A stretch of 64,000 bases of DNA from Thermomonas sp. GTDB taxonomy: Bacteria > Pseudomonadota > Gammaproteobacteria > Xanthomonadales > Xanthomonadaceae. Location: assembly GCA_016720345.1 (NCBI GenBank), contig JADKKV010000001.1, forward strand, positions 299,433-363,432, read 5' to 3'. The notes beneath the pieces are model-generated. The model had not been told where the DNA came from. It was given only the letters and a program-made list of their open reading frames with translations, and searched no databases. Position numbers and translations under genes: made by a program. Below are positions 1 through 64,000 of the stretch, piece after piece. Every line of letters starts with the position of its first letter. The first letter of the stretch is position 1.

Positions 1-1452
1 CTGGCGGACGCGGTGGCTGCGCTCGGCACCCACCCGATCGCGCCAGGCCCGGACGCCTCGGACCTGCTGCGCGAATACCCGCTGACGCCCGCCTGCACCG
101 CGGTCAGTCACGCCTGGCGGCGCGGCGCGGAGATCCTGGTTGCCTGCAAGGGCGCCCCCGAGACCGTGGCCGGCCTGTGCCACGTCGAAGCCGGGCCACG
201 CGCCGCGCTGCTGGCCGAGGTGGACGCGATGGGCCGGCGCGGCCTGCGGGTGCTGGCGGTGGCGGACGCGCGCTGGCACGGCGACGCCGCCCTGCCGCCA
301 TCGATGCGCGACTTCGACTTCGGCTGGCGCGGGCTGGTGGCGTTCGCCGATCCCCTGCGCGAAGGCGTTGTGGAAGCCGTCGCGGAGGCGCACGCCGCCG
401 GGATCCGGGTGGTCATGCTGACCGGCGACCATCCCGCCACCGCACGCGCGATCGCGGCCCAGGCCGGGATCGCGGCGGGCACGCGCGGCGTGGTCGAAGG
501 CCACCCGCTCGAAGCCATGGACGACGACGCACTGCTGCGATGCGCCACCGGCAGCAACGTGTTCGCGCGGGTGCGCCCGGAGCAGAAGCTGCGGCTGGTG
601 GCGGCGCTCAAGCGCGATGGCCAGGTGGTGGCGATGACCGGCGATGGCGTCAACGACGCCCCCGCGCTGATGTCGGCGCACGTGGGCATCGCGATGGGCC
701 AGCGCGGCACCGACGTCGCCCGCGAGGCCGCGGCGATCGTGCTGCTGGACGACGACTTCGTGACCGTGGTGCGCGCGATCCGGCTGGGGCGCACGATCTA
801 CGACAACATCCGGCGCGCGGTGCACTACATCCTCGCGGTGCACGTGCCGATCGCCGGGCTGGCGCTGCTTCCGCTGGTCGGCGGCGGCCCGCTGGTGCTG
901 TTGCCGCTGCACGTGGTGTTCCTCGAACTGATCATCGACCCGGCCTGCAGCATCGTGTTCGAGCGCGAATCCGAGGCCGCCGGCGCGGACATCATGCGGC
1001 GCCCGCCACGGTCGCAGGAGGCGCGCCTGCTCGGCGTGCGCGGCCTGTTCGCCAACCTGCTGCGCGGCGCGGCGATGTTCGCCGCGGTGGCCGCGGTGTA
1101 TGCGCTGGGACTGGCGCAGGCGCTGCCGGCGGCGCAGGTTGGCGCACTGGCGTTCACCGCGCTGGTCACCGGCAACCTCGGCCTGATCGTGGTCTACCGC
1201 GCCGGTGACTCGTTGTGGCAGACCCTGCGCGCCCGCAACCGCGCGTTCGCGGTGGTCTCGGCGCTGGCGCTGGCGGTGTTGCTGCTGGTGACCCGCTGGC
1301 CGCTTGCGGCGGGCTGGTTCGGCTTCGAACCGCCACCGCTGGCACCGTGGCTGCTGGCGGTGTGCCTGCCGCTGGCCGTTGCCGCGCTGCTCAAGGCCGG
1401 CCGCCGCGAACCCGCCGCCCCGGACGCCGGGGTTCCCGCCACCGCTGGTTGA
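1..1452 (+). CDS. Cation-translocating P-type ATPase, C-terminal part (5' end outside window)
   Basis: The reading frame is open from base 1, so the N-terminal half lies upstream of the window. Visible parts are the KGAPE nucleotide-binding motif (near base 145), MLTGDHPATA (near 415), the hinge motif MTGDGVNDAPAL (near 635) and a C-terminal block of about six membrane segments containing ELIIDPACSIVFE. These are features of P2-type (Ca2+/Mg2+-like) E1-E2 ATPases of the inner membrane. The phosphorylated DKTGT motif would be upstream and is not seen. In pseudomonads, relatives of this ATPase belong to the ANR regulon, and its neighbours here (FNR-type boxes, universal stress protein, cbb3 oxidase) fit that. 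The transported ion cannot be told from the sequence. Confidence 0.9.
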   Translation: MADAVAALGTHPIAPGPDASDLLREYPLTPACTAVSHAWRRGAEILVACKGAPETVAGLCHVEAGPRAALLAEVDAMGRRGLRVLAVADARWHGDAALPPSMRDFDFGWRGLVAFADPLREGVVEAVAEAHAAGIRVVMLTGDHPATARAIAAQAGIAAGTRGVVEGHPLEAMDDDALLRCATGSNVFARVRPEQKLRLVAALKRDGQVVAMTGDGVNDAPALMSAHVGIAMGQRGTDVAREAAAIVLLDDDFVTVVRAIRLGRTIYDNIRRAVHYILAVHVPIAGLALLPLVGGGPLVLLPLHVVFLELIIDPACSIVFERESEAAGADIMRRPPRSQEARLLGVRGLFANLLRGAAMFAAVAAVYALGLAQALPAAQVGALAFTALVTGNLGLIVVYRAGDSLWQTLRARNRAFAVVSALALAVLLLVTRWPLAAGWFGFEPPPLAPWLLAVCLPLAVAALLKAGRREPAAPDAGVPATAG

Positions 1453-1462
1453 CCGGGGTCAA
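1449..1462. promoter_or_regulatory. FNR/ANR box upstream of the short-chain dehydrogenase gene
   Basis: TTGAC-CGGG-GTCAA is a perfect inverted repeat matching the FNR/ANR consensus TTGAT-N4-ATCAA at 8 of 10 half-site bases. It overlaps the TGA stop (1450-1452) of the ATPase gene. Its centre, 1455.5, would put a class II start near 1497, about 40 nt ahead of the dehydrogenase ATG. The -10 candidate at 1485-1490 (TCAACT) is poor. Confidence 0.55.
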
Positions 1463-1537
1463 GGACGCAGCCGCGCGGCTGCGCTCAACTGGGACCGGTC
1501 GCACGTCCATCGCAACAACACACCGGAGGTCCTGGTC

Positions 1538-2311
1538 ATGCAACGCGTCAACGGAAAAACCTGCATCGTCACCGGCGCTGCGCTCGGCATCGGCCGCGCC
1601 TGCGCGCTGCGACTGGCCGGGGAAGGCGCCAGCGTCGCCCTGTTCGACATGCTCGACGAGGAAGGCCACGCCCTGCTTGCCGAATTGCAGGCCGCCGGCC
1701 ACGAAGCCGGGTACTGGCACGTGGACGTCGCCGACGAGGCCGCGGTGCGCGACGCCATCAACGCGGTGGCGGAGCGATTCGGCGGGGTCCACGTGCTGGT
1801 CAACAACGCCGGCATCGCCGGCACCAACAAGCCCACCCATGAGCTGACCGAAGCCGAGTGGGACCGGGTGCAGGCGGTCAACGTCAAGGGCGTGTTCTTC
1901 TGCAACAAGCACGCGATCCCGCACATGCAGCGCGCCGGCCACGGCAGCATCATCAACCTGTCCTCGATCTACGGCCTGGTCGGCGCCGCCGACGTGCCGC
2001 CGTACCACGCGTCCAAGGGCGCGGTGCGGCTGATGACCAAGACCGATGCCCTGTATTACGCGCCCGACCGGATCCGGGTGAACTCGGTGCACCCGGGCTT
2101 CATCCGCACGCCGATGGTCGAGCACCACCTGCGCGACAGCGGCGCCGCCGACGTCGAGGCGGCCTGCCGCGAGGTCGGCCTGGCGCACCCGCTGGGCCAC
2201 ATGGGCGACCCGGACGACATCGCCTGGGGCGTGGTCTACCTGGCCTCGGACGAATCCAAGTTCGTCACCGGCAGCGAACTGGTGATCGACGGCGGCTACA
2301 CCGCGCGCTGA
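1538..2311 (+). CDS. SDR family NAD(P)-dependent oxidoreductase
   Basis: A 257-residue classical short-chain dehydrogenase/reductase. It shows the Rossmann glycine motif TGAALGIG (residues 12-19), NNAG (89-92), the catalytic Ser in INLSS (about 142) and the YxxxK pair (Tyr156, Lys160). The C-terminal SELVIDGGYTAR is the usual end of FabG-like SDRs. The ATG at 1538 was chosen because GGAGGT lies 7 nt upstream; the frame is open further upstream but without family similarity. The substrate is unknown. Related sequences are annotated as glucose, cyclopentanol or 3-oxoacyl dehydrogenases. An FNR-type box at 1449-1462 suggests expression under low oxygen. It converges with the stress protein gene, separated by 9 nt. 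Confidence 0.93.
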   Translation: MQRVNGKTCIVTGAALGIGRACALRLAGEGASVALFDMLDEEGHALLAELQAAGHEAGYWHVDVADEAAVRDAINAVAERFGGVHVLVNNAGIAGTNKPTHELTEAEWDRVQAVNVKGVFFCNKHAIPHMQRAGHGSIINLSSIYGLVGAADVPPYHASKGAVRLMTKTDALYYAPDRIRVNSVHPGFIRTPMVEHHLRDSGAADVEAACREVGLAHPLGHMGDPDDIAWGVVYLASDESKFVTGSELVIDGGYTAR

Positions 2312-2320
2312 CCCCCGGCG

Positions 2321-3136
2321 TCAGTGCCGCAACAGCAGCGGGATCGTGGCGTGCCGGATCAGGTGGCGGGTGACCCCGCCCAGCGCCCATTCGGCCAGCC
2401 GCGAACGCCCGTAGGCACCGGCGACCAGCAAGTCCGCCGACACCTCGCCGGCGGCGGCAAGCAGGGCCGCGCCGACGTCCTCGTCGCGGTCCATCGCCAG
2501 GTATTCGACCTCCACCTGGTGGCACCTGGCCCAGGCATCGATGTCGAATGGCACCAGCCCCGGCGCCGCAGGCGCGGCCTCGCCGGACAGCACGACCACC
2601 CGCCGCGCTGACTGCAGCAGAGGCAGCGCCGCGTGCAGGGCGGCGATTGCCTCGGCCGCGCCATTCCACGCCACCGCGACGCAGGCGTGCGGCAGCGCGC
2701 AATCGTTGGCCGCAGGTGGCACCACCAGGCACGGCAGGCCGGTGGCCAGCACCAGTTCGGACACCCCCGCCTCGGACTGCCAGGCGTCCTCGCTGCCGGT
2801 GCCGAGCACCAGCAGGTCGTGCCAGCGGCCGGCATGGCGAAGCACCGCCGCGACCTGTCCGTCCGCCACCTCCCAGCGCGCGTGCGCAACCCCCAGCGAC
2901 GCCGACCACGCCTCGAAGCCGGGTCCGGCGGCGCGCGCCTGGCGGGTCTCGCGCTCGATCCACGCCGCGTATTCGGCGATCACCGCCGCCACGTCGTATT
3001 CGGGGATCGCGGGCATCGCCGGCGGCACGAACACCGCCGTCAGCGAGGCGCGCAGGGAGGCCGCCAGCCGCGCCGCATAGGACGCCGTGGGGTCGCGGTC
3101 ACGGTAGCGAACCGCATGGACGAGGATGTCGTGCAT
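2321..3136 (-). CDS. Universal stress protein, tandem UspA domains
   Basis: A 271-residue protein of two UspA-like domains. It begins [11 protein letters not shown] and ends with the second-domain motif [15 protein letters not shown], close to the ATP-binding G-2x-G-9x-G signature of the family, followed by the beta-strand IPLLLRH. The start at 3136 is supported by AGGAG 6 nt upstream; a longer frame to 3208 lacks such a site. Tandem-Usp proteins in pseudomonads are induced by ANR under oxygen limitation and support anaerobic survival. An FNR-type box at 3202-3215 points the same way here. Cytoplasmic; the biochemical role in this organism is unknown. Confidence 0.92.
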
Positions 3137-3201
3137 GGCCAGCTCCTGCGCATGCCGGTGGCTCCGGCCAGCGAAGTGTGCGCGGTCGCGCGCGGCCTGC
3201 C

Positions 3202-3215
3202 TTGACATGGCTCAA
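3202..3215. promoter_or_regulatory. FNR/ANR box upstream of the universal stress protein gene
   Basis: TTGAC-ATGG-CTCAA matches TTGAT-N4-ATCAA at 8 of 10 half-site bases. It lies 66-79 bp upstream of the stress protein ATG (3136, minus strand). Class II geometry would place the transcription start near 3167, with a weak -10 (CACACT, 3175-3180). Confidence 0.55.
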
Positions 3216-3263
3216 TTGCCCGCACGATCACGCCACCCCGTGATGCCCGGGCGGGACGCGCGC

Positions 3264-4046
3264 TCAGGCCCGGCGCGGACGCGCCGCGGCGCGGGCGATG
3301 TCGGCCTCGCAGCCGCTGGCGGTCGCGTGCAGCCGCTTGGCGTCCAGCACCCGCACCCGCCGCCCGCGCACGTCGAGCACGCCATCCTCGTGCAGGCGGC
3401 TGAAGCTGCGGCTGACGGTCTCCAGCGCCAGCCCGAGGTAGCGCGCGATCTCGTCGCGGCTCATCGGCAACTGGAAATCCTCGCCGGAGCGTCCGATCCG
3501 CCGGTAGCGCTCGCCCATGCCCTGCAGGAACAGCGCGATCCGCTCGCTGGCCTGGCGCCGCGACAGCAGGTCGACGTGGTCGTGGTCGAGGTCGGCGCTC
3601 TGCCCCATCACCCGCAGCAACTGGTGTTGCAGGCTGGGCAGCTGGGTGGCCGCGGTGGCCAGGGTCGCGAACGGCAACTCGCATACCCGCGCCTGGGTCA
3701 GCGCGATCGCGCTGCAGCGATGGCGACCGCTGCCGATCGCATCCAGGCCGAACAATTCACCCGGCAGGTGGAAGCCCAGCACGTGTTCCTCGCCGGCTTC
3801 GTTGATGCCGATGGTCTTGAACGCGCCCTCGCTGGTCACGTACACCGAACCGAGCGGATCGTGCAGCCGGAACAGTGCATCCCCGGGCTGCAACGATCGC
3901 GGGCGCTGCACCAGCGCTTCCAAGCGGCCGAGGTCGGCCCCTTCGATCCCGGCTGGAAGGCACAGCTGCTGCAGCGAACACTCGGCACAGCTGCGCCGCA
4001 GCCTCACCAGGTCCAACGGGATCGCAGCACGGTCATTGGCGGCCAT
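3264..4046 (-). CDS. fnr: FNR/ANR-type oxygen-sensing transcriptional regulator
   Basis: A 260-residue Crp/Fnr regulator. The four cysteines that hold the oxygen-labile [4Fe-4S] cluster in E. coli FNR are present at the same numbers: Cys20, Cys23, Cys29 and Cys122. A cyclic-nucleotide-like beta-roll spans about 40-125, a dimer helix about 140-175, and a helix-turn-helix whose recognition helix contains E209, S212 and R213, the residues that read TTGAT half-sites in FNR. It should therefore bind the three boxes found nearby. The ATG at 4046 is preceded by GATAAT and 7 nt, with no Shine-Dalgarno sequence, suggesting a leaderless message. It is divergent from ccoN; the shared intergenic FNR box may also give autoregulation. 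Confidence 0.95.
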
Positions 4047-4053
4047 GCCGCGG

Positions 4054-4059
4054 ATTATC
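4054..4059 (-). promoter_or_regulatory. -10 box of fnr (leaderless promoter candidate)
   Basis: GATAAT on the minus strand matches 5 of 6 bases of TATAAT and ends 7 nt before the fnr ATG. Transcription would start at or next to the start codon. Confidence 0.5.
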
Positions 4060-4107
4060 CGCGATCTTCGCGGCGCATGCCCGTGCCATCGCGTCCGCCG
4101 CCGCGAT

Positions 4108-4150
4108 TTGCGCCAGATCAATTGCGCGCCAGCCCCGGCTCGCCTAAAAT
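4108..4150 (+). promoter_or_regulatory. FNR-dependent class II promoter of ccoNOQP
   Basis: A half-conserved FNR box TTGCG-CCAG-ATCAA (4108-4121, centre 4114.5) is followed by TAAAAT at 4145-4150. A start near 4156 puts the box at about -41.5, the standard position for class II activation by FNR, and no -35 consensus is needed. ACGGAG at 4164-4169 serves as ribosome binding site for the ccoN ATG at 4176. Confidence 0.75.
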
Positions 4151-4175
4151 GGCGCACTGGAAAACGGAGTCGTCC

Positions 4176-5615
4176 ATGCAGGCCATCACCGCAACCTACA
4201 ACGACAAGGTCGTGCGCCAGTTCGCCGTCGCCACCGTGGTCTGGGGCATCGTCGGCATGCTGGTGGGCGTGATCATCGCCGCCCAGCTGTACTGGCCGAC
4301 CCTGTTCGAGGGGATTTCGTGGCTGGGCTACGGCCGCCTGCGCCCGCTGCACACCAATGCGGTGATCTTCGCGTTCGGCGGCAGCGCCCTGTTCGCCACC
4401 AGCCTGCACGTGGTCCAGCGCACCTGCCACGTGCGCCTGCTCAGCGACGGCCTCGCCAGCTTCGTGTTCTGGGGTTGGCAGCTGGTGATCGTGGCCGCCG
4501 CGATCACCCTGCCGCTGGGCCTCAGCCAGGGCAAGGAATACGCCGAACTGGAATGGCCGATCGACATCCTGATCACCATCGTCTGGGTCGCCTACGGCTG
4601 GCTGTTCTTCGGCACCATCGCCAGGCGCCGGGTCCAGCACATCTACGTGGCCAACTGGTTCTACGGCAGCTTCATCATCGCGGTGGCGCTGCTGCACATC
4701 GTCAACAACGCGGTGCTGCCGGCCAGCCTGACCAAGTCGTACTCGGTGTACACCGGCGCGGTGGATGCGATGGCGCAGTGGTGGTACGGCCACAACGCGG
4801 TCGGTTTCTTCCTGACCGCCGGCTTCCTCGGGATGATGTACTACTTCGTGCCCAAGCAGGCCGGCCGCCCGATCTACTCGTACCGGCTTTCGATCGTGCA
4901 CTTCTGGGCGCTGATCGCGGTGTACATGTGGGCCGGTCCGCACCACCTGCAGTACACCGCGCTGCCGGACTGGGCGCAGTCGGTGGGCATGGTGTTCTCG
5001 CTGATCCTGCTGGCGCCGTCGTGGGGCGGCGCGATCAACGGCGTGCTGACCCTGTCCGGCGTGTGGCACAAGCTGCGCACCGACCCGATCCTGAAGTTCC
5101 TGATCGTGGCCCTGAGCTTCTACATGATCGCCACCTTCGAGGGGCCGATGATGTCGATCAAGACGGTCAACTCACTGTCGCACTACACCGACTGGACGGT
5201 CGGCCACGTGCATGCCGGCGCGCTCGGCTGGGTGGCGATGATCTCGATCGGCTCGATCTACTCGATGCTGCCGCGCCTGCTGGGCCGCGAGCAGATGCAT
5301 TCGGTCAAGCTGGTCGACGCCCATTTCTGGGTGCACACGCTGGGCGTGGTGTTCTACATCGCCTCGATGTGGATCGCCGGGGTCATGCAGGGCCTGATGT
5401 GGCGCGCCACCAACGACGACGGCACCCTCACCTACACCTTCGTCGAGGCGCTCAACGCCACCTACCCGTACTACCTCGGCCGCCTGTTCGGCGGGTTGCT
5501 GGTGCTGGCGGGCATGCTGGTGATGGCCTGGAACGTGCTGCGCACCTACCAGCAGGCCGGCGCCATCGTCCCGCAGCCGCTGCTGCCGCCCGACGCCTCC
5601 GAAGCGCGCGCCTGA
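4176..5615 (+). CDS. ccoN: cbb3-type cytochrome c oxidase subunit I
   Basis: A 479-residue, roughly 12-helix haem-copper oxidase subunit, the usual CcoN length. Haem and copper ligand regions are recognisable: [16 protein letters not shown] near residue 60, [29 protein letters not shown] and [17 protein letters not shown]. It forms the catalytic core (high-spin haem b3 and CuB) of the high-affinity terminal oxidase that pumps protons while reducing oxygen at low tension. The ATG at 4176 has an ACGGAG site and a promoter with an FNR box. First gene of a tight operon ccoNOQP-(98-aa protein)-ccoGHIS. Confidence 0.98.
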
Positions 5616-5622
5616 GGATCCC

Positions 5623-6246
5623 ATGAGCGAACAACACAATCCGCACGAGAAGATCGAAAAGAACGTCGGCCTGCTGGCGGTGCTGATCGCGGTCGCGGTC
5701 TCGTTCGGCGGCCTCGCCGAGATCGTCCCGCTGATGTACCAGGCCGAGGCGATCCAGCCGCTGCCCGGGGTCAAGCCGTACCCGGCGCTGGAACTGGCGG
5801 GGCGCGACGTGTACGTGCGCGAAGGCTGCTACAACTGCCATTCGCAGATGGTGCGCACCCTGCGCTTCGAGACCGAGCGCTACGGCCACTATTCGCTCGC
5901 CGGCGAATCCGTGTACGACCGCCCGTTCCAGTGGGGCAGCAAGCGCACCGGGCCGGACCTGGCCCGGGTCGGCGGCCGCTACTCCGACGACTGGCACCGC
6001 GTGCACCTGCTCGACCCGCGCGCGGTGGTACCGGAATCCAACATGCCCAGCTTCCCGTGGCTGGCCGAAAACGCGCTGGACGGGGCGACCGTGCAGCAGC
6101 ACATGCGCACGCTGCAGCGCCTCGGCGACCCGTACACCGATGCCGAGGTCGCGGATGCCGCGGCCGACGTGCAGGGCAAGACCGAGCTGGATGCCGTGGT
6201 GGCCTATCTGCAAGGCCTGGGCAAGCACGCCCCGAAGGGAGGTTGA
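5623..6246 (+). CDS. ccoO: cbb3-type cytochrome c oxidase subunit II (monohaem)
   Basis: A 207-residue membrane-anchored cytochrome c with one N-terminal helix (about 14-38) and a single haem-binding CYNCH motif (69-73). A distal Met ligand is plausible in ESNMPSFPW. It passes electrons from CcoP to the CcoN active site on the periplasmic side. It starts 7 nt after ccoN and precedes ccoQ by 1 nt, as expected for translationally linked oxidase subunits. Confidence 0.98.
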
Positions 6247-6247
6247 G

Positions 6248-6391
6248 ATGGTGTCCGGAATCGTCACCGCGATCCTGCTGGTGGTGTTCATCGCCGGCTG
6301 GGCCTGGGCCTGGAGCCCGCGCCGCAAGCCGGCCTTCGACGAGGCCGCGCGCCTGGCGCTGTCCGAAAACCCGGTGGAGGACGCGCGATGA
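6248..6391 (+). CDS. ccoQ: cbb3-type cytochrome c oxidase small subunit
   Basis: A 47-residue protein with one membrane helix (VSGIVTAILLVVFIAGWAWAW) followed by a short charged tail (SPRRKPAFDEAARLAL). Size, topology and position between ccoO and ccoP identify it as CcoQ, which stabilises the cbb3 complex. Its stop codon overlaps the ATG of ccoP. Confidence 0.93.
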   Translation: MVSGIVTAILLVVFIAGWAWAWSPRRKPAFDEAARLALSENPVEDAR

Positions 6392-7320
6392 CCCAGGGCT
6401 GGTCGTGGTACGTGATCGCGCTGGTCGCGCTCAACATCGCCGGTTGCGCCTGGCTGCTGTGGTGGACCGCGCGCCGCCGCCCCGGTGACCCGAAGCCGGA
6501 GGACACCAGCCACGTCTGGGACGGCGACATCACCGAGTACAACAAGCCGCTGCCGCGCTGGTGGATCAACGGGTTCTACCTGACCATCCTGTTCGGCATC
6601 GGCTACCTGGCCTGGTACCCAGGACTGGGCGCGTTCGCCGGCTACGGCAAGTGGACCTCCAAGGGCGAGCACGCGCGCGACAAGGCGACCTACAACGCGA
6701 AGCTCGAGGCCACCTTCGCCCCCTACCGCGGGCAGCCGATCGACGTGCTGGCGCGCGATCCGGCGGCATTGAAGCTGGGCCGCTCGATCTTCGGCAACAC
6801 CTGCGCGACCTGCCACGGCTCCGCCGGCCAGGGTGCGATCGGCTACCCGAACCTCACCGACGACATCTGGCACTGGGGCGGCAGCCCGGAACAGGTGCTG
6901 CAGACCGTGCTGGAAGGCCGCGAGGGCGTGATGGCGCCGTGGGGCCAGGTGCTGGCCGGGATGGGCGGCGACAACGCGGTGGACAACGTGGTCGCCTACG
7001 TGCGCACGCTCTCCAGCCCGGAAAAGGGCCTGCAGAACAACTACATGGCGGCGCAGGGCAAGAAGCATTTCGATGCGGTCTGCGTGGCCTGCCACGGCGT
7101 GGACGCCAAGGGCAACCAGGCGCTCGGCGCGCCCAACCTGACCGACGGCTACTGGCTGTACGGCGACAGCACCGCGGCGCTGCGCGAGACCATCATCAAC
7201 GGCCGCCACGGGGTGATGCCGGCGCACGGCGAGCTGCTGGGCGAGACCCGCGCGCGCCTGGTCGCGGCCTACGCGTGGTCGCTGTCCAACGGCAAGGCGC
7301 AGGCCGCGGCGACCCCCTGA
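6388..7320 (+). CDS. ccoP: cbb3-type cytochrome c oxidase subunit III (dihaem)
   Basis: A 310-residue subunit with N-terminal membrane helices (about 7-27 and 60-80) and two cytochrome c domains carrying CATCH (139-143) and CVACH (232-236). It takes electrons from periplasmic cytochrome c. The start overlaps the ccoQ stop (ATGA). The stop TGA in turn overlaps an ATG that opens a 7-codon reading frame (7320-7343) leading into the next gene. Confidence 0.98.
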   Translation: MTQGWSWYVIALVALNIAGCAWLLWWTARRRPGDPKPEDTSHVWDGDITEYNKPLPRWWINGFYLTILFGIGYLAWYPGLGAFAGYGKWTSKGEHARDKATYNAKLEATFAPYRGQPIDVLARDPAALKLGRSIFGNTCATCHGSAGQGAIGYPNLTDDIWHWGGSPEQVLQTVLEGREGVMAPWGQVLAGMGGDNAVDNVVAYVRTLSSPEKGLQNNYMAAQGKKHFDAVCVACHGVDAKGNQALGAPNLTDGYWLYGDSTAALRETIINGRHGVMPAHGELLGETRARLVAAYAWSLSNGKAQAAATP

Positions 7321-7335
7321 TGACCGCGACCGCCA

Positions 7336-7632
7336 ATGGCTGACCATACCGCGCCGCAGTTCGACCACCCGCCACGCCCGATGGCGCAGAGGATCGGCGC
7401 GATCCTGTGGCCGAGCTTCTTCGCCGCGGGGGTGGCGACGATGGTGTTCTTCGCCTTCGTCGACCCGCTGGCGCTGCGCGACATGACCTTCCCGCACATC
7501 GAGATCAGCCGCGGCCTCGGCTACAGCATCGGCTTCTTCATGTTCTGGATGGCCACCGCGGCATCCAGCCTGTTCACATGGATCCTGCTGCGCCCGGCCA
7601 GCCGCTTCAACCGCCCGCTGCCACCGCACTGA
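7336..7632 (+). CDS. Small membrane protein of the cco operon, unknown function
   Basis: A 98-residue protein with two predicted membrane helices (about 20-42 and 66-88) and a soluble connecting loop. I do not recognise a named family. It lies between ccoP and ccoG, 15 nt downstream of ccoP and 5 nt upstream of ccoG, so a role in cbb3 assembly or stability is likely. No clear Shine-Dalgarno sequence is seen. Instead, a 7-codon frame starting at the ccoP stop (7320) ends at 7343, just inside this gene's start, which could deliver ribosomes by termination-reinitiation. Confidence 0.75.
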   Translation: MADHTAPQFDHPPRPMAQRIGAILWPSFFAAGVATMVFFAFVDPLALRDMTFPHIEISRGLGYSIGFFMFWMATAASSLFTWILLRPASRFNRPLPPH

Positions 7633-7637
7633 AGCCC

Positions 7638-9179
7638 ATGGGCAACAAGCAGATCCCCCTGGAAGTCCTGGACGCCGGCGGCGCCGCCTACGTCAGCGAG
7701 CGCAAGGTCTACCCGCGCGACGTCTCCGGCCCGCTCAACCGGCTGCGGGTGGCCGCGGTGTTCTGGCTGCTCGGGATGTACTACCTGTTCCCGTGGCTGT
7801 CGTGGGACGGGCGCCAGGCGGTGCTGTTCGACCTGCCGGCGCGCAAGTTCCACGTCTTCGCACTGACCTTCTGGCCGCAGGACTTCCTGTTCCTGGCGAT
7901 GCTGCTGATGATCGCCGCGCTGGCGCTGTTCTTCTTCACCGCGCTGGCCGGGCGCCTGTGGTGCGGCTACGCCTGTCCGCAGACGGTGTGGACCGAAGTG
8001 TTCCTGTGGATGGAAAGCGCGATCGAGGGCGACCGCCACAAGCGCATGAAGCTCGACGCCGGCCCGTGGACGCGGCAGAAGCTGCTGCGCAAGGGCGGCA
8101 AGCACGCGGTGTGGCTGCTGTTCGCGCTGTGGACCGGGTTCACCTTCGTCGGCTTCTTCACCCCGATCCGCGACCTCGCCGCGCGCGCGTGGCCGTTCCA
8201 GTGGGGCGGCTGGGAGGCCTTCTGGGTGTTCTTCTACGCGCTGGCCACCTGGGGCAACGCCGGCTTCCTGCGCGAGCAGGTGTGCAAGTACATGTGCCCG
8301 TACGCGCGATTCCAGAGCGCGATGTTCGACCGCAACACCCTGATCATCGCCTACGACCCGATGCGCGGCGAGCCGCGCGGCCAGCGCAAGCGCGGCCTGC
8401 CCGGCGTGCTGCAGCGCGCGCGCGGCCTGCTCGACCCCGCCGCTGCGTACGACTACGTGTTCCGGGCCAGCCGCCACCCCAGCGCCGCCGCGCAACAGGC
8501 GCACGCGCACGGCACGATCACCTTCGACGGCGGCACCGAGGCCGCGCCGCTGCCGAAATTCGCGCCGGAGGAACTCGGCGACTGCATCGACTGCACCCTG
8601 TGCGTGCAGGTCTGCCCGACCGGCATCGACATCCGCAACGGCCTGCAGTACGAGTGCATCGCCTGCGGCGCCTGCATCGATGCCTGCGACGCGGTGATGG
8701 ACAAGATGGGCTACCCGAAGGGGTTGATCCGCTACGCCACCCAGAACGCGATCGAGGGCAAGCCGACCCGCGTGCTGCGCCCGCGCATCCTGCTGTACGG
8801 GACCATCCTGCTCGGGCTGGTGCTGGCCTGGGGCTGGGGCGTGGCCAACCGCGCGCCGCTGATCGCGGAGGTCCTGCGCGACCGCAACGCGCTGTACCGC
8901 GAAACTTCGGCCGGCATCGAGAACGGCTACACCCTGAAGATCGTCAACAAGACCGACCACGCGCAGCGCTACCGGATCGAGTTCACCAGCGACAGCAAGG
9001 GCCTGGCCCTGCGCGAGGCACCGACGGTCGACGTCGCCGCCGGTTCGGTGGCCTCGGTGCCGCTGACCATGGTCGCGCCGGCCGGCATCCGCGGCCGCCA
9101 CCCGCTGCGCTTCGAGGTCAGCGCGATCGGTGGCGACGCCAGCGAAACCGTCGAGAGCAGCTTCTTCGGGCCGTTGTGA
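7638..9179 (+). CDS. ccoG: cbb3 oxidase accessory ferredoxin-type protein CcoG/RdxA/FixG
   Basis: A 513-residue polyferredoxin with about five membrane helices. It carries CGYACPQTVW near residue 115, two cysteine clusters CIDCTLCVQVCP and CIACGACIDACD for [4Fe-4S] centres (about 315-360), and a C-terminal immunoglobulin-like FixG domain. CcoG reduces Cu(II) to Cu(I) for insertion into cbb3 oxidase. The ATG at 7638 gives the standard N-terminus and lies 5 nt after the upstream gene. The ATG of ccoH overlaps its stop. Confidence 0.96.
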   Translation: MGNKQIPLEVLDAGGAAYVSERKVYPRDVSGPLNRLRVAAVFWLLGMYYLFPWLSWDGRQAVLFDLPARKFHVFALTFWPQDFLFLAMLLMIAALALFFFTALAGRLWCGYACPQTVWTEVFLWMESAIEGDRHKRMKLDAGPWTRQKLLRKGGKHAVWLLFALWTGFTFVGFFTPIRDLAARAWPFQWGGWEAFWVFFYALATWGNAGFLREQVCKYMCPYARFQSAMFDRNTLIIAYDPMRGEPRGQRKRGLPGVLQRARGLLDPAAAYDYVFRASRHPSAAAQQAHAHGTITFDGGTEAAPLPKFAPEELGDCIDCTLCVQVCPTGIDIRNGLQYECIACGACIDACDAVMDKMGYPKGLIRYATQNAIEGKPTRVLRPRILLYGTILLGLVLAWGWGVANRAPLIAEVLRDRNALYRETSAGIENGYTLKIVNKTDHAQRYRIEFTSDSKGLALREAPTVDVAAGSVASVPLTMVAPAGIRGRHPLRFEVSAIGGDASETVESSFFGPL

Positions 9180-9694
9180 TGGACGCGCCCCGCGGCGCCG
9201 GTGGCCGCCCGCCCTGGAAGGAGCCGATGGTGTGGCTGGTGGTCGCGATCCCGGCGGCGTCGGTGCTGGCCTCGGTGGCGCTGCTGGTCACCGCGGCGCG
9301 CTCCAGCGGCAACAACGACGTGGTCGCGGACCCGGTGCGGCGCACCGCGCAGATCCAGGTCGCCGACCTTGCCCCGGACATCGCCGCGCGTGAACGCGGG
9401 CTGGTCGCGGTGCTGCGGATCGACGGCGAACGGATCGAGTTGCTGCCGCTGGCAGGCGTGTTCCCGCGCGATGCCGCGCTGCGCCTGGACCTGCAGCATC
9501 CGGCGCGCGCGCGGGACGACCTGTCGATGCTGCTGCAACCGGCCACCGGTGGTTGGCAGGCGCGCCAGGCGCTGCCGCTGGAACACGATTGGACGCTGAC
9601 CGTCGGCGCGATCGACCGCAGCTGGCGCCTGCAGGGACGGCTTCCGCGCGGCCAGCGCGAGGTCCGCCTGCAGCCCGCGCTGGTGGCGCCGTGA
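9179..9694 (+). CDS. ccoH: FixH family protein, cbb3 oxidase assembly
   Basis: A 171-residue protein with a short cytoplasmic N-terminus, one membrane helix (about residues 17-40, WLVVAIPAASVLASVALLV) and a periplasmic beta-rich FixH domain. CcoH associates with the cbb3 complex and is needed for its stable assembly. The ATG at 9179 overlaps the ccoG stop and the final TGA overlaps the GTG of ccoI, so the whole assembly set is translationally coupled. Confidence 0.9.
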   Translation: MDAPRGAGGRPPWKEPMVWLVVAIPAASVLASVALLVTAARSSGNNDVVADPVRRTAQIQVADLAPDIAARERGLVAVLRIDGERIELLPLAGVFPRDAALRLDLQHPARARDDLSMLLQPATGGWQARQALPLEHDWTLTVGAIDRSWRLQGRLPRGQREVRLQPALVAP

Positions 9695-12105
9695 ATGCCG
9701 TCGCGGCGGGCGTCGGAGCGACGCTTCCCGCGGCCAGTGGATGCTTCCATTGCGGCGAGGCGCTGCCCGCCGCGCCGGCTTCCCTGCAGCTCGACGGGCA
9801 GTTGCGCCGGTTCTGCTGCAACGGCTGCGCAGCCGCCGCGCAATGGATCCGCGACGCCGACCTCGACGACTACTACCGCCTGCGCGAACAGCCGGGCCGG
9901 CGGATCGACGTGGATGCAGCCGCGCTGGCGCACTGGGACCGCGAGGACGTGCTGGCCGGGCATGCGCGCGCCATCGACGGTGGCCGCGAGCTGGTGGTGG
10001 TCACCGACGGCATGCGCTGCGCCGCCTGCGCGTGGCTGATCGACCGCGCGCTGGCACGCGAGGAAGGCGTCCTCGAGATCGCCGCCAACGCGGTCACCGG
10101 CCGCATCCGGATCGCCTGGGACCCGGCGCGTACCCCGCTGTCACGGCCGCTGCGGCGGCTGCAGGCGCTGGGCTACCAGCCCTACCTGGCCGCCGGCGAC
10201 GCGCAGGAGCGCGGCCGCCGGCGCGAGCGCAACCGCTGGCTGCTGCGGGTCGGCATCGCCGGGCTGGGCAGCATGCAGGCGATGATGTTCGCCGAGGCGC
10301 TGTACCTGGACACCGCCAACCAGATGTCGCTGCCGATGCGCGACTTCCTGCGCTGGATCACCTTCCTGGTCGCGACCCCGGTGGTGTTCTACGCCGGCTG
10401 GCCGTTCCTCGCCGGCGCCTGGCGGGAGTTGCGCGAACGCGCGCCAGGGATGGACACGCTGGTCACCGCATCGACCCTGCTCGCCTACCTCGCCAGCGTG
10501 GCCGAAACCGTGCGCGGTGGCCCGCACGTCTGGTACGACGCCGCGGTGATGTTCGTGTTCCTGCTGCTGGTCGCGCGCATGCTGGAACAGCGCGTGCGCA
10601 CCACCGCCAACGCCCAGGTCGATGCACTGGCGCGCGCGCGGCCGGTGCTGGCACTGCGCGAAAACGCCGATGGCGGCTGCGAAACCGTACCCCTGGCGCA
10701 ACTGGCGGTCGGCGACATCGTGCGCGTGGCCGCCGGCGAGGCGGCACCGGCCGACGGCGTGCTGCTCGATGCCGGGGCGCGTTTCGGCGAAGCGCTGCTG
10801 ACCGGCGAATCGCAGCCGCAACCCAAGCGCGCCGGGGACACGGTGTATGCCGGCTCGCTGTGCGACGGCCGCACCGCGCGCATCCGCATCCACCGGACCG
10901 GCGCCGACACCCGGCTGGCGCAGCTGGCGGCGCTGGTCGAACGCGCGCAGGCGCAACGCCCGCCGGCCGCGCAACGGGCGGACCGGATCGCCCGCGCGTT
11001 CGTGGTTGCACAGCTCGCCGGCGCGCTCGTGCTGTACGCGGCATGGCGCGTGCATGCGCCGGAGCGCGCGTTCGAGGTGACCCTGGCGTGGCTGGTGATC
11101 AGCTGCCCGTGCGCGCTGTCGCTGGCGATCCCGGCCGCCTACGCCGCCGCCAGCAGCACCCTGGCCAGGCTTGGCGTGCTGCCGGTGCGCGCCGGCGGGC
11201 TGGAACGGCTGGCCGCGGTCGATACCGTGGTGTTCGACAAGACCGGCACCCTCGGCGACGGCGCGCCGCAGCTGGATGCCACCCGCACCTTCGGAACACT
11301 GGATGCCGACGCCGCGCAACGCATCGCCGCCGCACTCGAGCGCGAAAGCACCCATCCGCTGGCGAAGGCCTTTGCCGGTGTCGACGGCGCGGCGCGCGCG
11401 CAGGCAGTGACCGTGCACGCCGGCGCCGGCATCGAGGGCGTGGTCGATGGCATGCGATGGCGCCTTGGGCATGCCGCGTTCGCCTTCGGTGGCACCGACG
11501 ACGGCGCGCTGTGGCTGGCCGACGGCCAGCGTGCGGCCGCGCGTTTCGGCATCCGCGAACACCTGCGCGAGGATGCAGCGGCGGCGCTGGCGGCGCTGTC
11601 CGGGCTGGGTATCGACGCGCAGCTGCTCAGCGGCGACGGCGAGGCGGCGGTGCGCCGGGTCGCCGACACCCTTGGCATCGAAAAGGCCTTTGCGCGGCAG
11701 CTGCCGGAGCAGAAGCTCGCGCGTCTGCGCGAACTGCAGGCCGGCGGGCACGTGGTGGCGATGGTCGGCGACGGCGTCAACGACGCACCGGTGCTGGCCG
11801 GCGCGGACGTGTCGTTCGCGATCGGCGACGGCGCCGCGCTGGCCACCCGCAGCGCCGACCTGGTGCTGGCCTCGCCCGCGCTGCTGCGCATCCCGGAGGC
11901 GATCGCGCTGGCCCGGCGTTCGCGCACGGTGGTGCGCCAGAACCTGGGCTGGGCGCTGGGCTACAACCTGCTGGCGCTGCCGGTGGCCGCGCTCGGCCTG
12001 GTCACCCCATGGCTGGCGGCGCTGGGGATGGCGCTGTCCTCGCTGGCCGTGACCCTCAACGCATTGCGGCTGGCGCGCACCGCGCGCATCGGCGGCCCGC
12101 GATGA
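9691..12105 (+). CDS. ccoI: Copper-exporting P1B-type ATPase for cbb3 assembly
   Basis: An 804-residue heavy-metal P-type ATPase with an N-terminal zinc-finger-like extension (CFHC...CCNGC) typical of FixI/CcoI and an HMA domain with CAAC (GMRCAACAW). The membrane CPC ion site is in SCPCALSLAIP. The phosphorylation site is DKTGTLGDG and the hinge is VGDGVNDAPVL. It moves Cu(I) across the inner membrane for delivery to CuB of CcoN. The start is GTG at 9691, overlapping the ccoH stop (GTGA); no ATG lies nearby in frame. Confidence 0.96.
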   Translation: MNAVAAGVGATLPAASGCFHCGEALPAAPASLQLDGQLRRFCCNGCAAAAQWIRDADLDDYYRLREQPGRRIDVDAAALAHWDREDVLAGHARAIDGGRELVVVTDGMRCAACAWLIDRALAREEGVLEIAANAVTGRIRIAWDPARTPLSRPLRRLQALGYQPYLAAGDAQERGRRRERNRWLLRVGIAGLGSMQAMMFAEALYLDTANQMSLPMRDFLRWITFLVATPVVFYAGWPFLAGAWRELRERAPGMDTLVTASTLLAYLASVAETVRGGPHVWYDAAVMFVFLLLVARMLEQRVRTTANAQVDALARARPVLALRENADGGCETVPLAQLAVGDIVRVAAGEAAPADGVLLDAGARFGEALLTGESQPQPKRAGDTVYAGSLCDGRTARIRIHRTGADTRLAQLAALVERAQAQRPPAAQRADRIARAFVVAQLAGALVLYAAWRVHAPERAFEVTLAWLVISCPCALSLAIPAAYAAASSTLARLGVLPVRAGGLERLAAVDTVVFDKTGTLGDGAPQLDATRTFGTLDADAAQRIAAALERESTHPLAKAFAGVDGAARAQAVTVHAGAGIEGVVDGMRWRLGHAAFAFGGTDDGALWLADGQRAAARFGIREHLREDAAAALAALSGLGIDAQLLSGDGEAAVRRVADTLGIEKAFARQLPEQKLARLRELQAGGHVVAMVGDGVNDAPVLAGADVSFAIGDGAALATRSADLVLASPALLRIPEAIALARRSRTVVRQNLGWALGYNLLALPVAALGLVTPWLAALGMALSSLAVTLNALRLARTARIGGPR

Positions 12106-12302
12106 ACATCCTGCTGCTATTGGTCCCGATCAGCCTGCTGCTGCTCGGGGTCGCGATCTGGGCGTTCGCGTGGGCGGTCAGGCGCGGCCAGTTCGACGAC
12201 CTCGACACCCCCGCGATCGACATCCTGCGCGAGGACGATCCGCTCGATCCGCAGCGGCAGCGCGCACCTACCGCCAGCCAGGCCGGCGACGATGCCGGTT
12301 GA
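12102..12302 (+). CDS. ccoS: cbb3-type cytochrome oxidase assembly protein CcoS
   Basis: A 66-residue protein with one N-terminal helix (residues 2-27) followed by the CcoS signature RRGQFDDLDTPAIDILREDD. CcoS is required for cofactor (haem and copper) insertion into cbb3. Its ATG overlaps the ccoI stop, and its 3' end overlaps the next gene by 11 nt. Confidence 0.95.
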   Translation: MNILLLLVPISLLLLGVAIWAFAWAVRRGQFDDLDTPAIDILREDDPLDPQRQRAPTASQAGDDAG

Positions 12303-13017
12303 CGGCCTGGTGCTGCTGGCCGCGTTCGCCAGCGGCCTGCTCGGCACCGTGCATTGCGCGGCGATGTGCGGCGGGATCGCCAGCAGCCTCGGCGGCGGCC
12401 AACGCGGCGGGCTGTGGGACGCAGCGCTGCCCAACCTTGGCCGCGTGCTTGGCTACGCGCTCGCCGGCGCGATCGTCGGCGGGCTCGGCGGCGGACTGCT
12501 GGGCATCGTGCGCATCCCGGGCCTCGGGATCGCAATGCGGGCCCTGGTCGGGGTGGTGCTGGTGATCGCCGGGCTGCGCCTGCTGGATCGCAAGGCGCGC
12601 CTGCCGGGCTTCGGCGGCGGCGCCGGATCGCGCCTGTGGCAATGGCTGGCGCCGTTGCGCGCGCGCGCGTGGCCGGCGGATACCGCCGGCAAGCGGCTGG
12701 CGGTGGGCATGCTGTGGGGCTGGATGCCGTGCGGGTTGAGCAGCACCCTGCTCGCCGCCGCGTGGCTGCAGGCCAGCGCCCTGCACGGCGCGGCAACGAT
12801 GGCCGCGTTCGGCCTGGGCACCCTGCCGATGATGGTGCCGCTGACCTGGGCCGGGCTGCGGGTCGGCCAGCGCCTGCAGCGCGGCGGCCTGCGCGTCGCC
12901 GCCGGCACGCTGGTGATCGGCGCCGGCCTGCTGACCCTCGCCGGGCCGTGGCTGATGCAGGTTCCGGTGCTGCACGGCGTGCTGGAGGCAATCGGCTGCC
13001 GCAGCCTGCCAGGCTGA
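12292..13017 (+). CDS. DsbD_2/TauE-like membrane protein linked to cbb3 assembly
   Basis: A 241-residue protein with about six helices. It carries a cysteine-containing first helix (GTVHCAAMCGGIAS, about residues 18-31) and a second conserved motif MPCGLSSTLLAAAW. It belongs to the group annotated 'sulfite exporter TauE/SafE' that matches the cytochrome-c-biogenesis transmembrane (DsbD_2) family. Such genes often follow ccoS. Copper or thiol transport for oxidase maturation is a reasonable inference, and sulfite export is not supported by anything here. It overlaps ccoS and converges with the VOC gene. Confidence 0.85.
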   Translation: MPVDGLVLLAAFASGLLGTVHCAAMCGGIASSLGGGQRGGLWDAALPNLGRVLGYALAGAIVGGLGGGLLGIVRIPGLGIAMRALVGVVLVIAGLRLLDRKARLPGFGGGAGSRLWQWLAPLRARAWPADTAGKRLAVGMLWGWMPCGLSSTLLAAAWLQASALHGAATMAAFGLGTLPMMVPLTWAGLRVGQRLQRGGLRVAAGTLVIGAGLLTLAGPWLMQVPVLHGVLEAIGCRSLPG

Positions 13018-13033
13018 CGATGGGTCGCGCAGC

Positions 13034-13438
13034 TCAAGCGTCCTTGTTGGCCGCATCCCAGGGCATCGGCTGCCACAGCTCGACCTTGTTGCCCTCGGGA
13101 TCCATGATCCAGGCGAACTTGCCGTTCTCGTGCGACTCGGGGCCGGCAACCGCTTCCACCCCGGCGGCGCGCAACTGCGCCAGCATGCCGTCGAGATCGT
13201 CGACGCGGTAGTTGACCATCATCGAAGCGGTGCTGGGGCTGAACCACTGGCTGTCGGCATCGGCGACGCACCACACGGTCAGGCCGCCATCCGCGGCCTT
13301 GTCCTCCGGCCAGCGCAGCACCGCACCGCCGAAGTCCTCGAGCGCCAGCCCCAGGTGTTCCCGGTACCACGCCGCCAGCGCCGCACCCTTGCCCGTGCTC
13401 TTGAAGAACACGCCGCCAATCCCGGTGACCCTTGCCAT
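13034..13438 (-). CDS. VOC family protein (glyoxalase/bleomycin-resistance fold)
   Basis: A 134-residue protein with paired beta-alpha-beta-beta-beta modules. It begins GIGGVFFKSTGKGAALAAWYREHLGL and ends with DPEGNKVELWQP, the typical metal-ligand-containing last strand of vicinal-oxygen-chelate proteins. Members bind a divalent metal and act on diverse substrates. Nothing in the sequence or neighbourhood identifies the substrate. A monocistronic unit between two convergent or parallel genes. Confidence 0.88.
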   Translation of the reverse strand: MARVTGIGGVFFKSTGKGAALAAWYREHLGLALEDFGGAVLRWPEDKAADGGLTVWCVADADSQWFSPSTASMMVNYRVDDLDGMLAQLRAAGVEAVAGPESHENGKFAWIMDPEGNKVELWQPMPWDAANKDA

Positions 13439-13519
13439 TGGTGCCTCCTGCTCGAAATGGTCCAGGGGGCATTCTGGGCCATGCCGACGGCGCCGGCACG
13501 GACATCAATGACCCGCCGA

Positions 13520-14344
13520 TCACGCGCCTTGGTCCACATCCTTCGACATTTCCCGCCCGAGGCGATCGATCTCCTCGCGGATCCCGGCCAGCAGGCCCGG
13601 CTTGCCCGGCAACTCGCGCATCGGCCGCAGCAGCCGGCGCAGGACCTCCAGGTCCTGGCGCCAGCCCAGCGCATCCGCCTGCCGGCGCAGGGCCTTGCCC
13701 TGGCGACCGGCGGCGGTGGCAGATGCGCGCGATGCCGACCCGGGCGCGACCTCGGCGATCACGTCCAGTTGCATCCTCAGCGTGCGCAGCCGGCGCCGCC
13801 AGCGATGCAGGCTGCGCGCCGACGGGGCCTTGCTGGCACGGCGTCCGGCCCTGGCCACGCGCTTGCCGCTTTTCCTGAGCGCACGCTGCAGGCGGGCCGC
13901 GGACAGCGACTCCCACGGCAAGCCGTCCAGCGTGGTGGCGATGCTGGCGATGCAGGCGCGCCGACGCGCGAATCCCGGATCCTTCGCCAGCGCCGCGTCC
14001 ACCAGCCGCTGCCTGCGCTGCCGCAGCCGGTCCTCCGCCGCCGCCCACGGCGTGGCGGCCTGCAGCGCCGCCAGCTTGCGCGCGGTATCGATGCTGGCCT
14101 GCGCATCGCGCAGCACCGACAGCCCGCGCCCGATGGCCTGCAGGCGACCACCGATGTCATCGAGGCCGTCGAACTGGCCACGGCAGAGCCCCAGCAGCGC
14201 GCGCAGGCGGCGGATCGCCTTGCGTGCCTCGTGCACCGAGGCATCCAGGCCCTGCTGCAGGCCAAGTGCGCGATCGATGCACGCGACTTCCCGGCGCATC
14301 ACGTTGCGCATTGCTGCACCGGCAGTGGTGATCGGTACGGGCAT
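13520..14344 (-). CDS. CHAD domain-containing protein
   Basis: A 274-residue, strongly basic, all-helical protein with the conserved-histidine CHAD pattern: SVHEARKAIRRLRALLGLCR near residue 35 and a second basic repeat (SLHRWRRRLRTLRMQLD) near 185. CHAD domains bind polyphosphate and often associate with polyphosphate granules or CYTH phosphatases; no CYTH domain is present here. The start ATG at 14344 overlaps the stop of an upstream 50-codon gene. A later in-frame ATG (MRNVMRREVACID) is also possible. Confidence 0.85.
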   Translation of the reverse strand: MPVPITTAGAAMRNVMRREVACIDRALGLQQGLDASVHEARKAIRRLRALLGLCRGQFDGLDDIGGRLQAIGRGLSVLRDAQASIDTARKLAALQAATPWAAAEDRLRQRRQRLVDAALAKDPGFARRRACIASIATTLDGLPWESLSAARLQRALRKSGKRVARAGRRASKAPSARSLHRWRRRLRTLRMQLDVIAEVAPGSASRASATAAGRQGKALRRQADALGWRQDLEVLRRLLRPMRELPGKPGLLAGIREEIDRLGREMSKDVDQGA

Positions 14345-14496
14345 CAGGGGCCAACCAGAAGTCGCCGCAGCGACGGCCACAGCGCCCACAGGATCGCGAT
14401 GCCCACCGCCAGCTTCAGCAACACCAGCGCCCAGCCCGCCGCCAGCGCATCGGCAAGGGCGGACCTGCGACGCGATGTCGAGCGTTGTCCCCGCAT
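14344..14496 (-). CDS. Putative 50-residue single-helix membrane protein
   Basis: A short frame on the minus strand beginning MRGQRSTSRRRS, with one strongly hydrophobic helix (about residues 20-43, WALVLLKLAVGIAILWALW), ending RRLLVGP. Its TGA overlaps the ATG of the CHAD gene (ATGA), a typical coupling arrangement. That overlap and the positive-inside charge pattern are the reasons for calling it. No family is recognised. It could be a membrane anchor or partner for the CHAD protein. Confidence 0.5.
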   Translation of the reverse strand: MRGQRSTSRRRSALADALAAGWALVLLKLAVGIAILWALWPSLRRLLVGP

Positions 14497-14660
14497 GGCC
14501 CCCCCGCATCCCCGGCGAGGATGCAGGATAGCCTGCCGCCCGGCCGCCCGAGGGGGTGCTGGCAGAGCCGCTATCCATGCGGCCCCCGTGCACGTGGATG
14601 ACCCGTCGGCGTTGCACGTTGCCAGCCAGCACAGTGTGCGGATCCTGCAGCGAATACGCA

Positions 14661-14709
14661 GTCGGGGAAGTCCCCGGGCCTGGGTAGGTGTTTCCCGACC
14701 CCCGGGGAC
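14661..14709. repeat. Overlapping inverted repeats upstream of parC
   Basis: Three alternative stems can form. GTCCCCGGG (14670-14678) pairs with CCCGGGGAC (14701-14709). CGGGGA (14663-14668) pairs with TCCCCG (14671-14676). GTCGGGGAA (14661-14669) pairs imperfectly with TTCCCGAC (14692-14699). The minus-strand core GGGAAACACC also occurs in the lpxA-lpxB inverted repeat. This fills part of the 243-bp gap 14497-14739, in which I see no other feature except the parC -10 box. Confidence 0.5.
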
Positions 14710-14727
14710 CGGCCGCCAGCCAGTCCG

Positions 14728-14733
14728 TAGAAT
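14728..14733 (+). promoter_or_regulatory. -10 box of parC (leaderless promoter candidate)
   Basis: TAGAAT ends 6 nt before the parC ATG. GGAGG lies in these 6 nt, only 1 nt from the ATG, too close to act as a normal ribosome binding site. A leaderless start is the simpler reading. Confidence 0.5.
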
Positions 14734-14739
14734 GGAGGC

Positions 14740-16989
14740 ATGACCGACGACAGCATCCGCCCCACCTTCCACGGCTTCGAACAGATCCCGCTGCGCGAGT
14801 ACGCCGAGCGCGCCTACCTGGACTATTCGATGTACGTGGTGCTCGACCGCGCGCTGCCGTTCATCGGCGACGGCCTCAAGCCGGTCCAGCGCCGGATCGT
14901 CTACGCGATGAGCGAGCTGGGCCTGGCCGCCGCCGCCAAGCCGAAGAAATCCGCCCGCACCGTGGGTGACGTGATCGGCAAGTACCACCCGCACGGCGAC
15001 TCGGCCTGCTACGAAGCGCTGGTGCTGATGGCGCAGCCGTTCTCGTACCGCTATCCGCTGATCGAGGGCCAGGGCAACTTCGGCTCCAGCGACGACCCGA
15101 AATCGTTCGCGGCGATGCGCTACACCGAATCCAAGCTGTCGCCGATCGCCGAAGTGTTGCTGGGTGAACTGGGCCACGGCACCACCGACTGGACACCGAA
15201 TTTCGACGGCACCCTGGAGGAACCGACCTGGCTGCCGGCGCGGCTGCCGCACCTGCTGCTGAACGGCACCACCGGCATTGCCGTGGGCATGGCCACCGAC
15301 GTGCCGCCGCACAACCTGGGCGAAATCGTCAGCGCCTGCATCCGCCTGCTGGACGACCCGGACGCCAGCGTGCGCGACCTGTGCGAGCACGTGCGCGGGC
15401 CGGACTATCCCACCGCCGCCGAGATCATCACCCCGGCCGGCGACCTGCTGGCGATGTACGAAACCGGCACCGGCAGCGTGCGTGCGCGCGGCGTGTTCGT
15501 GAAGGAAGCCGCGAACATCGTGGTCACCGAGCTGCCCTACCAGGTGTCGCCGTCGAAGATCATCGAGCAGATCGCCGCGCAGATGCGCGCGAAGAAACTG
15601 CCGTGGCTGGAGGACATCCGCGACGAGTCCGACCACGCCAACCCGACCCGCATCGTGCTGGTGCCGCGCAGCAACCGGGTCGATGCCGAGCAATTGATGG
15701 GCCACCTGTTCGCGACCACCGACCTCGAGAAGAGCTACCGGGTCAACATGAACGTGATCGGGCTGGACGGCCGCCCGCAGGTCAAGAACCTGAAGATGCT
15801 GCTCAGCGAGTGGCTGCTGTTCCGCACCGACACCGTGACCCGTCGCCTGAAGCACCGCCTCGAGAAGGTCGAGCGCCGCCTGCACCTGCTGGAAGGCCTG
15901 CTGGTGGCGTTCCTCAACCTGGACGAGGTGATCCGCATCATCCGCAGCGAGGACGAACCGAAGCCGGCGCTGATCGCGCGCTTCGCGTTGTCCGTGGAGC
16001 AGGCGGACTACATCCTCGACACCAAGCTGCGGCAACTCGCGCGGCTGGAGGAGATGAAGATCCGCGGCGAGCAGGACGAACTCGACAGCGAGCGCGACCG
16101 CCTGATCTCCACCCTGGGCAGCAAGGCCAGGCTGAAGAAGCTGATCAAGGACGAATTGCTGGCGGATGCGAAGAAGTTCGGCGATGCGCGGCGCAGTCCG
16201 CTGGTCGCGCGCGAAGCCGCGCAGGCGCTCGACGAAACCGAACTGGTCGCCAGCGAGCCGATGACCGTGGTGCTCAGCGAGAAGGGCTGGGTGCGCGCCG
16301 CCAAGGGCCACGACATCGACGCCGCATCGCTGTCCTATCGCGATGGCGACAGCCTGCTGGGTGCGGTCAAGGCGCGCAGCAACCTGCAGGTGGCATTCCT
16401 GGATTCGGCCGGCCGCAGCTATTCGAGCGCGGTGCATACCCTGCCCTCCGCGCGCGGCAATGGCGAGCCGCTGACCGGCCGCTTCACGCCCGCGCCGGGC
16501 GCGAGCTTCCAGGCGCTGGCCAGCGGCGACCTTGATGCCCGCTTCGTGATCGCCTCCAGCCACGGCTACGGCTTCGTCACCCGCTTCGAGAACCTCACCA
16601 GCCGCAACAAGGCCGGCAAGGCGCTGCTGTCGCTGTCCGAGGGCGGCCGCGTGCTGCAACCGGCGTCGGTCACCGACGTCGCGGCGGACCGGATCGTTGC
16701 CGTCACCAGCGCCGGCCACGTGCTCGCGTTCCCGCTGTCGGAACTGCCGGAGCTCGACAAGGGCAAGGGCAACAAGATCATCGAAATCCCGAAGGCCAAG
16801 CGCGGCACCGAGCGCGTGGTCGCGATCGCGGTGGTGCCGCCGTCCGGCAAACTGCTGGTCGCCAGCGGCGCGCGCACCATGACCCTGTCCTTCAACGACC
16901 TCGAAGGCTACCTCGGCGCCCGCGGTTCGCGTGGCGGCCTGCTGCCGCGCGGATGGCAGAAGGTGGATGGCCTGGCCGTCGAGACGTAA
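14740..16989 (+). CDS. parC: DNA topoisomerase IV subunit A
   Basis: A 749-residue type IIA topoisomerase A subunit, close to the 752 of E. coli ParC. The catalytic tyrosine is Tyr128 in AAMRYTE. The quinolone-resistance region reads [10 protein letters not shown] (Ser88, Glu92), the susceptible-type residues. The N-terminal breakage-reunion domain is followed by coiled-coil and a shortened beta-pinwheel C-terminal domain, which separates it from GyrA. It decatenates daughter chromosomes with ParE (not in window). Confidence 0.97.
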
Positions 16990-16999
16990 CCACCCACAT

Positions 17000-17023
17000 C
17001 GACGGCGAGACCGTCGGGCGTTT
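17000..17023 (+). terminator. Possible weak terminator after parC
   Basis: CGACGG (17000-17005), loop CGAGA, CCGTCG (17011-17016), then GGCGTTT. The stem is 6 bp and the T-tract only three bases, so efficiency is doubtful. A second 8-bp inverted repeat (GCATTTCG 17033-17040 / CGAAATGC 17051-17058) follows before tpm. Confidence 0.35.
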
Positions 17024-17092
17024 CCCGTAGCGGCATTTCGAGCCGCGTGGCGAAATGCGCGGCGGCAGGCGCCGTCGCGCGAGGAGACACGC

Positions 17093-17746
17093 ATGCAACC
17101 CGATTTCTGGCACCAGCGCTGGGCCGATAACCAGATCGGCTTCCACCAGTCCGCGCCCACCCCGCTGCTGTTGAAGCACTGGCCGGCGCTGGGCATCACG
17201 CCGGGCGCGCAAGTCTTCGTGCCGCTGGCCGGCAAGTCGCTGGACATGGCCTGGCTCGCATCGCAAGGCCATCGCGTGCTGGGCGTGGAACTGTCGCAAC
17301 TGGCCGTCGAACAATTCTTCGCCGAGCACGACCTGCAGCCCGGCATCCACGAAACGAAATACGGCCGCCACTACGTTGCAAGCGGCATCGAACTCATCTG
17401 CGGCGACGCCTTCGCGCTCGACGCCGATGCCCTGCGCGATTGCGCGGCGGTGTTCGACCGCGCCGCCCTGATCGCGCTGCCGCCGGAGTTGCGTGAACGC
17501 TATGCGAGCGAACTGTATGCATCCCTGCCCACTGGGTCCCGCGGGCTGCTGGTGACCCTGGAATACCCGCAGGAAGAACGCCCCGGACCGCCGTTCTCGG
17601 TCACGGAGGATGAAGTTCGCGCGCTGTATTCGCGCGACTGGCAGGTCGACCTGCTCGACCGCAGGCCGATCCCGCCGGAACACCCGGGTTACGTGGGCGG
17701 CGTGTCCCGACTGGACACCGCCACCTACGCCCTGCGCAAGCGCTAG
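17093..17746 (+). CDS. tpm: Thiopurine S-methyltransferase
   Basis: A 217-residue SAM-dependent methyltransferase with the TPMT N-terminus FWHQRWADNQIGFHQ, the SAM-binding PLAGKSLDMAWLA and GVELSQLAVEQFF motifs, and DRAALIALPPELRERYA. The bacterial enzyme methylates thiopurines and, in pseudomonads, selenium and tellurium oxyanions. The ATG at 17093 has GAGGAG 6 nt upstream. It converges with asnB; the palindrome CTAG at 17743-17746 supplies the TAG stop of both genes. Confidence 0.95.
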   Translation: MQPDFWHQRWADNQIGFHQSAPTPLLLKHWPALGITPGAQVFVPLAGKSLDMAWLASQGHRVLGVELSQLAVEQFFAEHDLQPGIHETKYGRHYVASGIELICGDAFALDADALRDCAAVFDRAALIALPPELRERYASELYASLPTGSRGLLVTLEYPQEERPGPPFSVTEDEVRALYSRDWQVDLLDRRPIPPEHPGYVGGVSRLDTATYALRKR

Positions 17747-19428
17747 ATCGCCGCCACCGCGGCGTTGTGCACGCCGGCCACCGCGCGGCCGGAAGGATCC
17801 GCCATGGTCGCGAACGCGGCATCCCACGCGATCGCCGCCGGCGACGAGCACGCGATCGACTTGCCGCCCGGCACCGTGTTCGCGCAGGCGTCGCCCGGGA
17901 AGATGTCCTCGAAGATCCGGCGATAGAAGTACGCCTCGCGGGTCTGCGGCGGGTTGATCGGGAAGCGTTGCCCGGCCGCGGCGAAATCCGCGTCGCTCAC
18001 GTTCGCTTCGGCATGCGCCTTCAGGCCGTCGATCCAGCCGTAGCCAACGCCATCGCTGAACTGCTCCTTCTGCCGCCACAGGATTTCCTGCGGCAAATAG
18101 CCTTCGAACGCCTCGCGCAGCACGGATTTTTCCATCTTCCCGCCGCCGCTCATCTTGTACTTCGCGTCCATGCGCATCGCCACGTCCATGAACTCGACAT
18201 CCAGGAACGGCACCCGCGGCTCCACGCCCCACGCCATCATCGACTTGTTGGCGCGCAGGCAATCGAAGCTGTGCAGCGCATCCAGCTTGCGCACCAGCTC
18301 CTCGTGGAATTCGCGCGCGTTCGGCGCCTTGTGGAAGTACAGGTAACCGCCGAACAGTTCGTCGCTGCCCTCGCCGCTGAGCACCATCTTCACCCCCATC
18401 GCCTTGATCCGCCGCGCCAGCAGGAACATCGGCGTCGATGCACGGATGGTGGTGACATCGTAGGTCTCGATGTGCCGGATCACCTCCGGCAGCGCGTCCA
18501 GTCCCTCGGCGAAGCTGTAGGTGAAGCCGTGGTGCACGGTGCCCAATGCATCCGCGGCGATCTGCGCCGCAGCGAGATCCGGCGAGCCCTCCAGGCCGAT
18601 GGCGAAGCTGTGCAGGCGCGGCCACCAGGCCTCGCCCTTGTCGTCGTCCTCCACCCGCTTGCGCGCGAACTTGGCCGCGCAGGCCGCAACCAGCGAAGAA
18701 TCCAGCCCGCCCGACAGCAGCACGCCGTACGGCACGTCGCTCATCAGCTGGCGATGCACCGCGCGCTCGAAGGCCTCGCGCAGTTCGGCCTTGTCCGCAG
18801 CCACGCCCTGCACCGCGTCGTAGTCGCGCCACGCACGCTTGTACCAATGCACCAGCTCGCCGGTGGCGCTGTCGTAGGCATGGCCGGGCGGAAACGCGGC
18901 GACGTCGTCGCAGACGCGCACCAGCGACTTCATCTCCGAGGCCACCCACAGGCGGCCATCGGCGTCGTGGCCCCAGTACAGCGGACAGATGCCCATGTGG
19001 TCGCGCGCAATCAACACGCGCTTCGCGGCCGCATCCCACAACGCAAAGGCGAAGATGCCGTTGAGCCGGCCCAGCCAGGTCTCGGGCGCTTCGCCATCGC
19101 GATGCAACGCGTTGATCACCTCGCAGTCGGAACCGGTCTGGAAGGCATAGGGCCTTGCCAGCCGGCGCTCGAGGTCGCGATGGTTGTAGATCTCGCCGTT
19201 GACCGCCAGCGCCAGTTCGCCGTCCGCGGAATGGATGGGCTGCGCGCCGCCGGCGGGATCGACGATCGCCAGCCGTTCATGGACCAGCAGCGCGTTCGCA
19301 TCCACGTGCACCCCGCTCCAGTCCGGCCCGCGGTGGCGCTGGCGCGCGGACAGGGACAGCGCCAATGGCCGCAGGGGATGCAGGTCCGCGCCGGGGCGGA
19401 GGTCGAAGACGCCGAGGATCGAGCACAT
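17743..19428 (-). CDS. asnB: Asparagine synthase B (glutamine-hydrolysing)
   Basis: A 561-residue two-domain enzyme. An N-terminal class II glutaminase has the nucleophile Cys2 (MCSILGVF) and NGEIYNH. The C-terminal synthetase has the ATP-pyrophosphatase loop LLSGGLDSSLVA (near 238) and LSGEGSDELFGGY. It converts aspartate, glutamine and ATP to asparagine. AAGGA lies upstream of the ATG at 19428. The gene is preceded by an Asn-rich leader peptide and an intrinsic terminator (19458-19589), which indicates control by transcription attenuation. It converges with tpm, overlapping by 4 nt. Confidence 0.97.
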   Translation of the reverse strand: MCSILGVFDLRPGADLHPLRPLALSLSARQRHRGPDWSGVHVDANALLVHERLAIVDPAGGAQPIHSADGELALAVNGEIYNHRDLERRLARPYAFQTGSDCEVINALHRDGEAPETWLGRLNGIFAFALWDAAAKRVLIARDHMGICPLYWGHDADGRLWVASEMKSLVRVCDDVAAFPPGHAYDSATGELVHWYKRAWRDYDAVQGVAADKAELREAFERAVHRQLMSDVPYGVLLSGGLDSSLVAACAAKFARKRVEDDDKGEAWWPRLHSFAIGLEGSPDLAAAQIAADALGTVHHGFTYSFAEGLDALPEVIRHIETYDVTTIRASTPMFLLARRIKAMGVKMVLSGEGSDELFGGYLYFHKAPNAREFHEELVRKLDALHSFDCLRANKSMMAWGVEPRVPFLDVEFMDVAMRMDAKYKMSGGGKMEKSVLREAFEGYLPQEILWRQKEQFSDGVGYGWIDGLKAHAEANVSDADFAAAGQRFPINPPQTREAYFYRRIFEDIFPGDACANTVPGGKSIACSSPAAIAWDAAFATMADPSGRAVAGVHNAAVAAI

Positions 19429-19457
19429 CGTGGAAGTCCTTGTGGGGTGTTTTTCGA

Positions 19458-19497
19458 GGGGAAAACGAAGAGGCCCGCACTTTGCAGTGCGGGCCTC
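19458..19497 (-). terminator. Intrinsic terminator / attenuator in front of asnB
   Basis: Read on the minus strand, a perfect 12-bp stem (GAGGCCCGCACT, 19497-19486, and its complement, 19481-19470) with a 4-nt loop is followed by TTCGTTTTCCCC. It lies 41 nt upstream of the asnB ATG and 27 nt downstream of the leader peptide stop. It is the 3:4 hairpin of the proposed attenuator. It would also end read-through from mdeA. Confidence 0.85.
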
Positions 19498-19563
19498 GGG
19501 AAGATCAGCGTGTGATGCGCGCGCTAATCGCCGACCCGCGGGGGGCTGGCGTTCGGGCGATTA
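19470..19563 (-). promoter_or_regulatory. Asn-responsive attenuator, alternative RNA structures
   Basis: Segment 1, TAATCGCC (19563-19556), lies at the Asn codons and pairs perfectly over 8 bp with segment 2, GGCGATTA (19532-19525), which contains the leader stop codon. The GCGGGUC just before segment 2 (19539-19533) can instead pair over 7 bp (one G-U) with GGCCCGC (19495-19489) of the terminator's first arm. Ribosome stalling at Asn codons would free segment 2 to form the 2:3 antiterminator. Complete translation would leave the 3:4 terminator to form. Confidence 0.75.
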
Positions 19564-19589
19564 TTGTTGCTGGCGCGCTGCAGGCTCAT
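19524..19589 (-). CDS. asnB leader peptide (21 residues, Asn-rich)
   Basis: A 22-codon frame translating to MSLQRASNNNRPNASPPRVG plus a final D. It has Asn codons AAC, AAT, AAT in a row and a fourth AAC three codons later, and its TAG lies in segment 2 of the attenuator. The position, the amino acid matching the product of asnB, and the following terminator are the hallmarks of his/trp-type leader peptides. The ATG overlaps the mdeA stop (ATGA), so translation may be coupled to mdeA. Alternatively AATAGT (19601-19596), 6 nt upstream, with TTGCGC (19625-19620) at 18-bp spacing, could drive a separate leaderless transcript. No Shine-Dalgarno sequence is visible. Confidence 0.75.
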   Translation of the reverse strand: MSLQRASNNNRPNASPPRVGD

Positions 19590-20803
19590 GCGGCGACTAT
19601 TGCACGCAACTTCGGCGCCGCGCAAGCCGACAGCGCGCGCGCGACGTCGGCCACCAGGTCGTCGGTATCCTCCAGCCCCGCCGACAGCCGCACCAGTCCG
19701 TCGGAGATGCCCGCGGCCTCGCGTTGTTCCGGCGTGTAGGTCGAGTGGGTCATGCTGGCGGGGTGCTGCGCCAGCGATTCGGCATCGCCCAGGCTGACCG
19801 CACAGGCCACCATCCCGAGCGCGTCGATGAAGCGCATGCCCGCCTCGTAGCCGCCCTGCAGCTCGAACGCGATCATCCCGCCGGGCTGGCGCATCTGCCG
19901 CTTCGCCAATCCGTGCTGGGGGTCGGTTTCCAGGCCGGGGTAATGCACCTTCGCCACCGCCGGATGCGCCTGCAGCAGCCTCGCCACCGCCATCGCGTTG
20001 GTGCAGTGGCGGTCCATCCGCAGCGCCAGCGTCTTCAGCCCGCGCATCAGCAGCGCGGCGTCCTGCGGCGAGAGCACCGCGCCGGTCATGTCCTTCAGGC
20101 CCTGCAGGCGGATGCGCTGGGCCAGCTCGGCGTCCGCGGCCACCGCGATGCCGGCGGTGACGTCGCCATGGCCGCTGATGTACTTGGTCGCCGAATGCAC
20201 CACGACGTCCGCACCCAGCGCGAGCGGGCGCTGCAGGTACGGGGTGCAGTAGGTGTTGTCGACCACCACCAGCGCACCGGCGCGATGCGCCGCGGCCGCG
20301 ACCGCTTCGATGTCCACCAGCCGCATGTTGGGATTGGCCGGGCTTTCGAAGTACACGACCTTGGGCTTGCCGGCCATCGCGGCCTCGACCGCCGACGGGT
20401 CGGTCATGTCGACATGGGTCACGCGCACCCCGAACTCGCCGATCCCGTGGTGCAGGAACGCGAAGGTGCAGCCGTACAGGGTGAGGTCGACCACGATCTC
20501 GTCGCCGGGGCGCAGCAGGGTCCACAGGGTGGCGGTGATCGCGCCCATGCCGGAGCCGAACGCGATCGCGGCGGCGCCGCCTTCCAGCACCGCCAGCCGC
20601 GACTCCAGCAGGGCCAGGGTCGGGTTGGCGATGCGCGTGTAGATGTAGCCGTCCGCCTCGCCGGCGAAGCAGCGCCCGCCCCCGGCCGCGCTGGCGAAAG
20701 TGAAGGTGGCGCTCTGGTACACCGGCGGCACCAGCGCGCCGTGGTGGTCGCGCGGGTCGTAGCCATGGTGGATGGCGGTGGTGGAGAAACCGGGCATGCC
20801 CAT
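19586..20803 (-). CDS. mdeA: Methionine gamma-lyase
   Basis: A 405-residue Cys/Met-metabolism PLP enzyme. It is assigned to methionine gamma-lyase rather than cystathionine gamma-synthase because it has the family-specific cysteine in LYGCTFAFLHHGIGEFG (Cys116 in the Pseudomonas enzyme) and QGLKDMTGAVLSP (Lys240-Asp241). The PLP lysine is in HSATKYISGHGD. It cleaves methionine to 2-oxobutyrate, methanethiol and ammonia. It is divergent from an Lrp-type regulator, the mdeR-mdeA arrangement known in Pseudomonas putida. Its stop overlaps the start of the asnB leader peptide. Confidence 0.92.
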   Translation of the reverse strand: MGMPGFSTTAIHHGYDPRDHHGALVPPVYQSATFTFASAAGGGRCFAGEADGYIYTRIANPTLALLESRLAVLEGGAAAIAFGSGMGAITATLWTLLRPGDEIVVDLTLYGCTFAFLHHGIGEFGVRVTHVDMTDPSAVEAAMAGKPKVVYFESPANPNMRLVDIEAVAAAAHRAGALVVVDNTYCTPYLQRPLALGADVVVHSATKYISGHGDVTAGIAVAADAELAQRIRLQGLKDMTGAVLSPQDAALLMRGLKTLALRMDRHCTNAMAVARLLQAHPAVAKVHYPGLETDPQHGLAKRQMRQPGGMIAFELQGGYEAGMRFIDALGMVACAVSLGDAESLAQHPASMTHSTYTPEQREAAGISDGLVRLSAGLEDTDDLVADVARALSACAAPKLRAIVAA

Positions 20804-20842
20804 GCTCCGCTATTCGATGCGGATAGCGTATGCCTCCCCTGG

Positions 20843-20898
20843 CGGAAGCATTTTCCGAAGATGCAGCCATTCACCCACAACCGGGGTAAATTGTTCCC
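20843..20898. promoter_or_regulatory. Candidate Lrp-family operators between mdeA and mdeR
   Basis: Two 15-bp AT-centred sites with dyad-like ends: CGGAAGCATTTTCCG (20843-20857, a clean inverted repeat) and GGGTAAATTGTTCCC (20884-20898). Their centres are 41 bp apart, about four helical turns, which suits an oligomeric Lrp/AsnC protein. Prediction only. Confidence 0.4.
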
Positions 20899-20928
20899 AA
20901 CTTGAAGATAAACGAGGTTGATCCTTCC

Positions 20929-21402
20929 ATGACCCATGACCTGGACCGCACCGACCGCCGCCTGCTGGCCGCGCTGCAGGACGACGCGCGCCTGACCGTG
21001 GCCGAACTCGCCGAACGGGTGGCGCTGTCGACCTCGCCATGCTGGCGGCGGGTGCGCCGGCTGGAGCAGGCCGGCTACGTGACCGGTTACCACGCGCAAC
21101 TGTCGGCGGAGCGGCTGGGTTACGGGATCACCGCCTTCGTCAGCGTGGTGATGGGCAGCCACACCCAGGAGGTGGCGCGCGCCTTCGAGGCGCGCCTGCG
21201 CGACATCCCGGAAGTGATCGCCTGCCACAACGTGTCCGGGCGCTACGACTTCCTGCTGGAAGTGGTCGCCACCGACCTTGCCGCCTACGGCGAGTTCGCG
21301 CGCAACGTGCTGCAGGCCTTGCCCGGCGTGACCGAACTGCACTCCAGCTTCTCGCTGAAGTCGCTCAAGGCGGAACGCCGGCTGCCGCTGCACGGCACCT
21401 GA
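20929..21402 (+). CDS. mdeR: Lrp/AsnC family transcriptional regulator (MdeR-like)
   Basis: A 157-residue regulator with an N-terminal winged helix-turn-helix (DRTDRRLLAALQDDARLT; recognition region LSTSPCWRRVRRLEQAG) and a C-terminal RAM/effector domain (HNVSGRYDFLLEVVA). The ATG at 20929 follows GAGG; an in-frame TTG at 20902 is less likely. Divergence from mdeA matches P. putida, where MdeR activates mdeA, so I use that symbol. A general Lrp/Bkd-like role cannot be excluded. It converges with dapE, separated by 6 nt. Confidence 0.85.
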   Translation: MTHDLDRTDRRLLAALQDDARLTVAELAERVALSTSPCWRRVRRLEQAGYVTGYHAQLSAERLGYGITAFVSVVMGSHTQEVARAFEARLRDIPEVIACHNVSGRYDFLLEVVATDLAAYGEFARNVLQALPGVTELHSSFSLKSLKAERRLPLHGT

Positions 21403-21408
21403 GCGGGC

Positions 21409-22539
21409 TCAGCCCAGCAACCGCTCCAGCAACGCGTGGTAGAGGTCGGGCAAGGCCTCGAGGTCGGCTACCGCGATGTGTTCGTCGACCTTGTGGATGC
21501 TCGCGTTGACCGGCCCGATCTCCACGCACTGCGCGCCGAGCGGGGCGATGAAGCGCGCATCCGAGGTGCCGCCGCCGGTGCTTTCCTCCGGCGGCGCCCC
21601 GGCGAACCCGGCCAGCACCTCGCGCGCGGCGGCGCGCAACGGGCCCTCGGGGGTGTGGAACGGTTCACCGCCGCGCTGCCACTGCACGCTGAAGTCCAGC
21701 CCGTACTCGCCGAGCAGGGCCTCGCATTCCGCCTCCAGTTGCGCGGCGGTCCAGTTGGGGTTGTAGCGCAGGTTGAACAGCACCTGCAGCTCGCCGGGGA
21801 TCACGTTGTTGGCGCCGGTGCCTGCGTGGATGTTGCTGATCTGCAGGCTTGTCGGCGGGAAGCTCTCGTAGCCCTGGTCCCAATGCTTCCAGGCGAGCTC
21901 GGCCAGCGCCGCCAGCGACTGGTGGATCGGGTTGCGCGCCTTGTCCGGATAGGCCACATGGCCCTGGATGCCCTTCACCGTCAGCGTCGCGGACAGCGTG
22001 CCGCGGCGGCCGACGCGCAGCAGGTCACCAAGCGTCGATGTCGATGACGGCTCGCCGGTGATGCACCAGTCGATCCGCTGGCCGCGTTCGCGGAACAGCT
22101 CGGCGACCCGGCGCACGCCATCGACGGCATCGCCCTCCTCGTCCGAGGTCAGCAGCAACGCGACGGTGCCGGCATGGTCCGGATGCACGGCCACGAACCG
22201 CTCCAGCGCCACCACGAATGCCGCCACGCTGCCCTTCATGTCCGCCGCGCCGCGGCCGAACAGCACGCCGTCGCGCACCTCCGGCGCGAACGGATCGCTG
22301 GCCCAGGCATCGCGCGGGCCCGGGGGCACCACGTCGGTGTGGCCCAGCAGCACCAGCACAGGACCATCGCCGCCGCCATGCGTCGCCCACAGGTTGTCGA
22401 CCGCGCCGAAGCGCAGGCGTTCGCAGGCGAAACCGGCGCGCCCCAGGCGCTCCGCGACCAGTTGCTGGCAGCCGGCATCGTCGGGGGTGACCGAGGGCCG
22501 CGCGATCAGGTCGCGGGTGAGTTGGAGAACGTCGCTCAT
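21409..22539 (-). CDS. dapE: Succinyl-diaminopimelate desuccinylase
   Basis: A 376-residue M20 metallopeptidase-fold amidohydrolase. Metal-binding motifs are [11 protein letters not shown] (His and adjacent Asp) and [11 protein letters not shown] (catalytic Glu); [13 protein letters not shown] is characteristic of DapE. It hydrolyses N-succinyl-LL-diaminopimelate in lysine and peptidoglycan precursor synthesis. It belongs with dapD, 2.5 kb upstream on the same strand. The arsC-like gene immediately upstream is its usual partner in proteobacteria. Confidence 0.97.
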
Positions 22540-22551
22540 GGGTTGCCCGTC

Positions 22552-22617
22552 GTAGGCGCGGCGCAGGCCGCGATGTGGTTGTTCGTGACTATTGGTCGCG
22601 GCTTGCGCCGCTCCTAC
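22552..22617. repeat. REP-type palindrome (GTAGGAGCG family)
   Basis: Arms at 22552-22573 and 22596-22617 are reverse complements with two mismatches and begin GTAGG(C/A)GCGGCGCA, with a 22-nt loop. The outer end matches the REP at 30470. Repeats of this kind are common between genes in Xanthomonadaceae. The right arm supplies the TAG stop codon (22614-22616) of the arsC-like gene. Confidence 0.8.
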
Positions 22618-22973
22618 AGGAGTCCGAACAGCTTCTTGAATCCGTTGTCACTGAACCCCTGCGACACGCTGCCGCCGTCCAGCACCACCACCGGCCGTCG
22701 CACCAGTTGCGGATATTCCTTCAGCAGCAACTTCCATTCGGGATCGCTGCCCGGCGCCTTGCGGTTCGGCGCCAGCTGGCGCCAGGTCGTGGAGGACTTG
22801 TTGACCAGTGCATCCCAGCCGCCCACCGCATCCTTCCAGGCCAGCAGCGTTTCCGGCGGCTGCCGCTGCTCGCGGTAATCCACGAAACGGTGCTCGATGC
22901 CGAAGCGCAGCAGCCAGTTGCGCGCCTTCCGGCAGGTGTCGCAATTGTCGAGCCCGTACAGGGTGGCGGCCAT
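22614..22973 (-). CDS. ArsC/Spx family protein (YffB type)
   Basis: A 119-residue thioredoxin-fold protein with an N-terminal CDTC motif (Cys11 and Cys14 in [15 protein letters not shown]) and the conserved [10 protein letters not shown] segment before the C-terminal helix. It belongs to the ArsC-like YffB group, for which arsenate reductase activity has not been shown. Its position directly upstream of dapE is conserved in many gammaproteobacteria. The ATG at 22973 gives the family N-terminus. The stop codon lies inside a REP palindrome, so the last residues (FGLL) may have been altered by it. Confidence 0.9.
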
Positions 22974-23038
22974 GCCCGTATCCGTTGCGTGGAGTGCGGG
23001 CATGATGCCGAAAGCCATGGCCGGCGGCGAGCCGCGGC

Positions 23039-24928
23039 TCAGCCGCCGACCACCGGCAGCTCGATGTAGCTGGCGTTGTCGGCGTCGTGGTGGATCGCGT
23101 TGTCGGCGACCACCGGCGTCGACTCGGTCTCGTTCGGGCCACCGGTGTTGAGGTTGCGCGCGAACTTCGGGAAGTTCGAGCTGGTCACCTCGACCCGGAT
23201 GCGGTGGCCCTTGCCGAACTGGATCGAGGTGGTGATCGGGGTTGGCCGGATCGTGTACACCTGGCCCGGCTGCATCGGCGCGGGCGCGGTGTAGCTGTCG
23301 CGATAGCGCGCGCGCTGGATGGTGTCGCCCACGATCCACGCGGTGCCGTCGGGGGCCACGTCCACCAGCTTCACCGCGAAGTCGGTGTCGCGCGCGGAGG
23401 ACGAGACCTTCAGCACCGCATCGACGAACCCGCTGACTTCCATCGGCGCCTGCAGCGGCTCGCTGTCGTAGACCAGCACGTCGTTGCGCGCAGAGATCTG
23501 GCGCTGGTCGAACGCGCCGGCGGTGACCAGCCCGCCGTTGCAGCAGTCGCCGCCGCCGATGGTCTGGACCGGGTTGCGCGGGTCGTAGCGGTAGCTGTCC
23601 TTCGCCTCGCCTGCAGGCGGTGCGTCCGCGGCCAGGCGGCCGTCGCCGAACATCGAATTGGCGCGGCCACCGGAGCGCAGGTACATCCGCAGCGTGCGCG
23701 CCGCCTTCGGCGGCCACTCGGCGTCGGACTGCCAGCGGTTGGCGCCCATCGTGAAGTAGCGGACGTGCGCGGTGCCGTCCGGGAACGCCGCCGGCTTGCC
23801 CTTCAGCCAGCGGTCGAAGAAGGCCCACAGCTGCTGGTCGACCGGGAACCGGGCGTCGCCCATCGCGCGCTCGCCGACCTTGTAGTCCTCGCTGAGGCGG
23901 GCGAACTGGCAATGCGGGTTGGGACCGACCACCACGTACTGGTTCGCGCTCGCCTCGCGGTCGCTGGCGACCGTGCGCGCATGGTTGTACAGCGCCATGT
24001 TCGGCCCGATCGAGACGTCGTACCAGCTGTTGAACCACAGCGCCGGCACGCCCCAACCCATGTCGTCGTGGTACAGGCCGCCGGTCTTCCATGCGGGGTC
24101 GGCGGGGCCGCGCGCGATCAGCGACTCGAACGTCCCCGGCGGCTCACCCAGCGAGGACAGCAGCTCCGCATACGGCAGGCGGCGCACGTGGGTCTTCCAG
24201 TCGACGTCCGGCTTGTCCGCATCCAGGCTGTTGTAGCGGGCGACGCGCGCGCGCATCGGGCCGTTGAGGTCCTGCGGCAATTCCGCCCGCAGCGGATTGT
24301 CGACGCCGTACAACCACACCCCGAACAGGGTGCGCGGGACCCCGCCCGTGTAGAAGTTCCCCTGCTCTAGGAACCGGCCGACCTTGCCGATCCCCGCGCC
24401 TGCGGCCATCGGCACCATCGCCGCGTGCGCCGGGTGGTTCATCCCCGCCAGCGCCAGCTGCCACTCCGCCGAGGACGAACAGCCGAGGGTGCCGACCTTG
24501 CCGTTCGACCACGGCTGCGCGGCGATCCAGCTGAGGGTGTCGTAGCCGTCGGTCTGCGGACGTCCGAGGATCTCGTAGGTGCCCTGGCTGAAGTAGCGTC
24601 CGCGTTCGTTCTGGACGATGAAGGCATAGCCGCGCCGCACCGCCTCGAGCGCATAGCGCGCAGTGCTGCCCGCTGGCACGTGTTCGTCGTAGGGGGTCTT
24701 CCAGAGCACCACCGGCAGCTTGCCGCTGGCCCCCTTCGGCCGCCAGATGTTGGTGGACAGGCCCTTGCCGTCGCGCATCGGCACCAGGACCGCGGTCTCC
24801 GCATCGGCGATCCCGGCGAGCTCGGCGCGCAGGCCCTCGTCGCTGTAGCGCGAAAGGTCCTGCGCCGGCGCCGCGCTGGCCGCGGTCACGGCGGCGGCGA
24901 GCAGGCAGCAGGCAAGGCGTGTCTTCAT
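23039..24928 (-). CDS. CocE/NonD family hydrolase (peptidase S15 type), exported
   Basis: A 629-residue alpha/beta hydrolase with a cleavable signal peptide (MKTRLACCLLAAAVTAASA). Then come the S15 catalytic domain (MRDGKGLSTNIWRP; nucleophile region TLGCSSSAEWQL; FNSWYD with the Asp; a His in GPNPHCQF) and a C-terminal jelly-roll X-Pro domain (about 440-629). Members hydrolyse esters or acyl/prolyl bonds; the substrate is unknown. It sits between dapD and the arsC-like gene, where related genomes usually have no such gene. The ATG at 24928 has no good ribosome binding site; GGAGG lies about 25 nt upstream. Confidence 0.9.
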   Translation of the reverse strand: MKTRLACCLLAAAVTAASAAPAQDLSRYSDEGLRAELAGIADAETAVLVPMRDGKGLSTNIWRPKGASGKLPVVLWKTPYDEHVPAGSTARYALEAVRRGYAFIVQNERGRYFSQGTYEILGRPQTDGYDTLSWIAAQPWSNGKVGTLGCSSSAEWQLALAGMNHPAHAAMVPMAAGAGIGKVGRFLEQGNFYTGGVPRTLFGVWLYGVDNPLRAELPQDLNGPMRARVARYNSLDADKPDVDWKTHVRRLPYAELLSSLGEPPGTFESLIARGPADPAWKTGGLYHDDMGWGVPALWFNSWYDVSIGPNMALYNHARTVASDREASANQYVVVGPNPHCQFARLSEDYKVGERAMGDARFPVDQQLWAFFDRWLKGKPAAFPDGTAHVRYFTMGANRWQSDAEWPPKAARTLRMYLRSGGRANSMFGDGRLAADAPPAGEAKDSYRYDPRNPVQTIGGGDCCNGGLVTAGAFDQRQISARNDVLVYDSEPLQAPMEVSGFVDAVLKVSSSARDTDFAVKLVDVAPDGTAWIVGDTIQRARYRDSYTAPAPMQPGQVYTIRPTPITTSIQFGKGHRIRVEVTSSNFPKFARNLNTGGPNETESTPVVADNAIHHDADNASYIELPVVGG

Positions 24929-25008
24929 GGCAGGTCCCCGGGCAGGCAATGCCTCCTGTTTGGCACGAAGCGCGCACCGCCACCCCTGCCGGAAGTCACG
25001 CCAGCGGG

Positions 25009-25929
25009 TCAATCCGCCAGGCCGCGCAGCAATTCGTTGACCGACGTCTTGCTTCGCGTCTTCGCGTCGACCTGCTTGACGATCACCGCGCAGTACAGCG
25101 AATGGCTGCCATCGGCCGCCGGCAGCTGGCCGGAGACGACCACGCTGTAGGGCGGCACCCGGCCGTAGGAGACCTCGCCGGTGGCGCGGTTGTAGACGCG
25201 CGTGCTCTGGCCTAGGAACACGCCCATGCCGACCACGCTGTGGTGGCCGACCACGAACCCCTCCACCACCTCGGAGCGCGCACCGATGAAGCAATGGTCC
25301 TCGATGATCGTCGGGCTGGCCTGCAGCGGCTCCAGCACCCCGCCGATGCCGGCGCCGCCGGACAGGTGGCAGTGCTTGCCGACCTGCGCGCAGCTGCCGA
25401 CCGTGGCCCAGGTATCGACCATGGTGCCTTCGCCCACGAACGCGCCGATGTTGACGAAGCTCGGCATCAGCACCACGTCCTTGCCGACGTGGCTGCCCGC
25501 GCGCACCACCGCACCCGGCACCACGCGCACGCCGAGCTTGCGGAAATCCGCCTCGTCGAAGCCCGCGAAGCGCGCCGGCACCTTGTCCCAGAACGGCGCC
25601 GGGTAGGCTTCGACCAGCTCCATCTGCTGGGTGCGGAAATACAGCAGCACCGCCTTCTTCAGCCATTCGTTGACCCGCCAGCCGCCGTTGCCGTCCGGCT
25701 CCGCCACCCGCAGGCGGCCCTTCTCCAGGCCTTCGATGGCGCGCTCGACCGCCGGCCGGGTGGCGCCCTCAAGCTCTTCCGGGGTCAGCATGGCGCGGCG
25801 TTCCCACGCGCTCTCGATCTCGAAGCGCAGGGTCTCCAGTTCCGCGGCGCGCGCGGTGGCGCGCGCCTTCGCGGGTGACGGCCTGGCGGGGGCCTCGGCG
25901 GCGGTCTTCTTCGGCTTGGCGGGGCTCAT
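25009..25929 (-). CDS. dapD: 2,3,4,5-tetrahydropyridine-2,6-dicarboxylate N-succinyltransferase
   Basis: A 306-residue left-handed beta-helix (hexapeptide) acyltransferase. Diagnostic stretches are [37 protein letters not shown] and [19 protein letters not shown]. It transfers succinyl from succinyl-CoA in the lysine/diaminopimelate pathway, two steps before DapE. It is about 30 residues longer than the E. coli enzyme because of an Ala/Lys/Pro-rich N-terminus ([17 protein letters not shown]). The ATG overlaps the glnD stop (ATGA), so the extension is probably translated. Confidence 0.96.
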
Positions 25930-28556
25930 CGCGGGTCTCCATCGAGTGCGGCCAGCAGCGCATCGCGCAACGCCTGGCGTTGGTGGTCGTCATGCAGCGG
26001 GCGGTCGTGCTCGTCGCTGATCCGGAACATGTCCTCGGCGCGCTCGCCGAAGGTGGCGATGCGCGCGTCGTGGACGCGCAGGCGCTGCTCGCGCAGCACC
26101 CGGGCGATGTCGGCGAGCAGGCCCGGGCGATCGTTGCAGACGATGCTGACCAGGGTGCGTTCGGCATCGGCGTCGGCGAAGCCCACCTGCGGCACGATCC
26201 GGAAATGGCGCAGGTGCCGCGGCTGGCTGCGCCGCGCCGGTGCCACCCGGCGGAGGTCGCCGGCGAGCACGCGCTGCAACCCGGCCTCGATCTGCGCCGG
26301 CGCCGGCGCATGCCGCAGGTCATTGGGCAGCACGTGGAAGCTGTCGAAGATGGTGGCGTCGGGACCGTCCAGCGCGCGCGCCTGCAGGATCGCCAGGCCG
26401 GCGCGGTCCAGCGCGATCACGATGGCCGCGAACAGGCCGTCGCGATCCGGCGCATGCACCAGCACTTCGTAGCCGCCGCCGGGCAACTGGCGCGCGCGCG
26501 CGACCACCTCGCCGGCGCCGGCCGCGCGCAGTGCGTTCGCCTGCCAGGCGATCTGCTCCGGCCGGCTGCGCAGGAAATTGTCGCGCGGCATCCGCGCGAA
26601 CATCGCGTCGATCGCCGGATCGCCATGCCCTTCCGCGACCAGCAGCGCGCGCGCCGCATCACGGTTCTCCCCGATCCGCTGGTCGGCCGCGACCGGGTGC
26701 TCCAGGCCGCGCCGCAACGCCAGCCGGGTGGCGGTGTGGAGGTCGGCCAGCAGCCGGTCCTTCCACGCGTTCCAGAGCTTGGGCGAGGTGCCGGCGATGT
26801 CCGCGCAGGTCAGCAGGTACAGGTAGTCCAGGCGCTGGCGGTCGGCGACCACCGTGGCGAAGCGGTGGATCACCTCCGGGTCGGTGATGTCCTGTTTCTG
26901 CGCGGTCACCGACATCAGCAGGTGCCTGCGCACCAGCCATTCGACCAGCGCGGTGTCGGCCTCCGACAGCCCCATCGCCTCGCAGAACGCGCGCGCATCC
27001 ACCGCGCCGAGTTCGGAATGGTCGCCGCCGCGGCCCTTGCCGATGTCGTGGAACAGCCCGGCCAGCAGCAACAGTTCCGGCTTGCGCAAGGCCGGCCACA
27101 CCGTGTGCGCAACCGCGAAGCGTTCGTCCGCGTCGCCCGAGGCGAACGCCGCCAGGTTGCGCAGCACCGCCAGCGTGTGCTGGTCCACCGTGTACACGTG
27201 GAACAGGTCGAACTGCATGCGCCCGGAGACCTGCGCGAACGCGGGGATCCAGCGCCCGAGCACGCCGAGCCGGGTCATCCGTTCCAGCGTCTTCACCGGC
27301 TGCGGGCCGCGCAGCAGTTGCATGAAGGCTTCGCGCAAGCGTGGCGATGCCCTGGTGTAGTCGCTGATCCCCGGCAACGCACGCGCCAGCTCGCGCGCGG
27401 TCTGCGAATGCAGGCCGCGGACGCCGCGGTCCGCGGCCCACGCCGCGAACAGCGCGAACACGTGGCCGGTGTCCTCCAGCAGCCAGCCCGGCCTGCGCGA
27501 GGCGAGGTAGCCGCGCCGCAATTCGAGATCGTCGTCCAGCGGTTGCGGTTCGGCGGCACCGTCGAAGTGTTCCTCGAAGCGCTGCAGCAGGCGGTCGTTG
27601 ATCCGCCGCACGATCGCCGCGCTGCGGTAGAAGCCCTGCATCATCTTCTCGACCGCCAGCGAATCGGCATCGTCGAGGTAGCCCAGGCGTTCGGCCAGCA
27701 GCTTCTGGTAATCGAAGCGCAGCCGCTCCTCGCGCCGACCGGCGACCAGGTGCAGGCCGAAACGCAGCCGGCCCAGCGCGCGGCGTTCGCGATCCAGCGC
27801 CACCGCCTCGTCGGCGCCAAGGTGGTCCAGCCCGACCAGCGGATCCAGTTCGCGCACGCCGAAGCTGCGCAGCGCCATCCAGCCCAGGGTGTGCAGGTCG
27901 CGCAGGCCGCCGGGGCCGTCCTTGAGGTTCGGCTCGAGGTTGTCGCTGGTATCGCCGAATCGCGCGTGCCGCTGCGCCTGTTCGCGTACCTTGGCCTCGA
28001 AGAAGGCACGCGCGGGCCACACGCATTCGGGCGAGACCGCGTCGCGCAGGCGCTGTTGCGCGTCCGCGTCGGCGACCAGCGCGCGCGCCTCGATCAGCGC
28101 CGTGAGCACGGTCTGGTCGGCGGCGGCCTCGGCGCACTGCGCGGGCGAGCGCACCGCCTGGCTGGCCTGCAGGCCGGCATCCCACAACAGCGCGAGGAAG
28201 CGCGCCAGCGACTGCGCGCAGGCCTGCTGCGCGTAGCTTTCGGCCAGCACCAGCAGGTCGATGTCGGAATGCGGGAACAATTCGCCGCGGCCGTAGCCGC
28301 CGACCGCGAACAGGGCAAGACCGGCATCCGCGGGAATGCAGCGCCGCCAGCCGTCGAGGATCATTTCATCGACGGCGCGGGCGCGCAGCGCGACCAGCCT
28401 GTCGACGATCTCGCCGCCATCGAAGCGTTTCGCCAGCCTGGCGTCGACCTGGGCCAGCAGCGCGCGGGTGGCGGCGGCCCAGGCGGCATCGCCCGCCGGA
28501 CCCGCGGGGACTTCAGCGGGAGCCGGGGCGTGGTCGGCTGCCGCAGGCGCGCTCAC
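25926..28556 (-). CDS. glnD: Bifunctional PII uridylyltransferase/uridylyl-removing enzyme
   Basis: An 876-residue nitrogen sensor. An N-terminal nucleotidyltransferase domain has [17 protein letters not shown] (near 100), followed by an HD domain with [16 protein letters not shown] for deuridylylation and two C-terminal ACT domains that bind glutamine. It modifies GlnB/GlnK. The start is GTG at 28556, overlapping the map stop (GTGA). The 3' end overlaps dapD, so map-glnD-dapD form one coupled unit. Confidence 0.97.
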
Positions 28557-29329
28557 AGGTCGTTGTCGTCGCCGGGCAGGCGGGTCAGGATCTCCACGCC
28601 GTCGGCGGTCACCGCCACCGTGTGCTCCCACTGCGCGGACAGCTTGCGGTCCTTGGTGACCACGGTCCAGCCGTCCGGCAGCAGCCGGGTGTGGCGGGCG
28701 CCCTCGTTGATCATCGGCTCGATGGTGAAGGTCATGCCTTCCTTCAGCACCACGCCCTCGCCGGGTCGGCCGTAGTGGAGCACCTGCGGGTCGTCGTGGT
28801 AGACCTTGCCGATGCCGTGCCCGCAGTACTCGCGGACCACGCTGAAGCGCTCGCGCTCGACGAATTCCTGGATCGCGTGGCCGATGTCGCCGAGGGTCGC
28901 GCCCGGCCTGACCACCCGGATGCCGCGGAACATGGCCTCGCGGGTGACGTCCACCAGCCGCCTGGCCATCACCGACGGGGTACCGACGAAGTACATGCGG
29001 CTGGTATCGCCGTGCCAGCCGTCCTTGATGACGGTGACGTCGATGTTGACGATGTCGCCGTCCTTCAGGACCTTGGCGGCGCTCGGGATGCCGTGGCAGA
29101 TCACGTTGTTGACCGAGGTGCACACGGTCTTCGGATAGCCGCGGTAGCCGACGTTGGCGGGGATCGCGCCCTGCACGTTGACGATATGGTCGTGGCAGAT
29201 GCGGTCCAGTTCCTCGGTGGTCACGCCGGGCTTCACGAACGGCGCGACCACCTGCAGCACTTCGGCGGCCAGGCGGCCGGCCTGGCGCATCTTCTCTATG
29301 TCGGCGGCGGTTTTCAGGTTGATGCTCAT
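28553..29329 (-). CDS. map: Methionine aminopeptidase, type I
   Basis: A 258-residue M24A dinuclear metallopeptidase. It starts [20 protein letters not shown] and has [20 protein letters not shown], an [11 protein letters not shown] motif and [10 protein letters not shown], which carry the His/Asp/Glu metal ligands. It removes the initiator methionine co-translationally. It is divergent from rpsB, the usual arrangement in Xanthomonadaceae. GATAAT ends 6 nt before the ATG, suggesting a leaderless transcript. Confidence 0.97.
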
Positions 29330-29335
29330 GCCCGG

Positions 29336-29341
29336 ATTATC
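29336..29341 (-). promoter_or_regulatory. -10 box of map (leaderless promoter candidate)
   Basis: GATAAT on the minus strand (5 of 6 match to TATAAT) ends 6 nt before the map ATG at 29329. There is no Shine-Dalgarno sequence in the intervening bases. Confidence 0.5.
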
Positions 29342-29347
29342 GCCGAT

Positions 29348-29377
29348 TTGCCCGGAATCCGCGCCGCGGGCTATACT
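29348..29377 (+). promoter_or_regulatory. Sigma-70 promoter of rpsB
   Basis: TTGCCC (29348-29353), 18-bp spacer, TATACT (29372-29377). The predicted start is near 29384, giving a leader of about 200 nt. Confidence 0.7.
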
Positions 29378-29383
29378 TCCGCG

Positions 29384-29581
29384 GCTTTACCACCGCCATG
29401 TCGGGCGCTACCGACAAATCCACACCTGTCGACAACCCCTGCGCCGGGGTGCTCCGCAAGGAGTTCGGACGCAGTGACGACAGGGAGGCCCAACCCCGGG
29501 ATCCAGCGCTCCATGCCACGCGGCATGCGGCGCAGCGCCTTCATCCAAGCCGGCGCGGATTCCACCCATCGGAGTTTTGCA
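29384..29581 (+). promoter_or_regulatory. Long 5' leader of rpsB, probable S2 autoregulatory region
   Basis: About 200 nt without a gene. It contains a CCCC/GGGG hairpin (29437-29449 region) immediately followed by CTCC-GCAA-GGAG (29452-29463), a GNRA-tetraloop stem. CGGAG near 29571 is the rpsB ribosome binding site. In gammaproteobacteria ribosomal protein S2 represses rpsB-tsf through such a leader. Function here is inferred from position and structure only. Confidence 0.5.
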
Positions 29582-30421
29582 ATGCCCCAGATCACCATGC
29601 GCCAGATGCTGGAAGCCGGCGTCCATTTCGGCCACCAGACCCGTTACTGGAACCCCAAGATGGGCCCGTACATCTTCGGTGCCCGCGGCAAGATCCACAT
29701 CATCAACCTCGAGAAGACCGTCCCGCTGTTCAACGACGCGATGAACTTCATCAGCGGCGTGGCCCAGAAGCGCGGCGTGATCCTGTTCGTCGGCACCAAG
29801 CGCAGCGCGCGCGACCCGATCAAGGAAGAAGCCACCCGCTGCGGCATGCCGTTCATGACCCAGCGCTGGCTGGGCGGCTCGCTGACCAACTTCGCCACCG
29901 TGAAGAAGTCGGTCGCCCGCCTGAAGGAGCTGGAGGCCGCGGAAACCGACGGTACCTTCCAGAAGCTGGTCAAGCACGAAGTGATGGGCCTGCGCCGCGA
30001 GCGCGACAAGCTGGACGCCTCGCTGGGCGGCATCAAGGACATGAACCGCCTGCCCGACGCCCTGTTCGTGATCGACATCGGCCATGAGGACATCGCGATC
30101 AAGGAAGCCAAGAAGCTCGGCATCCCGGTGATCGCGGTGGTCGACACCAACTACGACCCCAGCCTGGTCGACTACCCCATCCCCGGCAACGACGACGCCA
30201 TCCGCGCCGTGCAGCTGTATGCAGGCGCCGCCGCCGACGCCGTGCTGGAAGGCAAGGCCGCCGCGCCGTCCGCCGCCAGCGTGCGCGAAGAAGACTTCGC
30301 CGGCGCCGACGGCGACGACAAGAAGCAGGGCCGCCGCGCCCCGGCCCGCAAGCCGGCCGCGCCGAAGGCCGATGCAGCGGCACCTGCCGCCGCCGAGGCC
30401 GCCGCGCCGAAGGCCGAGTAA
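29582..30421 (+). CDS. rpsB: 30S ribosomal protein S2
   Basis: A 279-residue S2 with the standard start [23 protein letters not shown] and the conserved [25 protein letters not shown]. The last 40 or so residues are an Ala/Lys/Pro-rich low-complexity tail ([20 protein letters not shown]...), longer than in E. coli S2 (241 residues) but common in xanthomonads. Preceded by a strong promoter and long leader, followed by a REP and tsf. Confidence 0.98.
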
Positions 30422-30469
30422 CACCCGCGTCACGCCGCCGCGCCACGCTGCGCGGCGGCTTCCCCTTCC

Positions 30470-30536
30470 GTAGGAGCGCCCGATGGGCGTGCGCTGGCGC
30501 CGGCGCCTGCCGTTCGCGCCCATCGGGCGCTCCTAC
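30470..30536. repeat. REP-type palindrome between rpsB and tsf
   Basis: Perfect 20-bp arms (30470-30489 and 30517-30536) beginning GTAGGAGCGCCCGATGG, with a 27-nt loop. They share the GTAGGAGCG tip with the repeat at 22552-22617. It lies inside the rpsB-tsf transcript, 22 nt before the tsf ATG, and has no following T-tract. Confidence 0.85.
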
Positions 30537-30558
30537 ATCGAACATCGAGGTAATTCCC

Positions 30559-31437
<879 letters not shown>

Positions 31438-31459
31438 TCCACCGCACCATCGCGACGCG

Positions 31460-31488
31460 AAAAACCCGCCGGCGACGGCGGGTTTTTT
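31460..31488 (+). terminator. Rho-independent terminator after tsf
   Basis: AAAAA-CCCGCC-GGCGAC-GGCGGG-TTTTTT: a 6-bp GC stem extended by A-T pairs, with a run of six T. It starts 22 nt after the tsf stop. Confidence 0.95.
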
Positions 31489-31521
31489 GTTGGCCGGCCC
31501 GGGTCCCGCCCGGCGATCGGC

Positions 31522-31527
31522 TAGAAT
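31522..31527 (+). promoter_or_regulatory. -10 box of pyrH
   Basis: TAGAAT lies 34 nt upstream of the pyrH ATG and just downstream of the tsf terminator. No convincing -35 at 16-18 bp is seen. Confidence 0.5.
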
Positions 31528-31561
31528 TCCGCTGTTTGCCCGCCCGCCTGGAGCCCTTCGC

Positions 31562-32284
31562 ATGTCGCAACTCGCCTACCGCCGCGTCCTGCTCAAGCTC
31601 TCCGGCGAAGCCCTGATGGGGGACGAGGACTACGGGATCGACCCGAAGGTGATCGGCCGGCTGGCGCGCGAGGTGATCGAGGCGCGCGAGGCCGGCGCCG
31701 AGATCGCGCTGGTGATCGGCGGCGGCAACATCTTCCGCGGCGCCGGGCTGGCCGCCGGCGGCATGGACCGCGTCACCGGCGACCAGATGGGCATGCTGGC
31801 CACGGTGATCAACGCGCTGGCGATGCAGGACGCGCTGGAAAAACTGGGCGCCAAGTGCCGGGTCATGAGCGCGCTCAAGATCAACGACGTGTGCGAGGAC
31901 TACATCCGCCGCCGCGCCGTGCGCCACCTGGAGAAGGGCCGCATCGCGATCTTCGCCGCCGGCACCGGCAACCCGTTCTTCACCACCGATTCCGGCGCCG
32001 CGCTGCGTGCGATCGAGATCGGCGCCGACCTGCTGCTGAAGGCGACCAAGGTCGATGGCGTGTACGACAAGGACCCGAAGAAGCACGCCGACGCGGTCAA
32101 GCTGGACACGCTGACCTACGACGACGTGCTCGCCCGCAACCTGCAGGTGATGGACACCGCCGCGTTCGCGCTGTGCCGCGATGCCGAACTGCCGCTGCGG
32201 ATCTTCGACATGGCGCAACCGGGCGTGCTGCTGCGGATCCTGCGCGGCGAGCAGGTCGGAACCCTGGTCCACGGCCGCAGCTGA
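31562..32284 (+). CDS. pyrH: Uridylate kinase
   Basis: A 240-residue hexameric UMP kinase of the amino-acid-kinase fold, with [40 protein letters not shown] and [15 protein letters not shown]. It phosphorylates UMP to UDP in pyrimidine synthesis. It normally precedes frr directly; here a cation transporter gene lies between them. Confidence 0.98.
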
Positions 32285-32340
32285 GCGCGCCACCGCGGAC
32301 CGTGATTGTGTCCGCGCCGCGCGCCGGGCACCCTAGCGCC

Positions 32341-33273
32341 ATGCATGGCCACCCGCACGCAGATGGCACCCGCGCGTTCGCGTGGGTGACCCTGATCAAC
32401 CTCGCCTACACGTTGCTGGAGGCCGGCTACGGCTTCGCCACCAATTCGCTGGCGCTGCTGTCGGACGCCGTGCACAACCTCGGCGACGTGCTCGGGCTGG
32501 CGCTGGCGTGGGGGGCCGCGGTCCTCGCCCGGCGCCCGCCGACAGCGCGCCATACCTACGGCTGGCGCCGGGCCACCCTGCTCTCGCCGCTGGCCAATGC
32601 GCTGCTGCTGGTCGCGTTCTCCGGCGCGCTCGGCTGGGAGGCGATCCGCCGCTTCAGCGCCCCGCCCGAGGTCCCCGGGCTGCCGGTGATGGTGGTCGCC
32701 GCCCTCGGCATCGCGGTCAACCTCGGCGCGGCCTGGCTGGTGCGCGACGGCCACGCCCAGGACCTCAACCGGCGCGGGGCGTTCCTGCACCTGGTCGCCG
32801 ATGCCGCGGTCTCGCTGGCGGCGGTGCTGGCCGGCGCCGGCATGTGGTGGCTGGGCTGGACCTGGCTGGATCCGGCGATGGCGCTGCTGATCGCGGTGGT
32901 GGTCGCGGCCGGGTCGTTCGGGCTGCTGCGCGATGCCTTCGGCGCGGCGATGGATGCGGTGCCGCGCGGCATCGACCAGGCGAAGGTGCGCGAATGGCTG
33001 CTCGCGCAACCCGGCGTGTCCGCCCTGCACCACCTGCACATCTGGTCGCTGGGCGCGGGCGAGATCGCGATGACCGCGCACCTGGTGCGCGCCGGCGAAG
33101 CCGACCACGACGCCTTCATCGACCGCGTCAACGACGGCCTCGACGCCCACTTCGGGATCAACCACCCCACCCTGCAGATCGAGCGGGGCACCGGCTGCGA
33201 GCACGACTGCAACGACCGCGCGCCGCACGGGCATGCGCACGGTCACGACGACCACGACGGTCACCGCCACTAG
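32341..33273 (+). CDS. Cation diffusion facilitator family transporter
   Basis: A 310-residue CDF protein with six membrane helices, the metal sites SLALLSDAVHNLGDV (helix 2) and HLVADAAVSLAAV (helix 5), a cytoplasmic C-terminal domain (HHLHIWSLGAGEIAMTAHLV) and a His-rich tail (HGHAHGHDDHDGHRH). It probably exports Zn2+ or Co2+/Cd2+ in exchange for protons (ZitB/CzcD-like). It is inserted between pyrH and frr. No ribosome binding site is seen before the ATG at 32341. Confidence 0.94.
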   Translation: MHGHPHADGTRAFAWVTLINLAYTLLEAGYGFATNSLALLSDAVHNLGDVLGLALAWGAAVLARRPPTARHTYGWRRATLLSPLANALLLVAFSGALGWEAIRRFSAPPEVPGLPVMVVAALGIAVNLGAAWLVRDGHAQDLNRRGAFLHLVADAAVSLAAVLAGAGMWWLGWTWLDPAMALLIAVVVAAGSFGLLRDAFGAAMDAVPRGIDQAKVREWLLAQPGVSALHHLHIWSLGAGEIAMTAHLVRAGEADHDAFIDRVNDGLDAHFGINHPTLQIERGTGCEHDCNDRAPHGHAHGHDDHDGHRH

Positions 33274-33326
33274 CGCCTGCATCCACGGTCGCCGGCCCGC
33301 GGCGCTGGCCGCGATGCGGCCTCGCA

Positions 33327-33332
33327 TATAAT
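33327..33332 (+). promoter_or_regulatory. -10 box of frr
   Basis: A perfect TATAAT lies 32 nt upstream of the frr ATG, with no good -35. CCCGGAGCG provides the ribosome binding site. It gives frr-uppS-cdsA its own start of transcription behind the transporter gene. Confidence 0.6.
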
Positions 33333-33364
33333 CCCGCGGTTACCCAGCAACCCGGAGCGACACG

Positions 33365-33922
33365 ATGCTGAACGAAATCAAGAAGGATGCCCAGGCCCGC
33401 ATGGGCAAGAGCATCGACGCCCTGCGCCACACGCTGATCAAGCTGCGCACCGGGCGCGCCAGCGCGGCGATCGTCGACCACCTGAAGGTCAATTACTACG
33501 GCTCCGAGGTGCCGCTGTCGCAGGTCGCCAGCGTGGCGGTCACCGACGCCCGCTCGATCACCATCACCCCGTGGGAAAAGCAGATGGTGGGCCCGGTCGA
33601 AAAGGCGATCCTGGCCTCCGACCTCGGCCTGACCCCGAACACCGCGGGCACCGTGATCCGCCTCAACATCCCGGCGCTGACCGAGGAACGGCGCCGCGAC
33701 CTGTCCAAGGTCGTGCACAGCGAGGGCGAGGACGCCAAGGTCGCGATCCGCAACATCCGCCGCGATGGCAACCACCAGGTCAAGGAACTGCTGAAGGACA
33801 AGCAGATCACCGAGGACGAAGCCAGCCGCACCGAGGCGGAGATCCAGAAGATCACCGACGGCGCGATCCGGGACGTGGATGAAGTGGTGAGGGCCAAGGA
33901 AGCGGAACTGATGGCGGTTTGA
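33365..33922 (+). CDS. frr: Ribosome recycling factor
   Basis: A 185-residue RRF, the standard length, starting MLNEIKKDAQARMGKSIDAL. It has LRTGRASAAIVDHLKVNYYG and the C-terminal helix ending DEVVRAKEAELMAV. With EF-G it splits post-termination ribosomes. Its TGA overlaps the TTG start of uppS. Confidence 0.98.
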   Translation: MLNEIKKDAQARMGKSIDALRHTLIKLRTGRASAAIVDHLKVNYYGSEVPLSQVASVAVTDARSITITPWEKQMVGPVEKAILASDLGLTPNTAGTVIRLNIPALTEERRRDLSKVVHSEGEDAKVAIRNIRRDGNHQVKELLKDKQITEDEASRTEAEIQKITDGAIRDVDEVVRAKEAELMAV

Positions 33923-34698
33923 ACCGCGCCCGCGACGTCCCTGCCGTGACGGTTCCCGCAACGCGCGTTCCGCGCCATGTCGCCATCATCATGGATGGCA
34001 ACGGCCGCTGGGCGCAGAAGCGCCATCGCCCGCGCATCATCGGCCACCGCGCCGGTGCGCGCGCGGTCAAGGCCTGCGTGGAGTTCTGCCTGGCCAGCGG
34101 GGTCGGGGCACTGACCCTGTTCGCATTTTCCAGCGAGAACTGGAACCGCCCGGCGGACGAGGTCGGCGGGCTGATGAGACTGTTCCTCGGCGCGCTGGAG
34201 CGCGAGGTCGAGGAACTGCACCGGCTCGGGGCGCGGCTGCGCTTCATCGGTGATCGCAGCCGCTTCGAGCCGGCCATCCTCGCCCGCATGCAGGCCGCGG
34301 AAGCACTGACCGCCGGCAACGCGAGCCTGCAGCTGAGCATCGCCGCCAGCTACGGCGGCCGCCAGGACATCGCCCGTGCCGCGCGGGCGCTGGCCGAGGA
34401 CGTGGCCGCCGGCCGGCTGCGTCCGGAGCAGGTGGACGAGGACGCGATCTCCGCGCGGGTGGCGCTGGCCGGGCTGCCGCCGCCCGACCTGTTCATCCGC
34501 ACCGGCGGCGAGCTGCGGATCAGCAACTTCCTGCTGTGGCAGCTCGCCTATACCGAGCTGTGGTTCACCGACACGTTGTGGCCGGACGTGGATGCCGCCA
34601 CACTGCGCCGCGCACTGGACGATTACGCCGGTCGCGAACGCCGCTTCGGGCTGACCGGCGCGCAGGTGGCGGGCCACGCAACCGGGGGAACCACGTGA
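33919..34698 (+). CDS. uppS: Undecaprenyl diphosphate synthase (cis-prenyltransferase)
   Basis: A 259-residue enzyme with HVAIIMDGNGRWAQ (the catalytic Asp binds Mg2+), FSSENWNRP and IRTGGELRISNFLLWQ. It makes the C55 lipid carrier for peptidoglycan from farnesyl and isopentenyl diphosphates, the former made by IspA elsewhere in this window. The start is probably TTG at 33919, overlapping the frr stop; GTG at 33946 is an alternative. The stop overlaps the cdsA GTG. Confidence 0.96.
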   Translation: MNRARDVPAVTVPATRVPRHVAIIMDGNGRWAQKRHRPRIIGHRAGARAVKACVEFCLASGVGALTLFAFSSENWNRPADEVGGLMRLFLGALEREVEELHRLGARLRFIGDRSRFEPAILARMQAAEALTAGNASLQLSIAASYGGRQDIARAARALAEDVAAGRLRPEQVDEDAISARVALAGLPPPDLFIRTGGELRISNFLLWQLAYTELWFTDTLWPDVDAATLRRALDDYAGRERRFGLTGAQVAGHATGGTT

Positions 34699-35543
34699 CC
34701 AAGACGCGCCTGCTGGCCGCGCTGATCATGGCGCCGATCGCCATCCTCAGCGTGCTGTTCGTGCCCACCCCGGTGCTTGCGGCGCTGGCTGCGCTGCTGT
34801 TCCTGACCGCGCTATGGGAATGGCTGAAGCTGGCCGAGGTCGACGACACCCTCGCCCGCACCATCCTGCTGCTGTGCAACGTCGCGGTGATGGCGGCGCT
34901 GGTGTGGGGCTCGCGTTCGGCGCAGGGCGGCTCGTTCGCGCTGCTGCAGCTGGTGGTGGTGGTCGGCGTGGCCTGGTGGCTGCTGGCGATGCTGTGGATG
35001 AAGCACTACCACTTCGCCTCCGACCACGATTCGAACGCGCGCGCCTTCAAGCTGCTCGCCGGCACCCTGGCCGTGGTCCCGGCCTGGTGCGCGCTGGGCC
35101 TGATCCATGCCAGCCAGCCGAACGGGCACCAGTGGCTGCTGCTGGCGCTGTTGCTGGTCTGGTCCGCGGATACCGGTGCGTATTTCGCCGGCCGCCACTT
35201 CGGCGGGAAATTCTTCGCCCGCAAGCTGGCGCCACGGATCAGCCCCAACAAGACCATCGAAGGCCTGCTTGGCGGCCTGTTGCTGGCGCTGGCGGTGGCG
35301 ATCGCCGGTGCGTTGCTGATCGGCGCGCGCGTCGAGCAGTTGCCGGCGATCGGGGTGGTGGCGCTGGCGACGGTGCTGTTCTCGGTGGTCGGCGACCTGT
35401 TCGAGAGCCTGCTCAAGCGCCACGTCGGGGCGAAGGATTCCGGCGACCTGATCCCCGGCCACGGCGGCGTGCTGGACCGCGTGGACAGCGTGCTGGCCGC
35501 GCTGCCGGTGTTCGCGCTGGGCAAGGCCTGGCTCGGGTTCTAG
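34695..35543 (+). CDS. cdsA: Phosphatidate cytidylyltransferase
   Basis: A 282-residue integral membrane enzyme, about eight helices, with the family signature [21 protein letters not shown] followed by VLDRVDS near the C-terminus. It makes CDP-diacylglycerol from phosphatidate and CTP for all phospholipids. GTG start, overlapping the uppS stop (GTGA). Confidence 0.97.
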
Positions 35544-35559
35544 GGGGAAGCGCCAGGCC

Positions 35560-36789
35560 ATGCAGCGGGTCGCGATTCTCGGCGCCACCGGTTCGATCGG
35601 CGCCTCGGCGCTGGACGTGGTCGCGCGCCATCCCGGGCAGATGCGCGCCAGCGTGCTGGCCGCCGGCAGCAAGGTCGGCGAACTGGTCGCGCTGTGCCGC
35701 GTGCACCAACCGGAACACGCGGTGGTCGCCGATCCGGCGCGCTTCGCGGACCTGCGCGCGGGCTTGGTGGAGGCAGGGCTGGACACCCAGCCGCACGCAG
35801 GCGGCGCCGCCCTCGACGCACTGGCCGCCAGCGACGCCTGCGACAGCGTGGTCGCGGCGATCGTCGGCGCCGCCGGGCTGTCCTCCACACTGGCAGCGGC
35901 GCGCGCCGGCAAGCGCCTGCTGCTGGCCAACAAGGAATCGCTGGTGCTGGCGGGCGAGCTGCTGATGCAGGCCGCGCACGCAGGCGGCGCAACCATCGTG
36001 CCGATCGACAGCGAGCACAATGCGGTGTTCCAGTGCTGGTCGGCCGCGCACGGGCGCGCCGATGGCGGGCGCCACGGTTCGCTCGAGGATCCGGCGGCGG
36101 CGGTATCGCGGATCACCCTGACCGCGTCCGGCGGCCCGTTCCGCGGCAGGCCACGGGCAACGCTTGCCGAGGTCACCCCCGCGCAGGCAGTGGCGCACCC
36201 GAAATGGTCGATGGGGCCGAAGATCTCGGTGGATTCGGCCACCCTGATGAACAAGGGCCTGGAGGTCATCGAGGCCCACCACCTGTTCGGGCTGGATGCG
36301 GACCGGATCCGGGTGCTGGTGCATCCGCAGTCGCTGGTGCACGCCATCGTCGATTTCGTGGACGGCAGTTCGCTGGCGCAGCTGGGGCTGCCGGACATGC
36401 GCACCGCGCTGGCGGTGGGCCTGGGCTGGCCGCGGCGGATCGCCTCCGGGGTCGCCCCGCTCGACCTGCTGGCGCAGGGCGGCAAGCTGGAGTTCGAGCC
36501 GCCCGACCTCGACGCCTTCCCCTGCCTGGCCCTGGCCTGGCGCGCGCTGGCGGCCGGCGGCACCGCCCCGGCGGCGCTCAACGCCGCCAACGAGGAGGCC
36601 GTTTCAGCCTTTCTTCAGGGCCGGATCGGTTTCCTGTCGATTCCCGACACCGTCGCCGCGACCCTGGACGCCATGCCCACCCAGCCCGCCGATTCGCTGG
36701 ACGCGCTGCTGCACGCGGACGCGCGCGCGCGCGCCGTGGCGCTGGCGCGCATCGACGCCCTTGCCAACCGGAACCACGCGCAGCCATGA
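35560..36789 (+). CDS. dxr: 1-deoxy-D-xylulose 5-phosphate reductoisomerase
   Basis: A 409-residue NADPH-dependent enzyme with the N-terminal GATGSIGAS nucleotide motif (8-16), [53 protein letters not shown] region and [12 protein letters not shown]. It makes 2-C-methylerythritol 4-phosphate in the non-mevalonate isoprenoid pathway and is the target of fosmidomycin. The stop overlaps the rseP ATG. Confidence 0.98.
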
Positions 36790-38144
36790 CCACCTTCCTC
36801 GGATCGCTGTGGTGGCTGCTGGTGGCGCTGGGGGTGCTGGTGACCTTCCACGAGTTCGGCCATTTCTGGGTCGCCCGCCGCTGCGGCGTCAAGGTGCTGC
36901 GCTTCTCGGTCGGCTTTGGCCGCGCGCTGTGGTCGCGGCGCGGCAAGGACGGTACCGAGTACGTGATCGCCGCGATCCCGCTTGGCGGCTACGTGAAGAT
37001 GTCGGACGAACGCGAGGGCGAGGTCCCCGCGGCTGAGCTCGACCAGGCCTTCAACCGCCAGGGCGTCTGGAAGCGGATCGCGATCGTGGCTGCCGGCCCG
37101 CTGGCCAACCTGCTGCTGGCGGTCGCGTTGCTGTGGGCGATGCTGGTGGTCGGCCGCCCGGACTACGCCCCGGTGGTCGGCAAGGCCGAGGGCATCGCCG
37201 CGCAGGCCGGGTTGCGCGCGGGCGATTCGATCCGTGCGGTCGACGGCCGCGACACCCCGACCTGGAGCGAGGCGCTGATGGCGCTGACGGTGGCCGCGCT
37301 CGACCGCAGGCCGGTGCAGGTGCAGGTCGCCCACGCCAACGGCGCCGAATCCACCCACGCGCTGGCGCTGGACCGCCTGCCTGCGGGCTTCGACGAATCG
37401 CGCGCGGTGCAGGCGGTTGGCCTGACCGCCCGCCACGACCTGCTGCCGGCGGTGGTCGGCAAGGTCAGCGAGGGCCTGCCGGCCTGGGGCGTGCTGGCCG
37501 AAGGCGACCGCATCACCGCGGTCGACGCCCATCCGGTCGGCAGCTTCGACGACATCGCCCCGCTGGTGAAGGCGCTCGGCGAACGCGGCGGCCCGGGCAT
37601 GGTCGAGGTCGAACGCGACGGTGAGCGGCTGGCGCTGGAGCTGACCCCGGCGCGGCGCGGCAACCCCGACGGCAGCACCAGCTGGCTGCTCGGGGTGGCC
37701 AATGCGGGCGTCGCCCGGCCGGCGCCCGACGCAGTCCTGCGGCTCAACCCGATCGCCGCGATCCCGGCGGCGATCGACGAAACCGGCTACCAGGTGCAGC
37801 AGCTGTTCGCGATGATTGGGCGCGCGTTCAGCGGCCGCGTTTCGGTGCAGAACACGGTCTCCGGGCCGATCGCCATCGCCCAGGCCGCGAATGCCTATGC
37901 CAGCGGCGGCGTGGCGTGGTTCCTGAACTTCCTGGCCCTGCTGTCGGTCAGCCTTGCGATCCTCAACCTGCTGCCGATTCCCGTCTTGGACGGTGGTCAC
38001 CTGCTGTATTACCTTATCGAGCTGGCCACCGGCCGCCCCGTGGGCGATCGCGCGATGGCCATCGGCCAGTACCTCGGCCTCGCGTTGATCGCGGGGCTGA
38101 CGGGGCTGGCGTTCTACAACGACATCCTGCGCCTGGTGTCGTGA
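36786..38144 (+). CDS. rseP: Site-2 intramembrane zinc metalloprotease RseP
   Basis: A 452-residue M50 protease with the HEFGH zinc site ([14 protein letters not shown], near residue 22), two tandem periplasmic PDZ domains (about 110-290) and the C-terminal motif [15 protein letters not shown] carrying the third ligand. It cleaves the anti-sigma factor RseA in the sigma-E envelope stress response and clears signal peptides. It is coupled to dxr by a 4-nt overlap and lies upstream of bamA, itself a sigma-E-related gene. Confidence 0.97.
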
Positions 38145-38205
38145 CGCGTCGCTCCCCCGCCGCTGGCGCCACCCGCGCCCGCCCAGCACCACGTTCCGCA
38201 ACCGG

Positions 38206-40668
38206 ATGTTCCGAATGACCCGACCCTTGTCCCGCCGCCTGCTTACCCTTGCCCTGGCTTCGGCGCTTGCGCTGCCAGCCTGGGCACAGGCGGCGTTCGC
38301 ACCGTTCACGGTCAGCGACATCCGCATCGAAGGCCTGCAGCGCATCGGCGCCGGCACGGTCTTCACCTACCTGCCGGTCGAGCGCGGCGACACCCTCGAC
38401 CAGGCCCGCGCCGGCGAGGCCATGCGCGCGCTGTACAAGACCGGCTTCTTCGAGGACGTGCGCCTGGACCACCAGGGCAGCATCCTGGTGATCACCGTGG
38501 TCGAGCGCCCGGCGATCAACAAGCTGACCCTGGTCGGCAACAAGGACCTGAAGTCGGAGGACCTGCTCAAGGGCCTGAAGGAAATCGGACTGGCCGAAGG
38601 CGAGACCTTCAACAAGCTCAACCTGGACCGGGTCACCCAGGAGCTGAACCGCCAGTACAACAACCGCGGCAAGTACAGCGTCGAGATCGAACCGAACGTG
38701 GAGCGGCTGGACCGCAACCGGATCAACCTGACCCTGAACATCAAGGAAGGCAAGGCCGCCAAGATCCGCCATATCAACCTGGTCGGCAACGAGAGCTACA
38801 GCGACGAGGACATCACCAAGGCGTGGGAGTCCAAGACCAGCAACTGGATGTCCTGGTACAAGCGCGACGACCAGTACTCGCGCGAGAAGCTGTCCGGCGA
38901 CATCGAGAAGCTGAACGCGTGGTACCTCAACCGCGGCCACGTCGATTTCAGCCTGGACACCACCCAGGTCGCGATCAGCCCCGACAAGAAGGACATGTTC
39001 CTCACCGCCGGGATCACCGAAGGCGAGGTCTACACCTTCTCCGGCGTCACCGTTTCCGGCGACACCGTGCTGCCGAAGGAGGAAATCGAGCTGATCGTCG
39101 CCTTCATCAAGCCCGGCAGCACCTTCTCGCGCGGCCTGCTGGAGCTGGCGACCGACGCGATCGCCGCGCGCCTGTCCAACATCGGCTATGCCTTCGCCCA
39201 GGTGAACCCGGTACCGGCGATCGACCGCGACAAGCGCACCGTCGCCATCGACATGCAGGTGCAACCCGGGCCGCGCGTCAACGTGCGCCGGATCGTGTTC
39301 AAGGGCAACACCCGCACCGCCGACATCGTGCTGCGCCGCGAAATGCGCCAGTTCGAGGGCAGCTGGTATTCGCAGGCCGCGATCGACCGCAGCAAGGTCC
39401 GCCTGTCGCGGCTCGGGTACTTCGAGGAAGTGGAAGTCGAGAGCGAACCGGTCGCCGGCAGCGACGACCAGGTCGACGTGGTGTACACGGTGAAGGAAAC
39501 CACCTCGGGCAGCATCGCGGCCGGCGTCGGCTATTCGCAGCTGTCGGGCGTCAACCTGTCGCTGCAGCTGTCGGAGAACAATTTCCTCGGCACCGGCAAC
39601 CGGGTGTCGATGGCGGTGACCAGCAGCACCTACCAGAAGCGCTACGACTTCTCGTTCATGAACCCGTACTTCTCCGACGAGGGCCTGTCGCTCGGGTACA
39701 ACCTCTGGTGGCGCGAATTCGACTATTCCAGCTACAACGTCGCCCAGTACTCGACCAACAGCGGCGCGGCGCAGGCCTTCCTCGGCCTGCCGCTGAGCGA
39801 AGCCGATTCGGTCTCGCTGATGTTCGGGATCGATTCCAACGAGATCCTCGCGGTTCCCGGTTCCACCCCGCCGCCACTGATCGACTACATCAACGCGGTG
39901 GGCAACCGCACCTTCAAGTCCTGGCGGACCCAGCTGGGCTGGTCGCGCGACACCCGCAACGATTTCTTCGTCCCGGTGGTCGGCAGCACCCAGAGCGTGT
40001 CGGCGGAAATCGCGTTGCCGGGATCCACCGTCGAGTATTACAAGGTGTCCTTCGATTTCGCCAAGTACTGGCCGCTCAACCCGGCGCTGGTCCTGCGCAC
40101 CGGGCTCAACTTCGGCTACGGCGATTCCTACGGCAAGGATTTCGTGCGCAACCTCTGCTACACCGCGCCGACCCTGCCGACCACCGGGAACCCCAACCCG
40201 CCACCGCCGCCGGCGCCCACCGACCCCTGCCTGATCACGTCGCCGGACTACGACAAGACGGTGACCGCCACCGGGTTGCCGTTCTTCGAGAACTTCTACG
40301 CAGGCGGCATCGCCGCCCAGGGCAAGGTCCGCGGCTTCGTCGACAACACGCTGGGGCCTGCCTATACGTCACCCCTGGGCTATCGCCAGCCGCTGGGTGG
40401 GTCGTTCCTGCTGGCCGGCTCGGTGGAGGCGATCTTCCCGAAGCTGTTCGACAGCCCGGCGGCACGGATTTCCGCGTTCCTGGACTTCGGCAACGTCTAC
40501 GACGGCTGGGACAACTTCAGCGCCAGCGAATTGCGCGCCTCCACCGGCGTTGCCCTGCAGTGGCGCTCGCCGATGGGTCCGCTGTCGATCAGCTACGCGT
40601 TCCCGCTGCGCAAGAAGGACTACGACCAGATCGAGCGGCTGCAGTTCACCTTCGGCGGCCAGCTGTAA
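38206..40668 (+). CDS. bamA: Outer membrane protein assembly factor BamA
   Basis: An 820-residue Omp85 protein: signal peptide (to about LPAWAQA), five POTRA domains (about 30-430) and a 16-strand barrel with the lid-loop motif KVRGFVDNTLGP. It inserts beta-barrel proteins into the outer membrane. A Cys-flanked, proline-rich insertion (CYTAPTLP...PPPPPAPTDPC, about residues 650-680) lies in a predicted surface loop just before the VRGF strand region. The protein ends GGQL rather than with a terminal aromatic residue. The start may be 38206 or the ATG at 38215. No skp gene separates it from lpxD. Confidence 0.97.
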   Translation: MFRMTRPLSRRLLTLALASALALPAWAQAAFAPFTVSDIRIEGLQRIGAGTVFTYLPVERGDTLDQARAGEAMRALYKTGFFEDVRLDHQGSILVITVVERPAINKLTLVGNKDLKSEDLLKGLKEIGLAEGETFNKLNLDRVTQELNRQYNNRGKYSVEIEPNVERLDRNRINLTLNIKEGKAAKIRHINLVGNESYSDEDITKAWESKTSNWMSWYKRDDQYSREKLSGDIEKLNAWYLNRGHVDFSLDTTQVAISPDKKDMFLTAGITEGEVYTFSGVTVSGDTVLPKEEIELIVAFIKPGSTFSRGLLELATDAIAARLSNIGYAFAQVNPVPAIDRDKRTVAIDMQVQPGPRVNVRRIVFKGNTRTADIVLRREMRQFEGSWYSQAAIDRSKVRLSRLGYFEEVEVESEPVAGSDDQVDVVYTVKETTSGSIAAGVGYSQLSGVNLSLQLSENNFLGTGNRVSMAVTSSTYQKRYDFSFMNPYFSDEGLSLGYNLWWREFDYSSYNVAQYSTNSGAAQAFLGLPLSEADSVSLMFGIDSNEILAVPGSTPPPLIDYINAVGNRTFKSWRTQLGWSRDTRNDFFVPVVGSTQSVSAEIALPGSTVEYYKVSFDFAKYWPLNPALVLRTGLNFGYGDSYGKDFVRNLCYTAPTLPTTGNPNPPPPPAPTDPCLITSPDYDKTVTATGLPFFENFYAGGIAAQGKVRGFVDNTLGPAYTSPLGYRQPLGGSFLLAGSVEAIFPKLFDSPAARISAFLDFGNVYDGWDNFSASELRASTGVALQWRSPMGPLSISYAFPLRKKDYDQIERLQFTFGGQL

Positions 40669-40683
40669 CCGCGGATACCGCGC

Positions 40684-41706
40684 ATGCCCATGCCAGCCTT
40701 CGCAGCCTCGGAACTGGCGCTTCGGTTCGGGCTTGAACTGCGCGGCGAAGACCGCCAGGTGCACGGCGTCGGTACCCTGGCGATGGCGGGCCCGGACCAG
40801 CTCGGCTTCCTCGCCAACCCGCGCTACCGCAGCCAGCTGGCGGACACCGCCGCCGGCGTGGTGGTGCTCCGCGCGGAGGATGCGGATGCGCGCGCGGGGA
40901 CGTTGCTGGTGGCGCGCGATCCGTACGTCGCGTTCGCCCGGATCGCCTCCCTGTTCGAACCGAGGCCGGCGCGCGTGCCCGGCATCCATCCCAGCGCTGC
41001 GATCGATCCGACCGCCACGGTCGATCCCGCCGCGCAGGTCGGCCCGCATGTCGCGATCGGCGCACGCAGCCGGATCGGCGCGGGCGCCTGCATCGGCCCC
41101 GGCTGCGTGCTCGGCGACGACTGCGAGGTCGGCGAAGGCTGCGAACTGGTTGCCCGCGTGACCCTGGTGACCCGGGTCCGGCTCGGCAAGCGGGTGCTGG
41201 TGCATCCGGGCGCGGTGCTGGGCGCGGATGGCTTCGGCATCGCCATGGACCACGGCCACTGGACCAAGGTGCCGCAGCTCGGCGGGGTGGTGGTCGGCGA
41301 CGATTGCGAGATCGGCGCCAACACCACCATCGATCGCGGTGCACTCGGCGACACCGTGCTGGAAGAGGACGTGCGCCTGGACAACCAGATCCAGGTCGGC
41401 CACAACGCCCGGATCGGCGCGCACACCGCGATGGCCGGTTGTTCGGCGGTGGCCGGCAGCGCGAGCATCGGCCGCCACTGCCTGGTCGGCGGCGGCGCCG
41501 GCATCCTCGGCCACCTCGAGGTCTGCGACCGGGTGGTCATCACCGCGATGTCGCTGGTCACCCATTCGATCCGCGAACCCGGCGAGTATTCGTCGGGCAC
41601 CCCGCTGATGGACAATCGCAACTGGCGCAAGAGCGCCGCGCGTTTCAGGCAACTCGACCGCATCGCCCGGGCCATCCCGGGTGGCGGCGACAAGGACACC
41701 GCATGA
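40684..41706 (+). CDS. lpxD: UDP-3-O-(3-hydroxymyristoyl)glucosamine N-acyltransferase
   Basis: A 340-residue trimeric hexapeptide-repeat acyltransferase with an N-terminal uridine-binding domain, GADGFGIAMDHGHWTKVPQL and the catalytic His region NQIQVGHNARIGAHT. It adds the second acyl chain in lipid A synthesis. It starts 15 nt after bamA, and its TGA overlaps the fabZ ATG. Confidence 0.98.
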   Translation: MPMPAFAASELALRFGLELRGEDRQVHGVGTLAMAGPDQLGFLANPRYRSQLADTAAGVVVLRAEDADARAGTLLVARDPYVAFARIASLFEPRPARVPGIHPSAAIDPTATVDPAAQVGPHVAIGARSRIGAGACIGPGCVLGDDCEVGEGCELVARVTLVTRVRLGKRVLVHPGAVLGADGFGIAMDHGHWTKVPQLGGVVVGDDCEIGANTTIDRGALGDTVLEEDVRLDNQIQVGHNARIGAHTAMAGCSAVAGSASIGRHCLVGGGAGILGHLEVCDRVVITAMSLVTHSIREPGEYSSGTPLMDNRNWRKSAARFRQLDRIARAIPGGGDKDTA

Positions 41707-42155
41707 CCGTTTCATTGCCCGCCACGATCGCCGACATCCAGCGCCTGCTGCCGCACCGCTACCCGTTCCTGCTGGTGGACCGGGTGGTCGCGCTGGAGCC
41801 GCACAAGCGGGTGCTGGCGTACAAGCACGTCACCGCCAACGAGCAGTTCTTCCAGGGCCACTTCCCGGGCCGCCCGGTGATGCCCGGGGTGCTGGTGGTG
41901 GAGGCGTTGGCGCAGGCCGGCGGCCTGCTCACCCAGCTCTCCAAGCAGGACGGCGACGACATGGAGCAGCTGTTCTACCTGGTCAAGGTCGACAACGCGA
42001 AGTTCAGCCGGATGGTGGTGCCGGGCGACCGCCTCGACCTCGATGTCGAGCTGAAGCGGCAGATCCGCAACATGGCGCAATACGTGGGCGTCGCCCGCGT
42101 CGATGGCGAGCAGGTCGCCTGCGCCGAGATCCTGTGCGCGGCGGCACGGGCCTGA
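41703..42155 (+). CDS. fabZ: 3-hydroxyacyl-ACP dehydratase FabZ
   Basis: A 150-residue hot-dog-fold dehydratase with [14 protein letters not shown] and the active-site segment [20 protein letters not shown] (catalytic His, with Glu further on). It dehydrates 3-hydroxyacyl-ACP in fatty acid elongation, competing with LpxA and LpxD for hydroxymyristoyl-ACP. It lies between lpxD and lpxA, as in most gammaproteobacteria. Confidence 0.98.
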
Positions 42156-42159
42156 TCCG

Positions 42160-42957
42160 ATGGCGAGCCCGGCCACGCCCCTGGTCCACCCGACCGCCGT
42201 GATCGACCCGGCGGCGCGGCTCGGCGCGGGCGTGCAGGTCGGCGCCTACGCGGTGATCGGCGCGGAGGTGGAGATCGGCGACGACTGCCGCATCGGCCCG
42301 CACTGCACCATCGAAGGCCCGACCCGGATCGGGCGTGGCAACGTCGTGCACGCGCATGCCGCGATCGGTGGTGCGCCGCAGGACAAGAAATACCGCGGCG
42401 AGCGGGTCGAACTGGTGATCGGCGACGGCAACTGCATCCGCGAGTTCGTCACCATCAACCGCGGCACCGGCGACGGCGGCGCGATCACCCGGATCGGCGA
42501 CCGCAACTGGATCCTTGCCTACACCCACGTGGCGCACGACTGCCTGATCGGCAGCGATTGCGTGTTCTCCAACAACGCCACCCTGGCCGGCCACGTCACC
42601 GTCGGCAACCACGTGATCCTCAGCGGGTTCGCCGGTGTCCACCAGTTCTGCCGGATCGGCGACCATGCCTTCATCGGCATGGGCGCCTTCGTCAACGGCG
42701 ACGTGCCGCCGTTCGTGATGGTGGCGCAGGAAAAATACGCGCGCGCGCGCGGGATCAACGCCGAGGGCCTGAAGCGCCGCGGGTTCGATGCAACCCGCAT
42801 CGCCAGCATCAAGCGCGCCTACCGCGCGCTGTACATGGGCGACGCCAGGCTGGACGAGGCCAAGGCCGAACTGGGCGAGATCGCCGATTCCGGCAGCGAC
42901 GACGTGCGCGCGATGCTGGACTTCATCGAGCGCGGCGAGCGGCCGCTTCTGCGGTGA
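42160..42957 (+). CDS. lpxA: UDP-N-acetylglucosamine acyltransferase
   Basis: A 265-residue left-handed beta-helix enzyme catalysing the first step of lipid A synthesis. [12 protein letters not shown], the catalytic His segment [14 protein letters not shown] and [16 protein letters not shown] are all present. It starts 4 nt after fabZ. A 27-bp inverted repeat separates it from lpxB, an unusual gap in this otherwise tightly packed operon. Confidence 0.98.
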
Positions 42958-42970
42958 GTACCGGGTTCGT

Positions 42971-43047
42971 CGGGTTCGGCCATGGGGTATTCCCCAAGTC
43001 GCTCCCCGATACTCGCTTTGTTGGGAAACACCCCATGGCCGAACCCG
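42971..43047. repeat. Long inverted repeat between lpxA and lpxB
   Basis: 27-bp arms (42971-42997 and 43021-43047) with two mismatches and a 23-nt loop. The outer part is CGGGTTCGGCCATGGGGT. The hairpin lies wholly between lpxA and lpxB and has no T-tract, so it is more likely a REP/MITE-like element or a processing/stability signal than a terminator. Confidence 0.85.
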
Positions 43048-43072
43048 CCGCCGACTTTCACGGGTGATGTGA

Positions 43073-44215
43073 GTGAGCCTCCGTATCGCCCTATGCGCCG
43101 GCGAAGCCTCCGGCGACCAGCTCGGCGCCGGCCTGGTCGCGGAACTGCGCGCGCGCTTCCCCGACGCACATTTCGCCGGAATCGGTGGCGATGCGATGCG
43201 CGCCGCCGGCCTGGACGCATGGTTCGACGCCAGCGAACTGGCGGTGATGGGCCTGGCCGAGGTGCTGGCGCACCTGCCGCGCCTGCTGCGGCTGCGCAAG
43301 GCGTTCCGCCAGCGCGTGCTTGCCTTCCAGCCGGACGTGTACATCGGCATCGACGCGCCGGACTTCAACCTCGGCGTGGAGCGCTGGCTCAAGCGGCGCG
43401 GGGTGCGCTGCGTGCACTACGTCAGCCCGTCGGTGTGGGCCTGGCGGGAGTCGCGCGCGGCGAAGATCGGCGCCAGCGCCGACCGCGTGCTGTGCCTGTT
43501 CCCGATGGAACCGCCGATCTATGCCCGGCATGCGGTCGACGCGGTGTTCGTCGGACACCCGCTGGCGGATGCAATCCCGCTGCAGCCGGACCGCGCCGCC
43601 GCGCGCGCGGCGCTTGGCGCGCCGGATGCCGCGCCGGTCCTCGCCCTGCTGCCGGGCAGCCGGCTCGGCGAGATCGAGCGCATGCTGCCGGTGTTCATCG
43701 CCGCCGCCAGCAGGCTGCGTGGCGACATGCCGGGCCTGCGCGTGCTGGTGCCCGCCGCCAACCCGCAGTGCCGCGCGGCGATCACGCGCATCGCCGGCGA
43801 TGCACCGGGCCTGCGCGTGCTCGACGGCGACGCGCAGCGCGCGATGATCGCCAGCGACGTGGTCCTGCTGGCCTCCGGCACCGCCGCGCTGGAAGCGATG
43901 CTGTGCAAGCGGCCGATGGTGGTCGGCCACCGCATCGCCGGCCTGACCTATGCCATCGTCAGGGCGTTCGGGCTGCTGAAGTCGGCGCATGTCAGCCTGC
44001 CGAACATCCTTGTCGGCAAGCCACTCATCCCGGAACTGCTGCAGGACGACTGCACGGTGGACGGCGTGCATGCGGCGTTGTTGCGCTGGTTCCGCGATGG
44101 CGACGCGGTGGCGGCACTGCAGCCGGAATTCCTCGCGACCCACGAAACCCTGCGCCGCGATGCATCGGCACGCGCCGCCGATGCAATCGCATCGCTGCTG
44201 CCCGCGCGCGCATGA
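43073..44215 (+). CDS. lpxB: Lipid-A-disaccharide synthase
   Basis: A 380-residue GT19 glycosyltransferase with the N-terminal [30 protein letters not shown] and [15 protein letters not shown]. It joins lipid X to UDP-2,3-diacylglucosamine at the inner membrane. The start is GTG at 43073. The stop overlaps the rnhB ATG. Confidence 0.97.
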
Positions 44216-44793
44216 CCCTGCTCGTCGCCGGTGTCGACGAAGCCGGGCGCGGTCCGCTGGCGGGACCGGTCTGCGTGGCCGCGGTGATCCTGGATCCGGC
44301 GCGCGCGATCGATGGCCTGGACGATTCCAAGCAGCTCAGCGAGCGCAAGCGCGAGGCGTTGTATCCGCTGATCCTGGAGCGCGCGCTGGGGTGGCGCATC
44401 GAATTCGTCGAAGCCGCGGAGATCGATGCCATCAACATCCTGCAGGCGACCCTGCTCGGCATGCGCCGCGCCGTGCTGGGGCTGTCGCCGGCGGCCACCC
44501 ATGCCCTGGTCGACGGCAACCGCGTGCCGGACGGCCTGCCCTGCGCGGCCACCGCGATCATCGATGGCGACGCGCTGGAGCCGGCGATCATGGCCGCCTC
44601 GGTCCTCGCCAAGGTCGCGCGGGATGCGCGCATGCGCGACCTGCACCTGCAATTCCCGCAGTACGGCTTCGACCGCCACAAGGGCTACCCGAGCGCCCTG
44701 CACCGCGAGGCGCTGCGCCTGCATGGCCCGTGCCCGCAGCACCGGCGCAGCTTCGCCCCGGTGCGGCAGGCGCTGGCGGCCGCCGGCACCTGA
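44212..44793 (+). CDS. rnhB: Ribonuclease HII
   Basis: A 193-residue RNase HII with the N-terminal catalytic motif [25 protein letters not shown] and [13 protein letters not shown]. It removes ribonucleotides and RNA primers from DNA. It overlaps lpxB by 4 nt and precedes dnaE after a 119-bp gap containing a promoter. Confidence 0.98.
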
Positions 44794-44844
44794 TCCCCGG
44801 CCGCCGCGCAGGGCCCGTCGCCGCGCGCGCGCTGCTGTCAAGGC

Positions 44845-44873
44845 TTGTCCGCGCACGGTGGCGGCCCTACCCT
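44845..44873 (+). promoter_or_regulatory. Promoter candidate of dnaE
   Basis: TTGTCC (44845-44850), 17-bp spacer, TACCCT (44868-44873), then GGAG (44903-44906) and the ATG at 44913. A start near 44880 would allow dnaE expression independent of the lpx genes. Confidence 0.5.
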
Positions 44874-44912
44874 GCGGGTTGACCCTGCGCGTCGCCGCGC
44901 CCGCGGAGCACG

Positions 44913-47900
44913 ATGTCCGCCCGTTTCGCCCACCTGCACCTGCACAGCGAGTATTCGCTGGTCGACTCGACGATCCGCATCCCGGAACTCGTCGCCGCCT
45001 GCGCGGCGCGCGGCTTGCCGGCGGTGGCGGTCACCGACCAGAACAACCTGTTCGCGCTGGTGAAGTTCTACAAGGAAGCCGAAAAGGTCGGCATCAAGCC
45101 GATCGCCGGCGCCGACGTGCTGGTCGCCGAGGGCGCCGCCGCGCCCGCCAGGATCACCCTGCTGTGCCGCGACCGCGCCGGCTACCTGAGCCTGTCGCAA
45201 CTGCTGACCCGGGCGTGGATGGAAGGCCATCGGGTCGATGGGGTGGTCGCGCGGCCGGCATGGCTGTCGGCGAACGCGGGGCTGTTCGCGATCGCCGGGC
45301 CGCAGTCCGAGGCCGGGCAGCTTTTCGCCTCGGGCCGCCACGACCTCGCCGAACAGGCGCTGGCCGGGCTGCAGGCCGGCTTCGGCGAACGCCTGCACCT
45401 GGAACTGCTGCGCACCGGCCGCCCCGGCGAGGAGGCCTTCAACGCGTTCGCACTGGACGTGGCGGCGCGCCGCGGGATCCCGGTGGTCGCCAGCAATGAC
45501 GTGCGCTTCCTCGATGCGGCCGGCTTCGACGCGCATGAGGCGCGCGTATGCATCGCCAGCGGACGGGTGCTGGACGATGCGCGCCGCCCGCACGACTACA
45601 GCGCCCAGCAGTACCTGAAATCGGCCGAGGAAATGGCCGCGCTGTTCGCCGCCGACGCGGCGGACGCGCTCGACAACACGGTGGCGCTGGCGCAGCGCTG
45701 CAACCTGGAATTGCGCCTCGGCACCTACTTCCTGCCGGCATTCCCGGTGCCCAGCGACGAAACCCTGGACAGCTGGATCCGCAGCCAGGCGCGCGAGGGG
45801 CTGGCGAAGCGGTTGGAGAAGGCACCGCTCGCCGAAGGCAGGACCCGTGGCGACTACGAGGCGCGGCTGGACCTCGAACTCGGCGTCATCGTGTCGATGG
45901 GCTTCCCCGGCTACTTCCTGATCGTGGCCGACTTCATCAACTGGGCCAAGCAGCACGGGATCCCGGTCGGGCCGGGCCGCGGCTCGGGCGCGGGTTCGCT
46001 GGTGGCGTGGGCGCTGGGCATCACCGACCTCGACCCGCTGCCGTACGACCTGCTGTTCGAGCGCTTCCTCAACCCGGAACGCGTGTCGATGCCGGACTTC
46101 GACATCGACTTCTGCATGGACCGCCGCGACGAGGTCATCGACTACGTCGCGCGCAAGTACGGCCGCGACCGCGTCTCCCAGATCATCACCTACGGCACCA
46201 TGGCGGCGAAGGCGGTGCTGCGCGATGCCGGCCGCGTGCTCGGCTTCCCGTACGGCTTCGTCGACGGACTGGCCAAGCTGATCCCGCTGCAGCCGGCCGA
46301 CCCGATGACGCTGGAAGACGCGATCGGGACCGGCACGCGCGCGAAGAAGGAACCGGACCGGATCGTCGGCGAATTCAGGGAGCGCTACGAGGCCGAGGAC
46401 GACGTCCGCGACCTCGTCGACCTCGCCCTGCAGCTGGAGGACCTGACCCGCAATGCCGGCAAGCACGCCGGCGGCGTGGTGATCGCGCCCAGCCCGCTTT
46501 CGGACTTCTGCCCGCTGTTCGCCGAACACGATGGCCATGGCCTCGGCCGCAGCCCGGTCACCCAGTTCGACAAGGACGACGTCGAGTCGATCGGGCTGGT
46601 GAAGTTCGACTTCCTCGGCCTGCGCACGCTGACGATCATCGACTGGGCGGTGAAGGCGATCAACGCGCGGCATGCGCGCGAGGGCCGCCCGCCACTCGAC
46701 ATCACCGCGCTGGAGCTCACCGACAAGGCGACCTACGCGCTGTTCGCGCGCGGCGATTCGGTGGCGGTGTTCCAGTTCGAATCGCGCGGCATGCGCGAAC
46801 TGCTGAAGCGCGCCAGGCCCGACACGTTCGAGGACATCATCGCGCTGGCCGCGCTGTTCCGCCCCGGCCCGCTGGGCAGCGGGATGGACAAGGAATGGTG
46901 CGACCGCAAGCACGGCATCGCCGAGGTCAGCTATCCGCACCCGGCGCTGGAACAGGTGCTGGCGCCGACCTATGGCGTGATCGTGTACCAGGAACAGGTG
47001 ATGCAGATCGCCCAGGTGCTGGCCGGCTATTCGCTGGGCGGCGCCGACCTGCTGCGCCGCGCGATGGGCAAGAAGAAGCCCGAGGAAATGGCGAAGGAAC
47101 GCGCCAAGTTCGAGGCCGGCGCCGCCGGGCGCGGGGTGGACCCGCGCACGGCCTCGCAGATCTTCGACCTGATGGAGAAGTTCGCCGAGTACGGCTTCAA
47201 CAAGTCGCACTCCGCGGCGTACGCACTGGTCGCCTACCAGACCGCGTGGCTGAAGGTGCACTACCCGGCCGAGTTCATGGCCGCGGTGCTGTCCTCGGAC
47301 ATGGACAACACCGACAAGGTGGTCGGCTTCCTCGACGAGGCGCGCGCGCTCGGCCTGCGGGTGCTGCCGCCGGACGTGAACGGCTCGACCCATATGTTCG
47401 AGGCCACCGACCCCGGCACCATCCGCTACGGGTTGGGCGCGGTGAAGGGCGTCGGCCGCGGCGCCTGCGAGGCGATCGTCGCGGCACGGGAACCAGGCGG
47501 CCGCTTCGCGGACCTGCTCGATTTCTGCAAGCGGGTAGCCGCCACCGGCCTCAACAAGCGCACCCTCGAGGCACTGATCCATGCCGGCGCGATGGATGCA
47601 CTGGCCGGCAACCGCGCCTCGCTGATGCTGCAGTTGCCGGAGGTACTGAGGGCCACCGACCAGATCGCCCGCAACCGCGATGCCGGCATGGTCGACATGT
47701 TCGGCAACGCGACCGGCGCGCCCGACATCCACATCGACCTGCCTGCCTGCGACGAATGGCCGCTGGCGCAGAAGCTGCACGGCGAACGCGAGACCCTGGG
47801 CCATTACCTCAGCGGGCACCCGCTGGACCCGCACCGCGAGGACCTGAAGCGGCTGGTCGGCCACGACCTGGCCTCGCTCGACGCGTTGTGGGAATCGCGG

Positions 47901-48437
47901 CCGCAGGACGCGCAGCGCGGCTGGCGCCCGGAGATGCAGGCGGTGGTCGCCGGGCAGGTGGTCGGGATGCGCAAGCGCGGCGATTCGCAGGCCTTCGTGC
48001 AACTCGAGGACGGCCGTGGCCGCCTGGAATGCGCGTTCTTCGGCGAGCAATGGCACGAATTCGCGCCGTTGCTGACCCGCGACCGCATCCTGGTGGTGGA
48101 AGGCGGGCTGCGCGAAGACGAATTCAGCGGCGGCTTCGCCCTGCGCGCCAGGCGCTGCTGGGACTACGCCCAGGTCTGCGACCAGCAGGCGCAGCGGCTG
48201 TCGATCCGGCTCGACCTGCGCGAGCCCGGTGCATTGCAGCGGTTCGAGCAGGTCCTGCAGGCGCATGCGGGCACCACCCCGGTGCTGATCGAGGCCACCA
48301 CCGCTGCGGGCGTGGGCAGGCTTTCCATCAACGGCGGCCGCGGCCTGCGCATGGACCCGGCGCTGCCTGGCCTGCTGCGCAGCCTGCCCGGCGTGCAGGC
48401 GGTCAACGTGCACCTCGGCAAGCCCTGGCTGAACTAG
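44913..48437 (+). CDS. dnaE: DNA polymerase III subunit alpha
   Basis: A 1174-residue replicative polymerase. It has an N-terminal PHP domain (FAHLHLHSEYSLVDSTIRIPEL region), the polymerase core with PGRGSGAGSLVAWALGIT and the catalytic Asp pair in SMPDFDIDFCMDRRDEVI, an HhH region, and a C-terminal OB fold (about 980-1060). It is the chromosomal replicase with the DnaE1-type domain order. Confidence 0.98.
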   Translation: MSARFAHLHLHSEYSLVDSTIRIPELVAACAARGLPAVAVTDQNNLFALVKFYKEAEKVGIKPIAGADVLVAEGAAAPARITLLCRDRAGYLSLSQLLTRAWMEGHRVDGVVARPAWLSANAGLFAIAGPQSEAGQLFASGRHDLAEQALAGLQAGFGERLHLELLRTGRPGEEAFNAFALDVAARRGIPVVASNDVRFLDAAGFDAHEARVCIASGRVLDDARRPHDYSAQQYLKSAEEMAALFAADAADALDNTVALAQRCNLELRLGTYFLPAFPVPSDETLDSWIRSQAREGLAKRLEKAPLAEGRTRGDYEARLDLELGVIVSMGFPGYFLIVADFINWAKQHGIPVGPGRGSGAGSLVAWALGITDLDPLPYDLLFERFLNPERVSMPDFDIDFCMDRRDEVIDYVARKYGRDRVSQIITYGTMAAKAVLRDAGRVLGFPYGFVDGLAKLIPLQPADPMTLEDAIGTGTRAKKEPDRIVGEFRERYEAEDDVRDLVDLALQLEDLTRNAGKHAGGVVIAPSPLSDFCPLFAEHDGHGLGRSPVTQFDKDDVESIGLVKFDFLGLRTLTIIDWAVKAINARHAREGRPPLDITALELTDKATYALFARGDSVAVFQFESRGMRELLKRARPDTFEDIIALAALFRPGPLGSGMDKEWCDRKHGIAEVSYPHPALEQVLAPTYGVIVYQEQVMQIAQVLAGYSLGGADLLRRAMGKKKPEEMAKERAKFEAGAAGRGVDPRTASQIFDLMEKFAEYGFNKSHSAAYALVAYQTAWLKVHYPAEFMAAVLSSDMDNTDKVVGFLDEARALGLRVLPPDVNGSTHMFEATDPGTIRYGLGAVKGVGRGACEAIVAAREPGGRFADLLDFCKRVAATGLNKRTLEALIHAGAMDALAGNRASLMLQLPEVLRATDQIARNRDAGMVDMFGNATGAPDIHIDLPACDEWPLAQKLHGERETLGHYLSGHPLDPHREDLKRLVGHDLASLDALWESRPQDAQRGWRPEMQAVVAGQVVGMRKRGDSQAFVQLEDGRGRLECAFFGEQWHEFAPLLTRDRILVVEGGLREDEFSGGFALRARRCWDYAQVCDQQAQRLSIRLDLREPGALQRFEQVLQAHAGTTPVLIEATTAAGVGRLSINGGRGLRMDPALPGLLRSLPGVQAVNVHLGKPWLN

Positions 48438-48482
48438 GCCGGCGCGCGGGAGTGGCCGCGCATGCCGCGCACCTGTGCGCGC

Positions 48483-48866
48483 TCAATCCTCGTCGTTGGC
48501 CAGGATCTTCTTCTGGATCCGGTCCAGGTAGGCATCGGCTTCCTCCACGCTGCGGAAGATCTCGCTCAATGGCACCGCCTTGACGATGTCGAACACCTTC
48601 TGCACCTGCGGCTGCGCGTTGGCAATGACCACCTTGCCGCCACGCTCGGCCAGCAGCTTGCGCGCGCGGAACACCGAACGCACGCCGGCCGAACTGATGT
48701 ATTCCAGCGGCGCGAGGTCGAGCAGCAGCGAGCGCACCTTCGAGGCCAGCACCAGGGTCAGGCGGTCGTCGAGTTCGCCATAGGTGTGAGTGTCCAGGCG
48801 GCCGCCGATCTCGACGCGCTGGCTGCCGTTCTCATGCAGCGGATGGATGCGGACGGACATGGCCAT
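48483..48866 (-). CDS. STAS domain protein (anti-sigma factor antagonist type)
   Basis: A 127-residue STAS protein. It begins MSVRIHPLHENGSQRVEIGGRLDTHT and contains LDLAPLEYISSAGVRSVFRARKLL, where one of the paired serines is the expected phosphorylation site of SpoIIAA/RsbV-like antagonists. It is 17 nt downstream of a SpoIIE-type phosphatase with a kinase-like domain, so the two should form a partner switch. The downstream target (anti-sigma factor or other effector) is not encoded here. Confidence 0.92.
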   Translation of the reverse strand: MAMSVRIHPLHENGSQRVEIGGRLDTHTYGELDDRLTLVLASKVRSLLLDLAPLEYISSAGVRSVFRARKLLAERGGKVVIANAQPQVQKVFDIVKAVPLSEIFRSVEEADAYLDRIQKKILANDED

Positions 48867-48883
48867 GCGGCGCGACCCCGTGG

Positions 48884-51277
48884 TCAGGAGGGAGGGAGTA
48901 TTGCATCGAGCACGACGCGCAAGGCGTTCCAGCCGTCCTGCCGCCGGTACTGCACATCCTGCGAAAGTTCGCGGACCAGGTGGATGCCGAGGCCGCCGAT
49001 CGGGCGCTGCGCGATGTCCGCTTCGAGGTCCGGCGGCGGGTGCGCGAGCGGATCGTACGCGGCGCCGTTGTCGCGGATGTCCAGCACCACCCGCCCGGCA
49101 TCCACCGCCACCGCAAGCACCAGCGCATCAACCCCCGCCGCCGCGCCATGGTCCATCAGGTTGCACACCAGTTCCTCGACGATCACCTGCGCGTCGTGGA
49201 TCCGCCGGGGCTCGATCCCCGCTTCGCCCAGGGTCGACGCCAGCGCCTGCTGCAGCCCGGGCAGGCGGTCGCGCTGGTCCGGCACGCGCAGGTGCCGCGG
49301 CCACCCGCCCGCCACCGGCGCGGACGCGCAATCGATGGCGAACACGGTGATGTCGTCCGACTGCGGCGCGCCATCCGCGAAGCCATGGACTGCCCGCAGC
49401 AGGCCATCGCAGGCGTCCGCGGCGTCCTGCGCGACCTGCAGGGCCGCACCCAGGCGCTCCTCTCCGAACGCACGGTCGTCGCGGTCGAGCGCCTCGGTCA
49501 CCCCGTCGGTCCAGGCGAACAGCAGGTCGCCCGGTTGCAGGCGGCCGTGCCAGACCTGGTAGTCATCGCCCGCCTCGAAGCCGAGTGCGGGGCCGGACTC
49601 CAGCACGATCGCCTCGATCCTGCCGTCCGCGTGCCGCAGCAGCGGCGCATCGTGTCCCGCACTGGCGATCGCCAGCCCGCCGCTGGCGAGGTCGAGCACG
49701 CCGCACAGCACGGTGGCGAACATGCATGCATCGTTGCCTTCGGCAAGGTGGCGCGCAGCGTCCGCCAGCACCCGGTCCGGCGCATCGCCCGCCGCCGTCG
49801 CCACCTCCAGCACGGTCAATGCGCGGACCATGAACAGCGCCGCCGGCACGCCCTTGTCGGAAACGTCGCCGACCACGAACCACAGCTGGCCGTCGCCATG
49901 CAGGAAATGGCCATGGAAGTCGCCGCCGACCGCCTTCGCCGGCTCCAGCCGGGCCTGCAACCGGTAACGGCGCGATCCGTCGGCGAAATCGCGGTCGCGC
50001 GGCAGCATCGAGCGCTGGATGTTGCGGGCGATGTCCAGTTCGCTCTGCAGCTTCTGTTGCTCGGCGGCATAGCGGCCGATCTGGTCGAGTTGCAGGCGGA
50101 TCGAATCGCGCGCGCGTTCGAGGGCACGCGCCATCACCCCGACCTCGTCGCCGCGCGCATCGTGCGGCACCGGCCAATCGAATTCGCCGTTCGCGAAGTG
50201 GCCGGCGCTGGCGGTGAGTTCGGTCAGCGGCACCGTGATCCGCCGTGCCAGCCGCAACACCGCGAGCGCCGCGAGCAGCGCGACCAGTGCGCCGATCAGG
50301 CCCAGCATCCGGGTCGCCTGCTCCAGGTCCGCCAGCATCGCGTCGCGACCGAGCGAGAGCTGCAGGCTCCAGCCGCTGTCGCCGACCGGCTGCAGCACCG
50401 AGAAGCGGGTCGTCCCGCTGCGCGCATCGGCGTGGGTGAACTGCAGGGCACGGCCCTGCGCGCGCGCGGCCTCCATCGGCGCGAGGTCGCCGCGCCCGGC
50501 GCGCTGGATGTAGCCGGACAGCGTGTGCGCGAACGCGACGCCCTTCTCCGGATGCACGGCGATGGTGCCGGCGGGTGCGAACAGCGCGGTCCGCTGCCCC
50601 AGCGAGCGCAACGATTCCAGCGACGACGACAGCGCCTGTACCGGCACGTCCAGGCTGACCATGCCGATTCGCTTCGCCTCGCGGTTGCGCAGCGGCAGGT
50701 TGAGGGTGGTCATGTAACGCCCGCCCGCGGTTTCGCTGAAGTACGGCTCCGACCACCACGGCGAGGTCGCCTGCAGGGTGCGCTGGTACCACTCGCGCCC
50801 GACCAGGTCGTAGCCATCGGCGAGCAGGTCGCGGTCCGGCACCCCGCGCGCGGCGATGCCGACGTAGTAGGCCAGCCGCCCACGGTCCGCGAGCACCCCG
50901 GGTTCCAGCGCCACCAGCCCGCCCACCGTGCCCGGATTGGCGTCCAGCATCGCCTCCATCGCCGCCAGCAACTGCTCGCGGCCCAGTTCGACCCGGTTGC
51001 CGAGGTCGATCAGGCTTTCGCCGGAAATGCGCACCGAGCGCATGGTCGCGTCCAGCCGGTCGGCGGCCTGCTGCGCCTCGAAGCGGGTGCGCGCCTCGGC
51101 GTCGGCGACGATGCGGCTGCGCGCGGCGTAGAACGCGGTGGCGATCGCGGCCAGCAGCAACAGCGCCAGCAGCAGCCCGACCCACAGCATCAGCCGGGTG
51201 CGCAGGCTGGCATGCCAGGGCACGCCGGCATCCGCCTGCAGTCCCGGTTCCGCAGCCTGCACGGGCGTCGCGTCCAT
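48884..51277 (-). CDS. Membrane sensor with HAMP, SpoIIE phosphatase and HATPase domains
   Basis: A 797-residue protein. Domain order: membrane helix (about 28-50), a periplasmic dCache-like sensor (to about 315), second helix (about 318-340), HAMP, a PP2C-type SpoIIE phosphatase (metal motifs [22 protein letters not shown]) and a C-terminal GHKL ATPase ([29 protein letters not shown]) like RsbW serine kinases. Phosphatase and kinase for the neighbouring STAS protein are thus in one chain. It is divergent from accA. The sensed signal is unknown. Confidence 0.93.
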
Positions 51278-51365
51278 GGCCGCAGCGTCCGATGGCGCGT
51301 CGCCGGCGTCAAGCGCCGCGGGCGGGCGCCGCGACCTACGGTTCGGTATGGCGGGCGCGCTGGGC

Positions 51366-51371
51366 TAAACT
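51366..51371 (+). promoter_or_regulatory. -10 box of accA (leaderless promoter candidate)
   Basis: TAAACT ends 7 nt before the accA ATG; TTCGGT at 51342-51347 could be a weak -35 with an 18-bp spacer. Confidence 0.5.
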
Positions 51372-51378
51372 TCGGCGG

Positions 51379-52341
51379 ATGAATCCGAACTACCTCGACT
51401 TCGAACAGCCGATCGCCGACCTGGAAGCCAAGATCCAGGAACTGCGGCACGCCAGCAACGGCCCGGCGGTCAACATCGACGCCGAGGTGCACGCGCTGCA
51501 GGACAAGCTGCGCAAGCGCACCGCCACCATCTTCCGCGACCTCACCCCGTGGCAGGTCTCGCAGCTGGCGCGGCATCCGTCGCGGCCGTACACGCTGGAC
51601 TACCTGCGGGTGATCTGCGACGAGTTCCAGGAACTCGCCGGCGACCGCGCGTTCGCCGACGACAACGCCATCGTCGGTGGCCTGGCCCGGATCGATGGCC
51701 GCCCGCTGATGGTGATCGGCCACGAGAAGGGCCGCGACACCAAGGCCAAGGTGCGCCGCAACTTCGGCATGCCGAAGCCGGAGGGCTACCGCAAGGCGCT
51801 GCGGCTGATGAAGCTGGCCGAGCGCTTCGGGCTGCCGGTGCTGACCTTCATCGACACCGCCGGCGCGTGGCCGGGGATCGATGCGGAGGAACGCGGGCAA
51901 TCGGAAGCGATCGCCCGCAACCTGCTGGAGATGGCGGAGCTGCGGGTGCCGATCATCTGCACGGTGATCGGCGAAGGCGGCAGCGGCGGCGCACTGGCGA
52001 TCGGCGTCGGCGACCGCACCCTGATGCTGGAATACAGCACCTACTCGGTGATCACCCCGGAAGGTTGCGCCTCGATCCTGTGGCGCGACGCCGGCAAGGC
52101 CAAGGACGCCGCCGAACAACTGGGCCTGACCGCCAAGCGGCTGTCCGGGCTCGGGCTGGTCGACAAGGTGGTGCGGGAACCGACCGGCGGCGCGCACCGC
52201 AACCCGGTGCAGATGGCGAAGCGGCTGAAGGCGGTGCTGCTGAACGAACTGGACGCGCTGCAGGGCGTGCCGGTCGAAGACCTGCTGCAGCGCCGCTACC
52301 AGCGGTTGCGCGGCTACGGCGCGTACGAAACCGCATCCTGA
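51379..52341 (+). CDS. accA: Acetyl-CoA carboxylase carboxyltransferase subunit alpha
   Basis: A 320-residue AccA starting [19 protein letters not shown]. It has [38 protein letters not shown] and [18 protein letters not shown]. With AccD it transfers carboxyl from biotin-carboxyl carrier to acetyl-CoA. The ATG at 51379 matches the family N-terminus. TAAACT 7 nt upstream suggests a leaderless message. Confidence 0.98.
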
Positions 52342-52363
52342 TCCGGCGAAGCCTGCATCTGGC

Positions 52364-52369
52364 TAGAAT
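52364..52369 (+). promoter_or_regulatory. -10 box for the 95-residue membrane protein gene
   Basis: TAGAAT lies 42 nt upstream of the ATG at 52412. GGGAAAACGGG precedes the start. Confidence 0.4.
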
Positions 52370-52411
52370 CGGGCGCCGGCACATCGCCGGCGCAACCAGG
52401 GAAAACGGGCA

Positions 52412-52699
52412 ATGGTCATCAAGCGTATCGACCCACTTTCGGCCGCCAAGATCGGCGGCATCATCGCGGCCGCGATCGGCCTGCTCGCGGGCGTGGTGTT
52501 CTTCCTGGTCAGCAGCCTGTTCGGTGCCGCGCTCGGGCAGCAGGAAGGCGGCGGGCTGGCGATGTTCGGCGGCGCCATGGGCATGGTCCTGTTGCCGATC
52601 CTCTACGGCATCTTCGGCTTCATCGGCGGCCTGATCCAGGCGTTCATCTACAACCTGGCGGCCGGCTTCGTTGGCGGGATCCGCATCGAAACCGAATGA
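52412..52699 (+). CDS. Small conserved membrane protein, unknown function
   Basis: A 95-residue protein with two long hydrophobic segments (about 12-42 and 48-80). The ends are conserved-looking: MVIKRIDPLSAAKIGG at the start, and NLAAGFVGGIRIETE at the finish. Glycine-rich helices and these polar caps recur in short membrane proteins of many bacteria, without a known role. It lies between accA and tilS with its own probable promoter. Confidence 0.8.
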   Translation: MVIKRIDPLSAAKIGGIIAAAIGLLAGVVFFLVSSLFGAALGQQEGGGLAMFGGAMGMVLLPILYGIFGFIGGLIQAFIYNLAAGFVGGIRIETE

Positions 52700-52739
52700 G
52701 CCACCCGGCTCCGCGCCGCACGCCGGCGTGGAGCGCTGG

Positions 52740-54041
52740 ATGACCCACCCCCACGCCCCACTCCGGCGATCCGTGCCCACGCAGGGCGGCGCGGTCGTGG
52801 TCGGCTTCAGCGGCGGGATGGATTCCACCGTCCTGCTGCACCTGCTCGCAAACGACACCGCGATCCGTCGCGAGGGCCTGCGTGCGCTGCATGTGCACCA
52901 TGGCCTGCAAGCGGGCGCCGATGCCTGGGCCGGGCATTGCGACCAGGCCTGCATGGCCCTGGGCGTACCGTTGACCCTGGTCCGCGTCCGCGTCGACCGC
53001 GATTCCGGCCTCGGCCCCGAGGGCGCGGCGCGCGCCGCACGCCATCGCGCGTTCGCGCAGGCGCTGGGTGATGGCGAGATCCTCGCCCTCGCCCACCACC
53101 GCGACGACCAGGCCGAGACCTTCCTGCTGCGCGCACTGCGCGGCTCCGGCGTGGATGGGCTGGCCGCGATGCGCCACTGGCGCCGCTACGCAGGCGGCTG
53201 GCTGTGGCGGCCGCTGCTTGCGCAGCCACGTGTTGCCCTGCACGCGTACGCACGCGCGCACGGCCTGCACTGGGTCGAGGACCCCGGCAACGCCGGCAGC
53301 GATCCTGACCGCAACTTCCTGCGCCACCAGGTCCTGCCGCTGCTGCGCGAACGCTGGCCGCACGCCGCGCACAGCCTCGCGCGCAGCGCGGTCCTGTGCG
53401 CGGAGGCCGCGGACCTGCTGGACGCGGGCGATGCGCTGGCGCTGGCGGATGCGCGCCGCGACCGCGACACCCTCGACGTCGAGGTCCTGCAGGCGCTGCC
53501 GCGCGCGCGCCGCGCGCGCGTGCTGCGCCACTGGGTCCTGGCGCTGCAATTGCCGCCACTGCCGGGCAACGGCGTCGATCGCATCGAAACCGCGCTGCTC
53601 GGCGCGCGTGCCGATGCGCAGGCCAGCTTCGACTGGTCCGGCGCGCGCGTGCAGCGCTGGCGGAACCTGCTGCATGCCGGCCGCATCCGCGCACCGCTGC
53701 CGTTGCGGTGGGAGCAGGACTGGGATGGCCAGGCGCCGCTGGCGCTGCCGACCGGCGACCGCCTGCAACTGCTCGGCACGGATCGCTTCGACGAATCGAT
53801 CCGGGTGCATGCGCGGCGCGGCGGCGAACGCATCCGCCTGCCGCGGCGCAGCCACCAGCATTCGCTCAAGCAGGTCCTGCAGGCGCGTGGCATCCCGCCG
53901 TGGCAGCGCGTGCGGATGCCGTTGCTGTCCGATCGCGAGGGCCTGCTTGCCGCCGGCGATGGCATCCTCTCCGCGCGCCTGCAGGCCTGGCTGCAGGAAC
54001 GCGGCGCCGGCCTGCTGTGGCGGCAGGGTCCCGGCGGCTGA
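52740..54041 (+). CDS. tilS: tRNA(Ile)-lysidine synthetase
   Basis: A 433-residue PP-loop ATPase: VGFSGGMDSTVLLHLL (SGGMDS at 24-29), HHRDDQAETFLLRALRGSG, then TilS substrate-binding and C-terminal domains (HARRGGERIRLPRRSHQHSLKQ). It converts the CAU anticodon wobble C of tRNA-Ile to lysidine. The ATG at 52740 was chosen over an upstream in-frame start at 52671, which would overlap the preceding gene and lacks family similarity. Confidence 0.96.
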   Translation: MTHPHAPLRRSVPTQGGAVVVGFSGGMDSTVLLHLLANDTAIRREGLRALHVHHGLQAGADAWAGHCDQACMALGVPLTLVRVRVDRDSGLGPEGAARAARHRAFAQALGDGEILALAHHRDDQAETFLLRALRGSGVDGLAAMRHWRRYAGGWLWRPLLAQPRVALHAYARAHGLHWVEDPGNAGSDPDRNFLRHQVLPLLRERWPHAAHSLARSAVLCAEAADLLDAGDALALADARRDRDTLDVEVLQALPRARRARVLRHWVLALQLPPLPGNGVDRIETALLGARADAQASFDWSGARVQRWRNLLHAGRIRAPLPLRWEQDWDGQAPLALPTGDRLQLLGTDRFDESIRVHARRGGERIRLPRRSHQHSLKQVLQARGIPPWQRVRMPLLSDREGLLAAGDGILSARLQAWLQERGAGLLWRQGPGG

Positions 54042-54075
54042 ACCGGCGCACGGCGGAATTGCCACGCGCCGGCCG

Positions 54076-54105
54076 TTGGGGTTTGCCGGGCGCAGCTTGT
54101 AAACT
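54076..54105 (+). promoter_or_regulatory. Promoter of xseB-ispA (leaderless candidate)
   Basis: TTGGGG (54076-54081), 18-bp spacer, TAAACT (54100-54105), 6 nt, then the xseB ATG at 54112. It has the same -10 sequence and spacing type as accA. Confidence 0.55.
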
Positions 54106-54111
54106 CGATGG

Positions 54112-54369
54112 ATGGCGAAGAAACCCGCTCCCGAATCCTCCCCGGTTGCCCAGTTCGAGGCCTCGATGCAGGCGCTCGAGGACCTGGTTGGCCGCATGGA
54201 GGCCGGCGAGATGTCGCTGGAGGAATCGCTGGCCGCCTACGAGCGCGGCGTCGGCCTTTATCGCAGCTGCCAGGCGGCGCTTGAGCAGGCCGAGCTGCGG
54301 GTCCGCCTGCTCAGCGATCCCGCGCAGCCAGGCGATGCGCGCCCGTTCGAATCGTTCGACGATGCCTGA
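54112..54369 (+). CDS. xseB: Exodeoxyribonuclease VII small subunit
   Basis: An 85-residue Xse[39 protein letters not shown] region with the signature [19 protein letters not shown]. It binds XseA to form the single-strand-specific exonuclease. It overlaps ispA by 8 nt, the classic xseB-ispA pair. Confidence 0.97.
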
Positions 54370-55324
54370 GGCGGCTTTCGCGGACTGGCGCGCGCGCGTC
54401 GAAGCCGCACTCGACCACGCCCTGCCCGCGGTCGACCAGCCGCCGCACCGCCTGCACGCGGCGATGCGGCACGCCGTGCTCAATGGCGGCAAGCGCATGC
54501 GCCCGCTGCTCGTCTACGCCACCGGCACCGCGTTCGGCGCGCCGGCACAGGCGCTGGACGCTGCGGCAGCCGCGGTGGAACTGGTGCACTGCTACTCGCT
54601 GGTGCACGACGACCTGCCGGCGATGGACGACGATGCCCTGCGCCGTGGCCAGCCCACCGTGCACGTTGCCTTCGACGACGCCACCGCGATCCTGGCCGGC
54701 GATGCGCTGCAGGCGCTGGCCTTCGAGGTGCTTGCCGGCGCGCCACAGGACCCGCGGCAGCGGGTGGCGATGCTGGCCGAACTGGCGCGCGCGGCCGGCG
54801 CCGCCGGCATGTGCGGCGGCCAGGCGCTGGACATCGATGCCACCGGCCAGGCAGCGAAAAGGGGCCAGGGTCATGTTTCGCTCGAAGAGAACGATTCGGC
54901 GCAGCACCCCGACCGGCAACATGACCCTGGCCCCTTTTCGTTCTCGCTTGCGGACCTCGAACGCCTGCACGCGCTCAAGACCGGCGCGCTGTTGCGGGCG
55001 TCGGTGCGGCTGGGCGCGATCGCCGCCGGAGCCGACGCCGGCAGCCGGGCCGCGCTCGACCGCTACGCCGATGCGCTGGGCCTGGCGTTCCAGGTCCGCG
55101 ACGACCTGCTGGACATCGAAGGCGACGCCGCCACCCTCGGCAAGACCGCCGGCAAGGACCTCGCGCAGGCCAAGGCCACGTTTCCCGCGCTGCTCGGCAT
55201 CGAGGCCAGCCGTGGCCGCTTGCAGTCCCTTTCTGCGACCATGCAGGAGGAATTGCGCGCGCTTCCGACCGACGGCACATGGCTGGCGGCACTGGCACGC
55301 AAGGTTGTCGAACGCTCGCACTGA
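54362..55324 (+). CDS. ispA: Farnesyl diphosphate synthase with an in-frame repeat insertion
   Basis: A 320-residue trans-prenyltransferase. Both aspartate-rich motifs are intact: DDLPAMDDD (83-91) and DDLLDIEGD (near 252). [11 protein letters not shown] (150-159) and [12 protein letters not shown] (203-213) are also intact. Between TGQ (161-163) and LERLH (199-203) it has 35 residues where E. coli IspA has about six. That extra stretch is encoded by an 86-nt palindromic REP-like element (54855-54940), inserted without breaking the frame. The enzyme makes farnesyl diphosphate for UppS and quinones. It is essential in most bacteria, so the elongated enzyme is probably active. Confidence 0.95.
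54855..54940. repeat. REP/MITE-like palindrome inserted inside ispA
   Basis: Perfect 23-bp inverted arms (54855-54877 and 54918-54940; outer sequence CGAAAAGGGGCCAGGGTCAT) around a 40-nt centre. The AAAAGGGGCCAGGGTCATG arm resembles the REP repeats mobilised by RAYT (TnpA-REP) transposases in gammaproteobacteria. No transposase gene is present. The element contributes about 29-30 sense codons to ispA. Confidence 0.85.
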
Positions 55325-55336
55325 GGCAGGGGATCC

Positions 55337-57205
55337 ATGGCACGCAGGCAGGTCCGGGCCGCGCAGCAAAGCGTCGACACGCTCATGGCGTCGCTTGCGG
55401 TCTGGTTCATGGAGGCCTGGACCGTGGTCGAACGCGGCTGGCGGCGTCCGCTCACGCGGGTGGCGTTGCGGCTGAAATTCGCCTTCTACCCGCTGCTGGC
55501 CTGCGCCGCGCTCGGCTGGCTGGGCTGGGACTGGAGCCACGACCGCAGCCTGGACGCGGCCGAAGACAGCATCTTCGATACCGCGATCCAGTGGCGGCCG
55601 GTGGAACCCCGCCCCTCCGGCCAGACCGTGGTGGTGGAGATCGACGACTGCTCGATCGAATGGACCCGCGCCCAGGGCCTCGGCGGCTGGCCGTGGCCGC
55701 GCCAGGTGCACGCGAACCTGCTGGATGCGCTGGATCGGTCCGGCGTGCGCGCGGTCGGCGTGGACGTGATGTTCCTCGATCCCGACAACGACGACCCGGC
55801 CGGCGACGCGATGCTGGAAGCGGTGGCGGAAGGCGGCAATGGCCGCTTCGTGTTCGCCGCCTCGCGCCAGGACCCGGCGTTCGACGCCGGCTCGCCGCTG
55901 CGCGCTTCGCGCATCCCAGGCGCCTTCGCACTTGACCCCGCGGCGGCAGCGGCGGATCCGGCGGTCGCGGTGTACCTGCCGTTCGCGGCGGCGATGGCCC
56001 GCCATTCGGCGCTGACCAATGTCAGCCGCAGCCAGGATGGCGTGCTGCGCGACGTGCCGCTGCGCGAACAGGTCGGCCACTGGGCGCTGCCCACCCTGCC
56101 GGCGCGGCTGGCCGCGGGCGTGCGGGGGGTGTCGCCGGCATCGTTGCCGCCGCATGTGCGGGTGAACTGGCGCAAGCACAGCAGGGTGCCGTTCGTGAGC
56201 GCGGCTGACCTGCTTGCGGGCACGCCGGTCTGCGTCGCGCCAGGCGCGGCGCCGCCGGTCCTGCGCGGCGCGGTGGCGCTGGTGGGCTACACCGCCGCCG
56301 GGCTCAGCGACAGCAAGCCGACCCCGGTCGACGCGTCGATGCCCGGGGTCGAGGTCTGGGCCGAAGCCACCGATGCGCTGCTGCACGACAACGCGATCTG
56401 GATGCCACCGACCGTGCTCAAGTACCTGCTGGCCGCGCTGCTGGTGGCGTTGACCTGCTACGCATTCTGGCGCGGCGAGCCGCACGAGGACGTGGACGGC
56501 GTGTTCGTGGCCAGCAACCTGGTGCTGCTGGGCTGCGCCTTCATCGGCCTGACGTTCTTCGGGATCTTCCTGGACATCTTCGCCAGCATCGGTTTCGTCA
56601 GCCTGTGCTTCGGCCTGTGCCGGCTGTATGCCGCCGTGCAGCGCGGGCGCGCGGTGGGCAACAACGACTACCGCGCCGAGTACGATCCGCGCCGCCACCC
56701 GTGGATGGTGATGGCGCGCCTGCGCTTCGTCCGCGCGCCCGGGCTGGCGCCATTCGCGGCGATGCGCGGCAAGCGCGAGTACCGGCGCCTGCTGCGGCGG
56801 CGGCTGTATGCCGGCGGCGACGCGGTGATGATCGAGGGCATCGTCGAACGCAAGAGCTGGCTGCACGACATCCTCGACGACCTGGTGCTGCTGGTGTGGA
56901 CCGGCAGCGAGCGCGTGGCCACCCTGGAAACCGCCAAGCGCGAGCTGGACGCGCTCCACCACGACCTGAACGCCGACGAGCTGACGCTTGACGAGCACGG
57001 CCGGGTGCTGGTGTCGTTCTCCGTTGCGGAAATCGACGATGATGACGACAGCGACCGCTTGGGCGAACGCGTGCGCCTGCGCGAGTTGCTCGGCCAGGAC
57101 CTTAACGCGCGGGACGAATTCCCGTTGCAGGCCGACAACCGCGAGGTGCTCGACCCCGTGCATACGCTGGACCTGGACGACACCATGAAGGAGACGGACG
57201 CATGA
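55337..57205 (+). CDS. CHASE2 domain-containing membrane protein
   Basis: A 622-residue protein. An N-terminal helix (about 50-65) is followed by a CHASE2 extracytoplasmic sensor (SIFDTAIQWRP, VVVEIDDCSIEW, VGVDVMFLDPD, ALVGYTAAGLSD; to about 340). Three membrane helices follow (about 355-435), then a roughly 180-residue cytoplasmic region without a recognisable cyclase, kinase or GGDEF domain. The tail is acidic (EIDDDDDSDRL). It is coupled by a 4-nt overlap to a downstream SH3/M48 protease gene, so the two probably act together. Function unknown. Confidence 0.85.
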   Translation: MARRQVRAAQQSVDTLMASLAVWFMEAWTVVERGWRRPLTRVALRLKFAFYPLLACAALGWLGWDWSHDRSLDAAEDSIFDTAIQWRPVEPRPSGQTVVVEIDDCSIEWTRAQGLGGWPWPRQVHANLLDALDRSGVRAVGVDVMFLDPDNDDPAGDAMLEAVAEGGNGRFVFAASRQDPAFDAGSPLRASRIPGAFALDPAAAAADPAVAVYLPFAAAMARHSALTNVSRSQDGVLRDVPLREQVGHWALPTLPARLAAGVRGVSPASLPPHVRVNWRKHSRVPFVSAADLLAGTPVCVAPGAAPPVLRGAVALVGYTAAGLSDSKPTPVDASMPGVEVWAEATDALLHDNAIWMPPTVLKYLLAALLVALTCYAFWRGEPHEDVDGVFVASNLVLLGCAFIGLTFFGIFLDIFASIGFVSLCFGLCRLYAAVQRGRAVGNNDYRAEYDPRRHPWMVMARLRFVRAPGLAPFAAMRGKREYRRLLRRRLYAGGDAVMIEGIVERKSWLHDILDDLVLLVWTGSERVATLETAKRELDALHHDLNADELTLDEHGRVLVSFSVAEIDDDDDSDRLGERVRLRELLGQDLNARDEFPLQADNREVLDPVHTLDLDDTMKETDA

Positions 57206-58566
57206 CCCGACCGGCGAACCAGGCCTGGGGCTGGCTGCTCGGACTCGCCCTTGCCGGCGCCATGCTGGCGGCGGTCGCGGCCACCCCGGCGACAACCGCG
57301 ACAGCGGCCACCGTTGCCAGGCCCGGGGTCAAGGCGCATGCCAAGCCGGACTTCGCATCACCGGAGGTCGCCACCCTCGAGCAGGCCGCGGCGGTGCAGG
57401 TGACCGGGCAGCAGGGCCTGTGGTTCAAGCTGGCGCTGGCAGGCGGCAAGAGCGGCTACGTGCGCGTGAACGACGTGCGCGTGGCCTACGCCAGCAAGCA
57501 GGGCGGCGGGATCGGCAAGGCGCTGTTCACCGGCAAGGCCGGCAAGGGCCGGGTCACCGAAACCGCCAGCGTGCGCGGCATCGACGAAAGCGCGCTGAAG
57601 TCGGCGAGCTTCGACGCCGAACGCCTGCAAGAGATGGAGTCGTACCGGGCCACCCCGGAAGCTGCCGAGGAAGCCGCCGGCAAGCGCGGGTGGCAGGCCA
57701 CCCTGGTGCCCTACGCCGTCGAATACCAGCCGCGCCCGGCCAAGCCCGGCAAGCAGGGCAAGCCGCGGGCATCGCAGGCGGAAACGCGCGAACGCTTCGG
57801 GATAGCCGGCAAGCTGGCCTCGCACATGGGGTCCGCCTTCGGTGGCGTGCTCTCCTCCGGCAGCAAGCTGGTCGGCAAGTCGGAGCAGGAAATCGTACAG
57901 GAGGAACTGGAACTGGGGCCGATGATCGCAGGGCGCATCCTCGGCGCCGTCCCGCTGCTCCAGGACCCGGCCGCGCAACAACGGGTGAACCTGGTCGGGC
58001 GCTGGTTGGCGTCCCGCAGCAGCCGCCCGGAACTGCCGTGGACCTTCGGGGTGATCGACGACGGCGAAATCAACGCCTTCGCCGCGCCCGGCGGCTACAT
58101 CCTGGTCACCCGCGGCCTCTACCAGCTGCTGGAGAACGATGCCGAGGTCGCCGCGGTGCTGGCGCATGAGCTGAGCCACGTGGTGCAGCGCGACCATTAC
58201 GAAGTGCTGCGCAAGCAGGAGCTGCAGGGCGCCGGCAAGGAGCTGGTGTCGTCACAGGTCAGGACCGGTGGCGGCTTGGCCGGCAGCGTGGCGCGCGGCT
58301 ACATCGAGCGCAACGGCGCGGCGATCATGCTGACCCAGCTCGACCGCAATGCGGAGTACCGCGCGGACCAGGCCGCGGGCATCTACCTGGCGCGCGCCGG
58401 CACCAATCCGCTGGCGTACTACGCGGTCCTGCAGAAGATGGCCTCGCTGGGCACCAGCTCGCCACGCCTGACCCACCTGTACAAGACGCATCCGCCGCTC
58501 GACAAGCGGCTGGATGCGCTTGATGCCAATGGCTACGCCAACCTGCAGGCCTACCTGGACCGCTGA
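57202..58566 (+). CDS. M48 family metalloprotease with N-terminal SH3-like domain
   Basis: A 454-residue secreted or periplasmic protein: signal peptide (about 1-36), bacterial SH3-like domain (about 40-95), a linker of about 120 residues rich in Lys, Pro and Gly, and an M48 zinc protease domain with HELSH (322-326) and the distal Glu in NAEYRADQAAG. It is related to BepA/LoiP/YcaL-type proteases that handle outer-membrane protein assembly. It overlaps the CHASE2 gene by ATGA, which suggests signal-dependent proteolysis or a common envelope task. Confidence 0.9.
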   Translation: MTRPANQAWGWLLGLALAGAMLAAVAATPATTATAATVARPGVKAHAKPDFASPEVATLEQAAAVQVTGQQGLWFKLALAGGKSGYVRVNDVRVAYASKQGGGIGKALFTGKAGKGRVTETASVRGIDESALKSASFDAERLQEMESYRATPEAAEEAAGKRGWQATLVPYAVEYQPRPAKPGKQGKPRASQAETRERFGIAGKLASHMGSAFGGVLSSGSKLVGKSEQEIVQEELELGPMIAGRILGAVPLLQDPAAQQRVNLVGRWLASRSSRPELPWTFGVIDDGEINAFAAPGGYILVTRGLYQLLENDAEVAAVLAHELSHVVQRDHYEVLRKQELQGAGKELVSSQVRTGGGLAGSVARGYIERNGAAIMLTQLDRNAEYRADQAAGIYLARAGTNPLAYYAVLQKMASLGTSSPRLTHLYKTHPPLDKRLDALDANGYANLQAYLDR

Positions 58567-58579
58567 CGCCGGCGCGCGA

Positions 58580-58981
58580 TTACTTGAACAGCCGGATCGT
58601 GACCGGGTAACGGTAGGCCTGGCCGTCATAGGCCTTGAACGCGGCGACCAGGGTGCACACGATCCACACCAGCGCCAGCACGATCCACAGCGGGATCGCG
58701 AGGATCAGGCCGATGCCCAGGGTGAACACCACCAGCACCACCGCCAGCGCGGCATAGATGAACATGCTGAGGTTGAAGTTGACCGCCTCCTTCGCGTGTT
58801 CGGCGGCGAACGCGGACTTGTCGCGGACCAGCATCCACACCGCCAGCGCGGCAACCGCGCCAGCCACGCCCGCCACCCAACTGGTCAGCAGCGCGGCAAA
58901 CAATGCCGCGGCATGCGCGGCGGCCGCCCACTGGCGGTCGCTCAGGCTCGGGGACAGGGTCTGCATGTTGATCGCTTCCAT
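58580..58981 (-). CDS. DUF4870 domain-containing membrane protein
   Basis: A 133-residue protein with about three membrane helices and the DUF4870 pattern: SDRQWAAAAHAAALFAALL at the start, FAAEHAKEAVNFNLS in the middle and AFKAYDGQAYRYPVTIRLF at the end. The ATG at 58981 follows GGGAG at good spacing; the frame continues upstream to 59071 without similarity. Paralogous to the next gene. Function unknown. Confidence 0.88.
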   Translation of the reverse strand: MEAINMQTLSPSLSDRQWAAAAHAAALFAALLTSWVAGVAGAVAALAVWMLVRDKSAFAAEHAKEAVNFNLSMFIYAALAVVLVVFTLGIGLILAIPLWIVLALVWIVCTLVAAFKAYDGQAYRYPVTIRLFK

Positions 58982-59080
58982 CGTGGGCTCCCGCCGGAAC
59001 CAGACCGGCTTGATCGGATGATGGGGATCGCGGCCGGCGATGCAAGCCAGCCGGCGACCGGAGACCGCCACGATGCGATG

Positions 59081-59116
59081 AAACCCGCCAGCGGGCGACG
59101 AGGCGCCCGCCGGCGG
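59081..59116 (-). terminator. Terminator-like hairpin after the second DUF4870 gene
   Basis: On the minus strand, a 7-bp GCGGGCG/CGCCCGC stem extended by 5 bp beyond a single mismatch (59085-59116) is followed by GTTTCAT. The T-tract is short. Confidence 0.5.
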
Positions 59117-59126
59117 CGACGGACGC

Positions 59127-59471
59127 CTACTTGACCAGGCGGATCGCGAACGGGTAGCGGTAGGCCACGCCGTCGTTGGCCTTGATCGCCGCCATGATCA
59201 CCAGGACCAGGGCGCCAAGGCCGACAACCAGCATGATCGGCACCGTGATCAGGAAACCAATGCCGAGGGTCAGGAAGCTCAGGATCAAGAGCAACAGGAA
59301 GATCGCCGAAACCGTGATGTTGAAGTTGAGCGCTTCCTTGGCCTGGTCGGCGACGAACGGCATGGTGTCCTTCTTCATCAGCCAGATCACCAGCGGCCCG
59401 AGGAAGAAGCCCCAGCCGCCGATCACCGACGTCAGCAATCCACCGAGCAGGGCGGACAGGTGCGCGAACAT
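59127..59471 (-). CDS. DUF4870 domain-containing membrane protein (5' end uncertain)
   Basis: A 114-residue core from MFAHLSALLGGLLTS to KANDGVAYRYPFAIRLVK, with the family segment FVADQAKEALNFNIT and three helices. DUF4870 proteins normally have another 10-40 residues before FAHLSAL, including a Trp-Ala pair. Here that place is occupied by a 29-base G tract and other G/C runs (59500-59560). The frame stays open to 59612 and would encode a polyproline N-terminus, probably an artefact. The true start is therefore undetermined. Confidence 0.75.
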   Translation of the reverse strand: MFAHLSALLGGLLTSVIGGWGFFLGPLVIWLMKKDTMPFVADQAKEALNFNITVSAIFLLLLILSFLTLGIGFLITVPIMLVVGLGALVLVIMAAIKANDGVAYRYPFAIRLVK

Positions 59472-59497
59472 CCCAGGCGTTCTTCCCGCCCGGGCGT

Positions 59498-59532
<35 letters not shown>

Positions 59533-59625
59533 CGGGCCGGGCCGGGGGGGGGACCCCCGGGGGCGGGAAACCGGATGCGAGGATAACGCGATCCGGCATG
59601 ACGAACGGCCAACGGCTGGCGCAGG

Positions 59626-60993
59626 TCAACCGCTGCCGGCCACCGTCATCCTGCCGACCAGGATCGACCCCGAACGCAGGTGCGAACGCGGGTCGATGTC
59701 GCTGCCGACCGCCTCGATCGCGGCGAACACCTGCTTGAGGTTGCCGGCGATGGTGATGCCGTCCACCGGATGCACGATGCGCCCGCCTTCGACCCAGAAC
59801 CCGGCGGCACCGCGCGAGTAATCGCCGGTGATCGGATTGACGCCCTGCCCCATCAGGTCGGTCACCAGCAGGCCGCGGTGCATCCCGCGCAGCATCGATT
59901 CCAGGTCCCCGGCATTCGCATGCACCTGCAGGTTGTGCACGCCACCGGCGTTGGCGGTGGTCGCAAGGCCCAACTTGCGGGCGGAGTAACTGCCCAGCAC
60001 GTAGCGCTGCACCACCCCTTCGCGCACCAGCGGCGATTCGCGGGTGGCCACGCCTTCGGCATCGAACGCGGCGGAACGGAACCCGCGCGCAAGGAACGGC
60101 AACTCGTCGATGCCGAACCAGTCGGGGAACACGCGCTGGCCGACGCTGTCCATCAGGAAACTGGCCCTGCGGTACAGCGCGCCGCCGGAAATCGCGCTGA
60201 CGTAGTGCGCGACCAGCGAGCGCGCGATCTCGGCATGGAACAGCACCGGCACCTCGGCGGTCGGCAGGTGCCGCGGCTGCAGCCGCTCCACGGTGCGCTG
60301 CGCCGCCTTGCGGCCGACGTCCGCGGCGCTCTCGAGGTCGGACTGCGCCAGAGCCGCGCTGTACCAGCTGTCGCGCTGCATGGCCTCGCCCTCGCCGGCG
60401 ATCAGCGCGCACCCGATGCTGTGCGAGGTGCTGCGTTCGCCGCCGAGGAAGCCATGGGAGTTGGCATAGACGCTGAGGCTGGCGTTGCTGTTGACCGAGG
60501 CGCCGTCGGAATTGGAGACCCGCGGGTCGCTGTCGCGCCCCGCCTGCTCGCAGGCGAGGGCGAGGTCGATCGCGCGCTGCGCGTCGATGTCCCACGGATG
60601 CCAGCCATCGAATTCGCGCTGGGTGGTCGCCATCAGCGCCGGATCGGCGAGGCCGGCGGCGGCATCGTCCTCGGTGAAGCCGGCGATCGCACAGGCCTGG
60701 GCCACGGTGGCGTCGAGGCTGGCCTCGCGCTGGTCGGCGGTGCTGGCGCTGCCCTTGCGCTGGCCGAAATACACGGTCACCGCGATCCCGCGGTCGCGGG
60801 TGGCCTCCACCGTCTCCACCTCGCCCATGCGCACGTTGACCGCAAGGCCGGTGTCCTCGTTGCAGCTGACCTCGGCCTGGCTGGCGCCGGCCGCCTTGCA
60901 GCGCTCCAGCAAGCGTTCGGCGATGGCGGACAGGTGTTGCAGCCGTTCCCGGCTGTCGTCGGCGGGGCGGGCCTGGCTGATCGGACTGTTCAA
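59626..60993 (-). CDS. pmbA: TldE/PmbA, metalloprotease partner subunit
   Basis: A 455-residue U62-family protein with the PmbA order of motifs: [51 protein letters not shown] and [11 protein letters not shown]. It lacks the HExxxH zinc site, as expected for TldE, which pairs with TldD (at 61596-63037) to degrade unfolded peptides and process modified peptides. The start is TTG at 60993, with an ACAGGA ribosome binding site; no ATG is available nearby. Divergent from darP. Confidence 0.94.
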
Positions 60994-60998
60994 TGGCT

Positions 60999-61004
60999 TA
61001 TCCT
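60999..61004 (+). promoter_or_regulatory. -10 box of darP (leaderless candidate)
   Basis: TATCCT ends 6 nt before the ATG at 61011 and partly overlaps the ribosome binding region of the divergent pmbA gene. Confidence 0.4.
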
Positions 61005-61010
61005 GTGGCG

Positions 61011-61595
61011 ATGCGAGGACGCGACGAAAACACCGGCGAATTCCTGGGGCCCAGCCGCAGCCAGCAACGGCGCGAGGCGCTGGACATCCTGGAGCTGGGC
61101 GAACGGCTGGTGGCGCTGACCGCGGCGCAACTGGCGCGGCTGCCGGTCCCCGACGAGCTGCTGCCGCACATCCGCGAGACCCAGCGCATCACCTCCCATG
61201 GCGCGCGCAAGCGGCAGCTGGCGTTCCTGGCCAAGCAGATGCGCCGGCAGGACGACGCGGCGCTGGATGCGATCCGCGATGCACTGGGCAAGGACGGCGA
61301 GGCCGCGCGCCGCGAAACCGCGGCGATGCACCGCGTCGAAGCGCTGCGCGACAGCCTGCTCGGCGATGACGGCGACGCGGCGATGACCGCGCTGCTGGGC
61401 GAGTTCGCCGGCGCCGACCGCCAGAAGCTTCGCCAGCTGGTGCGCAACACGCATGAGGAGCGCAAGCGCAACAAGCCGCCGCATGCGTTCCGCGAGCTGT
61501 ACCGCGAACTGCGCGAGTTGACGGCGCAGGACGACGCCGTCGCGGACCAGCCGGCGGACGACATGTTCGACGAAGGCGACGAAGGACACGCCTGA
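61011..61595 (+). CDS. darP: Ribosome biogenesis factor DarP (YjgA, DUF615)
   Basis: A 194-residue protein with DUF615 features: [50 protein letters not shown] region and [18 protein letters not shown]-like [15 protein letters not shown]. It associates with the pre-50S subunit at the peptidyl transferase centre. The ATG at 61011 is preferred; an in-frame ATG at 60993 would add six residues. pmbA-darP divergence is conserved in many gammaproteobacteria. It ends directly against the tldD stop. Confidence 0.93.
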
Positions 61596-63037
61596 TCAGC
61601 CCGCGCGGGTGCCGCCGACGGTCAGCTCGGAGATCAGCAGCGAGGGCTGGCCCACGCCCACCGGCACCGACTGCCCGTCCTTGCCGCACACGCCGACGCC
61701 ATCGTCCAGCTTCATGTCGTGGCCGATCATCGCCACCTTCTGCATGGTTTCCGGGCCGTTGCCGATCAGGGTGGCGCCCTTCACCGGCGCGGTGACCTTG
61801 CCGTCCTCGATCAGGTAGGCCTCGGTCGCCGAGAACACGTACTTGCCGCTGGTGATGTCGACCTGGCCACCACCGAAATTCACCGCGTACAGGCCGCGCT
61901 TCACCGAGCGGATCATGTCCTGCGGGTCGTGGCTGCCGGCGCGCATGTAGGTATTGGTCATGCGCGGCATCACCAGGTGCGCGAACGATTCGCGGCGGCC
62001 GTTGCCGGTGGCTGCCATCCCCATCAGCCGCGCGTTGAGGGTGTCCTGCATGTAACCGACCAGCACGCCGTCCTCGATCAAGGTGGTGCAGGACGTCGGG
62101 GTGCCTTCGTCGTCGATGTTGAGCGAACCGCGGCGGTCGTCGAGGGTGCCGTCGTCGACGATGGTCACGCCCTTCGACGCCACCTGCTGGCCGATGCGGC
62201 CGGTGAAGGTCGAGGTGCCCCTTGCGGTTGAAGTCTCCTCCAGCCCGTGGCCGACCGCCTCGTGCAGCAGCACGCCTGGCCAGCCGGGCCCAGCACCACC
62301 GGCATCACCCCGGCGGGCGCATCCACCGCGTCGAGGTTCACCAGCGCCTGGCGCAATGCTTCGCGCGCGAACTTTTCCGGTTTGTCGTCGGCCAGCAGGT
62401 CTTCGTACGAATAGCGCCCGCCGAACCCGGCGTAACCGGACTCGCGACGACCATCCTGCTCGACGATCACCTGCACGTTCATCCGCACCAGCGGGCGCAC
62501 GTCGCCGGCCAGCACGCCGTCGCTGCGCGCCACCAGCACCGTGTCGACGCTGCCGCTGAGACCCACCATCACCTGCTGCACGCGCGGATCCAGCGCGCGC
62601 AGCAGGCCGTCGACGCGGCGCAACGCCGCCACCTTGGCCGCGTTGCCGAGCGCGTCGACCGGGTCGAGCGCCGGGTACAACCTGCGCCCCCCGCTGCGCT
62701 GCAAGGCGTGCGCAACGTGTTCGCGTCCGTCGCGCGCGATCGCCCGCGCGGACTGCGCGGAGGCGATCAACGCCTGCGCGTCGAGATCGTCGGAGTAGGC
62801 GAAGCCGGTCTTCTCGCCGGAGATCGCACGCACGCCCACGCCCTGTTCGATCGAATGCGCGCCGTCCTTGACGATGCCGTCCTCCATGCTCCAGTTCTCG
62901 CGCCGCGAATGCTGGAAATACAGGTCGCCGAAGTCGATCCCGGGGCCGAGCAAGGTGCCGAAGGCGCGTTGCAGGCCGTCCAGGTCGAGTCCGGTGGGGG
63001 CGAGCAGGCGCGATTCGGCAATGGCGAGATGGGTCAT
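61596..63037 (-). pseudogene. tldD: Metalloprotease TldD, interrupted by single-base indels
   Basis: Residues 1 to about 250 ([12 protein letters not shown]... to GVMPVVLGP) read in one frame from the ATG at 63037. The rest, including the zinc motif HEAVGHG and [17 protein letters not shown], reads in another. Three single-base differences from the expected sequence lie in G runs: one G missing near 62285, one missing near 62236-62240 and one extra at 62217-62220. Restoring the net missing base gives 1443 nt and 480 residues, matching E. coli TldD (481). Sequencing error is more likely than a real lesion, because everything else is conserved. Partner of PmbA. Confidence 0.85.
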
Positions 63038-63087
63038 GGGGGCGCTTCGTTGGGCTGGATGGGGAGATGGCGGCGAACCCGCGCGGA

Positions 63088-64000
63088 TCAACCGGCAGGT
63101 GGATCGCGCGCGGGCCGCGCCTGCGCCGCCGGGCTGCGCGCGGTGACCTCGACCTTCGGCGCGCTCCAGGGCCCGGTGACCCGGTAGGTCTTGGCGCCGA
63201 GGCCCTGCAGCGGCTTGTCCAGCACCGCGTTGGCAACTGCACCGACCGCCGCACCGACCGGCCCACCGGCGAGCGCGCCGACCGCGGTCAGCAGGCCACC
63301 CGACTTCGGCAGCACGTCCACGGTCTGGTCGAAGCGCTGGCTGCGCAGGTCGGTGCTGCCGCGCACGTGGATGTCCGCGGCCGGGCCCCTGATCGTCAGG
63401 TCGTCGGTTCGCGCCACCCCCTGCGCCAGCCGCACCTCGCCGGTGATGCGGTCGAAGGCGAAGCCCTTGTCGAAGAAGTCGCGGAAATCGAGGGTCAGCC
63501 GGCGCGGCAGTTGCGCGATCCCGAGCAAGCCGAGCACGCGCCCGGCGCCGGGCTCGATCTCGAGCAGGCGGCCGTCGCGCGCGTCCACCTGCAGCCGTGC
63601 ATCCATCACCGTCGGGTCGAACGCCTCGGGCCCACCGCGCCAGTTCGCCTCCAGCCCGAGCTTGCCGCCAGCACCGGCAACCTGGCCGCCGAATCCAAGT
63701 CCGGCGAGCAGCGCGCCGATGTCGTCGCTGTCCACGTCCACCTTGACCTGCGTGCGCGCCGCGCCGCCGCGGCCCGACCAGGTGCCGCCGGCGGTGAGCC
63801 GCTGCCTGGCGCCGCGCGAGCTGAACTCGTCCATGCGCATGCCGCCGGCGACCGGCGTGCTGCGGAAGCGCGCGCTACCCAGCGCGGCGCTGCCGATCCG
63901 CAGGTCGTCCACTTCGAACAGCAGCGGCGGGATGTTGGCCGGATCGAATCCGCCCGCGGACGGCGGTGGTGCGGCGGAGGCAGCCTTCGCCGGCGCGCCG
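63088..64000 (-). CDS. yhdP: YhdP family AsmA-like protein, C-terminal part (5' end outside window)
   Basis: The frame is open to the window edge, so only the last 304 residues are seen. They show the AsmA-like C-terminal pattern: [44 protein letters not shown] split over about 63480-63560, [18 protein letters not shown] and a Gly-rich [19 protein letters not shown]. YhdP is a bridge-like protein that carries phospholipids to the outer membrane. Adjacency to tldD is conserved in gammaproteobacteria. Confidence 0.92.

Follow-up and report, generated by a model that had tools for sequence, protein, structure and literature searches.

An Asn-rich leader peptide and a candidate transcription attenuator upstream of asnB in Thermomonas and its relatives

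The asnB upstream region in the window

The window is the whole stretch of 64,000 nucleotides from Thermomonas sp. (contig JADKKV010000001.1) that was analysed. Its minus strand carries asnB, which encodes a glutamine-hydrolysing asparagine synthase B; the gene name, given in an earlier note on this DNA, agrees with the NCBIfam model PRK09431 (NF006949, asparagine synthase B), which scores 852 bits against a cut-off of 499. The methionine gamma-lyase gene (ORF 19586-20803, minus) lies upstream, and its stop codon overlaps the AUG of a short Asn-rich leader ORF. The features of the region, all on the minus strand, are given below in the order of transcription.

19620..19625, minus: predicted -35 element TTGCGC, the commonest -35 choice (48 of 134 leaders)
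19596..19601, minus: predicted -10 element AATAGT, 6 nt before the leader AUG, a gap conserved in relatives
19589-19524, minus: leader ORF of 21 codons plus TAG, peptide MSLQRASNNNRPNASPPRVGD; an Asn-rich ORF stands at a like place in relatives
19560..19568, minus: Asn codons 8-10 (AAC AAT AAT), read in the leader ORF
19556..19562, minus: protector 5' arm AAUCGCC (segment 1), from folds of the complete leader RNA
19551..19553, minus: Asn codon 13 (AAC), which is codon -9 before the stop, read in the leader ORF
19539-19533, minus: antiterminator 5' arm GCGGGUC, pairing with the terminator 5' arm, with covariation
19526..19532, minus: protector 3' arm GGCGAUU (segment 2), overlapping the leader stop codon, from folds of the complete leader RNA
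19522..19529, minus: 5' arm of the antiterminator inner hairpin, GAUUAGCG, from window folds, with weaker family-wide support
19503..19510, minus: 3' arm of the same inner hairpin, CGCUGAUC, likewise from window folds and with weaker family-wide support
19497-19470, minus: intrinsic terminator, a perfect 12-bp hairpin with loop GCAA, from folds and covariation of the stem
19462..19469, minus: terminator tail UUCGUUUU, read in the sequence
19437..19441, minus: Shine-Dalgarno-like AAGGA of asnB (an SD-like 4-mer precedes asnB in 130 of 134 regions)
17743..19428, minus: asnB, 561 aa (NCBIfam PRK09431/NF006949)

The earlier note had described a 21-residue leader with AAC AAT AAT and a further AAC, a stop-codon segment that pairs with the Asn-codon segment, a 7-bp pairing of GCGGGUC with the first arm of the terminator, and a perfect 12-bp terminator with a T-rich tail 41 nt before asnB. 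All of these parts were recovered, the Asn codons as numbers 8, 9, 10 and 13. The overlap with the methionine gamma-lyase gene, the conserved predicted promoter and the inner antiterminator hairpin go beyond that note. The predicted promoter of the asnB leader sits inside the coding end of the methionine gamma-lyase gene. An Lrp-family regulator gene (20902-21402), which scores below the cut-offs of the Lrp and AsnC models, is divergent from methionine gamma-lyase.

The leader RNA folds 3.5 standard deviations below the shuffle mean (z -3.5), and 0 of 200 shuffles fold as well. Within it, UAAUCGCC pairs with GGCGAUUA over 8 bp, with the leader stop codon beginning inside the pairing, and GCGGGUC pairs over 7 bp (one G-U) with GGCCCGC of the terminator 5' arm. 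This arm is common to the terminator and the antiterminator, and the two pairings are mutually exclusive. In the predicted fold of the complete free RNA, the UAAUCGCC/GGCGAUUA pairing and the terminator both form. Stalls were modelled by equilibrium folds with an assumed ribosome footprint edge 13 nt from the A-site. With the A-site at codon 8, 9, 10 or 13 and the terminator 3' arm unmade, the antiterminator fold was obtained each time (-25.7 kcal/mol), GCGGGU and CGG being paired to the 5' side of the terminator around the inner hairpin. With a ribosome at the leader stop codon, the exposed RNA of the window folds as the terminator. With no ribosome and the terminator 3' arm unmade, the MFE fold is another hairpin over the antiterminator strand, not AAUCGCC/GGCGAUU.

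In the model, stalls at the Asn codons give the antiterminator of the window a probability of 0.99-1.00, and RNA free of ribosomes gives 0.02; a strand lying under the ribosome, e.g., at the stop codon, is assigned a probability of 0. Over 133 sequences, the probability without a ribosome has a mean of 0.73 and a median of 0.97. According to the model, the protector pairing is not general: the antiterminator would be blocked in the window and is predicted to form in many relatives without a ribosome. The inner hairpin averages -10.6 kcal/mol across the leaders against -7.8 kcal/mol for shuffles, and does not surpass the shuffles in every lineage. The earlier note had held that every element of his/trp-type attenuation is present; leader, terminator and antiterminator are there in order, and the protector seems not to be a general part.

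Conservation across the order and selection on codons and pairings

AsnB was found at an E-value of 1e-100 or better in 268 of 296 family genomes. Upstream regions were taken from part of the genomes with an AsnB match, including the wider order, and they cover the families coded f1, f2 and f12, with Xanthomonas, Stenotrophomonas, Pseudoxanthomonas, Lysobacter, Luteimonas, Thermomonas, Arenimonas, Dyella, Rhodanobacter and Fulvimonas as named members. A detector of a hairpin plus an ORF ending 5-70 nt before it, with the T tail demanded loosely, was run on 148 distinct regions (158 kept). In 134 of the 138 distinct native-type regions, it found a hairpin together with a leader holding 3-10 Asn codons. 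The ten others of the 148 (L132-L141) have an AsnB type 63-66% identical and are without the leader-terminator unit. Four of the 138 were missed by the detector: L129 shows no Asn-rich ORF next to a hairpin, even with an AsnB 74-76% identical; in L130 and L142 the leader is Asn-rich and the detector paired no hairpin to it; and L164 has both leader and hairpin, further upstream. The T tails are poor in some relatives (e.g., L016, L017 and L021).

For the ORF, a larger set of 210 regions (195 distinct) was scanned, in which the regions added after the detector run were scanned for the ORF only. The earlier note had proposed retention of the Asn codons in relatives as a check, and an ORF with at least three Asn codons was present in 163 of the 164 distinct regions of the order whose AsnB part is at least 67% identical (native type). 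The scan itself gave 162 of 164 including L129, which was left uncounted because no hairpin follows and no denser Asn run is present; L163 and L164, with leaders beyond the scanned stretch, were added. All 31 distinct order regions with an AsnB part less than 67% identical are without the leader-terminator unit, and the one ORF with four Asn codons and the two with three among them probably reflect composition. Left out of the set were a paralogue of the own genome (L002), loci in which the N-terminus was not reached (L003-L005), the second piece of a split gene (L144), loci labelled as other phyla (L049, L056 and L062), the outgroups L077-L111 except L078, L113, L114, and identical upstream regions. 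The Asn count alone was dropped as evidence, given a possible effect of AT-rich DNA: the Photobacterium outgroups L094 and L100 carry an ORF with seven Asn codons, with no terminator found beside it by the detector.

Several loci of the survey are unusual in themselves. In L006, upstream of asnB in genome G222, a run of C differs by one base, which shifts the frame past the usual stop and lengthens the predicted peptide; the Asn codons and stems are kept, and its AsnB is 99% identical to that of the window, the genome being coded as another genus. In genome G199 (L143 and L144), asnB is present as two overlapping pieces in different frames, with leader and terminator. The different AsnB of L132-L141 and L322 (about 63-66% identical) comes without any leader and is found in some genomes of these families; it looks as though gene and control had been exchanged as one. 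The loci L049, L056 and L062, labelled Holophagales, Rhodococcus and Deltaproteobacteria, encode an AsnB 74-79% identical to that of the window without the leader; either gene transfer or mis-binned contigs could account for them. Palindromic units like ggccatccatggcc lie between terminator and asnB in L052, L057 and L063, and also in, e.g., L018 and L023; several copies are found in Rhodanobacter, and they have the appearance of interspersed repeats.

The codons of the 134 leaders point to selection on asparagine. At codons -20 to -9 before the stop, AAC or AAT occupies 678 of 1,608 positions in frame (42%) and 3 of 1,608 (0.2%) in each of the two other frames, while AAA or AAG occurs once; the Asn content of five window proteins is 2.0%. 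The two Asn codons are used nearly equally (AAC 333, AAT 345), which indicates conservation of the amino acid and not of a particular RNA sequence. Asn codons stay common as far as codon -9 (0.47), drop to 0.01 at codon -8 and reach at most 0.08 further on, and in the model codon -8 is the first stall position that covers the antiterminator in most leaders. The Asn codons seem to lie at positions from which a stalled ribosome would leave the antiterminator free; the edge lends support rather than independent proof, because the later codons also encode the antiterminator. The gap from stop codon to terminator has a median of 26 nt (5-95% range 21-30 nt).

The covariation in three stems that the earlier note had named as a check was obtained for the terminator and the antiterminator; the protector pairing is the part that seems not to generalize. 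In the terminator stem, seven of ten pairs have a sequence with both sides changed. A strand matching at least four of five core bases of the terminator 5' arm was located in 133 of the 134 leaders and starts exactly 13 nt before the stop codon in 96 of these 133; the sole leader left out, L117, has a terminator without the core. Since the locator itself uses pairing, separate shuffle tests, which ignore the relatedness of the sequences, were made. The full core helix is present in 90% of leaders and in 16% of shuffled leader ends. For 132 distinct regions, 0 of 1,000 shuffles reached the observed paired fraction and covariation score, and restricting the test to the 95 regions whose strand starts at -13 again left all 1,000 shuffles below the observed values. 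A MAFFT alignment that took in 26 of 37 representatives has 72.5% of its antiterminator cells paired, against 31-44% when the partners are slid; its covariation score of 0.133 compares with at most 0.067 for the slid partners. Shuffles of this alignment reached the observed paired fraction in 0 of 500 cases and the covariation score in 1 of 500; double-change pairs (31/500), double-change cells (91/500) and pair types (283/500) were weak or not above the shuffles. At core position 3, the 133 leaders have G-C in 123, A-U in nine and one mismatch, the latter in L158, where the locator chose another place. All nine A-U regions, which come from five genus codes and are counted as regions and not as independent events, have the strand at -13, and seven of them keep G in the terminator 3' arm, so the compensating change serves the antiterminator and not the terminator.

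Asparaginyl-tRNA, the predicted promoter and the proposed mechanism

The charging enzymes bear on the signal that such a leader could sense. AsnRS was found above cut-off in 97 of 99 family genomes, the own genome included, and GatB in 0 of 99, with 12 of 14 control genomes positive. From the known pathways, it follows that free asparagine, rather than transamidation, would serve to charge tRNA-Asn.

A predicted promoter precedes the leader, with the order TTGCGC, 18 nt, AATAGT, 6 nt, AUG in the window. The -35/-10 spacer is 17 or 18 nt in 127 of 134 leaders, and the distance from the -10 hexamer to the start codon is 6 or 7 nt in 115 of 134 (gaps of 2-15 were allowed), while shuffles spread evenly; the start codon in each relative was picked by the promoter score itself. 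An SD-like 4-mer stands before 42 of 134 leader starts against 130 of 134 asnB starts, and the AGGA within the common -10 hexamer CAGGAT can be counted as such a 4-mer. The conserved promoter is predicted to put the transcript start on the leader AUG, which would make the RNA leaderless. The ribosome would then bind the 5'-terminal AUG as it emerges from RNA polymerase, without a Shine-Dalgarno sequence or 5' UTR, and sensing would begin at the first base of the RNA.

Taken together, the sequence evidence makes it very likely that this region controls asnB by ribosome-mediated transcription attenuation, with asparaginyl-tRNA as the signal. RNA polymerase would start at or beside the leader AUG, and a ribosome would translate the Asn-rich leader. 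Under a shortage of Asn-tRNA, the ribosome would stall on the Asn codons and free the RNA from the antiterminator on; GCGGGUC could pair with the terminator 5' arm, around the inner hairpin, and transcription would run on into asnB. With ample Asn-tRNA, the ribosome would reach the stop codon and cover the antiterminator strand, the terminator would form, and transcription would end about 128 nt after its start. The arrangement very probably lets the cell turn asnB on only when asparagine is short. It is also likely, at a lower level of confidence, that the leader represents an order-wide attenuator class found in several families, with asparagine as a new specificity and a leader peptide read from a leaderless transcript.

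The region could also be a real attenuator whose main signal is something other than the charging of tRNA-Asn, for instance translation speed, leaderless initiation or an Asn/Arg-rich nascent peptide. Leaderless initiation is itself regulated in bacteria, and CGC and GCG are the leaders' next most frequent codons after AAC and AAT. The chance of this appears very small, as AAC and AAT far outnumber the other codons at the critical positions, asparagine is the product of the downstream gene's enzyme, and the residue order around the Asn codons varies by lineage, unlike a fixed stalling motif.

A still smaller chance is given to the reading in which the hairpin merely terminates the methionine gamma-lyase gene or upstream operon, asnB has its own promoter and the leader ORF arose by chance. 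With the leader AUG overlapping the methionine gamma-lyase stop codon in the window, a terminator is indeed expected nearby. This reading was rejected: the leader-terminator unit is kept in relatives with differing sequence upstream of the leader, the Asn codons and the antiterminator are under selection, and 41 nt from the terminator end to the asnB AUG is short for a promoter. In 45 of the 134 regions, the terminator ends at most 45 nt from asnB, a gap that we infer to be too short for a separate promoter, so that the asnB transcript must cross the terminator. Control of asnB by a T-box, as known for asparagine genes in Firmicutes, or by another ligand-binding RNA is hardly credible, and known RNA families were rejected: no Rfam family reached gathering score in the window segment or 12 relatives, an E-value search of the window segment gave eight matches, all far below gathering and none a T-box, and the relatives gave 0 matches.

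Related leaders, known systems and significance

Leader-peptide attenuators in proteobacteria are known for the his, trp, phe, thr, ilv and leu operons. Like these, the asnB region has a leader ORF rich in codons for the pathway product, mutually exclusive antiterminator and terminator, and the structural gene downstream. It differs from them in the Asn codon, the asnB gene, the predicted leaderless start and a protector that seems not to be general; with this last exception, its testable features would place it in ribosome-mediated attenuation. AsnC controls asnA. T-box and AsnC control also regulate the asparagine supply, and to our knowledge neither T-box control of asparagine genes nor AsnC control of asnA has a leader peptide; the asnB leader shows no Rfam T-box match.

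The covariance model R1, which scores the own-genome asnB element at 90 bits and the asnB elements identified in the genus at 44.7-94.2 bits, also led to other leaders. Eight fetched full-length secondary matches of the genus are ilvC leaders with LVLVLI peptides (L264-L271, 42.6-50.3 bits), and one match of another genus (L272, 37.3 bits) is again an ilvC leader. In the own genome, an ilvD leader (L274, G000:C6:224186-224300, 26.3 bits) encodes a peptide with LVLVLVLII (...LVLVLVLIISGQSGAGVGFV) and has a terminator; the ilvC leaders of relatives (e.g., ...ILVLVLITSPTGAGRSGV) have a terminator as well. The names ilvC and ilvD were read from the translated downstream ORFs and not from a family search. 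All these leaders have a layout like that of the asnB leader. The ilvC leaders have a GUGCGGG-like strand before the leader stop, as the asnB leader does, and the ilvC and ilvD terminators are of like sequence; they differ from the asnB leader in their Ile, Leu and Val codons and in the genes that follow. These branched-chain leaders indicate that this style of attenuator occurs in these genomes. At two other weak own-genome R1 matches, no branched-chain leader was found.

Over 229 class genomes, R1 scores above 70 bits in only three genomes, all of the own family; the other class-genome matches among those listed reach at most 37.3 bits, many on the terminator only. Among 27 loci kept from other class genomes (L237-L263), four have a 12-codon open window with at least five Asn. 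The candidate L246 was rejected as a leader at the R1 match, its Asn-rich window being the end of a long ORF, and the three remaining windows lie away from the R1 matches. No Asn-rich ORF was found upstream of asnS at L115 and L116.

Proteobacterial attenuators were reportedly surveyed by Vitreschak and others (2004). In the open literature, to which the search was directed and outside which subscription papers fall, none of the matches listed, as far as their accessible text goes, describes an Asn leader peptide or attenuation of asnB. The accessible parts of PMC2965389, PMC10219788, PMC1262725, PMC3568101, PMC2659441 and PMC4833913 name no Asn leader. Actinobacterial trp, ilvB and cys leader peptides have been predicted by comparison (PMC1262725); these concern other amino acids, and the word 'asparagine' is absent from the main text of that paper. 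The asparagine specificity, the asnB target, the predicted leaderless start and the inner hairpin would appear to be new. Five asnB leader peptides compared with NCBIfam and Pfam belong to no family there, with one Pfam match far below cut-off; as Rfam likewise holds no family for the element, annotation by these libraries would miss the asnB leader.

If the proposed attenuation is true, asparagine would become one of the few amino acids known to be sensed through leader-peptide attenuation, and the region would be a natural asparagine-tRNA sensor. The predicted leaderless start would make the coupling of ribosome and polymerase testable in an attenuator without a 5' UTR, and the control of asnB would be explained in Xanthomonas, Stenotrophomonas, Lysobacter, Dyella and their kin.
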